From Prevotella sp. (lineage in GTDB: Bacteria > Bacteroidota > Bacteroidia > Bacteroidales > Bacteroidaceae), in NCBI GenBank assembly GCA_017443345.1, contig JAFSNR010000004.1, positions 1 to 40,344 of the forward strand: 40,344 bases of DNA, given 5' to 3'. The notes beneath the pieces were generated by a model. The model had not been told where the DNA came from, ran no database searches, and was given only the letters and a program-made list of their open reading frames with translations. The first letter of the stretch is position 1, and each line of letters begins with the position of its first letter. Of this stretch, positions 1 through 40,344 are shown piece after piece. The translations under genes and the position numbers were made by a program.

Positions 1-2
1 AT

Positions 3-51
3 AGTTTAAAGTTTATAGTTTAAAGTTTAGAGTTTATAGTTTACAGTTTAC
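3..51. repeat. Heptamer tandem repeat, 7 units
   Basis: Seven contiguous 7-bp units of consensus AGTTTAN (AGTTTAA, AGTTTAT, AGTTTAA, AGTTTAG, AGTTTAT, AGTTTAC, AGTTTAC) end just before the start codon of the gene at 59. The same family, in either orientation, recurs at 967, 29253, 30390, 34903 and 35284. It may continue left of the window. Read directly from the sequence. Confidence 0.9.
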
Positions 52-58
52 GGATGAT

Positions 59-244
59 ATGAAAGCAAAATCGAAGAGTGAGTTGGCCGATGCGGCTGGG
101 GTAAGCCTCGATACCTTACGGGAATGGTGCAAGCCCTATCAGAAACAGTTGGAGGCCATGGGGCTGAAACCCAATGCAAGGGTACTTCCCCCTAACGTCG
201 TGAAGTTCCTGGCAGAGAAATACTGCATCGATGTCGATGACTAA
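59..244 (+). CDS. Small DUF4248-like helix-turn-helix protein
   Basis: A 61-residue protein with no signal peptide. It opens with KSKSELADAAGVSLDTLREW, which reads like the first helices of a winged-helix or MerR-like DNA-binding fold, and closes with a second helix around VVKFLAEKYC. The pattern (K-S-E-L-A, a Trp after the second helix, then a P-x-x-V segment) resembles the Bacteroidetes family DUF4248 as I remember it, whose genes often lie beside HU-type DNA-binding proteins. A perfect hairpin followed by a T run comes directly after the stop codon, so it is probably a single-gene transcript. The start is the only ATG, 8 nt after the heptamer array. Function is unknown; a small nucleoid or regulatory protein is an inference. 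Confidence 0.75.
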   Translation: MKAKSKSELADAAGVSLDTLREWCKPYQKQLEAMGLKPNARVLPPNVVKFLAEKYCIDVDD

Positions 245-282
245 ATCTCACAACAGGGACAGTCCCCGTTGTGAGATTTTTT
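244..282 (+). terminator. Rho-independent terminator of the 59-244 gene
   Basis: ATCTCACAAC pairs perfectly with GTTGTGAGAT around a GGGACAGTCCC inner palindrome and runs into six T residues. It begins at the stop codon of the small gene. Confidence 0.85.
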
Positions 283-378
283 CGGTTTAAGTCCGATTAT
301 CTCGGTTAGCTCGGAGTAAGTCTGAAGGTGGTCTTTGAAATGTTGTACCTTGGCTGATGGTAAGGGAACCTGGGCGTG

Positions 379-512
379 GAGATGCCTTGCGTGGTTGAAA
401 GAGATATCTTGCGTGAGCGACGCAGATGCCTTCCATAGGGGGTAAGGAGACGTCTGCATGAGTGAAAGGAGATACTTGAATGACCCAAAGGAGATACTCT
501 ACCCTATCCAGG
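379..512. repeat. Degenerate 22-bp tandem repeat, about six units
   Basis: Units start near 379, 401, 423, 447, 469 and 491 with the shared core GAGATRYYTTG followed by a purine-rich half ending GAAAG. Most are 22 bp long; the third is 24 bp. The copies have diverged but keep phase. No convincing gene covers this stretch: the short minus-strand frames over it are repeat-like and lack signals of coding. An iteron-like or regulatory role is possible but not shown. Confidence 0.65.
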
Positions 513-556
513 CAGCAAGCAGCATCTACCCATACTCTAAGCATACTCATGAGTAA

Positions 557-622
557 GCCTAGAAGCAGGCTAGAAGCAGGCTAGAAGCAGCCTAGAAGCA
601 GGCTAGAGTATGGCTAGAGTAT
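557..622. repeat. 11-bp tandem repeat, six units
   Basis: Six contiguous 11-bp units: four of GSCTAGAAGCA followed by two identical GGCTAGAGTAT. The unit length is close to one turn of the DNA helix, so all copies face the same side. There is no gene here. Confidence 0.9.
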
Positions 623-642
623 GGGGCTGGCCCGGGATTTAG

Positions 643-708
643 TTCCACAACTTTTTACTATTAATTCCAGAACTTTCTACTATTAATTCTAAAAAGTTCT
701 ACTATTAA
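643..708. repeat. 22-bp tandem repeat, three units
   Basis: Three contiguous 22-bp units, each beginning TTCYA and ending CTACTATTAA or TTACTATTAA (643-664, 665-686, 687-708). AT-rich and non-coding. Confidence 0.85.
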
Positions 709-733
709 TACAATTTTCTGAAATAAAGAAAAA

Positions 734-762
734 CCTCACTGCCCGTCGTCTGGGCAGTGAGG
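734..762 (-). terminator. Strong hairpin, terminator for minus-strand transcription
   Basis: CCTCACTGCCC pairs perfectly over 11 bp with GGGCAGTGAGG around a 7-nt loop. On the minus strand it is followed by TTTTTCTTTATTT (complement of 721-733), the layout of a Rho-independent terminator. There is no minus-strand gene close upstream, which is why a small RNA is proposed between here and 1011. Confidence 0.75.
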
Positions 763-966
763 CTGTAAAGTTTCATCTTGGTAACAGGGTCCCGACTGGA
801 TAACAAAAGAACCGTCCCGCTGTTAGCTCGGAACCCGCAGGCCCCGGGTCTGACGCCAGACCCCAGCAAGCACACTTCATCTTTGGATACCTTGGGCGCA
901 AAGGTTCCAGTCCCCTCTGCGCCCCCAGAAATCGATCAAAGACCTGTCCCCATGATCTATTTCAAT

Positions 967-994
967 AAACTATAAACTTTAAACTCTAAACTAA
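967..994. repeat. Heptamer tandem repeat, 4 units
   Basis: Four 7-bp units AAACTAT, AAACTTT, AAACTCT, AAACTAA: the reverse complement of the AGTTTAN family at position 3. It falls just downstream of the minus-strand promoter-like box at 1004. Confidence 0.85.
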
Positions 995-1003
995 TTTTGG
1001 GTG

Positions 1004-1011
1004 CAAAGGTA
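1004..1011 (-). promoter_or_regulatory. Promoter -7 box (TACCTTTG)
   Basis: The minus strand reads TACCTTTG, matching the Bacteroidetes -7 consensus TAnnTTTG. No TTTG -33 element sits 19-21 nt upstream, so this is a half-match. Confidence 0.4.
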
Positions 1012-1079
1012 CGAAATCTTTTCGTAAATCGTTCCATTTCCCCCCACCTTTTATTATATATTAAGTCTAAAGCATTTAA

Positions 1080-1163
1080 ATAAGCCCATTGGAATTTCAG
1101 ATAAGCCCATTGGAATTTCAGATAAGCCCATCGTATTTTTCAATAAGCCCATTAGAATTTCGA
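1080..1163. repeat. 21-bp tandem repeat, four units
   Basis: Four contiguous 21-bp units, each starting ATAAGCCCAT. The first two are identical over 21 bp and the last two have diverged in the second half. 21 bp is two helical turns and also seven codons, so all reading frames stay open across the array; the small plus-strand frame over it is therefore not evidence of a gene. Confidence 0.95.
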
Positions 1164-1187
1164 ATAGTTGCCATACTTATAAAACAT

Positions 1188-1246
1188 GTGACCCTTCCGC
1201 CCCTTCTGACCCCAAAGTTCAGGGCCGCGAGGGTCAGAAGGGTCAC
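1188..1246. repeat. Nested inverted repeat (REP-like or terminator)
   Basis: TTCTGACCC (1204-1212) pairs with GGGTCAGAA (1231-1239), and GTGACCC (1188-1194) pairs with GGGTCAC (1240-1246), giving a two-part stem with an internal bulge. A pyrimidine-rich tract follows on the plus strand. It lies just beyond the stop codon of the lipoprotein gene at 1296. Confidence 0.65.
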
Positions 1247-1295
1247 TTCTCTTTTCTTTTCTACGTTTTGCGATTATGTGTCAGTCATGGTGCTA

Positions 1296-1835
1296 TTATT
1301 TCTCACGAGTAATCTGGCCTTTGACCGTTGAAGAATAGGTGAAGATGAACTTGGCAACCTCTGAATCTTCATCCTTTCCTCTCCTGATACTAACCGTATA
1401 CTCATCCCCTTCCTTGAGAGGACCGATATCATAGCCCAGATCGTATGGACAGATGCAATTGGCACTGACTGTGCCTTCCTGCGACTTCTCTTCGATGATG
1501 TACAGATGGTCATTAACTGTCATTTCGGCATAAATCTGCAAGACGTCACAATTGAAGATGGTGTTAGTATGCGTAATACGTAGCAGACTGTTCTCTCTGG
1601 CTTCATACTCGATCAGCTCATCATACATTCCTCTGGTTTCTGCTTCATCTCTCGTCCTAGAAGACTTACAGCCTGTCACTGAGAAGTTCTTGGGAGGATT
1701 CTCTGGCACAATAAGCGTATTGACCGGATTGTCCTCATGTCCAACAACATCCTGATTACAGGCCACAGAGAGCCCTATCGCAAACAATGCCAACACGCCA
1801 AAAACTGAAAACAAAACAAATTTTTTCATACTCAT
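1296..1835 (-). CDS. Putative lipoprotein, unknown function
   Basis: A 179-residue protein with a clear lipoprotein signal: MKKF start, a hydrophobic core and the lipobox LSVAC with the lipidated Cys at residue 26. The second Met (residue 3, position 1829) is an equally good start. The mature part is rich in acidic residues and has no domain I can name; a short beta-rich fold is likely from alternating hydrophobics such as DHLYIIEE and KFIFTYSS. It contains paired cysteines (NCDV, NCICPYD). It is the last gene of an AT-rich minus-strand group behind the C13-like peptidase, 90 bp downstream of it. It could be a small envelope partner of that peptidase, but nothing in the sequence proves it. 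Confidence 0.75.
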   Translation of the reverse strand: MSMKKFVLFSVFGVLALFAIGLSVACNQDVVGHEDNPVNTLIVPENPPKNFSVTGCKSSRTRDEAETRGMYDELIEYEARENSLLRITHTNTIFNCDVLQIYAEMTVNDHLYIIEEKSQEGTVSANCICPYDLGYDIGPLKEGDEYTVSIRRGKDEDSEVAKFIFTYSSTVKGQITREK

Positions 1836-1925
1836 TTGCTATTTTCTTTTAATTATATAACTGATAAACCCCTTATACCTTGCATGGACAAATGATAATA
1901 TTTAAATATTTAACACTTCTGAGGG

Positions 1926-3722
1926 CTATTTAACAACAATTTTCTCGCTCAAAACAACATCCCCGATAGTTGCATGAACTACATAAATGCCAGATGCCCA
2001 TCCTGTCGTATCTATTGACTGTGAAATACCTACTATATTTTGACCAAATACTTTTTCACCCGTTATCGCATTATAAATGTCCATTTTCCAGGCTTCACTT
2101 TGAATGGATAGCTGAGAATCTATCCTTTCACCATCTATTACATTTCCATCCCTATCTTCAGACAGAAGTTGAACATTTAACATTCCATTATGATCTTCTA
2201 TTGATAACATATACGGACTAATAGTCGCTACAACAATTAGATCATATTCTACACCATTGCGTTGTATTTTGACAACAATTGTGCCACCTGTTGATGGAAA
2301 AACTATTTTTAAGTAGCCAGTAATAGTATTACAAAGCCAGCTTGCAGGTGATGTCCCTTGATAAGTAACAGTAGCATCCTTAATGTTGGGAGACCAGATT
2401 TCAACATATCCACCATTGTTTGTGTAAAGAGGATATGATGTGTTAATATCATGATTCGAGATACCGTTGTAATATGAACCCCTAAAACTGTTATGTAATG
2501 ACAACGTTCGTCCCAAAATGAAAGGAGAAGAAGAGTATTGTGGATGTTCAACATTAATACTATTATTTTGCGGTGCACATTGATCATGTTCTGAAGCGTA
2601 ATCAAATGCTTCTTTCATTGAAATTATGCCATCACTATCCACATCTGCATTAACTGGTGCCCCGTAATCTATAGACTCTCCTGCTAGAGCAGATATCCAC
2701 TGGTACAAAAATGTATCGTAATTGACATTCCCCCATGATACTTCATCATAACGACACGCAGTTGTAATAACGCGGCCGCTTGCCTGAAGATCACTAATAA
2801 ATCCACCGCTATAACATTGCCCAAGGCATATATTAATATTTGCAGCATTGACTTTGTTAACTTCTGTAGCGAACTCTGCTGATGTCATCACCTCGCTTCC
2901 CCATAAATACATATAACTATAGCAGCCCACCTCATCATATCCTCCATGATCTGTTACAAAAACTAACAAATTGTCACTATTAGAAATTTGATTATGTAAC
3001 AAGTTAAAAACACTTCCTATATTTTGTTTTGTTGCTGCATACTGAATATCATTCGTTCCATCGCCATCAAGATCTAATTGTTGTGACACTTCTGTCTCCC
3101 CTATCATCATATCATTAGCAGGATTAGTGCCATCTGCCATTATGACGTAGATGTGATTTTTTTGATATCCATATACATTTACCAAAGTTGAGTACATCGC
3201 AGAACAATCATTCCAATATCTGGGTTTATTATTTTCTAAATTTATTCCACCACTAATAATGACCGCATAATCATTTGTCGCACTATTTTGCGCATAGCTT
3301 GAGATAGTTCTATTTTTCATGCCTCTATGTGATTTTATTGTAGAGCCATCTGTTTGCCTAACTAAGGTCGTCATATTATCTAGCATAGGAGGGCGTGTAT
3401 AGTTTCTTATAATATAATCTCCATTTTCAGCATTTACAAAAACATAACGGCACGGATGATTCCAACTATCTTGGGGGCTGTCATCTATAAAAAGAAACCA
3501 AGAAGAGAATTCTGGAGACTTTTCATTCCGAACATAAACACTGATTGAAGAATTTGGGTCGTAGGTGTTATTTGAGATAAAAACATTGACTTTAGTTGTA
3601 TCGCCAAACAAAATATGCGTTTTTACAATTTCCCACGCCTTTCTTTGAGAAATATTGGTTGCTGAACAAAAGAAAAAACTATAAGGCAGTAGGATACTAA
3701 ATAATAAAGCATATCTTCTCAT
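1926..3722 (-). CDS. Clan CD (C13-like) cysteine peptidase with T9SS sorting domain
   Basis: A 598-residue secreted protein. Residues 1-22 are a signal peptide. Residues about 150-400 form a caspase/legumain-type fold: a strand YAVIISGG, the catalytic His259 in FVTDHGG and the catalytic Cys303 in LGQCYSGG, as in peptidase family C13. Two acidic loops (DLDGDGTND near 217, DVDSDG near 360) look like calcium sites. Residues 24-140 may be a propeptide. Residues about 510-598 (WKMDIYNAITGEKV, then TTGWASGIYVV and a closing KIVVK) form a type A T9SS C-terminal domain, so the protein should cross the outer membrane by the Por system. The gene starts 11 bp after the DUF3244 gene, so the two are almost certainly co-transcribed. 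Codon use is AT-rich compared with the rest of the window. The exact peptidase family and substrate are inferred. Confidence 0.85.
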   Translation of the reverse strand: MRRYALLFSILLPYSFFFCSATNISQRKAWEIVKTHILFGDTTKVNVFISNNTYDPNSSISVYVRNEKSPEFSSWFLFIDDSPQDSWNHPCRYVFVNAENGDYIIRNYTRPPMLDNMTTLVRQTDGSTIKSHRGMKNRTISSYAQNSATNDYAVIISGGINLENNKPRYWNDCSAMYSTLVNVYGYQKNHIYVIMADGTNPANDMMIGETEVSQQLDLDGDGTNDIQYAATKQNIGSVFNLLHNQISNSDNLLVFVTDHGGYDEVGCYSYMYLWGSEVMTSAEFATEVNKVNAANINICLGQCYSGGFISDLQASGRVITTACRYDEVSWGNVNYDTFLYQWISALAGESIDYGAPVNADVDSDGIISMKEAFDYASEHDQCAPQNNSINVEHPQYSSSPFILGRTLSLHNSFRGSYYNGISNHDINTSYPLYTNNGGYVEIWSPNIKDATVTYQGTSPASWLCNTITGYLKIVFPSTGGTIVVKIQRNGVEYDLIVVATISPYMLSIEDHNGMLNVQLLSEDRDGNVIDGERIDSQLSIQSEAWKMDIYNAITGEKVFGQNIVGISQSIDTTGWASGIYVVHATIGDVVLSEKIVVK

Positions 3723-3733
3723 ATTTTTTCAAC

Positions 3734-4108
3734 TTAAAATAAACTAACAAATCCATAAAAACATAAATAACCACTTACAATCTGTAATTGATAGTCACCA
3801 GAGAGATAAGAGGGGAGAATCAGTGAAGTAGTTCCATCTGGAATCACAGTTGTAAATGCCACGTTTTCATTTTCATCCAACAATCGCAATATACAGCCAT
3901 CACAAGGCGTGTAGAATATTAAGGTATAGTCATCTATACCAACATGAGGGATAAGGACTGGTAATCTTTGAGAACCGTTCTCTCCCTGTTCAGGATCAAC
4001 ATACCTAACACCAAGATTAATGTCTGTTGGATTTCCTGCACTCACAGGTGTAGTCATTAATGAGAGCAAAGTCACCATTGATGCGAATAACAATCTTTTG
4101 TTTGCCAT
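3734..4108 (-). CDS. DUF3244 family secreted protein
   Basis: The start chosen here is Met at 4108 (MANKRLLFASMVTLLS), which opens a clean signal peptide ending near VSAG; a longer frame to 4201 would run through the promoter at 4137-4168 and is rejected. The mature part is about 100 residues of beta strands ending in SGDYQLQIVSGYLCFYGFVS, which matches the C-terminal pattern of the Bacteroidetes family DUF3244 as I remember it. Function is not known. It directly precedes the C13-like peptidase gene, so a role as its inhibitor, folding aid or surface partner is an inference from context. The end of the domain also loosely resembles a T9SS C-terminal domain. Confidence 0.8.
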   Translation of the reverse strand: MANKRLLFASMVTLLSLMTTPVSAGNPTDINLGVRYVDPEQGENGSQRLPVLIPHVGIDDYTLIFYTPCDGCILRLLDENENVAFTTVIPDGTTSLILPSYLSGDYQLQIVSGYLCFYGFVSLF

Positions 4109-4136
4109 AATTATATAATTTAGAATGTTTGCAGTG

Positions 4137-4168
4137 CAAAAATATGGCAACATAAAGAATTCCCCAAA
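4137..4168 (-). promoter_or_regulatory. Promoter of DUF3244-peptidase genes
   Basis: The minus strand carries TTTG (4165-4168), a 20-nt spacer and TATTTTTG (4137-4144): an exact match to the Bacteroidetes -33/-7 promoter. It lies about 30 nt before the ATG at 4108 and fixes that start. Confidence 0.85.
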
Positions 4169-4310
4169 TCTTAATGGAAATAATAATTCACTTGAATTCA
4201 CAATAAGTGTTAATCAAACATCTGATTTTAATTTAAGATTCTTATTATCAGCATAATAAGGAGCAAATATCACCCTGTCTAAAAGTATTCACTAAAATTC
4301 ACTGCTATGT

Positions 4311-6164
4311 TTAAGTAGAAATTATGTTGTATTTTTGACGTAGATTGTTATACAATGAACGGGCAGAACTTTCGCCAAAAAGATCATAATTTAGTTCAGA
4401 CTTGATATTGCTGATACGATTAGGTTTCAACTCTAACCAGTTTGCAATGCAACCGTCTTGAATCTTTAATACTACTAACAGACAAACTCGAATCTTCTGG
4501 TCGGAAATTTTAGATAGGGCATTCAAATCATATAATATATTGGGGAAATAGAAAGCCATCTCTGCATTCAGCTGGCTCCAATCATCTTCCTTCAACATAG
4601 AAAGCGGTTTCTGTTCTAACTCTTTGATATGCTTCACAACTTCCGTACTCATGAAATCGTATGTAGTCTTCAAACGGTCAGAAATCACTTTCTCCTGTTC
4701 CATACTTCTAATGGATTCTGATAATCTGCGATTCTCCTCCTCAAGTTCTGCTTTTTTCCTTTCGTATTCGAAAGTAATGGTTTCCAACTTCACACGATTT
4801 TCACTCTCCGACTTGTTAAGTTTTTCCTTGATGGCACTTATGACTTCTTGATAAGCAGTATCCATGAACTGGAGAGTACGCAAGTTCTTCTCATACTCTT
4901 CTATGGCATGAGTAAAATCAATTCTTAATCTTTCTTTTTCTTTAATATTACTTCTCCATTTTACATAAACTAAAAGAGACATTAATACTATCGATATTAA
5001 GACAGCTATTAGTATAAGTTGGGTGCGATGAGCCTTTTTCTCATTATCAAATGCTTCTTTCTTATAGCGGTAATAATTATAGCTGGCAGCCATTTGGGCT
5101 GTTAAATCTTGATCCTTCTTAGCTATGGAAGAATCATTAGCAAGGCAATATAATTGAGCATATTTTGCAATAGAATCTGTTTGGTGACGTTTGCTGAATA
5201 CACTTAACAATCCACGATAAGTAGGATCTTGAGCAGAATAAGAGTTGTTATCGATTCCTATTTTTCTGTAGTAATATTCAGCAGAGTCTAAGACGTTTTT
5301 GCTATCATAATACATTCCTTTATAGTAATGATATTGACGTTTTGAATTTGGGAGCTTATTGTTATTGTTAAAGAAGCCAGATTCGTTCTCATATTTATCC
5401 ATAAGTTTCTTCACATCAGATAGTCTGCAAGAGTCCTCTAAATAAATATGTATGAGTTTAACAGATGCCTGCAATGCCCTCGAAAAATAATGATTTTGCC
5501 TATAAAGATCTATGACGTTCTTCAATATTAATTCCGCACTGTCTTTCCTGTTCATTAAAATATATGCTCCAGCTATCCTCTCTTTGTTATAAATGGAATA
5601 ATATATATTATGTGCACAACTTGCATAATAACTCGCTTTTATTCTAGCAGATATCTCATTTGACAATAGCAGTTGAAGATGATAAATATCAGCCATTTGT
5701 GCATAGGCACAACTCAAGGTATAGAAGTCACAATTCTGGGCGGTGGTGTCGGCCCGGGAGATGGCATTGAGGTAGCAGTCTACGGCGTGGGGAGCCTCGC
5801 CGATGTCACGGTAGACGCAGCCTAAGAGGTAGTGAGCCATCATGCGCTCGTTGGCAGAGCCGTGACTGTCGTAATAGTCTGTGAAGTCCTTGGCGATGGA
5901 GTCGGAGGTGAAATCAACAAAAGCCTTGTTCTGAGCCTTGGCTTCCAACAGGTCAAAGCGCATGCGGAGACTCTTGGGCCAGTTGGATTTCTCGCCCTTG
6001 AGGCTGTCCAGGAGTAACAGTGCGGAGTCGGGATGGGCCTCCATGAGCGTATCAATCTGCGAGAGAGCCGTCTCCACCCTCCCGTCCGTACACCCTATAT
6101 TCAGGCATACGGCACAGGAAGCAGACAATACAATGCCTATTATATGATATAGGAGCCTCTTCAT
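4311..6164 (-). CDS. TPR-transmembrane-coiled-coil-HTH regulator (mosaic gene)
   Basis: A 617-residue membrane-bound regulator. Residues 1-25 form a signal peptide with a Cys at 25 that could be lipidated. Residues about 30-350 are helical TPR-like repeats (DSALLLLDSL, YLLGCVYRDIGEAPHAVDCY, DSAEYYYRKIG). A single membrane segment lies at 381-401, a long charged coiled coil at 405-500, and a C-terminal helix-turn-helix-like region at about 555-617. This is the architecture of the Bacteroidetes one-component regulators in which a periplasmic TPR sensor drives a cytoplasmic DNA-binding end; the gene at 32893 is of the same general type. It starts 13 bp after the Oar-like receptor gene and is probably transcribed with it. 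Codons 1 to about 140 are GC-rich like that receptor, while the rest is AT-rich like the peptidase group, so the gene looks recombinant. Confidence 0.8.
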   Translation of the reverse strand: MKRLLYHIIGIVLSASCAVCLNIGCTDGRVETALSQIDTLMEAHPDSALLLLDSLKGEKSNWPKSLRMRFDLLEAKAQNKAFVDFTSDSIAKDFTDYYDSHGSANERMMAHYLLGCVYRDIGEAPHAVDCYLNAISRADTTAQNCDFYTLSCAYAQMADIYHLQLLLSNEISARIKASYYASCAHNIYYSIYNKERIAGAYILMNRKDSAELILKNVIDLYRQNHYFSRALQASVKLIHIYLEDSCRLSDVKKLMDKYENESGFFNNNNKLPNSKRQYHYYKGMYYDSKNVLDSAEYYYRKIGIDNNSYSAQDPTYRGLLSVFSKRHQTDSIAKYAQLYCLANDSSIAKKDQDLTAQMAASYNYYRYKKEAFDNEKKAHRTQLILIAVLISIVLMSLLVYVKWRSNIKEKERLRIDFTHAIEEYEKNLRTLQFMDTAYQEVISAIKEKLNKSESENRVKLETITFEYERKKAELEEENRRLSESIRSMEQEKVISDRLKTTYDFMSTEVVKHIKELEQKPLSMLKEDDWSQLNAEMAFYFPNILYDLNALSKISDQKIRVCLLVVLKIQDGCIANWLELKPNRISNIKSELNYDLFGESSARSLYNNLRQKYNIIST

Positions 6165-6177
6165 ACTCCTACGCTCA

Positions 6178-9100
6178 TCAGTTGAACAGATAACGGATGG
6201 TGAACATAATCCTATAGGTGGAGGCGGTGCTCAGGTAGTTCTGAGAGGTACTCAGGTGGCGGGCATTGTCAACAGTGTTATACGTGTACTTTCCCTTATT
6301 GTAGGAGAGCAGGGCGTTACCCGTGATCTGTTTGAACAGTCCCCAGTCCTTGCAGAGGAAGTTGGGCAGGTTCTCGATATCGATACCCAGCTGGAGGGCA
6401 TGCTTGGTCTTGCCAATTTGAATGCTCATGTCGCGCTGGTACTTGAAGTCGAGCTGATGGTGCCAAGGCATCTTGGCACCGCCACGCTCAGCATACTGGC
6501 CCTTGCGGTTCTTCAGGTAGTCGTCCTGATTGATATAGGCCCAGAAGTCATCACGCTGCATGTCAGCCGTATAGACCGAAGGATTCTTGGTGTCGCCGTA
6601 GGTGCTCTCGGCAAAGTCCCAGCTGTTCAGCTCCTGACGTGATGCAGGCACGTAGATGAGGTTGCCTGGTGCAGAGGGGTCGCTGTTGATATTGCTGCTG
6701 AAGATATAGGAATAGCGGCTGTAGGCATAGTTGCCGAGGTAAGCGTACTGATAACCGTCGTAGACGAGGCTGAAGCGGGATGTGGCGTTCTTCGACTCCT
6801 TGAGTGTGTAGCTGGCAGAAAGGAGCAGACGATTAGGAGCCACGTAAGTTGCATAACCCAACTCGTTGTCGTTGACGGCATGGATGGAGTTACGGTAGTT
6901 GTTGTAAGCCGATGATACCTGGTCGCCGATACCCTCGGTATAGCTCTTGGCCTTAGACATGGTGTAGCTGGCTGAGAGGTCGAGTCCGAAGTCGAAGGAC
7001 TTGCGCAGCTGGGCACTGACTGACCAGTAGTAGGCCTTGGAGCCTGCGTTCTCGAGCAGATAGGCTGAGTGGTTGGCGTCGTAATAGGACATCTTATGAC
7101 GAATGTCACCATGTCCGAGGTCTACTGTTGAGGAACCATCCCAATAGATGTCTGCATTGGATACGACAACGGGATTCAGATCCTTGTTGAAGATACCTTC
7201 GAGGGTGAGGTCAATGTCACCAGGCAGTTTGGCATCGACGGCCAGAGAGGCCTTCCATGTCTTCGGCATACGGAGATCCTCACTCAGGATGGTAGGACTG
7301 CCGGGAACGGTGGTAGAGCTCTGGGCATTGATCTGCTTGAGCATCTCGTCCTGACTGGTAGTGAAGCGCAGGTTAGCAGCCTTCTCGCCATTGACGACAT
7401 AAGAAGTCTGACCCATACCAGAGTTACCGACTGCTGACACGAGCCATACGAACGGCATGCGGCCTACGAAGAGACCTGTACCTCCACGGAGGATGAGGTT
7501 GCGGTTACCCGTGATATCCCAGTTGAAGCCGACACGTGGAGAGAAGCTGACGCTGGCTTTGGGCACGTTGTCCGTGCGGAAGTGGCGGCCACCGAAGTCG
7601 ATCTTGTAATACTCCTCATTGAAGTTGTTGTCGAGGCTGGGGTAGGAGGGTAGTTCGAAGCGGACACCCAGTGACATGCGGAAGCGCTCAGACAGGCTCA
7701 TGTTATCCTGCAAGTAGAGCGACCACTGGTTGGTATTCATCTTCGAGGTGAACATCGAGTGAGCCTCGTTATTGCCATAGGTGATACCGAATACACGTGG
7801 TGCACGTCCGAAGACGGCTCCCCAGTTTCCTGCTGCCACCTCTTCGGGTGTGGCTTCGAGCGCATAGTAGCCTGCTGCGGCCTGTGCATAGCCGTTGGCA
7901 GCGAAGTTGTGTTCGAACTGAAGACCGGCAAACAGGTTATGCTTTCCAAGCGTTACGTTCAATTCATCGGTAATCACAGTGTTCTTTGTCTGAGCAAGGT
8001 TGCCATAGGTGAACACATCGCCCGTGAGAGCCCATGTGGGATAGTGGTTCTGTCCGTCATTCATCACAATCTCTACGACGGGAGCAGCATCGTTATACTC
8101 TGTAGAACGCGGCTGGTCTTGGAAGGAATAGGTACCACGCAATGTATTCTGCACTTTGCCGAACTTAGCATTCCACTCGGCTGCGATTGAGGTGAAACGA
8201 TACTCTGCATAATAGCGGCTGGAGAGTGATGACATGCCGTAGTTGGTGTTGCTGCCATAGGTGTTCTGGTTGCCGCCATAGATGAGCGTCGCACGGTTAC
8301 TGCCGATGGAGCGTGAAGCAGAAGCAGGATTGGATCCCTTACGGTTTGACTTCGTCAGACGGACATTAAACTTATGGTTCTCATTGATGTTCCAGTCGAG
8401 ACGGGCGAGGATACGATAGGCAGGCGTCTTCACATTATAGCCCTGCCAGGGACCTGTGGTCAGACCATAGGTATTCTGCATATAATTCGACAGACTTTCC
8501 AGCTCCTCGATCTGAGGACGGCGGTTGGTATTCGTATAAGGGATTGAACCGTCGCCAGCACGAGCCGCAGGTCCAGTCGTCACATTATCCTCAATCTCAC
8601 CATTGATGAAGAAGAACAGCTTGTCCTTGAGAATCGGACCACCGAAGGTAATACCATAGGTGTTGTTATGACCATCGTCGACGGGCAGAGTGGTTGTTGC
8701 CACACGGGCTCCCTTCAGAGAGGTGCTGGTCAGATAAGTATAGACAGAGCCTTTGAACTCGTTGGTACCGCTCTTTGTGACGGCATTGATGCCACCACCA
8801 GTGAATCCGCTTTGGCGAACATCGTAGGGCGTGATGCTCACGGTCATCTGATCCAAGGCGTCGAGCGAGATCGGTGTACCACCGCCAGGCAGTGGAGAAG
8901 ATCCCAAGCCGAAGGCATTGTTGAACGAGGCACCGTCGATGGTGACACTCGACTGACGATAGTTACCGCCACCAATAGCCATACCGCTGGAGGAACTCGA
9001 CTGCGGGGTCATTTTCATTAGATCGGTCATTGAACGGCCTACCGTCGGGATGGCTGCCATCTGATTGGCATTCAGATTCGTTACGGCTCCGGAGCGGTCT

Positions 9101-9486
9101 GAGCGCATGCCGTTACGCGAGGCAGCCACAACAACCACTTCCTGCAGCAGTTCACCTTCCTCTGAGAGTTTGGCATCAAGCACGGTGTTCTGACCCAGAG
9201 CCAGCTGTACGTCCGTAAACTTCGTAGTCTGATAGCCGATATAGGATATTTCTACCTCATAAGGACCGCCAGATCGCATACCCGTAATGGTATAGCGTCC
9301 GTCGATATTCGTCACGGCACGATAGACCGATCCCGATGGGATATGTTTGGCGGTAATCGTGGCTCCGATGGCTTCTTCATCGCCAGTCGTGACGATACCA
9401 TTGATACCAGATGTGGTTACCTGTGCGATGGCTGCCAATGTGCAAGTCAGCAATGATACAACCATCATGAGCAATCTTTTCTTCAT
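6178..9486 (-). CDS. Oar-like TonB-dependent outer-membrane receptor
   Basis: 1102 residues. Residues 1-21 are a signal peptide ending AIAQ. Residues about 24-110 form a carboxypeptidase-regulatory-like beta-sandwich (GIVTTGDEEAIGATITAKH, TNIDGRYTITGM). A plug domain follows at about 115-245 (VTIDGASFNNAFG, TPYDVRQSGFTGGGINAVTK), and the rest is a long beta-barrel ending in the aromatic strand TIRYLFN. The TVDGA/INAVTKSGTN pattern marks the Oar subgroup, which lacks a SusD partner. Ligand unknown. It has its own promoter at 9518-9548 and runs into the regulator at 6164. A second, related receptor lies at 11158-14430. Confidence 0.9.
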   Translation of the reverse strand: MKKRLLMMVVSLLTCTLAAIAQVTTSGINGIVTTGDEEAIGATITAKHIPSGSVYRAVTNIDGRYTITGMRSGGPYEVEISYIGYQTTKFTDVQLALGQNTVLDAKLSEEGELLQEVVVVAASRNGMRSDRSGAVTNLNANQMAAIPTVGRSMTDLMKMTPQSSSSSGMAIGGGNYRQSSVTIDGASFNNAFGLGSSPLPGGGTPISLDALDQMTVSITPYDVRQSGFTGGGINAVTKSGTNEFKGSVYTYLTSTSLKGARVATTTLPVDDGHNNTYGITFGGPILKDKLFFFINGEIEDNVTTGPAARAGDGSIPYTNTNRRPQIEELESLSNYMQNTYGLTTGPWQGYNVKTPAYRILARLDWNINENHKFNVRLTKSNRKGSNPASASRSIGSNRATLIYGGNQNTYGSNTNYGMSSLSSRYYAEYRFTSIAAEWNAKFGKVQNTLRGTYSFQDQPRSTEYNDAAPVVEIVMNDGQNHYPTWALTGDVFTYGNLAQTKNTVITDELNVTLGKHNLFAGLQFEHNFAANGYAQAAAGYYALEATPEEVAAGNWGAVFGRAPRVFGITYGNNEAHSMFTSKMNTNQWSLYLQDNMSLSERFRMSLGVRFELPSYPSLDNNFNEEYYKIDFGGRHFRTDNVPKASVSFSPRVGFNWDITGNRNLILRGGTGLFVGRMPFVWLVSAVGNSGMGQTSYVVNGEKAANLRFTTSQDEMLKQINAQSSTTVPGSPTILSEDLRMPKTWKASLAVDAKLPGDIDLTLEGIFNKDLNPVVVSNADIYWDGSSTVDLGHGDIRHKMSYYDANHSAYLLENAGSKAYYWSVSAQLRKSFDFGLDLSASYTMSKAKSYTEGIGDQVSSAYNNYRNSIHAVNDNELGYATYVAPNRLLLSASYTLKESKNATSRFSLVYDGYQYAYLGNYAYSRYSYIFSSNINSDPSAPGNLIYVPASRQELNSWDFAESTYGDTKNPSVYTADMQRDDFWAYINQDDYLKNRKGQYAERGGAKMPWHHQLDFKYQRDMSIQIGKTKHALQLGIDIENLPNFLCKDWGLFKQITGNALLSYNKGKYTYNTVDNARHLSTSQNYLSTASTYRIMFTIRYLFN

Positions 9487-9517
9487 ACTCAGCTATTGTT
9501 AGTTCGTTATTTTGCTG

Positions 9518-9548
9518 CAAAGATAAACAATTATTTAAGAATTAACAA
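9518..9548 (-). promoter_or_regulatory. Promoter of the Oar-like receptor at 6178-9486
   Basis: On the minus strand: TTG (9546-9548), 20-nt spacer, TATCTTTG (9518-9525). About 30 nt upstream of the ATG. Confidence 0.8.
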
Positions 9549-9571
9549 CTTTTTATGCTGAAAAAACTAAA

Positions 9572-9602
9572 AACTCCCGGTATCGCAAAGATACTGGGAG
9601 TT
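9572..9602 (-). terminator. Rho-independent terminator after the OB-fold lipoprotein
   Basis: AACTCCCGGTATC pairs with GATACTGGGAGTT (one G-T wobble) around the loop GCAAA, and the minus strand continues into a T-rich run. It separates the 14430-9623 transcript from the promoter at 9518. Confidence 0.85.
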
Positions 9603-9622
9603 CATATTCGTTATAGGCGGGT

Positions 9623-11137
9623 TTAATTAGCCTTCTCTAACGAGAAGAAGATTCCGTTATTAACCTGCGGAACGCCCTTATACGTAGATTTCGGACCAAT
9701 CACAGTCAGCTTGTCGCCTACAGCAATGCCATACTTGGCAACAGCGCCCTTGCGGTTATCACCTGTAGCACCCCAGCCAGGATAGCAGCCATAGATATAC
9801 AAGCGGTTCGTGCCATCAGTGATGTAGATATTACCATAAGTATCGTTGGCAATCTCGTCGACCGTACCTGATACCATATAGTAATTGTCCTTGCTATCTT
9901 CCTTTGTCAGGAATTCGGCAATACTGCACTCCACAACAATCTCTTCAAGCAGCTCGATCTTACCGCTAACCATTTGTGGGCTGTCTTTATAAGCACCACG
10001 CTTACCAACTACCGTAACAACATCACCGATATCAACCAAATCAAGAGTGAAGTTCTCACAACGGTAGATAAGTGTCTCACCAGACCAGTCTCTCAGGTAG
10101 AAGCTCTTACCTTGCTTGTCGCTGGCATAGACGCTTGAGATGACACCAGTCATACGATACAGGGCATCGCTCACAGGTGCAGCGAGGAAGTCAGCAACGG
10201 AAACATCCACGATGGCACCAGCCTGAACGATCGTAGCCTGAGCAGAATACTCCTTCTTGCCATCAGTGGTCTTGAAGATCACTGTAGTACTGCGCTCACC
10301 ACCATTGTTGGCAGCAGCACGGAAGGTTACGGTAGGATTGCTACCTACAGTCGAGCTGACAACGCCGAGCCAAGACTGGGCCTCTGCGGGGATCTCAACA
10401 GCCACACCAGTACCCTTGCAGGTCAGGTTAGCTACGATCTCACCGCCTTCGAGAGGCAGTTCTGTGGCCTTAACGCCATTCACTGTCAGAGAGTCACACT
10501 TGATGAGTGACTTGTTGATCTTGATGACAGTTACGTTCACCAACTCTACTGTACCGTTATAAGTGGTCTTAGGACCTTCAACGGTTACCTCATCGCCAAC
10601 CTCAAGGCCAAGACTTGTAAAATTCTTCTCAGCGCCCTTCGCGTCGAGGGTGCCATAGATATAAACCTCACCAGTCTTATCCTGCAGATACCAGTTGCCG
10701 TATGTGGTATTGGCAATACTTTTCACTGTACCTGTTACGCGATAGGTCTTGGAGTCAGGTCCTGCAATCACCTCAGCACAAGTAGCATTGGAGACAGTAG
10801 CAAGACCCTGAATCACGTTGATGCGCTGGGTCTGACCCTGACAACTGATCAGAACTTCGGCCGAGCGGCCTTCGGCAGCCTCGGCAGAGAAGGTAATCGT
10901 GCCATTGCCGTTTCCAGAAGCAGGAGAGACGGTCAGCCACTCAGGAGCACCAGATACCGTCCAGCTGCCTGTAGCTTCCACATTGATCGTGTTGGAGCCA
11001 CCGCTGGTATTGAGCGATACATACGACTGTGATACGCGGATCTCACTGAGATAGGTAGGATCCTTGTCGTCGGAACAGCCTGTAAACATAGCAGCAACTA
11101 CTGCTACAAGAGACGGAATGAAATATCTTAGTTTCAT
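9623..11137 (-). CDS. Surface lipoprotein with BACON and OB-fold domains
   Basis: 504 residues. The signal peptide ends in FTGC (Cys21) followed by SDDKD, an acidic stretch typical of Bacteroidetes lipoproteins exported to the cell surface. Domain order: a BACON domain at about 30-112 (YVSLNTSGGSNTINV, APEWLTVSPASG); an OB-fold-like domain at about 118-205 (YRVTGTVKSIANTTYGNWYL, GDEVTVEGPKTTYNG); a second BACON-like domain at about 215-312 (GGEIVANLTCKG, WLGVVSS); and two more OB-fold-like domains at about 315-400 and 405-500. The three OB modules share the pattern TG-x-V...YI/YL.D..G..YIYG...GD.VTV.GP. It starts 20 bp after the Oar-like receptor gene and shares its transcript. OB-folds suggest nucleic-acid or glycan binding, but the ligand is unknown. 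Confidence 0.85.
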   Translation of the reverse strand: MKLRYFIPSLVAVVAAMFTGCSDDKDPTYLSEIRVSQSYVSLNTSGGSNTINVEATGSWTVSGAPEWLTVSPASGNGNGTITFSAEAAEGRSAEVLISCQGQTQRINVIQGLATVSNATCAEVIAGPDSKTYRVTGTVKSIANTTYGNWYLQDKTGEVYIYGTLDAKGAEKNFTSLGLEVGDEVTVEGPKTTYNGTVELVNVTVIKINKSLIKCDSLTVNGVKATELPLEGGEIVANLTCKGTGVAVEIPAEAQSWLGVVSSTVGSNPTVTFRAAANNGGERSTTVIFKTTDGKKEYSAQATIVQAGAIVDVSVADFLAAPVSDALYRMTGVISSVYASDKQGKSFYLRDWSGETLIYRCENFTLDLVDIGDVVTVVGKRGAYKDSPQMVSGKIELLEEIVVECSIAEFLTKEDSKDNYYMVSGTVDEIANDTYGNIYITDGTNRLYIYGCYPGWGATGDNRKGAVAKYGIAVGDKLTVIGPKSTYKGVPQVNNGIFFSLEKAN

Positions 11138-11157
11138 AACTTCTTATGTCTTAATTC

Positions 11158-14100
11158 TTAATTAAAATAGTACTTGATACCAATAGAAGCATACCAACAC
11201 TGGCTGAGCGAGTAGTTTGGTGTCCAAGTCTCAGTATTACCATTGATAGAAGCAGGTGTAGAGAAGGTTGCATAACCCTGTGCGTCAACACCCTCATATT
11301 TCAGGATACGAGCCTCTGAACCAATCTCAGGATTCAGGTACTTGGCAACACCCCATGCAGAGTTGAAGAAGTTCAGAACGTTCTTCATGTCGAAGGTCAG
11401 CTGCAGCGTGTGCTTGGTCTGGCCAATGTTCAGCTTGAAGTCGTGCTTGTAACCGAAGTCGATGCGGTGTACCCAAGGAGAGTAAACACTGTAAGGCTCG
11501 GCATAGTCACCCTGATGCTTCTTCAGGTAGCCGTCGTTATGAACATAGTCCATGAAGCGCTGCATATCGTCCTGAGATACGAAACGGAACTCGCCAGAGC
11601 CTACACCTACCTCACCGTCAGTCGGGATATAGAGTGCATCGTAGTTATAACCGTCGCTGTTCATATCGTTCACCATCATGTATGAGTAGTTGTTACCACC
11701 ACGCCAAGCTTCGTATACGAGGTTGTAGTGGTTGCCACACTTATCGTGAATAGTGGCTGAAGCCACCAGACGGTCAGGTGTCACGTACTGCGAATTGTGC
11801 AGACGGATGTTGTTCGGGCCCTCAACAGTAGGAACATAGGTGAAGGCAGACTCTGCAGCAGAACCCGGCATACCGGTAATCTCCTTGGATACCGTGTGTG
11901 TATAGGCTGCCATCAGGCTAACCCACTCAGCAGGCTGAGCTTTCAACTCAACAGAAGCGCTCCATCCATAACCCTTGCTGGTATTCTCCAGAACGAATGC
12001 CTTGGTGTTTGTACGGTAGCCGGCAGGATAGATAGGACGGTTGTCAATACCATTGAAACGGGCAAAACCTCCAGGACTTGGGATACTCCAGTCAGAGATG
12101 CTCACACCGTTGATGGTCTTGTTGAAGATTCCCTCAACCGTAGCGGTGAATGGGAAGTTAACTGGGAACTGATAGTCAAGAGCCAAAGATGTCTTCCATA
12201 CCTGAGGCATCTTGAAGTCGGGATCAACACCATTCACAGCAGAAGGAACGGTACCGTCTTCTGGAGAAACGGTCTGGGGATAGCCCAGGCTCTGCAGCTT
12301 ATTCAGCATCTCGCTGATACTGGTCATCGGACCACCAGCGAAGGTGTCCATTGAGAAGCCCTTCTTGGCGGCACTGGCAGCATTAATCTGTGCCTGATAC
12401 TGTACGAGACCACCGTTGGTAGGCATGTTCGTGAAGAATACGAGAGGCAGACGACCTGAGAAGAGACCAGTACCGCCACGCAGCTTCAGCGACTTGTCGC
12501 CAAAGATGTCGTAAGTGAAACCAAGACGTGGTGAGAAGGTAATGCTGTTCTTCGGCCACTTACCGGTATCGATGTTACGTCCGTTGTAGTCAAGGGCCAG
12601 GATCGCATTGTTGGTCATCAGGTCGCTGTTGGTGAAGAACAGACCGTCAATACGCAAACCGTATGTCAACTTGAACTTGTCGGTAATGTTCCACTCATCC
12701 TGACCATAAATACCAGGACGGTTGAACTGTACACGTGCGGCAGGTTTAGACTCACCGTCGTAACCATAGGTCAGACAGAAGATCTCAGGTGTCTGGTTGA
12801 ACAGCTCCTCAACGCTCATGCCGTCTTCCCAGTTATAGCGGTAGTAACCTGTTCCGTTACGCATATACTGGTTGTCGGCCATCTGGTGCTCGAAAGAGAG
12901 ACCAGCCATGATCTTGTGTGCACCTGTATAATAGGTGATATCGTCCTTGATGTTCCAAATGGTGTTGTGAACGGCGTTGTTCCAGGTGAACAGCTCATAA
13001 CCGAGGGCCATATAGTTGTTGCCATCCTTGGTGATATCGATGAAGGGGAATTCAGAAGAGTTCGTACCACGAATATCATCCAGCTTAGAGATGGTAGCCA
13101 GTAACTGGTTCGACAGATTGTCGGTCAGACGGCTGTTCAGATCCAATGACCAAGAGTGTACCTTATTCTGCATCGAATACATAGAGTTGGCAAACGACAT
13201 AGAATACTGCGACATACGACCACCTGACATACGAGTACCACCGTCCATAGAAGTGGCGTTAGGTGAGTTCCATACGTTATTCTTGGTAAAGTTGTAACGC
13301 AGGGCCAGATGGTGTCTGTCGGTGATGTTCCAGTCCAGACGGGCCATCAGCTTGTAGTTGCTCTCATCAGCGGGGAAGCTGGTCCAGCTGCCAGTATCGT
13401 AACCATACTTGTTCCTTACATAATTGGAAACGGCCTCCAGATCCTTGTTCGTTGTACGCGAAATGTAGTTGTCGGCATCTGCTTTGCCATCCTCAGAACC
13501 TCTCCAACGGTTCACGATAGAAGGAATCTTGATCATTTCACCGTTCACGAAGAAGAACAGCTTGTTCTTGATGATCGGACCACCAAAGGTGAAACCGTAG
13601 GTAGTGGTCTGAGACTTCTCACGGGCACCTGCAATCTGCTGACGCTTAACAGCATCACCCTGCATGTTCTCATTCTTGTGGTAGACGTAGGCACTTCCCT
13701 TGAAGGTGTTCGTACCCGACTTGGTAATGGCGTTCACACCACCACCAATGAAGTTGGTCTGACGAACATCATACGGAGAAATCACAACCTGAAGTTCCTC
13801 AATGGCATCGATAGAAATCGGGTTTCCACCACCAGGCAGGTTTGAACTCAAACCGAAGTTGTTGTTGAAGTTAGCACCGTCGACCGTGAAGTTCGCGGTA
13901 CGACCGTCAGCACCTGCGAAGCTCATGCCGTTACCACCATAAGGTGACAGACGTGTCACGTCGGTGATGCTGCGGCTTACTGTCGGCAGGTTTGTAATCT
14001 GTGAGCTGTTGATGTTGGTAGCAGCACCAGTCTTTTCAGCGGCGAACTTAGAAGCCTTACCGCTTACAATAACTTCAGCCAGCTCGTTAGCATCCTCTGA

Positions 14101-14430
14101 GAGCCATACTGACAGATTGTAGGTCTCACCGAGCTGTAGGTTAACACCCTTCACCGTCTTGGGCTGGAATCCGATGTAGGAGATCGTCACACTGTACGGA
14201 CCTCCAGTACGCATACCCTGGATGGTGAAACGACCAGATGTGTTGGTCACTGCAGCATAGCGGGTACCTGAAGGCTCATGGATGGCCTGAATAGTTGCAC
14301 CGATGACCTCCTCGCCGTTAACATCGTCGAGAGTCACCTTACCAGCCAAACTTGATGTAGTTACCTGTGCTAAGGCTGTTAACGTCATCGTTAACAACAA
14401 AGCAACCAGAAAGAGCAATCTTTTCTGCAT
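11158..14430 (-). CDS. Oar-like TonB-dependent outer-membrane receptor
   Basis: 1090 residues with the same plan as the receptor at 6178: signal peptide to about residue 21 (LTALAQ), carboxypeptidase-regulatory-like domain at about 24-112 (VTLDDVNGEEVIGATIQAIH, TNTSGRFTIQGM), plug at about 118-250 (FTVDGANFNNNFG, SPYDVRQTNFIGGGVNAITK) and a barrel ending in SIGIKYYFN. It is the promoter-proximal gene of a pair with the OB-fold lipoprotein. The two Oar proteins are clear paralogues, likely from an old duplication. Its leader holds a small hairpin (14461-14478) where GGGAC faces GTCCC. The substrate is unknown; without a SusD partner a protein, peptide or nucleic-acid ligand is as likely as a glycan. 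Confidence 0.9.
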   Translation of the reverse strand: MQKRLLFLVALLLTMTLTALAQVTTSSLAGKVTLDDVNGEEVIGATIQAIHEPSGTRYAAVTNTSGRFTIQGMRTGGPYSVTISYIGFQPKTVKGVNLQLGETYNLSVWLSEDANELAEVIVSGKASKFAAEKTGAATNINSSQITNLPTVSRSITDVTRLSPYGGNGMSFAGADGRTANFTVDGANFNNNFGLSSNLPGGGNPISIDAIEELQVVISPYDVRQTNFIGGGVNAITKSGTNTFKGSAYVYHKNENMQGDAVKRQQIAGAREKSQTTTYGFTFGGPIIKNKLFFFVNGEMIKIPSIVNRWRGSEDGKADADNYISRTTNKDLEAVSNYVRNKYGYDTGSWTSFPADESNYKLMARLDWNITDRHHLALRYNFTKNNVWNSPNATSMDGGTRMSGGRMSQYSMSFANSMYSMQNKVHSWSLDLNSRLTDNLSNQLLATISKLDDIRGTNSSEFPFIDITKDGNNYMALGYELFTWNNAVHNTIWNIKDDITYYTGAHKIMAGLSFEHQMADNQYMRNGTGYYRYNWEDGMSVEELFNQTPEIFCLTYGYDGESKPAARVQFNRPGIYGQDEWNITDKFKLTYGLRIDGLFFTNSDLMTNNAILALDYNGRNIDTGKWPKNSITFSPRLGFTYDIFGDKSLKLRGGTGLFSGRLPLVFFTNMPTNGGLVQYQAQINAASAAKKGFSMDTFAGGPMTSISEMLNKLQSLGYPQTVSPEDGTVPSAVNGVDPDFKMPQVWKTSLALDYQFPVNFPFTATVEGIFNKTINGVSISDWSIPSPGGFARFNGIDNRPIYPAGYRTNTKAFVLENTSKGYGWSASVELKAQPAEWVSLMAAYTHTVSKEITGMPGSAAESAFTYVPTVEGPNNIRLHNSQYVTPDRLVASATIHDKCGNHYNLVYEAWRGGNNYSYMMVNDMNSDGYNYDALYIPTDGEVGVGSGEFRFVSQDDMQRFMDYVHNDGYLKKHQGDYAEPYSVYSPWVHRIDFGYKHDFKLNIGQTKHTLQLTFDMKNVLNFFNSAWGVAKYLNPEIGSEARILKYEGVDAQGYATFSTPASINGNTETWTPNYSLSQCWYASIGIKYYFN

Positions 14431-14493
14431 AAAATTGAACTGTTTTAATTAATTATTTGAGGGGGGACGAGTCCCTCCATTGTTATTTCGCTG

Positions 14494-14501
14494 CAAAGTT
14501 A
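14494..14501 (-). promoter_or_regulatory. Promoter -7 box of the receptor-lipoprotein transcript
   Basis: The minus strand reads TAACTTTG (TAnnTTTG) about 64 nt before the ATG at 14430. The -33 element is weak. The resulting leader includes the GGGAC/GTCCC hairpin. Confidence 0.6.
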
Positions 14502-14532
14502 GAAAATTATTTTGGATTTATGTTATAAAACG

Positions 14533-14566
14533 GCAACTTTTTTTAAAATTAGCAAAAAAAAGTTGC
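14533..14566 (-). terminator. AT-rich hairpin after pgeF
   Basis: GCAACTTTTTTT (14533-14544) is a perfect 12-bp inverted repeat of AAAAAAAGTTGC (14555-14566), 7 bp beyond the pgeF stop. Its T run is inside the stem, so it could terminate in either direction. Confidence 0.6.
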
Positions 14567-14572
14567 GCTGTG

Positions 14573-15349
14573 TTATCTTAGTATGATGCCCGTCAGTATG
14601 CGTCCGGAAGCCGTTCCCAACCTTCTGGCCGAAAAGAAATCCTCCACATCATCGTAGGTGCAGATGCCGCTTTCCTCGATGTTTTCTGGTTTGATGCCTG
14701 TTGCCTCCAGCTGTAGCCGACAACATTTGGTTAGGTCGATGTGCCATTTTTCCTGCTTCTGGCTGATCTGCTGCATCGGGTAGCCAGCATCGGTAAAAGC
14801 CTCATAGACCTCGTCGCCCACCTCGAAGTTCTTCAGTGAGATACCTGGTCCGATGACTGCTTTCAACAGTTCTGGCTTTGAATGATAGGCCATCTGCATA
14901 GAGGTTACCACGCCGCCTGTGATGTTGGCAACCGTCCCTCGCCAGCCGCTATGCACCACACCTGCGGCATGATGCTCAGGGTCATATATAATAATAGGTA
15001 TACAGTCGGCTGTAGATACACCGATACAGATATGTTTGATGTTGGTAATCAGTGCGTCGATGCCTTCCAGTACTTGTTTGCGGATATCTTCCGAAAGCAG
15101 GAAGAAGGTCTTGCCTATCTGGGTGACGGCCGTTGTGTGTACCTGATGGGGCATGATCAGACAGTCTTCTGCCACCGCCAACTTTTTGCAGAGCAACCTA
15201 CGGTTCTTGGCGATGGCTTCTGGCTCGTCACCGCAGAAGAGGTTCACGTTCAGTTCGCCATAGTTCCCCTGACTATAGCCCCCGTGGCGCGTTGTGCTGA
15301 ATGCTGTCACGCTCTCGCCGATGTGGTAGTAATGAAGTTCTGGCGTCAT
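14573..15349 (-). CDS. pgeF: Purine nucleoside phosphorylase / polyphenol oxidase family (YfiH-like)
   Basis: 258 residues, the usual length of the YfiH/LACC1 family (annotated as laccase domain, peptidoglycan editing factor or multi-substrate purine nucleoside phosphorylase). The metal-binding residues are visible: His in MPHQVHT, Cys in STADCIPI and His in VVHSGWRG; the closing ICTYDD...FFSARR is also typical. A cytoplasmic soluble enzyme. Its start codon overlaps the stop of obg by 4 bp, so the two are translationally coupled, at the end of the hpt-adk-obg-pgeF series. No oddities seen. Confidence 0.92.
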
Positions 15350-16518
15350 TCCGGTTCTTCCAGATACTCTATATCATCCAACTCTTCGATGTCTTCCAGA
15401 TCGTCGACCTCTACGTACTCGATATCTTCGTCCTCACCCTCGTCGGCCAGTTCCTGAGCAAAGCGGCTCATGTCCTTATCGCGGTGCACGAGTGTATCCT
15501 CCGAAGTGATAACGGCGAGTTTGTTGCTCTCGGCATTCAACTCGCGCCAGAGCACATCCTTCAGCTCTTCGAGTCCGAAGTTGGTGACGGCAGAGATGAA
15601 TACTACTGGTAAATCCTCAGGCAGTGTCTCGCGCAGCATCTCGATGAGCTCTTCGTCGAGCAGGTCGCATTTTGTCACAGCCAGCACGCGGTGCTTGTCG
15701 AGCATCTCGGGATTGAACTGCTTCAGTTCATTCAGCAGTATCTCATATTCCCGTTTGATGTCGTCGGTATCGCCTGGTACCATAAAGAGCAGCAGTGAGT
15801 TGCGCTCGATATGTCGGAGGAAGCGCAGACCGAGACCTTTACCTTCTGAGGCACCCTCGATAATGCCGGGGATATCAGCCATCACGAACGATTTGCCGTC
15901 GCGATAGCCCACAATGCCCAGTGAGGGTTCCATCGTGGTGAAGGGGTAGTTGGCTATCTTCGGACGGGCATTCGAAAGTGCAGAAACCAGCGTCGACTTG
16001 CCGGCATTAGGGAAGCCTACGAGTCCCACGTCAGCCAGCAGCTTCAACTCCAGAATGATGGTCATCTCCTGCATCGGCTCACCGGGTTGTGCATAGCGTG
16101 GTGCTTGGTTTGTGGCTGTGCGGAACTGGAAATTCCCAAGTCCGCCGCGTCCGCCTTTCAACAGGAGTACCTCCTGTCCGTCGTAGGTGACGTCGCAGAC
16201 ATACTTGCCTGTCTCTGCATTGTAGACCACCGTTCCGCAAGGCACGTCGATATATACGTCCTTTCCGTCGGTACCGTGACACTTGTCGCGCCCTCCGTTG
16301 CCGCCATGCTCCGCAAAGATGTGTCGTTCGTATTTCAGGTGCAGCAATGTCCAGTAGTTGTGGTTTCCTCTGAGGATGATGCTGCCGCCCTTACCGCCGT
16401 CGCCTCCGTCAGGGCCGCCGTTGGGGTTATACTTCACGTGTCGCAGGTGCATGGAGCCTTTGCCGCCCTTCCCCGAGCGGCAATAGATCTTCACGTAGTC
16501 TACAAAGTTACTTTCCAT
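15346..16518 (-). CDS. obg: GTPase Obg
   Basis: 390 residues. The N-terminal Obg fold (about 1-158) is glycine-rich ([23 protein letters not shown]). The G domain follows with P-loop GFPNAGKST, switch region [18 protein letters not shown] and the specificity motif TKCDL. The C-terminal tail of about 60 residues is very acidic ([20 protein letters not shown]), as in many Bacteroidetes Obg proteins. It acts in late 50S ribosome assembly and stress control at the ribosome. Start at [11 protein letters not shown] is standard. Confidence 0.97.
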
Positions 16519-16534
16519 ATCCTATTCTAGAATG

Positions 16535-16568
16535 ACTAGTACGACTAGATAACTAGTACGACTAGATA
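16535..16568. repeat. 17-bp tandem duplication
   Basis: ACTAGTACGACTAGATA occurs twice in a row (16535-16551, 16552-16568). The second copy contains the stop codon of adk, and the pair fills much of the 43-bp gap before obg. Confidence 0.9.
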
Positions 16569-17131
16569 TTATCAATTACCTCACAAATATCTTCGAAAAT
16601 GCGGTCGAGCTCTCCGAGACCATTGATATGATAGTGTAATCCCTCCTTCTTGTACCACTCGATCAGCGGCTGAGTCTGGGAATGATATACTACGAGGCGC
16701 TTCTTGATGGTCTCTTCGTTGTCGTCGGCACGTCCACTCTGCTGTCCGCGCAGTATCAGACGCTTCATCAATTCATCTTCAGGTACGTCGAGCTCAATCA
16801 TCGCTGCCACCTTGTCGCCACGCTCGTCGAGCATCTTCTTGAGGGCCTCTGCCTGTGGAATGGTACGTGGGAATCCGTCAAAGATGACACCCTTATGGTC
16901 TCCGAAGGAGTCGTACACTGAGGCAAGGATACTGACCATCAGGTCGTCGGGTATCAGCTGCCCGTTGTCAATGAAACTGGCAGCAGTCTTGCCCAGCTCC
17001 GTTCCTTTCTTGATTTCAGCACGAAGCACGTCACCAGTAGAGATGTGGTTCAGTCCGTACTTCTCAATCATCCTGTCGCTCTGTGTGCCCTTGCCTGATC
17101 CTGGAGCACCGAAAATCACAATATTCTTCAT
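16562..17131 (-). CDS. adk: Adenylate kinase
   Basis: 189 residues. P-loop GAPGSGKGTQ at residue 8 onward, NMP-binding region HISTGDVLRAE, FDGFPRT motif and a short LID (GRADDNEETIKKR) without zinc cysteines, so it is the short-LID type. It interconverts ATP+AMP and two ADP in the cytoplasm. It lies 28 bp after hpt and 43 bp before obg, in a purine and ribosome housekeeping series. Its stop codon lies in a 17-bp tandem repeat. Confidence 0.97.
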   Translation of the reverse strand: MKNIVIFGAPGSGKGTQSDRMIEKYGLNHISTGDVLRAEIKKGTELGKTAASFIDNGQLIPDDLMVSILASVYDSFGDHKGVIFDGFPRTIPQAEALKKMLDERGDKVAAMIELDVPEDELMKRLILRGQQSGRADDNEETIKKRLVVYHSQTQPLIEWYKKEGLHYHINGLGELDRIFEDICEVIDNI

Positions 17132-17159
17132 GATTCTAATTCTGTTTTTGTTTATGGTT

Positions 17160-17702
17160 TTATTTGTCTTCTACAATCGTATAGATGTCCTTTAGTTCAC
17201 GTCCTTGATGGTCATAATCCAGACCATAGCCCACGATGAAATCATCGGGGATGCGGAATGCCACGTAGTCGAGCTGCAGATCCTCCTGCAACTTGTCGGG
17301 CTTGAAGAAAAGTGTGCAGATGTGGACTGATGCTGGGTTCCTTGTACCCAGTGATTCGATCATGCGCTTCATCGTCTGTCCGCTCTCCACGATGTCTTCC
17401 ACGATAATCACCGTCCGTCCTGACAGGTCTTCGTTGATGCCCAGCACCTCCTTGATTTTTCCTGTTGAGGTCGTCCCCTGATATGAAGCGAGTTTCACAA
17501 ATGAAATCTCGCAGGGAATGGTCATCTCGCGCATCAGATCTGCTGCAAAGATGAATGATCCATTAAGCACTCCAAGGAAGAGTGGCGTCTTGCCAGCCAT
17601 GTCCTTGCTGATCTGTTGTGCAACTTCTTTGACGCGAGCCCTGATCACGTCCTCAGAAATTGAGGTTTGAAACGTTTTGTCCTTGATTTTGACGATGCTC
17701 AT
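17160..17702 (-). CDS. hpt: Hypoxanthine phosphoribosyltransferase
   Basis: 180 residues. The PRPP-binding signature VIIVEDIVESGQTM lies at about 95-108, with the PLFLGVLNGSFIFAADL loop near 40-56 and the base-specificity end VGYGLDYDHQGRELKDI. It salvages hypoxanthine (and usually guanine) to the nucleotide. First gene of the minus-strand series with adk, obg and pgeF, all linked to purine nucleotides. It has its own promoter box at 17728 and is divergent from nnr. Confidence 0.95.
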   Translation of the reverse strand: MSIVKIKDKTFQTSISEDVIRARVKEVAQQISKDMAGKTPLFLGVLNGSFIFAADLMREMTIPCEISFVKLASYQGTTSTGKIKEVLGINEDLSGRTVIIVEDIVESGQTMKRMIESLGTRNPASVHICTLFFKPDKLQEDLQLDYVAFRIPDDFIVGYGLDYDHQGRELKDIYTIVEDK

Positions 17703-17727
17703 ACACTGAAAGAGTTAAAAATTTGTG

Positions 17728-17735
17728 CAAAATTA
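17728..17735 (-). promoter_or_regulatory. Promoter -7 box of hpt
   Basis: The minus strand reads TAATTTTG, 25 nt before the hpt start codon. The -33 part is not convincing. Confidence 0.6.
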
Positions 17736-17778
17736 CAAAAAAAAACGCTAACTCCTACATTCATTAGCATATTTTTCG

Positions 17779-17786
17779 TATTTTTG
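17779..17786 (+). promoter_or_regulatory. Promoter -7 box of nnr, near-leaderless
   Basis: TATTTTTG ends only 5 nt before the ATG of nnr at 17792, so the transcript would begin at or within a few bases of the start codon. The -33 part is weak. Confidence 0.6.
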
Positions 17787-17791
17787 CACCA

Positions 17792-19303
17792 ATGAAGATA
17801 TTTACGAGCGCTCAGATCCGTGAATTGGATCGTTATACCATAGTGCATGAGCCCATTAAGAGCATCGATCTGATGGAGCGTGCCGCCCAAGCCCTGACCC
17901 AAGCCATAACCGACGAGTGGAGCAGCGCTACCCGTGTCGTCGTCTTTGCCGGACCTGGTAATAACGGTGGCGATGCATTGGCCGTTGCCAGAATGCTCAT
18001 TGACAAGAATTATGAGGTCATAGCTTACTTATTCAATATTTCTGGTAATTTGTCGGAAGATTGTGGTGTTAACCGTCAGCGCCTGCTCGATAAGAGACCG
18101 AAGGCTCTCATAGAGGTCACTCAGGAGTTCGAGCCACCCCAGCTCGAGTCGGGTATGCTTGTTGTCGACGGTCTTTTTGGCTCAGGCCTTAACAAGCCCC
18201 TTGCAGGTGGTTTCGCTTCGTTGGTGAAGTACATCAACGCCTCGCCAGCCCAGGTGGTGAGCATCGATGTGCCCTCAGGTCTGATGACGGAGGATAACAC
18301 TTATAATATCCGTGCCAACATCATCCGTGCCGACCTGACGCTCACCCTCCAGTTGCCTAAGCTCTCCTTCCTCTTCCCTGAGTCACAGATGTTCATCGGG
18401 CGCCTGAAGGTACTCGACATCCGGCTTAGTCAGGAGGGCATTGCAAAGATTGATGCCAATTATACGCTGCTTGAGGAAAACGATATCCGTCCTCGATTAC
18501 TGCCTCGCGACCCCTTTGCCCATAAGGGGAAGATGGGCAACGCCCTGATCATCGCTGGCAGCTATGGTATGGGAGGCGCCTCCGTATTGGCTACGAAAGC
18601 CTGTCTCAGATCAGGAGCGGGCAAGTGTACCACCCATACGCCCAAGCAGAATAGCATGCTCCTCCAGATCAGTGTGCCTGAGGCCATCATCCAGTTCGAT
18701 CGTGAGGAGACCATCTTCTCCGAGGCTGTTGATACCGAGGATTTCAACGCTGTAGGCATTGGTTCCGGACTGGGAACCAGTGAGCAGACGGCCATCGCTG
18801 TGATTGCCCAGCTGCGTCGTACACAATGTCCGCTGGTGGTCGATGCTGATGCACTCAACGTACTGGCCAACCATCCTGCCTGGCTGCAGCAGTTGCCTAA
18901 GGACATCATTATGACCCCTCATCCCAAGGAGTTCGACCGCATCGCTGGGCGCTCTACGGATAGTTACGAACGTCTCATGAAGGCACGTGACCTGGCCCAG
19001 CGCCTGCAGGCCTATATCTTACTCAAGGGCCATCATACGTCGCTCTGTCTGCCTGATGGACATATTATCTTCAACACGACGGGCAATGCTGGAATGGCTA
19101 CAGCTGGTAGCGGCGATGTGCTCACGGGCATCATTACTGGACTGCTGGCCCGAGGCTATAAGCGTGAGGACGCCTGTATGTTGGGAATGTATCTTCACGG
19201 ACTGGCTGGCGACTTTGCTGCCCGCGAACTGGGTGAGGAGAGTGTGATGGCGAGCGACTTGATCCAGTATTTACCCCATGCTTTCAAACGATTAAACGAG
19301 TAA
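17792..19303 (+). CDS. nnr: Bifunctional NAD(P)H-hydrate epimerase / dehydratase
   Basis: 503 residues, the full length of the fused enzyme. The N-terminal epimerase half (about 1-215) shows FAGPGNNGGDALAVAR and the SIDVPSGL motif. The C-terminal dehydratase half (about 225-500) is ribokinase-like, with KGKMGNALIIAGSYGMGGA, DADALNVL, TPHPKEF and the active-site TAGSGDVLTGIITGL. It repairs hydrated NAD(P)H by epimerising and dehydrating it with ATP or ADP. First gene of the plus-strand side of a divergent pair with hpt; the DUF4831 gene follows closely. Confidence 0.96.
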   Translation: MKIFTSAQIRELDRYTIVHEPIKSIDLMERAAQALTQAITDEWSSATRVVVFAGPGNNGGDALAVARMLIDKNYEVIAYLFNISGNLSEDCGVNRQRLLDKRPKALIEVTQEFEPPQLESGMLVVDGLFGSGLNKPLAGGFASLVKYINASPAQVVSIDVPSGLMTEDNTYNIRANIIRADLTLTLQLPKLSFLFPESQMFIGRLKVLDIRLSQEGIAKIDANYTLLEENDIRPRLLPRDPFAHKGKMGNALIIAGSYGMGGASVLATKACLRSGAGKCTTHTPKQNSMLLQISVPEAIIQFDREETIFSEAVDTEDFNAVGIGSGLGTSEQTAIAVIAQLRRTQCPLVVDADALNVLANHPAWLQQLPKDIIMTPHPKEFDRIAGRSTDSYERLMKARDLAQRLQAYILLKGHHTSLCLPDGHIIFNTTGNAGMATAGSGDVLTGIITGLLARGYKREDACMLGMYLHGLAGDFAARELGEESVMASDLIQYLPHAFKRLNE

Positions 19304-19324
19304 GGTCATTGAACATTGAAGATT

Positions 19325-20398
19325 ATGAAGAAGTTCCTGCTGATACTTTTCACATTTCACCTTTCGCTTTTCACCTCACAGTCGCAGACCGTGAGTAGCC
19401 TCTATCAACCGGGTGTCACGAGCGAGGGAGCCGTCTATTTCCTGCCTAAGACTGCCGTCAATGTCACCCTCTTGGTTGAAAAGACTTCCTACCAGCCCGG
19501 TGAGTTCTGTCGCTATGCCGAACGTTTTCTGCGTTTGCGCGATGTGTCGCCTGAATCTTCTGTTTCCTACCGCATAGTCGGCATCAAGCAATATCCTGTG
19601 GCCGTAGCTGATACGGCTAAGCGCTACGCCGTGAAGTTCGATGCCAAGACAGTAGCCTCCAATGTACGTCTCTCTGACGATGGAGTCCTCTTGGCCATTA
19701 ATGCCGATCCGGCCGAGAATGCCTCTGTGCAACGCTTTGTGGCAGCGCCTCGTGAGTCCCTTCCCAGTCCCCGTCGTTTCATGAGCGAGGAGATTCTTTC
19801 GGCAGGCAGTACGGCGAAGATGGCCGAACTGACGGCACAGGATATCTACGAGATTCGTGAGAGCAGGAACCTGTTGGTACGTGGTCAGGCAGATAATATG
19901 CCTAAGGACGGCGATCAGCTGCGGCTAATGCTTCATCAGCTCGACCTGCAGGACCGTGTGCTGACTTCGCTTTTTGCGGGTAATGTCAGCAGGGATACGG
20001 CTGAGTACACTTTCATGGTCGTACCCGATAAGGAGATCCAGCGTGACGTGCTTTTCCGCTTCTCCCAGAAGCTCGGACTTCTCGATCAGGACGATCTCGG
20101 AGGTACACCTTATTATATTATAATAAAGGATCTGCAGACAGTGCCCCCTGCCGAGCCTGTCGATCCTAAGAAAAAGAACAAACCGGTGCAGGGTATCTAT
20201 GTTAATATCCCAGGTAAGATGCGCGTCTCCGTTTCCAATGCGACTCAGACCTTGGTCACAGATGATTTCCCCGCAGGCCAGTTCGGTCATGTCGAGCTGC
20301 TCAGCGGTGCCCTCTTCAACAAACGCTACACAACGCGACTCACGCTCCACCCTGTCTCGGGTGCTGTCGAGCGGCTCGATGCAGAACTTCCCAAGTAG
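19325..20398 (+). CDS. DUF4831 family secreted protein
   Basis: 357 residues from the ATG at 19325 (MKKFLLILFTFHLSLFTS); an upstream TTG at 19316 would add three residues. The signal peptide ends near SQSQ. The mature protein matches in my memory the Bacteroidetes family DUF4831 (YFLPKTAVNVTLLVEKTSYQPG at its start, an Asp- and Ala-rich middle, a C-terminal GQFGHVELLSG). Function unknown; envelope location inferred. The hydrophobic core of the signal peptide is written by a 7-bp tandem repeat (19346-19380) of the same type as the one in the GH3 gene. It follows nnr by 21 bp. Confidence 0.8.
   Translation: MKKFLLILFTFHLSLFTSQSQTVSSLYQPGVTSEGAVYFLPKTAVNVTLLVEKTSYQPGEFCRYAERFLRLRDVSPESSVSYRIVGIKQYPVAVADTAKRYAVKFDAKTVASNVRLSDDGVLLAINADPAENASVQRFVAAPRESLPSPRRFMSEEILSAGSTAKMAELTAQDIYEIRESRNLLVRGQADNMPKDGDQLRLMLHQLDLQDRVLTSLFAGNVSRDTAEYTFMVVPDKEIQRDVLFRFSQKLGLLDQDDLGGTPYYIIIKDLQTVPPAEPVDPKKKNKPVQGIYVNIPGKMRVSVSNATQTLVTDDFPAGQFGHVELLSGALFNKRYTTRLTLHPVSGAVERLDAELPK
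19346..19380 (+). repeat. Heptamer repeat coding the signal-peptide core
   Basis: Units CTTTTCA, CATTTCA, CCTTTCG, CTTTTCA, CCTCACA. They are read as LFTFHLSLFTSQ, the hydrophobic core of the DUF4831 signal peptide. Three units equal seven codons. Confidence 0.85.
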
Positions 20399-20444
20399 AA
20401 CGTCTTATAAACACTTAACAATAAACCATTAAAAAAGATTCATT

Positions 20445-21122
20445 ATGAAAAAGTATTTAGCAGAAATGGTGGGCACAATGGTGCTCGTATTGATGGGCTG
20501 CGGTGTCGCAGTAAGTTTAGGATGTGATCCGATCAACAACATTCCGGCAGTAGTAGGTACAGCCTTCGCCTTCGGCCTGGCTGTGGTGGCTATGGCTTAT
20601 ACCATCGGTGGTATCAGCGGTTGCCACATCAATCCTGCCATCACTCTGGGCTGTTTCCTGAGTGGCCGTATGAGCGCAAAGGATTGCGGCATGTACATGG
20701 TCTTCCAGGTGATTGGTGCCTTCATCGGCTCTCTGCTGCTTTATGTGCTGACAGAGAATGTCCCCGGTCTTGAGGGAACGGGTGCCAATGACCTGCAGGC
20801 TAATGTATCCGTTCTGGGTGGTCTGCTCGCTGAGATTATCTTTACTTGCGTGTTCGTACTCGTCGTTCTGGGTGCTACTGCTAAGACCAATGGTGCTACC
20901 AACAATTTCGCTGGTCTGGCAATTGGTCTGTCGCTCATCCTCGTTCACCTCGTATGTATCCGTTATACAGGTACATCAGTCAACCCCGCCCGTTCATTGG
21001 CTCCTGCCATCTTCCAGGGTGGAACGGCTCTTGCCAACCTCTGGATTTTCATCGTAGGCCCATTTGTGGGTGCCGCTTGTGCTGCCGGTATCTGGAAACT
21101 GATTGATACTGATGAGAAGTAA
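20445..21122 (+). CDS. aqpZ: Aquaporin, MIP family (AqpZ-like)
   Basis: 225 residues, six membrane segments and two half-helix NPA motifs: GCHINPAITLG at about residue 63 and TSVNPARSLAPAIF at about residue 183. The Arg after the second NPA and the small residues around it fit a water-selective AqpZ-like channel. Inner-membrane water channel. Its last codons overlap the following MFS gene. Glycerol transport cannot be excluded from sequence alone. Confidence 0.92.
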   Translation: MKKYLAEMVGTMVLVLMGCGVAVSLGCDPINNIPAVVGTAFAFGLAVVAMAYTIGGISGCHINPAITLGCFLSGRMSAKDCGMYMVFQVIGAFIGSLLLYVLTENVPGLEGTGANDLQANVSVLGGLLAEIIFTCVFVLVVLGATAKTNGATNNFAGLAIGLSLILVHLVCIRYTGTSVNPARSLAPAIFQGGTALANLWIFIVGPFVGAACAAGIWKLIDTDEK

Positions 21123-22317
21123 TAACGCTCAAAACGGCACCAACCAATACTTGGTGCCGTTTATACTCATTACCACCCTCTTTTTCCTCTGGGGCTTTGC
21201 CAGAGCCATCCTGGATGTGCTTAACAAGCACTTCCAGAACGAGATGCATATCTCTATCACAGAGTCGTCGATGATCCAGGTGACCACCTATCTCGGCTAC
21301 TTCCTGATGGCTATTCCTGCTGGACTCTTCATCAACCGCTTCGGCTATCGTCGGGGTGTGGTCTTCGGACTGTTGCTCTTCGGCATCGGCTCGCTGCTCT
21401 TCGTGCCCTGTACTGAGGCCGGCACCCTCAGCGCCTTCCTCTTTGCGCTGTTCATCATCAGCGTGGGACTCGTCTTCCTCGAGACGGCAGCTAATCCTTA
21501 TGTCACTGAGCTGGGTCCCAAGGAGACCGCTTCGAGCCGTCTCAACCTCTCTCAGTCGTTCAATGGTTTGGGTTGCCTCTTCGCCACTTTTGCCGTTGGT
21601 CAGTTCCTTTTCAGTGGCGAGGGTGCCAGCGTGGCCGTTCCTTATGTCATCCTGGGTATCGTGGTGCTCGTCATCGCCGCAGTCTTCTCGCGGGTGAACC
21701 TCCCAGAGATCAAGCACGACGATGGTCTCGATGAGGCTTCGAAATATGGTCGAGAGCCGTTGCGTAAGGTGTGGCAGCACAAGTTCTTCGTTTTCGGCGT
21801 CATCGCCCTGTTGGCCTACGAGGTGGCCGAGATCTCCATCAACAGCTACTTTATCAATTACGTTACAGGGCAGGGATGGATGGACGACAACATGGCCTCC
21901 ATCGTGCTTACTGGCGCTCTGGGCTTCTTCATGGTGGGTCGCTTTGGTGGCAGTTTCATCATGCGTTACGTGCGTCCTGAAGTGATGCTACTTGTCTGTG
22001 GCTGCGGCTGTGTCCTGTCTACGATGATCGTGCTGATGAACTTTGGTGAGTTCTCGATGATCGGCTTGTTGGCGATCTATCTCTTCGAGGCTGTCATGTT
22101 CCCCACCATCTTCTCGTTGGCCCTGCGTGGACTGGGTTCGCTTACGAAGACCGCCTCGTCGATCCTGATGATGACCCCTGTGGGCGGCTGTGGCTTCTTG
22201 CTTGTAGGTGTCATTGCCGATGCCACAAACCTCGTCATCCCCTTCATTATTCCCTTAATCTGTTACGTCGTCGTCGGCCTATATGGTTTCGGACTCATTG
22301 TTCCCAAGAAAGGTTAA
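21112..22317 (+). CDS. Sugar MFS transporter, FucP/GluP family
   Basis: 401 residues from the ATG at 21112 (MRSNNAQNGTNQYLVPF), overlapping the aquaporin stop by 11 nt; the frame is open to a TTG at 21103, which is less likely. Twelve membrane helices are evident. The family marks are FFLWGFARAILDVLNKHFQ in helix 1, FLETAANPYVTELGP in helix 4-5 and SLALRGLGSLTKTASSILMM late in the protein. It is probably a proton-coupled uptake carrier for a hexose (fucose, glucose or galactose type). It lies directly upstream of the glucan locus, so it may import the glucose that the locus releases, but a terminator separates them. Confidence 0.9.
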   Translation: MRSNNAQNGTNQYLVPFILITTLFFLWGFARAILDVLNKHFQNEMHISITESSMIQVTTYLGYFLMAIPAGLFINRFGYRRGVVFGLLLFGIGSLLFVPCTEAGTLSAFLFALFIISVGLVFLETAANPYVTELGPKETASSRLNLSQSFNGLGCLFATFAVGQFLFSGEGASVAVPYVILGIVVLVIAAVFSRVNLPEIKHDDGLDEASKYGREPLRKVWQHKFFVFGVIALLAYEVAEISINSYFINYVTGQGWMDDNMASIVLTGALGFFMVGRFGGSFIMRYVRPEVMLLVCGCGCVLSTMIVLMNFGEFSMIGLLAIYLFEAVMFPTIFSLALRGLGSLTKTASSILMMTPVGGCGFLLVGVIADATNLVIPFIIPLICYVVVGLYGFGLIVPKKG

Positions 22318-22355
22318 ACAATCATTCCCCAAAAATCTGATGATTCCTCTGCGAA

Positions 22356-22392
22356 GGTGTTAGAAAAGTATTACAATTGTAACTTTTACACC
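22356..22392. promoter_or_regulatory. Extended dyad upstream of susC
   Basis: The centre is a perfect 12-bp palindrome, TTACAATTGTAA (22371-22382), flanked by AAAAG and CTTTT and then by GGTGT and ACACC. It could be an operator or a terminator hairpin for the MFS gene. About 140 nt upstream of the susC promoter box. Confidence 0.55.
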
Positions 22393-22437
22393 TCTATATT
22401 TCATCCACTTTTTTTTGTGAGACACTGCAAGTCTAAG

Positions 22438-22450
22438 TGTTTGACAAACA
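22438..22450. promoter_or_regulatory. 13-bp palindrome upstream of susC
   Basis: TGTTTGACAAACA is a perfect 6+1+6 dyad, operator-like in size. It is 7 bp before the terminator hairpin. Confidence 0.4.
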
Positions 22451-22457
22451 GTATATT

Positions 22458-22497
22458 GGACGTTTTGAGAAATCAAAAACGTCCACTTTTTGTTTTA
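22458..22497 (+). terminator. Rho-independent terminator before the glucan locus
   Basis: GGACGTTTT pairs with AAAACGTCC across an 8 to 9-nt loop, followed by ACTTTTTGTTTT. It insulates the SusC operon from the nnr-to-MFS transcript. Confidence 0.75.
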
Positions 22498-22526
22498 ATC
22501 TGCGAAAGATGGGTGACATTTTTGTC

Positions 22527-22534
22527 TAATTTTG
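22527..22534 (+). promoter_or_regulatory. Promoter -7 box of the susC operon
   Basis: TAATTTTG matches TAnnTTTG, 60 nt before the susC ATG. No TTTG at the -33 distance, which fits a promoter that needs an activator. Confidence 0.6.
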
Positions 22535-22594
22535 CACCAGAATCCTTGAATGGGAATTTTCTAACTTTCAATTAACAATAACAAAACAAAACGT

Positions 22595-25500
22595 ATGAAA
22601 AAAAGCAGGTTTATGACGATGTTAGTGGCACTCATGGTGTCAATGGCATCATTCGCCCAGGGAATTCTGGGTACTGTGATTGACGAGAACGGGGAACCGG
22701 TTATCGGTGCCTCCGTTGTCGAGAAAGGTAATCCTCAGAACGGAACCATTACTAACATCGATGGTCAGTTCACCTTGAAGGTTAATGAGGGTACACCTAT
22801 TATTATTTCTTATATTGGCTATACCTCACAGGAGGTGGCAGCCAGAAGTAACATGACCGTTACCCTCCGCGAGGATGCACAGACGTTGCAGGACGTGGTG
22901 GTGATTGGTTATGGCGTTCAGAAGAAGAGTGTGGTAACGGCCTCTATCGCCAAGGTCAGCTCCGACGATCTGGAGGGTACTGCCCCCGTGCGTATGGACA
23001 ACGCCCTGAAAGGTCTGGCTGCTGGTGTGAACGTCACCTCTTCATCAGGTCAGCCTGGTGCAGCCTCACGTATACGCATACGTGGTGTGGGTACCGTTAA
23101 TAACAGTGACCCGCTCTACATCGTCGACGGTATGCCGATTGAGGGTGGCTTCGACTACATCAACCCCAGTGATATCGAGAGTATCGAGGTGTTGAAGGAT
23201 GCTGCCTCAGGTGCTATCTATGGAGCCCGTGCAGCCAATGGTGTCATCCTCGTTACGACAAAGAAAGGTAAGCTGGGCAAGGTGAGCGTGAATTACAATT
23301 TCTCACACGGCTGGCAGACAGCCTGGAAGCATCGCGACGTGCTCGATGCTACCGGCTACATGATCATGCAGAACGAAGGACTGGTGAATGCTGGTCAGGC
23401 TCCGAAGTATGCTGATCCTTATAATGTGACGACAAACACAGACTGGCAGGACTTGTTGTTCAACGACAATGCCCCTGTACAGAATCATGAGGTGACCCTG
23501 AGTGGTGCTTCTGAGAAGGTGAATTACTACTTCTCACTGGGTTACTACGACCAGGAAGGTATCATTGGTGGAAACTATGGTCACTCCAACTACAACCGTC
23601 TGACCCTGCGTGGCAATTTCAACTTCAACGTATTTGACACGACGAAGGAGCGCAACTGGCTGAACAAGCTTGATGTAGCCGTGAACCTCTCTTATGCCCG
23701 TGTAAAGAACAGCGGTCTCGATCCTAACTCCCAGTGGGGTAACGAGATCGGCTCGGCCCTCGCACTGCCGCCAGTCATCGCTCCCTACGTGAGCGGACAG
23801 GAGGCTCAGGACCAGATTGCCTACTACTCGGCTACCTATCCCGATGAGTACGTGCCTATGTACGATGACGGACAGCTGCTGAACATCCCCGGTGCTGGCT
23901 TCAATGAGATGGCCAACCCGCTGGCTTCGTTCCAGCTGCCTATCGCCAAGAACTGGAGCCATAAGTTCGTCAGCAACTTCTCGGCTACCCTCGGTATCTG
24001 GGACGGACTGAAGTATCGCGTCAGCTACAGCACGGACATGTCGTTCTGGGGCAACGAGAACCACGCCGTACCTTATTGGATCTCACCAACCAAGCACCGC
24101 AATTACTCATCTGCTTCGATGGAGAGCGATCGTGGTACCGTATGGCAGTTGGAGAATGTGCTCTCATACGATAAGGATTTCGGCAAGCATACGGTGAACG
24201 TCGTACTCGGACAGTCGGCCTTCGAGAATTCGGGCTGGACACTGGGCGCATCGCGTAATAACCTGAAGGACTACTCGAAGCCCTGGGTCAACGCTGCCAC
24301 TGGTCTTGCCTCTGCAGGTGACCGTGACGGATGGGGTGGTCCTGGTGTGAATCACACGATGTCGTCGCTCTTTGCCCGTCTGAGCTACAACTACGATGAG
24401 CGTTACATGTTCCAGGGTACGATCCGTCGTGACGGTTCGAGCCGCTTCGGAACAAACAACAAATACGGTACGTTCCCCTCTATCTCACTGGGTTGGAACG
24501 TGATGAACGAGAAATTCCTCAAGAATACCAGCGACTGGCTGAACAATCTGAAGGTTCGTTTCAGCTGGGGTAAGAACGGTAACGACAATATCGGTGACTT
24601 CCGCTACACGGTACTGACACAGGGCGGTAACAACTACGGCTTCGGTATGGCAGGCGGTGAGAAGGAATACAACAGCTCGAAGGCCAGCGGACTGGCTAAC
24701 CCCGACCTGAAGTGGGAGGAGTCGGAGCAGTACGACCTCGGTATCGACTTCGGTTTCTGGAACAACAAGCTGACCTTCACTGTCGACTGGTTCAAGAAGA
24801 AGACCAACGGTATGCTGAAGGATATGAACATCCCTTCATACGTGGGTGAGTCGAAGCCTATCGGTAACGTGGGTGACATGGAGAATACCGGTATCGAGTT
24901 CGAGGCAGGCTTCAAGTTCAATATCGCCGACGCCAAGTTCCAGATCAAGGGTAATGCCTCTTATCTGAAGAATAAGCTCGTGCGTCTGGGTAATGCTGCA
25001 GGCTTCGAGACCTACGACAACGTGTCGAACTTAGGTAACATCTCGCGTGCTGAGGCTGGTGAGCCTTTCCCATACTTCTGGGGCTATCAGACTGCAGGCA
25101 TCTTCCAGAACTGGGACGAGGTGAACGCCTATACCAAGGACGGTAAGCTGATTCAGCCTGATGCACGTCCTGGCTATGTACGCTTCGTCGACGTCAACGG
25201 CGATGGTGCCATCGACGATGCTGACCGTACGAAGATCGGTAAGGGTACGCCCGACTGGACCTTCGGTGCTACCTTCAATGCTGCCTGGAAGGGCTTCGAC
25301 TTCATGATGTTCTGGCAGGGTACCTACGGCAACGACATCTTCGATGCTACCCGTCGTCTGGACCTGCCCGCCATCAACCTGCCTTCCTGGTTCCTCGGAC
25401 GCTGGACGGGTGAGGGCACCTCTGACAAGTATCCTATCTATATCCAGGGTGACGCCACCAACTGGCAGGCTTCTGACCTCTATATTCACGATGGCAGCTA

Positions 25501-25729
25501 CGTGCGTCTGAAGAATATCGAGTTGGGTTACACCATTCCTGAGTTCATCACGAAGAAGGTCTTCGTCAGCCGTCTGCGCCTCTATGTAGCAGCTGAGAAC
25601 CTGCTGACCTTCACGAAATACTGGGGATTCGATCCTGAAATCTCTTCGGCAGCCACCTCTTGTGGTGTTGACTTCGGTGTTTATCCGCAGCCACGTACCT
25701 TCCGTGTAGGATTTAACCTGTCTTTCTAA
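22595..25729 (+). CDS. SusC/RagA-type TonB-dependent glycan importer
   Basis: 1044 residues. Signal peptide to about residue 21 (ASFAQ), carboxypeptidase-regulatory-like domain at about 23-97 (GTVIDENGEPVIGASVVEKG), the SusC-specific link LQDVVVIGYGVQKKS at about 103-117, plug domain to about 225 (RIRGVGTVNNSDPLYIVDG, VLKDAASGAIYGARAANGVI) and a 22-stranded barrel with a C-terminal FRVGFNLSF. It takes up oligosaccharides with the SusD lid encoded next. The downstream GH16 and GH3 enzymes point to beta-1,3- or mixed-linkage glucan. Own promoter box at 22527. Confidence 0.95.
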   Translation: MKKSRFMTMLVALMVSMASFAQGILGTVIDENGEPVIGASVVEKGNPQNGTITNIDGQFTLKVNEGTPIIISYIGYTSQEVAARSNMTVTLREDAQTLQDVVVIGYGVQKKSVVTASIAKVSSDDLEGTAPVRMDNALKGLAAGVNVTSSSGQPGAASRIRIRGVGTVNNSDPLYIVDGMPIEGGFDYINPSDIESIEVLKDAASGAIYGARAANGVILVTTKKGKLGKVSVNYNFSHGWQTAWKHRDVLDATGYMIMQNEGLVNAGQAPKYADPYNVTTNTDWQDLLFNDNAPVQNHEVTLSGASEKVNYYFSLGYYDQEGIIGGNYGHSNYNRLTLRGNFNFNVFDTTKERNWLNKLDVAVNLSYARVKNSGLDPNSQWGNEIGSALALPPVIAPYVSGQEAQDQIAYYSATYPDEYVPMYDDGQLLNIPGAGFNEMANPLASFQLPIAKNWSHKFVSNFSATLGIWDGLKYRVSYSTDMSFWGNENHAVPYWISPTKHRNYSSASMESDRGTVWQLENVLSYDKDFGKHTVNVVLGQSAFENSGWTLGASRNNLKDYSKPWVNAATGLASAGDRDGWGGPGVNHTMSSLFARLSYNYDERYMFQGTIRRDGSSRFGTNNKYGTFPSISLGWNVMNEKFLKNTSDWLNNLKVRFSWGKNGNDNIGDFRYTVLTQGGNNYGFGMAGGEKEYNSSKASGLANPDLKWEESEQYDLGIDFGFWNNKLTFTVDWFKKKTNGMLKDMNIPSYVGESKPIGNVGDMENTGIEFEAGFKFNIADAKFQIKGNASYLKNKLVRLGNAAGFETYDNVSNLGNISRAEAGEPFPYFWGYQTAGIFQNWDEVNAYTKDGKLIQPDARPGYVRFVDVNGDGAIDDADRTKIGKGTPDWTFGATFNAAWKGFDFMMFWQGTYGNDIFDATRRLDLPAINLPSWFLGRWTGEGTSDKYPIYIQGDATNWQASDLYIHDGSYVRLKNIELGYTIPEFITKKVFVSRLRLYVAAENLLTFTKYWGFDPEISSAATSCGVDFGVYPQPRTFRVGFNLSF

Positions 25730-25733
25730 GAAG

Positions 25734-25765
25734 AATGAGATAATGAAAGAATGAGAAAATGAGAA
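25734..25765 (+). repeat. Octamer tandem repeat, 4 units, between susC and susD
   Basis: AATGAGAT, AATGAAAG, AATGAGAA, AATGAGAA. It starts 5 nt after the susC stop and contains several out-of-place ATG codons ahead of the true susD start at 25783. Confidence 0.85.
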
Positions 25766-25782
25766 ATTATATTTTGACAGTT

Positions 25783-27327
25783 ATGAAAGCAAATAAGATA
25801 TTATTAGGAATGCTTGCAGCATTAGCACTGACCAGCTGTAAGGACGATTTCCTGGAGGTGACCAGTCCTACCGACACCTTCATTGACGAATATTACACCA
25901 CAAAATCCTCACTCGAGGAAGCTCTGGTGGCCGCATATGCACCTCTGCACTGGTATGACTATGGTTCAACCTACCAGTACAACGCCCTGAACTTCATCTC
26001 TGAGTTCATGAGCGATGATATGTATCCCAACGGCAGTAGTAATACTGACCAGCCGATGCTCCAGCTGATGTTCAACTACTCTTGTACACCCGTTGTTTGT
26101 CTGACAGGTGTCTGGAGCGACAGTTACTCTGGTGTGAAGCGCAGCAACGATGTATTGCAGTATGCCGAGTGGGTGGCTGAAAAGGGAAATATCTCTGCCA
26201 GCGAGAAGGCTGACTTTGAGGCTCAGGCCCGTCTGCTCCGTGTATTCTACTACCTGCAGCTCTGGAAGTTCTATGGTAACGTGCCCTGTTACTTCGAGAA
26301 CCTCGCTTCGCCCTATATCTCTGAGCAGCTCACTGCCGATGAAGTATATAATAAGGTGATTACCGAACTGGAGGACATTATCGCCAGCGGTAACCTGAAG
26401 GACGACTATCCCGCAGACCAGAAAGGTCACGTGACGAAGCCTCTGGCTTATATGATCTTTGCCGAGATGGCCATGATCCAGAACGACAACAGTCGCTATG
26501 GCAAGGCACTCAGCTATATGCAGGAGCTGATCAACAGCGGTCGCTACCAGCTGATGACCAACTTCCAGGATATCTGGGACGAGAGTGGTGAATGGGGTTC
26601 AGAGTCCATCTGGGAGATCAACTACTTTGATGACAACTCTGTACGTGGCTGGGGTAATCAGTTAGCTGCTGGCGGTTGCGTGTTCCCACGTCTCCATGGC
26701 CCTCGTAGCTTCAAGGCTAATGCAGGCGATCCCTTCGAGGATGTTGATGCAGGTTGGGGCTTCAGTGCCATTCCTCTGCACTCAGTAGCCAGCTTCGAGG
26801 ATGGTGATATCCGTAAGGAGTTCTCTGCCTTCGACCTGAATGCCCATGGAACCAGCGACGATCCGGGCTGGATGGCAACAGGTTACTGCCTCTATAAGTA
26901 TATGTGCCGTAAGGGTAACAACAAGGACCAGAAGGCTGATGCCGACCTCGGTTTCAACAACAACCTTCGTGTATACCGTTATGCTGAGACGCTGTTGAAC
27001 GCAGCTGAGCTCTTGCTGAAGACTGGTGGCAATGCCGGTGATGCAGCCAAGTATGTCAACGAGGTTCGCGCCCGTGCTGGTCTGAAGGCTCTCAACGGTG
27101 TCACAGAGGATGATATCATCAACGAGCGTCGTCACGAGTTCATGGGTGAGGGTAAGCGTTACTTCGACCTCGTTCGTACAGGTCGTGCAGCTACCGTACT
27201 CCAGCCAGGCAACGATGGTGGCGGTTATCGTACCAAGGGATGGTCTGAGGCTGTTCGCTACCTGCCTATTCCTCAGGACAATATCGATGCTGCTCAGGGT
27301 ACACTCAAGCAGAATGGCAGCTATTAA
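25783..27327 (+). CDS. SusD/RagB-type glycan-binding lipoprotein
   Basis: 514 residues from the ATG at 25783 (MKANKILLGMLAALALTSC). The longer frame from 25759 begins inside the octamer repeat and would put extra residues before the signal. Lipobox LTSC, Cys19, followed by KDDF, the acidic surface-export mark. The mature protein is the helical SusD fold with TPR units (ADFEAQARLLRVFYYLQLWKF early; NERRHEFMGEGKRYFDLVRT late) ending in YLPIPQDNIDA. It forms the hinged lid on SusC and binds the incoming glucan at the cell surface. Confidence 0.95.
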   Translation: MKANKILLGMLAALALTSCKDDFLEVTSPTDTFIDEYYTTKSSLEEALVAAYAPLHWYDYGSTYQYNALNFISEFMSDDMYPNGSSNTDQPMLQLMFNYSCTPVVCLTGVWSDSYSGVKRSNDVLQYAEWVAEKGNISASEKADFEAQARLLRVFYYLQLWKFYGNVPCYFENLASPYISEQLTADEVYNKVITELEDIIASGNLKDDYPADQKGHVTKPLAYMIFAEMAMIQNDNSRYGKALSYMQELINSGRYQLMTNFQDIWDESGEWGSESIWEINYFDDNSVRGWGNQLAAGGCVFPRLHGPRSFKANAGDPFEDVDAGWGFSAIPLHSVASFEDGDIRKEFSAFDLNAHGTSDDPGWMATGYCLYKYMCRKGNNKDQKADADLGFNNNLRVYRYAETLLNAAELLLKTGGNAGDAAKYVNEVRARAGLKALNGVTEDDIINERRHEFMGEGKRYFDLVRTGRAATVLQPGNDGGGYRTKGWSEAVRYLPIPQDNIDAAQGTLKQNGSY

Positions 27328-27364
27328 GAAGTAAAAAGATAAGAAATTAAAAATAGTAATAGAT

Positions 27365-29248
27365 ATGAGAACAAATATATTTATTAAGGCCAAGGGGTTG
27401 GTAAAGGTTTTACCATTTTACCTTCTTACCCTTTTACCTTTCTTCACAGCCTGCTCATCCGAGAAATTCGACGGCCCAAGTCAGAGCGGTCTGCCGTCAG
27501 TATCAGGTGTCACCATTAACAAGATGATTGACCAGAATGTGAATCAGGCCACATTCAGTGTCGGCAACATGCCTCAGGGTACCTATCCCATCTGGAAGAT
27601 CAACGGTACGGTGTACTCTACATTGTCAACAGTTTCCTGGTCGAATGCCAAGGCTGGTACTTACGATATCGAGCTGCGTTTAGGTAATAAGAACGGTTTC
27701 AGTCAGTCGAGTATCAATGAGACCTTTACCTTCGATAAGACCCAGGTCGACTTCACGGCATATATCAATCGTATCTCACGCACCTGGCGCATCAACTACG
27801 CCGTAGCCGGACACATGGGATGTGGCGAGCCGGGAACAGACGGCTCCAACTGGTGGAGTGCTGCTCCTAATGACAAGGCTGACTGGGGTGTCTACGACGA
27901 TCGCATCACCTTCGATGCAGGTGGCAACTATTCCTATAACCCAGGTGAGGGTGGTACGGTATATGTGAACACTGGCTGTTCAGTATTTGCTGAGTATAAC
28001 ACCAACGACGGCAACGACTTCATGGCCAGCGTAGAATCACAGGCTTCGAGCTACTCTTTCGACGCTGAAGGCGACAATATCGTACTGGTGCTGGCTCCCA
28101 ACACCCTCTTCCCCTATATCTCTGCCGACGACCAGTTGGCTAACCCCAAGTTCCGTGTGGCCAAGTTGACCAATAATGATATGGAACTGCTTTACGATGG
28201 CAATGGCATTACCTGGCGCTTTGTCCTTACCAGCAAGGAAGAGGGCGATGAGCCCCAGCCCGAGGCTAAGGTCGATTGGGATTATAGCTCAAGTGCCAAC
28301 CTTTGGAAGGCTGTCGACGATGGTACAGCCCTGACAGGTATGGGTTACTATTTTGCAGATAACAACTGGAGTCCGATTGACTACACAGAGGCTACACATA
28401 ATGGCGACACTTATGAGATTACCATGCCCGCAGGTCTTGGTGGCTCACAGTGGCAGGGACAGTTCCATATCGACACCAACCTGAAGGCCAGTGCCTCGAA
28501 GAAGTACAACTTCTATATGGTGATGGAGGCAGATAATGACTGTCCGGGTGTCACCTTCAAACTTACTGATGCTGGCGACACAAACTTCTTCGTCGAGGAA
28601 CGTATCCCTGTACCTGCTGGTCAGTTCGTCTTCAAGCGCGAGGGCGTCAGTCTGAAGGAAGGTATCGATGCAGATGCTATCCGTCTGTTCTTCGATTTCG
28701 GCGGTACCCCTGGTGGTACTAAGGTGAAGATCAGCAAGATCTATCTGGAGGAGGCTGTAGTCATGGACTATGACGATGCTGATAACCTCTGGAAGGCCGT
28801 TGACGAGGGGTCTGCTCTCGAAGGCATGGGCTATTATTTTGCCGACAACAACTGGAGTCCCATCGACTATACGGAGGCTACTCATAGCGGCAATGCCTAC
28901 GAGATCACCCTTCCTGAGGGACTTGGTGGCAGCCAGTGGCAGGGACAGTTCCATATCGATACCAAACTGACGGCCAGTGCCTCTAAGACCTATAATTTCC
29001 AGTTCGTCATGGAAGCAGACCAGGATTGTCCAGGTGTGACCATTAAGCTGACTGATGCCGGCGACACGAACTTCTTCTGCGAGGGTCGTCATGACATCCC
29101 TGGCGGTGAGCCCTTCGTCTTCAAGTTGAATGGTGCTACACTGAAAGAAGGTACCGATGCTTCTGCTATCCGTCTGTTCTTTGACTTCGGCGGTTCTCCA
29201 GCTGGTACTAAAGTGAAGATCAGTAAGATTATCTTCAAGGAGAATTGA
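27365..29248 (+). CDS. Surface glycan-binding lipoprotein with duplicated jelly-roll domain
   Basis: 627 residues. Lipoprotein signal with FFTAC (Cys30); its hydrophobic core is written by an octamer DNA repeat (27408-27439). Residues about 40-125 look like an Ig/PKD-like domain (YPIWKINGTVYSTLSTVSW). Residues about 130-295 form a beta-rich middle domain (RTWRINYAVAGHMGCGEPG). Two modules of about 160 residues (about 302-462 and 463-627) are close copies of each other, each starting near NLWKAVD and containing YYFADNNWSPIDYTEATH and GGSQWQGQFHIDT. They resemble CBM4-like carbohydrate-binding jelly rolls with exposed Trp and Tyr. By position (after SusD, before GH16) it is the SusE/SGBP-type protein of the locus, holding beta-glucan at the surface. 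Confidence 0.85.
   Translation: MRTNIFIKAKGLVKVLPFYLLTLLPFFTACSSEKFDGPSQSGLPSVSGVTINKMIDQNVNQATFSVGNMPQGTYPIWKINGTVYSTLSTVSWSNAKAGTYDIELRLGNKNGFSQSSINETFTFDKTQVDFTAYINRISRTWRINYAVAGHMGCGEPGTDGSNWWSAAPNDKADWGVYDDRITFDAGGNYSYNPGEGGTVYVNTGCSVFAEYNTNDGNDFMASVESQASSYSFDAEGDNIVLVLAPNTLFPYISADDQLANPKFRVAKLTNNDMELLYDGNGITWRFVLTSKEEGDEPQPEAKVDWDYSSSANLWKAVDDGTALTGMGYYFADNNWSPIDYTEATHNGDTYEITMPAGLGGSQWQGQFHIDTNLKASASKKYNFYMVMEADNDCPGVTFKLTDAGDTNFFVEERIPVPAGQFVFKREGVSLKEGIDADAIRLFFDFGGTPGGTKVKISKIYLEEAVVMDYDDADNLWKAVDEGSALEGMGYYFADNNWSPIDYTEATHSGNAYEITLPEGLGGSQWQGQFHIDTKLTASASKTYNFQFVMEADQDCPGVTIKLTDAGDTNFFCEGRHDIPGGEPFVFKLNGATLKEGTDASAIRLFFDFGGSPAGTKVKISKIIFKEN
27408..27439 (+). repeat. Octamer repeat coding the lipoprotein signal core
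   Basis: TTTTACCA, TTTTACCT, TCTTACCC, TTTTACCT. Read in frame as LPFYLLTLLPF in the signal peptide of the glycan-binding lipoprotein. Confidence 0.85.
28270..29245 (+). repeat. Internal gene duplication (two CBM-like modules)
   Basis: About 28270-28755 and 28756-29245 code for two modules that align without large gaps; long blocks such as GMGYYFADNNWSPIDYTEAT and LTDAGDTNFF are identical. A recent tandem duplication within the gene. Confidence 0.85.
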
Positions 29249-29252
29249 AGAA

Positions 29253-29280
29253 GTTTATAGTTTAATGTTTATAGTTTATA
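29253..29280. repeat. Heptamer tandem repeat, 4 units, before GH16
   Basis: GTTTATA, GTTTAAT, GTTTATA, GTTTATA. It fills the gap between the binding-protein stop and the GTG start of the GH16 gene. Confidence 0.9.
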
Positions 29281-30384
29281 GTGAAACGATACATGCTTAC
29301 TAGTTTATTACTCTCTCTTGCCGTAGCCCTTACGGGCTGCGGAGGGAGCGAGGACGACCCGACACCAGCGGCCACCATCATCACCGTCTCGCCAGAGACA
29401 GTCAATGCACCCGCTGAAGGTGGTACCTACACGGTGAACGTCACGACGACGGGAAAAGAGTGGGGTACTGCCATGGGCGACGACTTCTTTACCGTAAAGG
29501 CCCAGAATACGGCAGCCCAGGCGGGTACGCTCACCATCACGGTTCCTGCTAATCCTGTGGCCGAGCCCCGCTCTGGTGCTGTCACAATTATGTCGGGTGC
29601 AGCCCGCAAGACTGTTACTGTGACCCAGGCTGCTGCTGAAAAGCCAGCCTACAATGCCCCTGAGGGCTATTCGTTGGTTTGGCAGGATGAATTCAACGAA
29701 GGTACGGAGCTGAACAAGGCCGACTGGACGCATGAAGTTCAGAACAGCGGATGGGTGAACCACGAACTCCAGAACTACGTGAACCACACGACGCCAAACG
29801 GTCGTTACGTCACAGAGTTGATGGGTGGTAAGCTGCTTATCCACTGTTTCAAGGAGGACGGCAAAATCTATTCGGGTCGTGTCTATGCCCACGTGAAGGA
29901 AGGCTGGAAGTATGGCTATATCGAGGCCAGCATCAAACTGCCGAAGGGTAAGGGTACCTGGCCAGCTTTCTGGATGATGCCTGTCAACTTCAAGTCGTGG
30001 CCAGCTGATGGTGAGATTGATATCATGGAGGAGGTGGGTTATCACCCCGACTATGTATCGTCGAGTCTGCATGCCAATGCCCACGTTCACAGCAACAATA
30101 CGCAGGTGACTCATGAGATGTACTGCAAAGGCGCTGAGGGAGAGTTCCATACCTATGCCATCGAATGGACGGCACAGAACATCACCACTTACGTCGATGG
30201 CAAGGTGCAGCTCACTTATGACAATCGCGGATTGGGTCGCGACGACTGGCCCTATAACGATCCCTTCTATGTCATCTTCAACCTCGCATGGGGTGGTGAC
30301 TGGGGTGGCTCGCAGGGCGTCGATGAGAATGCTCTTCCAGTGACGATGGAAGTAGATTACGTGAGAGTGTTTCAGAAGAAGTGA
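29281..30384 (+). CDS. GH16 endo-beta-glucanase lipoprotein (laminarinase-like)
   Basis: 367 residues from a GTG start that keeps the positive N-region (MKRYMLTSLLL); an ATG four codons on (29293) would lose it. Lipobox LTGC, Cys20, followed by GGSEDD. A BACON-like or Ig-like domain covers about 33-117 and the GH16 jelly roll about 129-367. The catalytic motif GEIDIMEEVG gives nucleophile Glu245, Asp247 and acid/base Glu250; the E-x-D-x-x-E form with a Met before the second Glu is the laminarinase (beta-1,3-glucanase, GH16_3) type, not the lichenase type. GTWPAFWMMP and NLAWGGDWGG line the cleft. It cuts beta-1,3- or mixed-linkage glucan at the cell surface. A heptamer repeat precedes it and another follows. 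Confidence 0.92.
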   Translation: MKRYMLTSLLLSLAVALTGCGGSEDDPTPAATIITVSPETVNAPAEGGTYTVNVTTTGKEWGTAMGDDFFTVKAQNTAAQAGTLTITVPANPVAEPRSGAVTIMSGAARKTVTVTQAAAEKPAYNAPEGYSLVWQDEFNEGTELNKADWTHEVQNSGWVNHELQNYVNHTTPNGRYVTELMGGKLLIHCFKEDGKIYSGRVYAHVKEGWKYGYIEASIKLPKGKGTWPAFWMMPVNFKSWPADGEIDIMEEVGYHPDYVSSSLHANAHVHSNNTQVTHEMYCKGAEGEFHTYAIEWTAQNITTYVDGKVQLTYDNRGLGRDDWPYNDPFYVIFNLAWGGDWGGSQGVDENALPVTMEVDYVRVFQKK

Positions 30385-30389
30385 TTTTT

Positions 30390-30417
30390 GTTTATAGTTT
30401 TAATTTTACAGTTTATA
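30390..30417. repeat. Heptamer tandem repeat, 4 units, before GH3
   Basis: GTTTATA, GTTTTAA, TTTTACA, GTTTATA, immediately before the ATGATG that opens the presumed GH3 signal peptide. Confidence 0.8.
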
Positions 30418-30421
30418 GATG

Positions 30422-32721
30422 ATGACCAAAAGCAATATGATAAGGCGCAGGTTGCTGAGAGTGGTAGTGATACTTTTCACTTTTCACTTTTCACTTCTGT
30501 GGCGCAGACACCCGTTTATCTCGATGAGACGAAGCCCATCGAGCAGCGCATTGAGGATGCCCTGAGCCGCATGACCCTTGACGAGAAGATTGCTGTGATC
30601 CACGCACAGTCGAAGTTCTCGAGCCCTGGTGTGAAGCGTCTCGGCTTCCCTGACCTTTGGACGGATGACGGTCCTCATGGTGTGCGTCCTGACGTACTTT
30701 GGGATGAATGGGTACAGGCCGGACAGACCAACGACTCTTGTGTCGCCTTCCCGGCACTCACTTGTCTGGCTGCCACATGGAATCCCCAGATGGCCCGTCT
30801 CTATGGTGAGAGCCTGGGTGAAGAGGCGCTCTATCGCAACAAGAGTGTGATGCTTGGTCCTGGTGTGAATATCTATCGCACACCCCTTGGTGGTCGCAAC
30901 TTTGAGTATATGGGTGAGGATCCCTGGCTGGCTTCGCGTATGGTGGTGCCCTACGTACAGGGACTGCAGTCGAAGGGTGTGGCTGCCTGCGTGAAGCACT
31001 ACGCTCTGAACAACGATGAGGAATATCGTCATCAGGTGAATGTTATCGTCTCCGACCGTGCCCTGCACGAGATCTATCTGCCAGCCTTCAAGGCTGCTGT
31101 GACCGAGGGAAAGGCCTGGAGCATCATGGGCGCCTACAATCTGTATAAAAACCAACACAATTGCCATAATACCATCCTGTTGAACAAGATCCTGAAGCAG
31201 GACTGGGGCTTCGATGGTGTCGTCGTCAGCGACTGGGGTGGATGCCACAATACGGAGGAGGCCATCAACAATGGGCTCGATCTGGAGTTCGGTACTTGGA
31301 CTGACGGTCTGACGATGGGTGCTACGAATGCCTACGACAATTATTTCATGGCGTTGCCCTATAAGCGACTGATTCAGGAAGGCAAGTACACCACGAAGGA
31401 ACTCGACGAGAAGGTGCGTCGTCTGCTGCGCCTCTATTATCGTACGACGATGAAGCGTGAGAAACCCTACGGCTTTCTTTGCAGCGACGAGCATTATGCT
31501 GCCGCCTTGAAGATTGCCCAGGATGGTATCGTGCTATTAAGAAATGAAAAGTTAAAAGTTAAAGGTGAAAAGTCAGGTGCACCATTGTTGCCGCTCGATG
31601 CCCAGAAGAAACAACGTATCCTCGTGGTAGGCGAGAATGCCATCAAGATGATGACCGTAGGTGGAGGTTCCTCTTCGCTGAAGGTTCAGCGTGAGATTCT
31701 GCCGCTCGATGGTATATGCAAGCGTTTTGCTGAGGCAGAGGTCGACTTCGCCCGTGGTTATGTGGGCGACACAGTGCAGAGCTATAATGGTGTTACCGTT
31801 GGCCGTTCTCTCTATGAGACACGTACAGCAGCCGAGCTGACAGCGGAGGCTGTTGAGAAAGCCCGCAAGGCCGATGTCGTGATCTTCGTGGGAGGTCTTA
31901 ACAAGAGCAGTTTCCAGGACAGTGAGGGTCACGACCGTCAGCAGTATGGTCTGCCTTATGGTCAGGACGAACTCATCGAAGCCCTCGTTGCTGCGAATAA
32001 GAATCTTGTCATCGTCAATATCAGCGGTAACGGTGTGGCCATGCCTTGGCTGGCAAAGGTGCCTGCTGTCGTGCAGGGCTGGTTCATCGGTTCTGAGGCC
32101 GGTGAGGCCATCGCGAGTGTCTTGGCAGGCGACGTGAACCCCTCAGGCAAGCTGCCCTTCACGTGGTATGCCAGTCTGGAGCAGTGTGGTGCCCATGCCC
32201 TTGACACTTATCCCGGTACTTGGCGCGAGGGTCATCAGATCATCGACGAGGAGTACAAGGAGGGTATCTACGTGGGTTATCGCTGGATCGACAAACTGAA
32301 AAGTGAGAAACGGAAGGTAAATAGCAATCCGCTCTTCGCTTTCGGACATGGTCTGAGCTATACCACCTTCCAGTTGGGTAAGCTTACAGCTGACAAGCCT
32401 TCGATGACTGCCGACGGTCAGATGACCTTCACCTTCAGCGTGACGAATACCGGCAGCAAGGCTGGTGCCGAGACCGTTCAGCTTTACATCAGCGACAAAC
32501 AAGCCTCTATCGATCGTCCTGTCAAGGAGCTGAAAGCCTTCCAGAAAGTCTTCCTCCAGCCAGGCGAGACCCGGCAGGTAAGCCTCACCATCGACAAGCA
32601 GGCGCTGAGCTTCTACGACGAGGTGAAAGGCCGGTGGACGGCCGAGCCTGGTGTCTTCGAGGCGTTGGTAGGTACGGCCTCCGACCGTCTGACAGGCAAA
32701 TACTCTTTCGAACTTCATTGA
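30422..32721 (+). CDS. GH3 beta-glucosidase, signal peptide out of frame by one heptamer
   Basis: The enzyme frame is open from a TTG at 30388, but that route gives no signal peptide. The only good signal (ATG at 30422 or 30437; MIRRRLLRVVVILFTFHFSL) is in a different frame, and the two meet in a CTTTTCA array at 30473-30494. One extra 7-bp unit would give VVVILFTFHFSLFTSVAQ joined to TPVYLDETKP, close to the DUF4831 signal. As written, translation from 30422 stops soon after the array. The enzyme itself is complete: TIM-barrel with nucleophile Asp in VVVSDWGG (codon at 31231), KHYALNNDE motif, alpha/beta sandwich (VVGENA, VGGLNKSSFQDSEGHDR) and C-terminal FnIII-like domain (VTNTGSKAGAETVQLYI). 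It should release glucose from oligo-beta-glucosides in the periplasm. Two further heptamer arrays code for surface loops. An internal start giving a cytoplasmic enzyme is the alternative. Confidence 0.85.
30473..30494 (+). repeat. CTTTTCA array at the GH3 frame break
   Basis: Three perfect CTTTTCA units followed by a partial one (CTTCTGT). Gain of one unit (7 nt) or loss of two (14 nt) would fuse the signal peptide to the enzyme frame. Confidence 0.9.
31545..31572 (+). repeat. Heptamer array inside GH3, loop 1
   Basis: TGAAAAG, TTAAAAG, TTAAAGG, TGAAAAG. Read as EKLKVKGEK, between the conserved IVLLRN and the PLLPLD segments of GH3, where most members have only a short turn. Confidence 0.8.
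32297..32324 (+). repeat. Degenerate heptamer array inside GH3, loop 2
   Basis: TGAAAAG, TGAGAAA, CGGAAGG, TAAATAG. Read as LKSEKRKVNS between YRWIDK and PLFAFGHGLSYT, again a short turn in typical GH3 enzymes. Confidence 0.6.
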
Positions 32722-32787
32722 TTTATTCATATAGGTTAATAGAATTAGTTAGTAATAGTAGTAAAAAGAGTTTTTAGGTTAACTGTT

Positions 32788-32827
32788 AAAGGACGAGTGC
32801 GCGATGTATTCGTCCTTTTTCATTTTT
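32788..32827 (+). terminator. Terminator of the glucan operon
   Basis: AAAGGACGA (32788-32796) pairs with TCGTCCTTT (32810-32818), then a T-rich run. It ends the susC-to-GH3 transcript before the regulator. Confidence 0.85.
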
Positions 32828-32839
32828 TATCCGCAATTA

Positions 32840-32871
32840 TTTGGTCGGAAAAGTTATTTTGCTTATCTTTG
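32840..32871 (+). promoter_or_regulatory. Promoter of the DUF6377-type regulator
   Basis: TTTG (32840-32843), 20-nt spacer, TATCTTTG (32864-32871): full consensus, 21 nt before the ATG. Confidence 0.85.
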
Positions 32872-32892
32872 CACGGCCTAAACTAACTTTTT

Positions 32893-34554
32893 ATGAAGAG
32901 AACTCTACTATTACTAATGGTTCTGATGGCAGGTCTGTCTCTTTCTGCTGAGACGTATGATTTGCAGGCTATCTATGAGCAGATAGATGATGCCATCGAC
33001 CACTCTCCTGAATATGTGGCCGACTACGAACGGCAGACAGAGGAGAAACGCCTGCAATATGTCAAGGTGACGGCTCCCGAAGAGAAATATCAGCTGGCAT
33101 TCGAGCTCTACGAACGCTACAAGGCTTTCATGAACGATTCAGCCCTCTTCTATATCGATGAGGCTGAGCAGTGGGCTATCCGTCAAAACAAGTGGAATCG
33201 TGCAGGCAACTGTCGTGTGCTCAGAGCCTTCCAGTGTTCCACCGTGGGCTATTACAGTGAGGCGCTCGCCTTTCTGAAGACTGTTAATAAAAACCAGCTC
33301 GACAGCGTCGGACTGAAGAACTATTACATGGCGCAGATGCATGTCTATGGCGAGTTGGGCTATTACTCGAAGATCCGGTCCATGCAGGAGCAATATTTCA
33401 AGTTGCAGACCACCTACCGCGATTCGCTCTTCGCCCAGATGGATCATCAGGATCCCGATTATCTGATGTATCGGATCCAGGAGCTGAAAGGGCGTCAGCA
33501 GTTGGAGGAAGGGCGCAGGCTCAGTGACCAGTGGGTCAGGCATACCAACCCCGACAGCCGCGATTATGCCATTGCCTGCTATTACCGCTGGCTGGTGAGT
33601 GAGGATCAGGATGAGATGCGTTACTGGCTGTCGCAGTCGGCACTCAGCGATGTGCGTCATGCCGTGATGGATCAGGCCTCGTTATTGCAGTTGGCTGATT
33701 TGTTGAATGGCGAGGGCGACCTTGAACGTTCATATAAGTATATCCGTTTCACTTGGGACTGCAACAACCGTTTCAACACCCGAATGCGTTCCTGGCAGAT
33801 TACGCCGATTCTGAATGTGATTGAGAACAACTACCAGAAAGCAGTAGCCCGTAACACGCGTGGTCTGTGGACCTCAGTGGTGGTCGTCAGTGTGCTGGCC
33901 TTGCTGCTCCTGGGACTGCTCTTCTTTCTCCATCGTAGGAACCGTCAGCTCGATACAGCCCGTCATGCCCTGACAGTGGCCAACGACGAACTTTCAACGG
34001 TCAATGGTCAATTGTCAAAGCTCAATGACGAACTCTCAATGGTCAATGGTCAATTGTCAATGGTCAATAATGAACTCTCGGAGAGTAACCGTGTGAAGGA
34101 AGAGTATATTGGACGGTTCATGAGCCTCTGTTCACAGTATATCGACAAGATCGACGACTACCGGAAGATGGTCAACAAGAAGATGAAGAATAAGGAACTC
34201 GACGAGCTTTACCGCCTGTCGAAGTCTACGGAGCTGAAGGAGAAGGAGATTGAGGAACTGCTGCAGAACTTCGACTCCGTCTTCCTGCATCTGTACCCCA
34301 ATTTCGTCGAGGAGTTCAATGCCCTCTTACAGCCTGAGATGCGGTTCCAGAAGCGGGATGACAACCGTCTGGTGACAGAAATCCGTATCTTCGCCCTCAT
34401 CCGTCTGGGTATTGAGGACTCGTCGAAGATTGCAGAGTTCCTCCACTATAGTGTGAACACCATCTACAACTACCGTGCGCGCATCAAGAACGGTGCCCTC
34501 GACAATCGCGAGAGCTTTGAGCGCCGTGTGAAGATGCTGGGACGCGTTCAGTAA
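32893..34554 (+). CDS. DUF6377-type TPR membrane regulator
   Basis: 553 residues. Signal peptide 1-19, helical TPR-like region about 22-315 (YQLAFELYERYKAFM, YYSEALAFLKTV), membrane segment 326-346, then a heptad coiled coil at 367-398 and a C-terminal region (about 400-553) that ends in a LuxR-like helix-turn-helix, DSSKIAEFLHYSVNTIYNYR. From memory this C-terminal half is DUF6377. It presumably senses glucan products through the periplasmic TPR part and activates the adjacent susC operon, taking the place of the hybrid two-component systems common in Bacteroides glucan loci. The coiled coil is coded by a 12-unit 7-bp repeat (33994-34077). It has its own consensus promoter, and its stop codon touches that of the LytTR gene with no gap. 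Confidence 0.85.
   Translation: MKRTLLLLMVLMAGLSLSAETYDLQAIYEQIDDAIDHSPEYVADYERQTEEKRLQYVKVTAPEEKYQLAFELYERYKAFMNDSALFYIDEAEQWAIRQNKWNRAGNCRVLRAFQCSTVGYYSEALAFLKTVNKNQLDSVGLKNYYMAQMHVYGELGYYSKIRSMQEQYFKLQTTYRDSLFAQMDHQDPDYLMYRIQELKGRQQLEEGRRLSDQWVRHTNPDSRDYAIACYYRWLVSEDQDEMRYWLSQSALSDVRHAVMDQASLLQLADLLNGEGDLERSYKYIRFTWDCNNRFNTRMRSWQITPILNVIENNYQKAVARNTRGLWTSVVVVSVLALLLLGLLFFLHRRNRQLDTARHALTVANDELSTVNGQLSKLNDELSMVNGQLSMVNNELSESNRVKEEYIGRFMSLCSQYIDKIDDYRKMVNKKMKNKELDELYRLSKSTELKEKEIEELLQNFDSVFLHLYPNFVEEFNALLQPEMRFQKRDDNRLVTEIRIFALIRLGIEDSSKIAEFLHYSVNTIYNYRARIKNGALDNRESFERRVKMLGRVQ
33994..34077 (+). repeat. 12-unit TCAATGG heptamer array coding a heptad coiled coil
   Basis: Twelve 7-bp units (TCAACGG, TCAATGG, TCAATTG, TCAAAGC, TCAATGA, CGAACTC, then TCAATGG twice, TCAATTG, TCAATGG, TCAATAA, TGAACTC) total 84 nt, or 28 codons. 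Three DNA units equal one seven-residue repeat: LSTVNGQ, LSKLNDE, LSMVNGQ, LSMVNNE, with Leu at a and Val or Leu at d. Confidence 0.95.
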
Positions 34555-35280
34555 TTATTTCGCACCAGGGAATTTCGACTGAAGATACTGCTGGAAAGTC
34601 TCGCGGTAGGCTTCAGTGACGCGGATAATCTCTGCCGACGTGCCTTCCTCGCCGATGTAGATGCAGTCGTTGCGGTCTATCTTGCGGATCTTGTCGAGGG
34701 CCACGATGTACGAGCGGTGTACGCGCATGAACTGCTCCGAGGGTAGCATTTCCTCCACCACCTTCATCCTGAGGTAGGTGATCAGGGGCTTTCGCTCGCC
34801 GTCGAGGTAGAACATCACGTAGTCCTTCATCCCGCAGACATAGACAATCTGCGACAATGCCACCTGGCGGTACTCACCGTCGACTTTGAGGAAAATCGTG
34901 CTGTTTACGGTAGACGGTAAACTGTAAACCGTAAACCATTCCCTCGCTTTTTCCACAGCAGCGAGGAACTTATTATATCGGATGGGCTTCAGAAGGAAGT
35001 CGAGGGCGCTCACCTCGTAGCTCTCGAAGGCATATTCCTTGAAGGCGGTGGTGAAGATGACCTTTGTCTCCGTAGGCAACATGTGGGCCAGTTCCATACC
35101 GTTGAGGTCGGGCATCTGGATGTCGAGGAAGAGCAGTTGGGGCCGCTGTTCCCTGATGGCGTTGATGGCCTCTACAGAGTCGGTAAACGAGCCCAGCAAC
35201 TCCAGGTCGGGCGTCTTGGTCACGAAGGATTCCAGCAGTTTGACGGCCAGGGGCTCGTCATCGACGATCATGCAAGTCAT
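34555..35280 (-). CDS. LytTR-family response regulator
   Basis: 241 residues. Receiver domain about 1-118 with the acidic pocket DDE at 7-9, phosphorylated Asp53 (FLDIQMPD), Thr in FTTAF and Lys in LLKPI. LytTR DNA-binding domain about 138-238 (EYRQVALSQIVYVCGMKDYV, FMRVHRSYIVALDKI). The linker at about 114-126 (FTVYSLPSTVNST) is coded by a 5-unit heptamer repeat. It pairs with the LytS-like kinase 26 bp upstream and is probably activated by its His198. Candidate target: paired 9-bp direct repeats at 39027-39057. Confidence 0.93.
   Translation of the reverse strand: MTCMIVDDEPLAVKLLESFVTKTPDLELLGSFTDSVEAINAIREQRPQLLFLDIQMPDLNGMELAHMLPTETKVIFTTAFKEYAFESYEVSALDFLLKPIRYNKFLAAVEKAREWFTVYSLPSTVNSTIFLKVDGEYRQVALSQIVYVCGMKDYVMFYLDGERKPLITYLRMKVVEEMLPSEQFMRVHRSYIVALDKIRKIDRNDCIYIGEEGTSAEIIRVTEAYRETFQQYLQSKFPGAK
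34903..34937 (-). repeat. Heptamer array coding the LytTR interdomain linker
   Basis: Plus-strand units GTTTACG, GTAGACG, GTAAACT, GTAAACC, GTAAACC. On the coding strand this is the GGTTTAC family, translated as part of FTVYSLPSTVNS between the receiver and LytTR domains. Confidence 0.85.
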
Positions 35281-35283
35281 TTT

Positions 35284-35311
35284 GTTTACGGTTTACTGTT
35301 TACGGTTTATA
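35284..35311. repeat. Heptamer array between kinase and regulator genes
   Basis: GTTTACG, GTTTACT, GTTTACG, GTTTATA. The last unit holds the stop codon of the kinase gene (35307-35309). Confidence 0.9.
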
Positions 35312-36437
35312 GATGATTACTTTGGAGGGTGATTTTGACGTGGTAGATGTCGTTTTGGAGGTATTGCTCCCAGGTGTAGTGGTCGGGATACATGAGGTCC
35401 AGGCGGCGACGGGTGTTCTCCAGGCCGATGCCCGAACCGCTGCGGTCGGCGTCGTCCTTGGGATAGTTCGTGTTGTCGCAGGTGAACACCAATTGGTCGT
35501 CAGTCTGCTCCAGACGGATATCGATCTTCGAGGGGCGGTTGCTGCTGACACCGTGCTTGAAGGCGTTCTCGATGAGCGAGATAAACAGCAACGGAGCTAT
35601 TTCTAATTGATTATTGACAATTGATAATTGATAATTGACTTCCGTCTTCTCGTTGCAGCGCAGTTTCATCAGTGAGATATAGTTGCGCATGAACTCCACC
35701 TCGCCCTGAATGGGCACCGTCTTCTTGTTGGTCTCGTACATCGCGTAGCGCAGCAGGTCTGAGAGCTGGGCGATGGCATCCTGGGCGGCGTCGGGGTCAA
35801 TCTGGGTGAGACTCGAGATGTTGTTCAGCGTGTTGAAGAGGAAGTGGGGATTGATCTGGTTCTTCAGCCAGGCGAGCTCTGCCTCCGTGTGCTTGGCCTG
35901 TTCGTCCTTCAGCTGCTGACGGATCTGTCGGGTGCGGATGAAGTGGCGGATGCCGATGGCAATGGCTGCTACGATGCAGTTGAGCAGGAAGAACATGAAC
36001 ATCCCTGAGAAGAAGCCGATCCACATGTTGGTGGTCATTTCCGGCATGTCGGGGATGCGGTCACGGTTGAACCATAGCATGAAGAACTTGCTATTAAACA
36101 ACGGAATCGTTATCAGATTACACAATCCGAAGATCCAGTAGCGCGTCCGATTGCTCAGTTTATTGTAAAGACGGAAGCTACGGGCTTCCTTTTCATTCAT
36201 GAAGAACAGCAGAGGACCGAACACGTAGAAGTTGACGAAATAGATGAGGAACGGAGACATGAAGATGCCCCACACGACGTTAAGGGATGTCTTGGCAGCC
36301 TCATAATCCTGTGTACTGAGCCAGGTCGCCAGAGGGAGTGCCAGTATGATGATGGCCCACACGACGACATTCACCAGCCATAACGTGAGGTGATTTCCTC
36401 CCATTGCCTCATATAGATCATTCAGAAATTCTTTCAT
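35307..36437 (-). CDS. LytS-like sensor histidine kinase
   Basis: 376 residues. Four membrane helices at about 18-40, 52-79, 100-123 and 137-164, without a large outside domain. Then a coiled coil, the His-kinase domain with phospho-acceptor His198 in NQINPHFLFNTLNN, the N-box LIENAFKHG (Asn291) and the glycine box GSGIGLENTRRRL. This is the short LytS/YehU type that pairs with LytTR regulators, here the next gene. Residues about 266-278 (EVNYQLSIVNNQL) in the loop before the N-box are coded by a heptamer repeat. The stop codon lies inside another. The signal sensed is unknown; the small membrane domain may read the envelope state or the neighbouring outer-membrane protein. Confidence 0.92.
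   Translation of the reverse strand: MKEFLNDLYEAMGGNHLTLWLVNVVVWAIIILALPLATWLSTQDYEAAKTSLNVVWGIFMSPFLIYFVNFYVFGPLLFFMNEKEARSFRLYNKLSNRTRYWIFGLCNLITIPLFNSKFFMLWFNRDRIPDMPEMTTNMWIGFFSGMFMFFLLNCIVAAIAIGIRHFIRTRQIRQQLKDEQAKHTEAELAWLKNQINPHFLFNTLNNISSLTQIDPDAAQDAIAQLSDLLRYAMYETNKKTVPIQGEVEFMRNYISLMKLRCNEKTEVNYQLSIVNNQLEIAPLLFISLIENAFKHGVSSNRPSKIDIRLEQTDDQLVFTCDNTNYPKDDADRSGSGIGLENTRRRLDLMYPDHYTWEQYLQNDIYHVKITLQSNHL
35604..35638 (-). repeat. Heptamer array inside the kinase gene
   Basis: Plus-strand units TAATTGA, TTATTGA, CAATTGA, TAATTGA, TAATTGA. Translated on the minus strand as VNYQLSIVNNQL, a loop before the ATP-binding N-box. Confidence 0.9.
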
Positions 36438-36444
36438 ACGACTG

Positions 36445-36476
36445 CAAAATTACGAAATAACCAGTAAAGTACCAAA
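36445..36476 (-). promoter_or_regulatory. Promoter of kinase-regulator genes, near-leaderless
   Basis: On the minus strand: TTTG (36473-36476), 20-nt spacer, TAATTTTG (36445-36452). The -7 box ends 7 nt before the ATG at 36437, so the leader is almost absent. Confidence 0.85.
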
Positions 36477-36493
36477 TATATTCCTTGATATTT

Positions 36494-38950
36494 TTACTGC
36501 ACATTGCCCACGTTGTTGATCACCTCGCCCTGCGACTGCTGCTCGATGAAGTCGTTCTCCACGCGACTGGTGTGCTGCTTAGCCTTAACCTTGCTGTTAC
36601 CGAAGGTGTAGCTGACGGTGAAGGTCACACCGTAGATGGGCACCTTGATGTTCGAGTGGCTGACGAAGTCCTTGCCGCGATTCTCGCTCTCGATGTTCAG
36701 CTTGCCCCCACTGTTGAGGCCGAGGATTCCGCTGACGCTCAGGTTCAGTTTGTCCTTCAGCAGTGACTTCGACACGCTGGCTGTCAGCAGGTTGAATCCG
36801 CCGCTCCATCCCTGCAGGGTGTAGCTCTTGGTCGAGGTGATGGCAAAGGCACTGAGCTTCAGGTCCCAGGGCAGGGTCTGCTGCACGCCGATCATGGCTG
36901 TTCCTGTCCATCCGCTGTTGCTCTGGTCGAGAGCCGTGCTGCGTAGGTCTGTGTAGTTCAGACTACCGTTGAAGAAGATGCGTGTGTCCTTGGTCATCAG
37001 GTAGTTCACGTAGCCGTTCAGTCCCGTCTGATGGCGCTTCACGATGTTGCCGTAGGTTGTGTTCAGCAGGTTCTCCGAGTCGTAGAAGCTGTACTGCGAG
37101 ATGGCGTTGTCCACGAAGTTGTGGTGCAGGTTCAGGTTCACCATCAGTTTCGGAGTGAAGAGGTTGTAGACGAGCGACAGGTTGTGGCTCTTCTCCACGT
37201 CGAGCTCGGGGTTACCATAGCTGAGGGCGATGGGGTTGGTCTTGTCCACGTAGGGGTTCAGGTAGCTGATACCAGGTCGTGAGATGCGCATGTTGTAGGT
37301 CAGACCGAGGTTCGAACCCTGCGAGAGGGTGTACTGCAGACTGGCTGTCGGCACGAGACTGCCGTAGTTCTTCTTGAAGTCCTCGCCGTTGCCCAGATGA
37401 TACTCCACATTCTGCCATGTGTACTCGTAGCGCAGTCCTGCCTTTACGCCCAGCTTGTTGAAGGTGCCGGCATACTCGCCATAGCCTGCGAGGATCGAGT
37501 TTTTATATTCATAGTCGCTGCTCGTGGTGGGGTCGTAGACGTCCTTCACGTAGTATTTCGAGTCGGCTGTAGCATCGTGCAACTGCAGCTTACCGCCGAG
37601 GCTCAGTGTCTGACCTGTTCCAAGGGGCATGGTGTAGTCTAGCTGGAAGGTGTGGCTCGTCGTTCTGTTCTTGCTGTCCGAGTAGCGGTTGCTCAGGTCC
37701 ATGATCGATGACTGTGTGTTGAAGAGGTTGGTCATCTCCGTCTTGGTAGGACTGTACTCCAGCTGGTAGGTCAGCGCCAGCGACTGGGTGTGGTCCTGAT
37801 TGAAGAAACGCTGATAGTCCAGGCTACCGTTGAATGAGGTTCTCGAGTTCTTCATCTCCGTCGTGCTGCCGTAGCTGAAGCCGCTGCCGTAGGCTGGTCC
37901 GCTCATCGTGGTTGTCGAGGTGCCTGTGGTCTTCACCGACATCGAGTTTACCTGGGCCGTGAGGTTCAACACGCTCATCGAGTCAATTTGGTAACCCATC
38001 GTCAGACTTCCCATCGTGAAGGGCGTCTTCAGGTCGTTCTCCGAAGTCAGCAGCTGGCTGTTACCGTTCGTCTGTATCTGCTCAGTCTCAGTCGTCGTGT
38101 TTCCGGGTTTGTTATACGAGGTCATCACGTTGGCGCTGTATGAGAACTTGCCCTGCTGTCCGTTGATGAACACGCTTCCTCCCAGTTGCTTCGTACCAGC
38201 TGAAGCGCGCACCGTTCCGTTGTAGCCGTTCAGACTCTGCGCGGCCTGCGGATTCTGCTTGTTCATCACGATGTTCAGGATGCCTGCAGCACCCTCTGCA
38301 TCGTACTTCGCACCGGGATTGGTCACCACCTCGATGCTCTTTACGGCGGTGGCGGGCATGCTCTTGAACACCATCGAGGGGTTGGCCGAGAACATCGCGT
38401 TGGGCATACCGTCCACGTAGACCTTGAACGATGACGAGCCGTTCACGCTGATGTTGTCCTGTCCGTCGACCGTTACCATCGGCACCTTGCGCAGCATGTC
38501 GAGCACGGTGTTCGACTTCGAGTCCTCGTCCTCTGCCACGTTGTAGCTCATCTTGTCGACGTCCATCTTCACCAGCGGCTTCTGGGCAACGATCTCCACG
38601 CCCTTCAGCATCGTGGCGTTCTCCTTAATATATAAGGTACCCAGGTCGAGCGGGTTCTCCTGTCCGAGGGTGACGGTCTGCTTCAGGTCCTCCTTGCCGA
38701 TGCTGCTGAACACGATGTCGAACTTGCCCTTGCCCTTCACTTCCTGCTTGAACTCACCGTTCTCGTTGGTCAGGAACATGGCGACGGGTTTCTCTGTCTT
38801 GCCGGCCTTGAACACACGGACGGTGGCGAAAGGCTCGGCCTCGCCCAGTGTCTCGTCCATCAACACGCCCTTCACCGTTGTCTGGGCCATCATGAACTGT
38901 GATGTCATCAACATCACGATTGCTGCGAAAAATGCTTTGAACTGTTTCAT
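36494..38950 (-). CDS. Outer-membrane beta-barrel protein, TonB-receptor-like
   Basis: 818 residues. Signal peptide to about 22 (FMMAQ), carboxypeptidase-regulatory-like domain at about 24-110, plug at about 120-230 (VNGSSSFKVYVDGMPNAM, NPGAKYDAEGAAGILNIVMN) and a barrel with the PF14905-like pattern (outer membrane protein beta-barrel family) containing GLTYNMRISRPGISYLNPY and LSYGNPELDVEKSHNLSL. It ends in a hydrophilic tail of about 30 residues rather than on an aromatic strand. Members of this family often travel with LytTR/LytS pairs, as here. Own promoter at 38991-39022. Ligand unknown. Confidence 0.9.
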   Translation of the reverse strand: MKQFKAFFAAIVMLMTSQFMMAQTTVKGVLMDETLGEAEPFATVRVFKAGKTEKPVAMFLTNENGEFKQEVKGKGKFDIVFSSIGKEDLKQTVTLGQENPLDLGTLYIKENATMLKGVEIVAQKPLVKMDVDKMSYNVAEDEDSKSNTVLDMLRKVPMVTVDGQDNISVNGSSSFKVYVDGMPNAMFSANPSMVFKSMPATAVKSIEVVTNPGAKYDAEGAAGILNIVMNKQNPQAAQSLNGYNGTVRASAGTKQLGGSVFINGQQGKFSYSANVMTSYNKPGNTTTETEQIQTNGNSQLLTSENDLKTPFTMGSLTMGYQIDSMSVLNLTAQVNSMSVKTTGTSTTTMSGPAYGSGFSYGSTTEMKNSRTSFNGSLDYQRFFNQDHTQSLALTYQLEYSPTKTEMTNLFNTQSSIMDLSNRYSDSKNRTTSHTFQLDYTMPLGTGQTLSLGGKLQLHDATADSKYYVKDVYDPTTSSDYEYKNSILAGYGEYAGTFNKLGVKAGLRYEYTWQNVEYHLGNGEDFKKNYGSLVPTASLQYTLSQGSNLGLTYNMRISRPGISYLNPYVDKTNPIALSYGNPELDVEKSHNLSLVYNLFTPKLMVNLNLHHNFVDNAISQYSFYDSENLLNTTYGNIVKRHQTGLNGYVNYLMTKDTRIFFNGSLNYTDLRSTALDQSNSGWTGTAMIGVQQTLPWDLKLSAFAITSTKSYTLQGWSGGFNLLTASVSKSLLKDKLNLSVSGILGLNSGGKLNIESENRGKDFVSHSNIKVPIYGVTFTVSYTFGNSKVKAKQHTSRVENDFIEQQSQGEVINNVGNVQ

Positions 38951-38990
38951 ATCTATCTAATTTTTATTTGTTCGAATCAGAAATCTGCTG

Positions 38991-39022
38991 CAAAAGTATC
39001 ATGATTCTCGCTACGCCCCAAA
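38991..39022 (-). promoter_or_regulatory. Promoter of the outer-membrane beta-barrel gene
   Basis: On the minus strand: TTTG (39019-39022), 20-nt spacer, TACTTTTG (38991-38998). Leader of about 35 nt. Confidence 0.85.
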
Positions 39023-39026
39023 TACA

Positions 39027-39057
39027 TTTCGACGACTTTCTGGGATTTTTTCGACGA
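39027..39057. promoter_or_regulatory. Paired 9-bp direct repeats, candidate LytTR site
   Basis: TTTCGACGA occurs at 39027-39035 and 39049-39057, start to start 22 bp apart (two helical turns). The pair ends 5 bp upstream of the -33 element of the beta-barrel gene and also lies between it and the divergent promoter box at 39087. LytTR regulators are known to bind direct repeats with this kind of spacing. Confidence 0.55.
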
Positions 39058-39086
39058 AAATCGCGCACAATATAAGATAAAAGTAG

Positions 39087-39094
39087 TATCTTTG
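39087..39094 (+). promoter_or_regulatory. Promoter -7 box of the DUF3089 gene
   Basis: TATCTTTG fits TAnnTTTG. No -33 element is seen at the right distance. Transcription would start near 39101, which excludes the TTG at 39092 as start codon. Confidence 0.6.
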
Positions 39095-39115
39095 CACTCG
39101 AAAGGGAAATCATCT

Positions 39116-39844
39116 GTGTGGAACCCCGAGCACCGCGCCCACATGGCCGACCTGGAAATGAAGAAGGTGGCGGCCTATATGTCGCCCGGTAACCGGTTCT
39201 TCGCACCCTTCTATCGCCATACGACCATCCAGGCGTTCATGACGAACAGCGAGGATACCGTCTATCAGCGCACCCGACTGGCGATGGACGATGTCCGCAC
39301 GGCTTTCGACCTTTTCCAGACGAAGCGTGACAAGAGCCGTCCACTTATCATCGCAGGCTTCAGCCAAGGCGGTCTGGCCGTGGTGGAACTGCTGAAGCAT
39401 ATCGACGACGAGACCTACAGCCAGCTGGCCGCTGCCTACGTACTGGGCTACAAGGTGACCAAGGCCGACATGGCCGCAAGCAGCCACATCCGTCCAGCCG
39501 AGGGCGAGACCGACACGGGCGTCACCATCTGCTACAACACGGTGAAGGACGTGAAGTACGTGCTGCCCCTTATTGCAGGCTCCGACATCTGCATCAACCC
39601 CGTGAACTGGCGCACTGATGCCACGCCCGCCACACTCCACGACACTATCACCATTACCGTCGCGCCCGAGCATCACGTCCTCGTGGCCACCAACTACAGC
39701 GCCTCGGAATATCCCCCCTTCCGCGGCTTCCTCAACGTGGGCGACATCCACAGCTGCGAGCCCTGGCTCTACAGCGAGTGTCTGGCCCGGAACATCAAGG
39801 TACGTGCCAAAGAGTGGATCCGTCGCCGCCTCGCGTCGAGATGA
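39116..39844 (+). CDS. DUF3089-like alpha/beta hydrolase, N-terminally short
   Basis: About 242 residues from a GTG at 39116; an ATG at 39143 is the alternative. The protein shows the alpha/beta-hydrolase nucleophile elbow AGFSQGG, with Ser coded at 39362, the preceding FFAPFYRHTTIQAF block and a C-terminal GDIHSCEPWLYSECLARN that may hold the catalytic His. These match DUF3089 as I remember it. Relatives normally carry a signal peptide and a first strand (a VDVFYF-like segment) of some 60-90 residues before this point. None is present: the promoter box lies only about 20 nt upstream. So the gene has probably lost its 5' end, perhaps by a deletion that fused promoter and body, and may be inactive. 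Confidence 0.7.
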   Translation: MWNPEHRAHMADLEMKKVAAYMSPGNRFFAPFYRHTTIQAFMTNSEDTVYQRTRLAMDDVRTAFDLFQTKRDKSRPLIIAGFSQGGLAVVELLKHIDDETYSQLAAAYVLGYKVTKADMAASSHIRPAEGETDTGVTICYNTVKDVKYVLPLIAGSDICINPVNWRTDATPATLHDTITITVAPEHHVLVATNYSASEYPPFRGFLNVGDIHSCEPWLYSECLARNIKVRAKEWIRRRLASR

Positions 39845-39875
39845 CATATTTGTGCTTATCGGACACCAATAGTAA

Positions 39876-39910
39876 GAAAATAAAAACCTCCCGCCCAATC
39901 TGAGCGAGAG
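39876..39910 (-). terminator. Terminator after the smalltalk gene
   Basis: On the minus strand CTCTCGC pairs with GCGGGAG (one wobble) across a 9-nt loop and runs into GTTTTTATTTTC. Confidence 0.7.
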
Positions 39911-39924
39911 ATTTCTTAAAAATT

Positions 39925-40032
39925 CTAGGCCATGTAGCCCATGCAACTCGTGGCACCGAGGGCTGTCAGCACTGCTGAGATAATCGAGGCGAGTATCTGC
40001 AGCGACCACTTAAGCGTTTCCTTTTTCGTCAT
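39925..40032 (-). CDS. Smalltalk protein (35 residues)
   Basis: A micro-protein, MTKKETLKWSLQ...GATSCMGYMA: a basic start, one hydrophobic helix (LQILASIISAVLTALGA) and a Cys near the end (TSCMG). This is the pattern of the Bacteroidetes smalltalk family (about 30-35 residues, helix then TSC). It follows the HU-type gene by 18 bp and has a strong Shine-Dalgarno sequence. Function unknown; a membrane-associated peptide is likely. In other genomes I recall an N-acetylmuramoyl-L-alanine amidase gene next in line; here a terminator follows instead. Confidence 0.85.
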   Translation of the reverse strand: MTKKETLKWSLQILASIISAVLTALGATSCMGYMA

Positions 40033-40038
40033 ACGCTA

Positions 40039-40048
40039 CCTCCTTCCT
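40039..40048 (-). promoter_or_regulatory. Strong Shine-Dalgarno site of the smalltalk gene
   Basis: AGGAAGGAGG, 6 nt before the ATG at 40032. Such a strong site is unusual for Bacteroidetes, where most genes lack one. Confidence 0.85.
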
Positions 40049-40050
40049 GA

Positions 40051-40344
40051 TTAGTCGCCGAGGTCGAAGCCACCGCTTTCGCCGCTCTTAGTGAACGTCT
40101 TAGACGCTACAGCAGAAGTCTCACCGTCGAGGATGGCAATGGCCTTGATGGTCGTGGTTGCGCTCAGAGTGATGGCCTCGCTGTAGAGGGTGCTCTCTGC
40201 TGAGGGATCGCTGCCGTCAGTGGTGTAACGAACCTCTGCGCCCTGAGGACCCTGGATGGTCACCTGAGTGGTGTCAGTGAACGGGCTCGTTCCTGAGATC
40301 TCTGGAGCCATTACGCTCTCTGACTGCTGCTCACTGCCACCGTT
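40051..40344 (-). CDS. HU-family protein C-terminus with chitobiase-like domain (partial)
   Basis: The frame is open to the window edge (98 residues seen), so the N-terminus is missing. The visible part is a Gly/Ser/Gln linker (GGSEQQSES) followed by a domain VTIQGPQGAEVRYTTDGSDP...ITLSATTTIKAIAI, the chitobiase/beta-hexosaminidase C-terminal-like fold (PF13290 type), and a short acidic tail ending DLGD. In Bacteroidetes this domain is found at the end of HU-type (HU-HIG) DNA-binding proteins that precede smalltalk genes, hence the call. The HU part itself cannot be seen here. Confidence 0.75.
   Translation of the reverse strand, partial: NGGSEQQSESVMAPEISGTSPFTDTTQVTIQGPQGAEVRYTTDGSDPSAESTLYSEAITLSATTTIKAIAILDGETSAVASKTFTKSGESGGFDLGD

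Follow-up and report, generated by a model that had tools for sequence, protein, structure and literature searches.

A GH3 enzyme in Prevotella has probably been uncoupled from its signal peptide by the recent loss of one unit from a heptamer array

In a 40,344-nucleotide stretch of a Prevotella sp. draft genome (contig JAFSNR010000004.1; hereafter the window), we found that a signal peptide built on a short heptamer array is out of frame with the GH3 enzyme that follows it. We consider it probable that an array normally of four units recently lost one, thereby uncoupling export of the enzyme. The array, the frame break, the four in-frame units of relatives, the intact conserved enzyme and the length change of sister arrays were all seen directly.

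Tandem-repeat analysis of the window located an ACTTTTC array at 30472-30496 on the forward strand, with approximately 3.6 copies and 100% matches, which reads in the sequence as three full CTTTTCA units and a partial one. Two overlapping matches to CTTTTCACTTTTCA occurred in the window versus none in 100 shuffles. Perfect runs of period 7 spanning 18 bases or more numbered three in the window and averaged 0.02 over 50 dinucleotide shuffles. On translation, the signal-peptide frame (30419-30565, forward strand) starts at ATG 30419, 30422 or 30437 and is uncoupled from the enzyme; opened at ATG 30422, it begins MTKSNMIRRRLLRVVVILFTFHFSLLWRRHPF and runs for 47 codons to a stop at 30563-30565. 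The frame of the GH3 enzyme, open from TTG 30388 to 32721, is a different one. The array, the 47-codon stop and the Pfam domains agree with a preliminary description of this DNA, in which a signal peptide led through CTTTTCA units and fell out of frame with an intact GH3 gene. Its proposal that the two are separated by exactly one unit is borne out by the orthologous array of genome G222, which has four units and is in frame. Whichever frame is read, three CTTTTCA units yield the same heptapeptide (LFTFHFS, rotated), with no stop on the forward strand. The repeat lies inside the signal-peptide coding region and its length is not divisible by three, a trait of opa-like leader repeats; unit number sets the frame between signal peptide and mature protein, which is broken with three units here, intact with four in G222, G235 and G090, and restored at unit counts of 1, 4 or 7.

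A likeness between this signal core and that of a DUF4831 protein in the window (19322-20398, forward strand; open reading frame, repeat analysis and Pfam) had also been claimed, and it holds: the signal-peptide frame there, at 19316, reads MKIMKKFLLILFTFHLSLFTSQSQ, and its array at 19348-19374 is in frame.

The GH3 body (30499-32721, forward strand), delineated by its open reading frame, Pfam and dN/dS, is intact and comprises Glyco_hydro_3 (102.1 bits), Glyco_hydro_3_C (184.5 bits), both above the Pfam cut-offs, and an Fn3-like domain; its putative beta-glucosidase activity takes its name from the GH3 family and from the preliminary description. Against locus L031, dN was 0.013 and dS 0.205 (ratio 0.064), the proteins being 97.1% identical across residues 37-736 of the searched part, and against eleven more distant loci from ten genomes dN/dS ranged from 0.068 to 0.101. 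The body is under purifying selection and is not a relic. Since the enzyme is conserved and its reading frame intact, the frame break should be recent or absent from some cells. A scan of the GH3 frame found no ATG before 30571; GTG 30499, directly 3′ of the array, is in the enzyme frame and is the only candidate for a near-full-length internal start. Within the enzyme, a heptamer-derived stretch at 31547-31573 (..NEKLKVKGEK.., forward strand; repeat analysis and alignment) and a heptamer-like one at about 32295-32330 code the lysine-rich KLKVKGEK and KLKSEKRK; in relatives their length varies while the frame is kept.

Just upstream of GH3 lies a GH16 enzyme with a BACON domain (29281-30384, forward strand; open reading frame and Pfam). 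A chimeric assembly at the join of the two genes was ruled out, because a G222 match at 80% runs from the last part of GH16 into the first part of GH3. Heptamers of the AGTTTAT/AGTTTAC type stand directly 5′ of several start codons, in the window at 29252-29282 and 30388-30420 and also in loci L014 and L157. Further downstream, at 33981-34079, a TCAATGG-type heptamer array codes LSMVNGQLSMVN within a 553-aa open reading frame (32893-34554).

The same site was then read in relatives, collected by a GH3 protein search (one genome per species, best 80 of 592 relatives) and by a DNA search of 398 genus genomes, of which 300 gave a match, yielding 30 loci including the window's own. The set held 110 loci, two of them cut at the N-terminus and 108 readable. 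Of the readable loci, 107 have a Met in frame 16 or more codons upstream, the window's locus being the sole exception; the 107 were scored by this Met, with reading by eye covering part of them, and are not all independent, since some species were found by both searches. The 48 loci read individually carry ordinary signal peptides that end before PVYLDE or similar. At the G222 site the frame is kept through GTGATA, four CTTATCA units, CTTC and the cleavage region. It is likewise kept in G235 and in G090, each with four units of CTATTCA type of which one is odd. The unit count is thus four in these three genomes and three in the window. Within each array the units are identical, CTTTTCA in the window and CTTATCA in G222; the difference between the two implies turnover. 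Among the GH3 loci listed, a few have other repeats in the signal peptide, all in frame: TTTATCA at L113, period-8 arrays at L036 and L125 and, upstream of GH3 at L093, a signal peptide made from the heptamer TCAATGG (..AQWSMFNGQWSM..). In the nearest genome, G398, the contig begins at window position 30617, 3′ of the array, and a contig matching window 30511-30743 has a different upstream gene with another signal peptide; the 127-base overlap of the G398 contigs presumably equals the assembly k-mer. A search of 100 relatives gave no match closer than those already found.

The array belongs to a wider class, not noticed in the preliminary description, of heptamer-coded signal peptides (..RVVVILFTFHFSLFTSxAQ), which spans 33 protein families. 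The window's own genome (G000, in which the window is contig C189) is Prevotella-like by its named best protein matches and is a 4.16 Mb draft of 204 contigs, with 92.1% completeness and 2.59% contamination; its 55 CTTTTCACTTTTCA matches make up 47 distinct runs; some are intergenic, some code for signal peptides and the rest fall in coding sequence of other kinds. A probe of 23 bases, composed of GTGATA and 2.4 units and allowed at most 2 mismatches, matched 30 of 398 genus genomes; the 62 distinct sites then classed comprised 39 signal-peptide sites in frame, one out of frame (the window's) and 22 of other kinds. A second probe, searched in 30 genomes and matching in 14, was pooled with further stretches and own-genome loci, giving 87 sites, with 55 in frame, one out of frame (again the window's) and 31 other. 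A site counted as signal-peptide type when it had an ATG no more than 30 codons away and a frame of 90 codons or more downstream, whichever frame followed the array. By these DNA probes, which would miss arrays shorter than about 2.4 units, 55 of 56 signal-peptide sites are in frame, although one of the 55, L169, may be no real signal peptide; the sole exception is the GH3 site of the window.

BLASTP of the mature parts placed the 56 sites in the 33 families. A Pfam scan of 20 proteins (the GH3 body, its GH16 neighbour and 18 that carry heptamer signal peptides or belong to such genes) named 19, including OEP, cyclophilin, FKBP, PorV, PorZ, GldN, BatD, DUF4294 and DUF4831, and further M28, C69, GHL10, His_Phos_2, PEGA, Porin_10, glucosaminidase with LysM, and PLD. 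Sequences 5′ of the array agree partially among the 33 family representatives, several having TGG about six codons before GTGATA, and R/K-V before GTGATA; these shared traits hint at copying but could also be requirements of a signal peptide. The arrays of L179, L181, L200, L201, L208, L215 and L222 stop just 5′ of a TAnnTTTGC/TAnCTTTGC-like motif, which we take to resemble the Bacteroidetes -7 promoter element.

A second census used a profile built from 16 heptamer signal peptides. The window's own genome gave 33 matches, 13 of them at E ≤ 1e-5: ten in frame with a Met, the window's own half-match (3.4e-7), one without an evident gene (C140:56241) and L308, which lies in a 903-aa frame and was missed by the follow-up motif. 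Five relatives gave 223 matches; by hand count, 93 among the matches listed reached E ≤ 1e-5. Inspection covered 38 of the 93, namely 30 loci, six with an internal stop, L359, and L356, whose contig ends after a further 66 aa; every one is in frame with a Met, the stop inside the matched stretch having proved in all six cases to lie 5′ of the start codon; the remaining 55 were judged by their listed open frame alone, each of at least 190 aa. Among the weak matches, L357 (G013, contig C88) has a heptamer-like signal peptide whose frame is lost about 65 residues past the start, well beyond the array, one in G222 (C13) has no evident gene, and one in G352 (C309) runs off the end of its contig. 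Because the profile spans residues after the array, out-of-frame cases score lower and this census is biased toward in-frame ones; the probe-based count is the fairer of the two.

Arrays of this family change in length between related genomes. An intergenic array has approximately 4 units in G226 (L186, about 1500-1530) versus approximately 17 in G138 (L195, 1506-1622; 16.7 by TRF). The flanks agree at 87% and 93%, and the small gene beside the array presumably encodes HU, which it resembles. At another intergenic site, the L201 array has one unit more than those of L179 and L208. By a loose per-unit match, 39 in-frame signal-peptide arrays scored four units in 32 cases, five in four, two in two and three in one. 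Pairing of the genome's own arrays with those of G398 yielded few pairs. The own Porin_10 gene has a heptamer signal peptide (L004, 2300-2620) versus an unrelated ordinary one in G398 (L296), with flanks about 85-89% alike; its signal peptide has been exchanged. In the leader, repeats of the GTGAAGAG type precede the own Porin_10 signal peptide, so that heptamers of opposite orientation flank the start codon.

We therefore favour the following course of events. The hydrophobic cores of many signal peptides are, in certain genomes of the genus, coded by a tandem array of a 7-bp unit (CTTTTCA, CTTATCA or a related one) that normally has four units, and the array before GH3 in the window would have lost one unit, most likely by replication slippage. 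Translation from the normal start would yield a 47-residue peptide, and any GH3 would be made without a signal peptide, so that export would be lost; the enzyme would be off, or at most a non-exported product from GTG 30499 or ATG 30571. Gain of one unit or loss of two would restore the frame, and the GH3 array could revert because sister arrays change length between species. Two points weigh against the loss of a unit: a consensus of mixed strains might look alike, and GH3 might be synthesized from an internal start.

The preliminary description had suggested phase variation. The one-unit frame break and the changing unit number of related arrays fit that suggestion, but with 55 of 56 sites in frame there is no sign of frequent switching. 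A contingency locus with frequent reversible mutation, in which the population would always be mixed for exported GH3 as with the opa leader repeats of Neisseria, is accordingly unlikely in our estimate, despite the like anatomy of a non-multiple-of-three unit within the signal-peptide core (opa as described in the available text of PMC3960869). The uniform yet different units of the window and G222, with one odd unit each in G235 and G090, speak for turnover, and earlier work has read simple repeats close to the start of a gene as an indication of frame-shift phase variation (work cited in the accessible part of PMC4692102). However, only one of the 56 probe-found sites is off, and only one of the 108 readable GH3 loci lacks the upstream Met, so that on and off states are not both common among genomes; 32 of 39 arrays have four units; and none of the strong profile matches in five relatives was seen off, in a census that favours in-frame cases. 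Moreover, a high slippage rate is not expected because the units are few, yet the lower limit set for heptanucleotides in the available text of PMC2651432 is 3 units.

An assembly or consensus error, by which the organism has four units and the assembly dropped one, draws support from the draft state of the genome given above and from the tendency of tandem arrays to invite one-unit length errors. Ordinary short reads, like assembly k-mers, exceed the 25 bases of the array, and a sequence error in an array of this length is less likely for that reason; the GH3 gene is also otherwise free of visible defects, and we hold such an error to be quite improbable. Lastly, GH3 could be a natively cytoplasmic enzyme that starts 3′ of the array, at GTG 30499 or ATG 30571, the array being a mere leader. 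The in-frame GTG directly after the array and the conserved enzyme body are compatible with this reading, but the other 107 readable loci have an in-frame upstream Met and 48 of them were read as signal peptides; a start at ATG 30571 would cost about 21 residues of the expected mature enzyme, and the start signal is only putative for either codon. We regard it as highly improbable, and the recent loss of one unit remains the reading that we prefer.

Known repeat systems resemble this one in part. In Neisseria opa, as far as the available text describes it, CTCTT coding repeats lie in the leader peptide, with a quoted switching rate of about 1e-3 per cell per generation (PMC3960869). Both systems place a short tandem repeat with a non-triplet unit in a signal-peptide region, where the number of units determines whether an exported protein is read in frame; however, the unit here has 7 rather than 5 bases, arrays have 3-4 units, nearly all examined sites are in frame, many unrelated proteins are concerned rather than one family, and any switching is, unlike in opa, hypothetical. 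The heptanucleotide repeats of Haemophilus influenzae hmw1A/hmw2A, in 13, 16 and 38 copies, are promoter repeats upstream of the genes, according to the accessible portion of a study that counts heptanucleotides as SSRs from 3 units up (PMC2651432). They too have a unit of 7 bp, and a surface protein can depend on how many copies are present, but they are longer and lie in promoters, whereas the window array is short and within a coding region. TAACTGA heptamers occur in Beggiatoaceae, Cyanobacteria and some (five) Bacteroidetes, mainly intergenic and upstream of start codons, and among repeats of 5-11 nt, heptamers are quoted as the commonest class in most surveyed genomes (PMC4679880, available text). 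As here, one heptamer family is found genome-wide, often near start codons and sporadically across taxa, with sets that differ between relatives; the TAACTGA repeats are, however, described as mainly intergenic, whereas the present array codes a signal peptide, and 'signal peptide' and 'Prevotella' have 0 occurrences in the available text. A literature search, mostly without subscription papers, found no heptamer-coded signal peptides in Prevotella, which is weak evidence of novelty.

The making of many signal peptides by one heptamer in some genomes of the genus is more novel than the GH3 break itself. We tentatively raise the possibility that part of Prevotella remakes its signal peptides from a genome-wide heptamer, whose arrays would arise in, or be copied into, the 5′ ends of genes for unrelated exported proteins and replace older signal peptides, aided by a hydrophobic heptapeptide that is independent of frame; gain or loss of units would act as an occasional export switch, with the GH3 of the window caught in an off state. 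If so, one short repeat would supply dozens of unrelated secretion signals, including those of PorV and PorZ of type IX secretion, and each such protein could lose or regain export by a single slip. As for the GH3 locus, the sequenced population probably does not export this polysaccharide-degrading enzyme. Such genomes would offer a natural system for the origin and turnover of signal peptides and for repeat-driven variation of export in gut Bacteroidetes.
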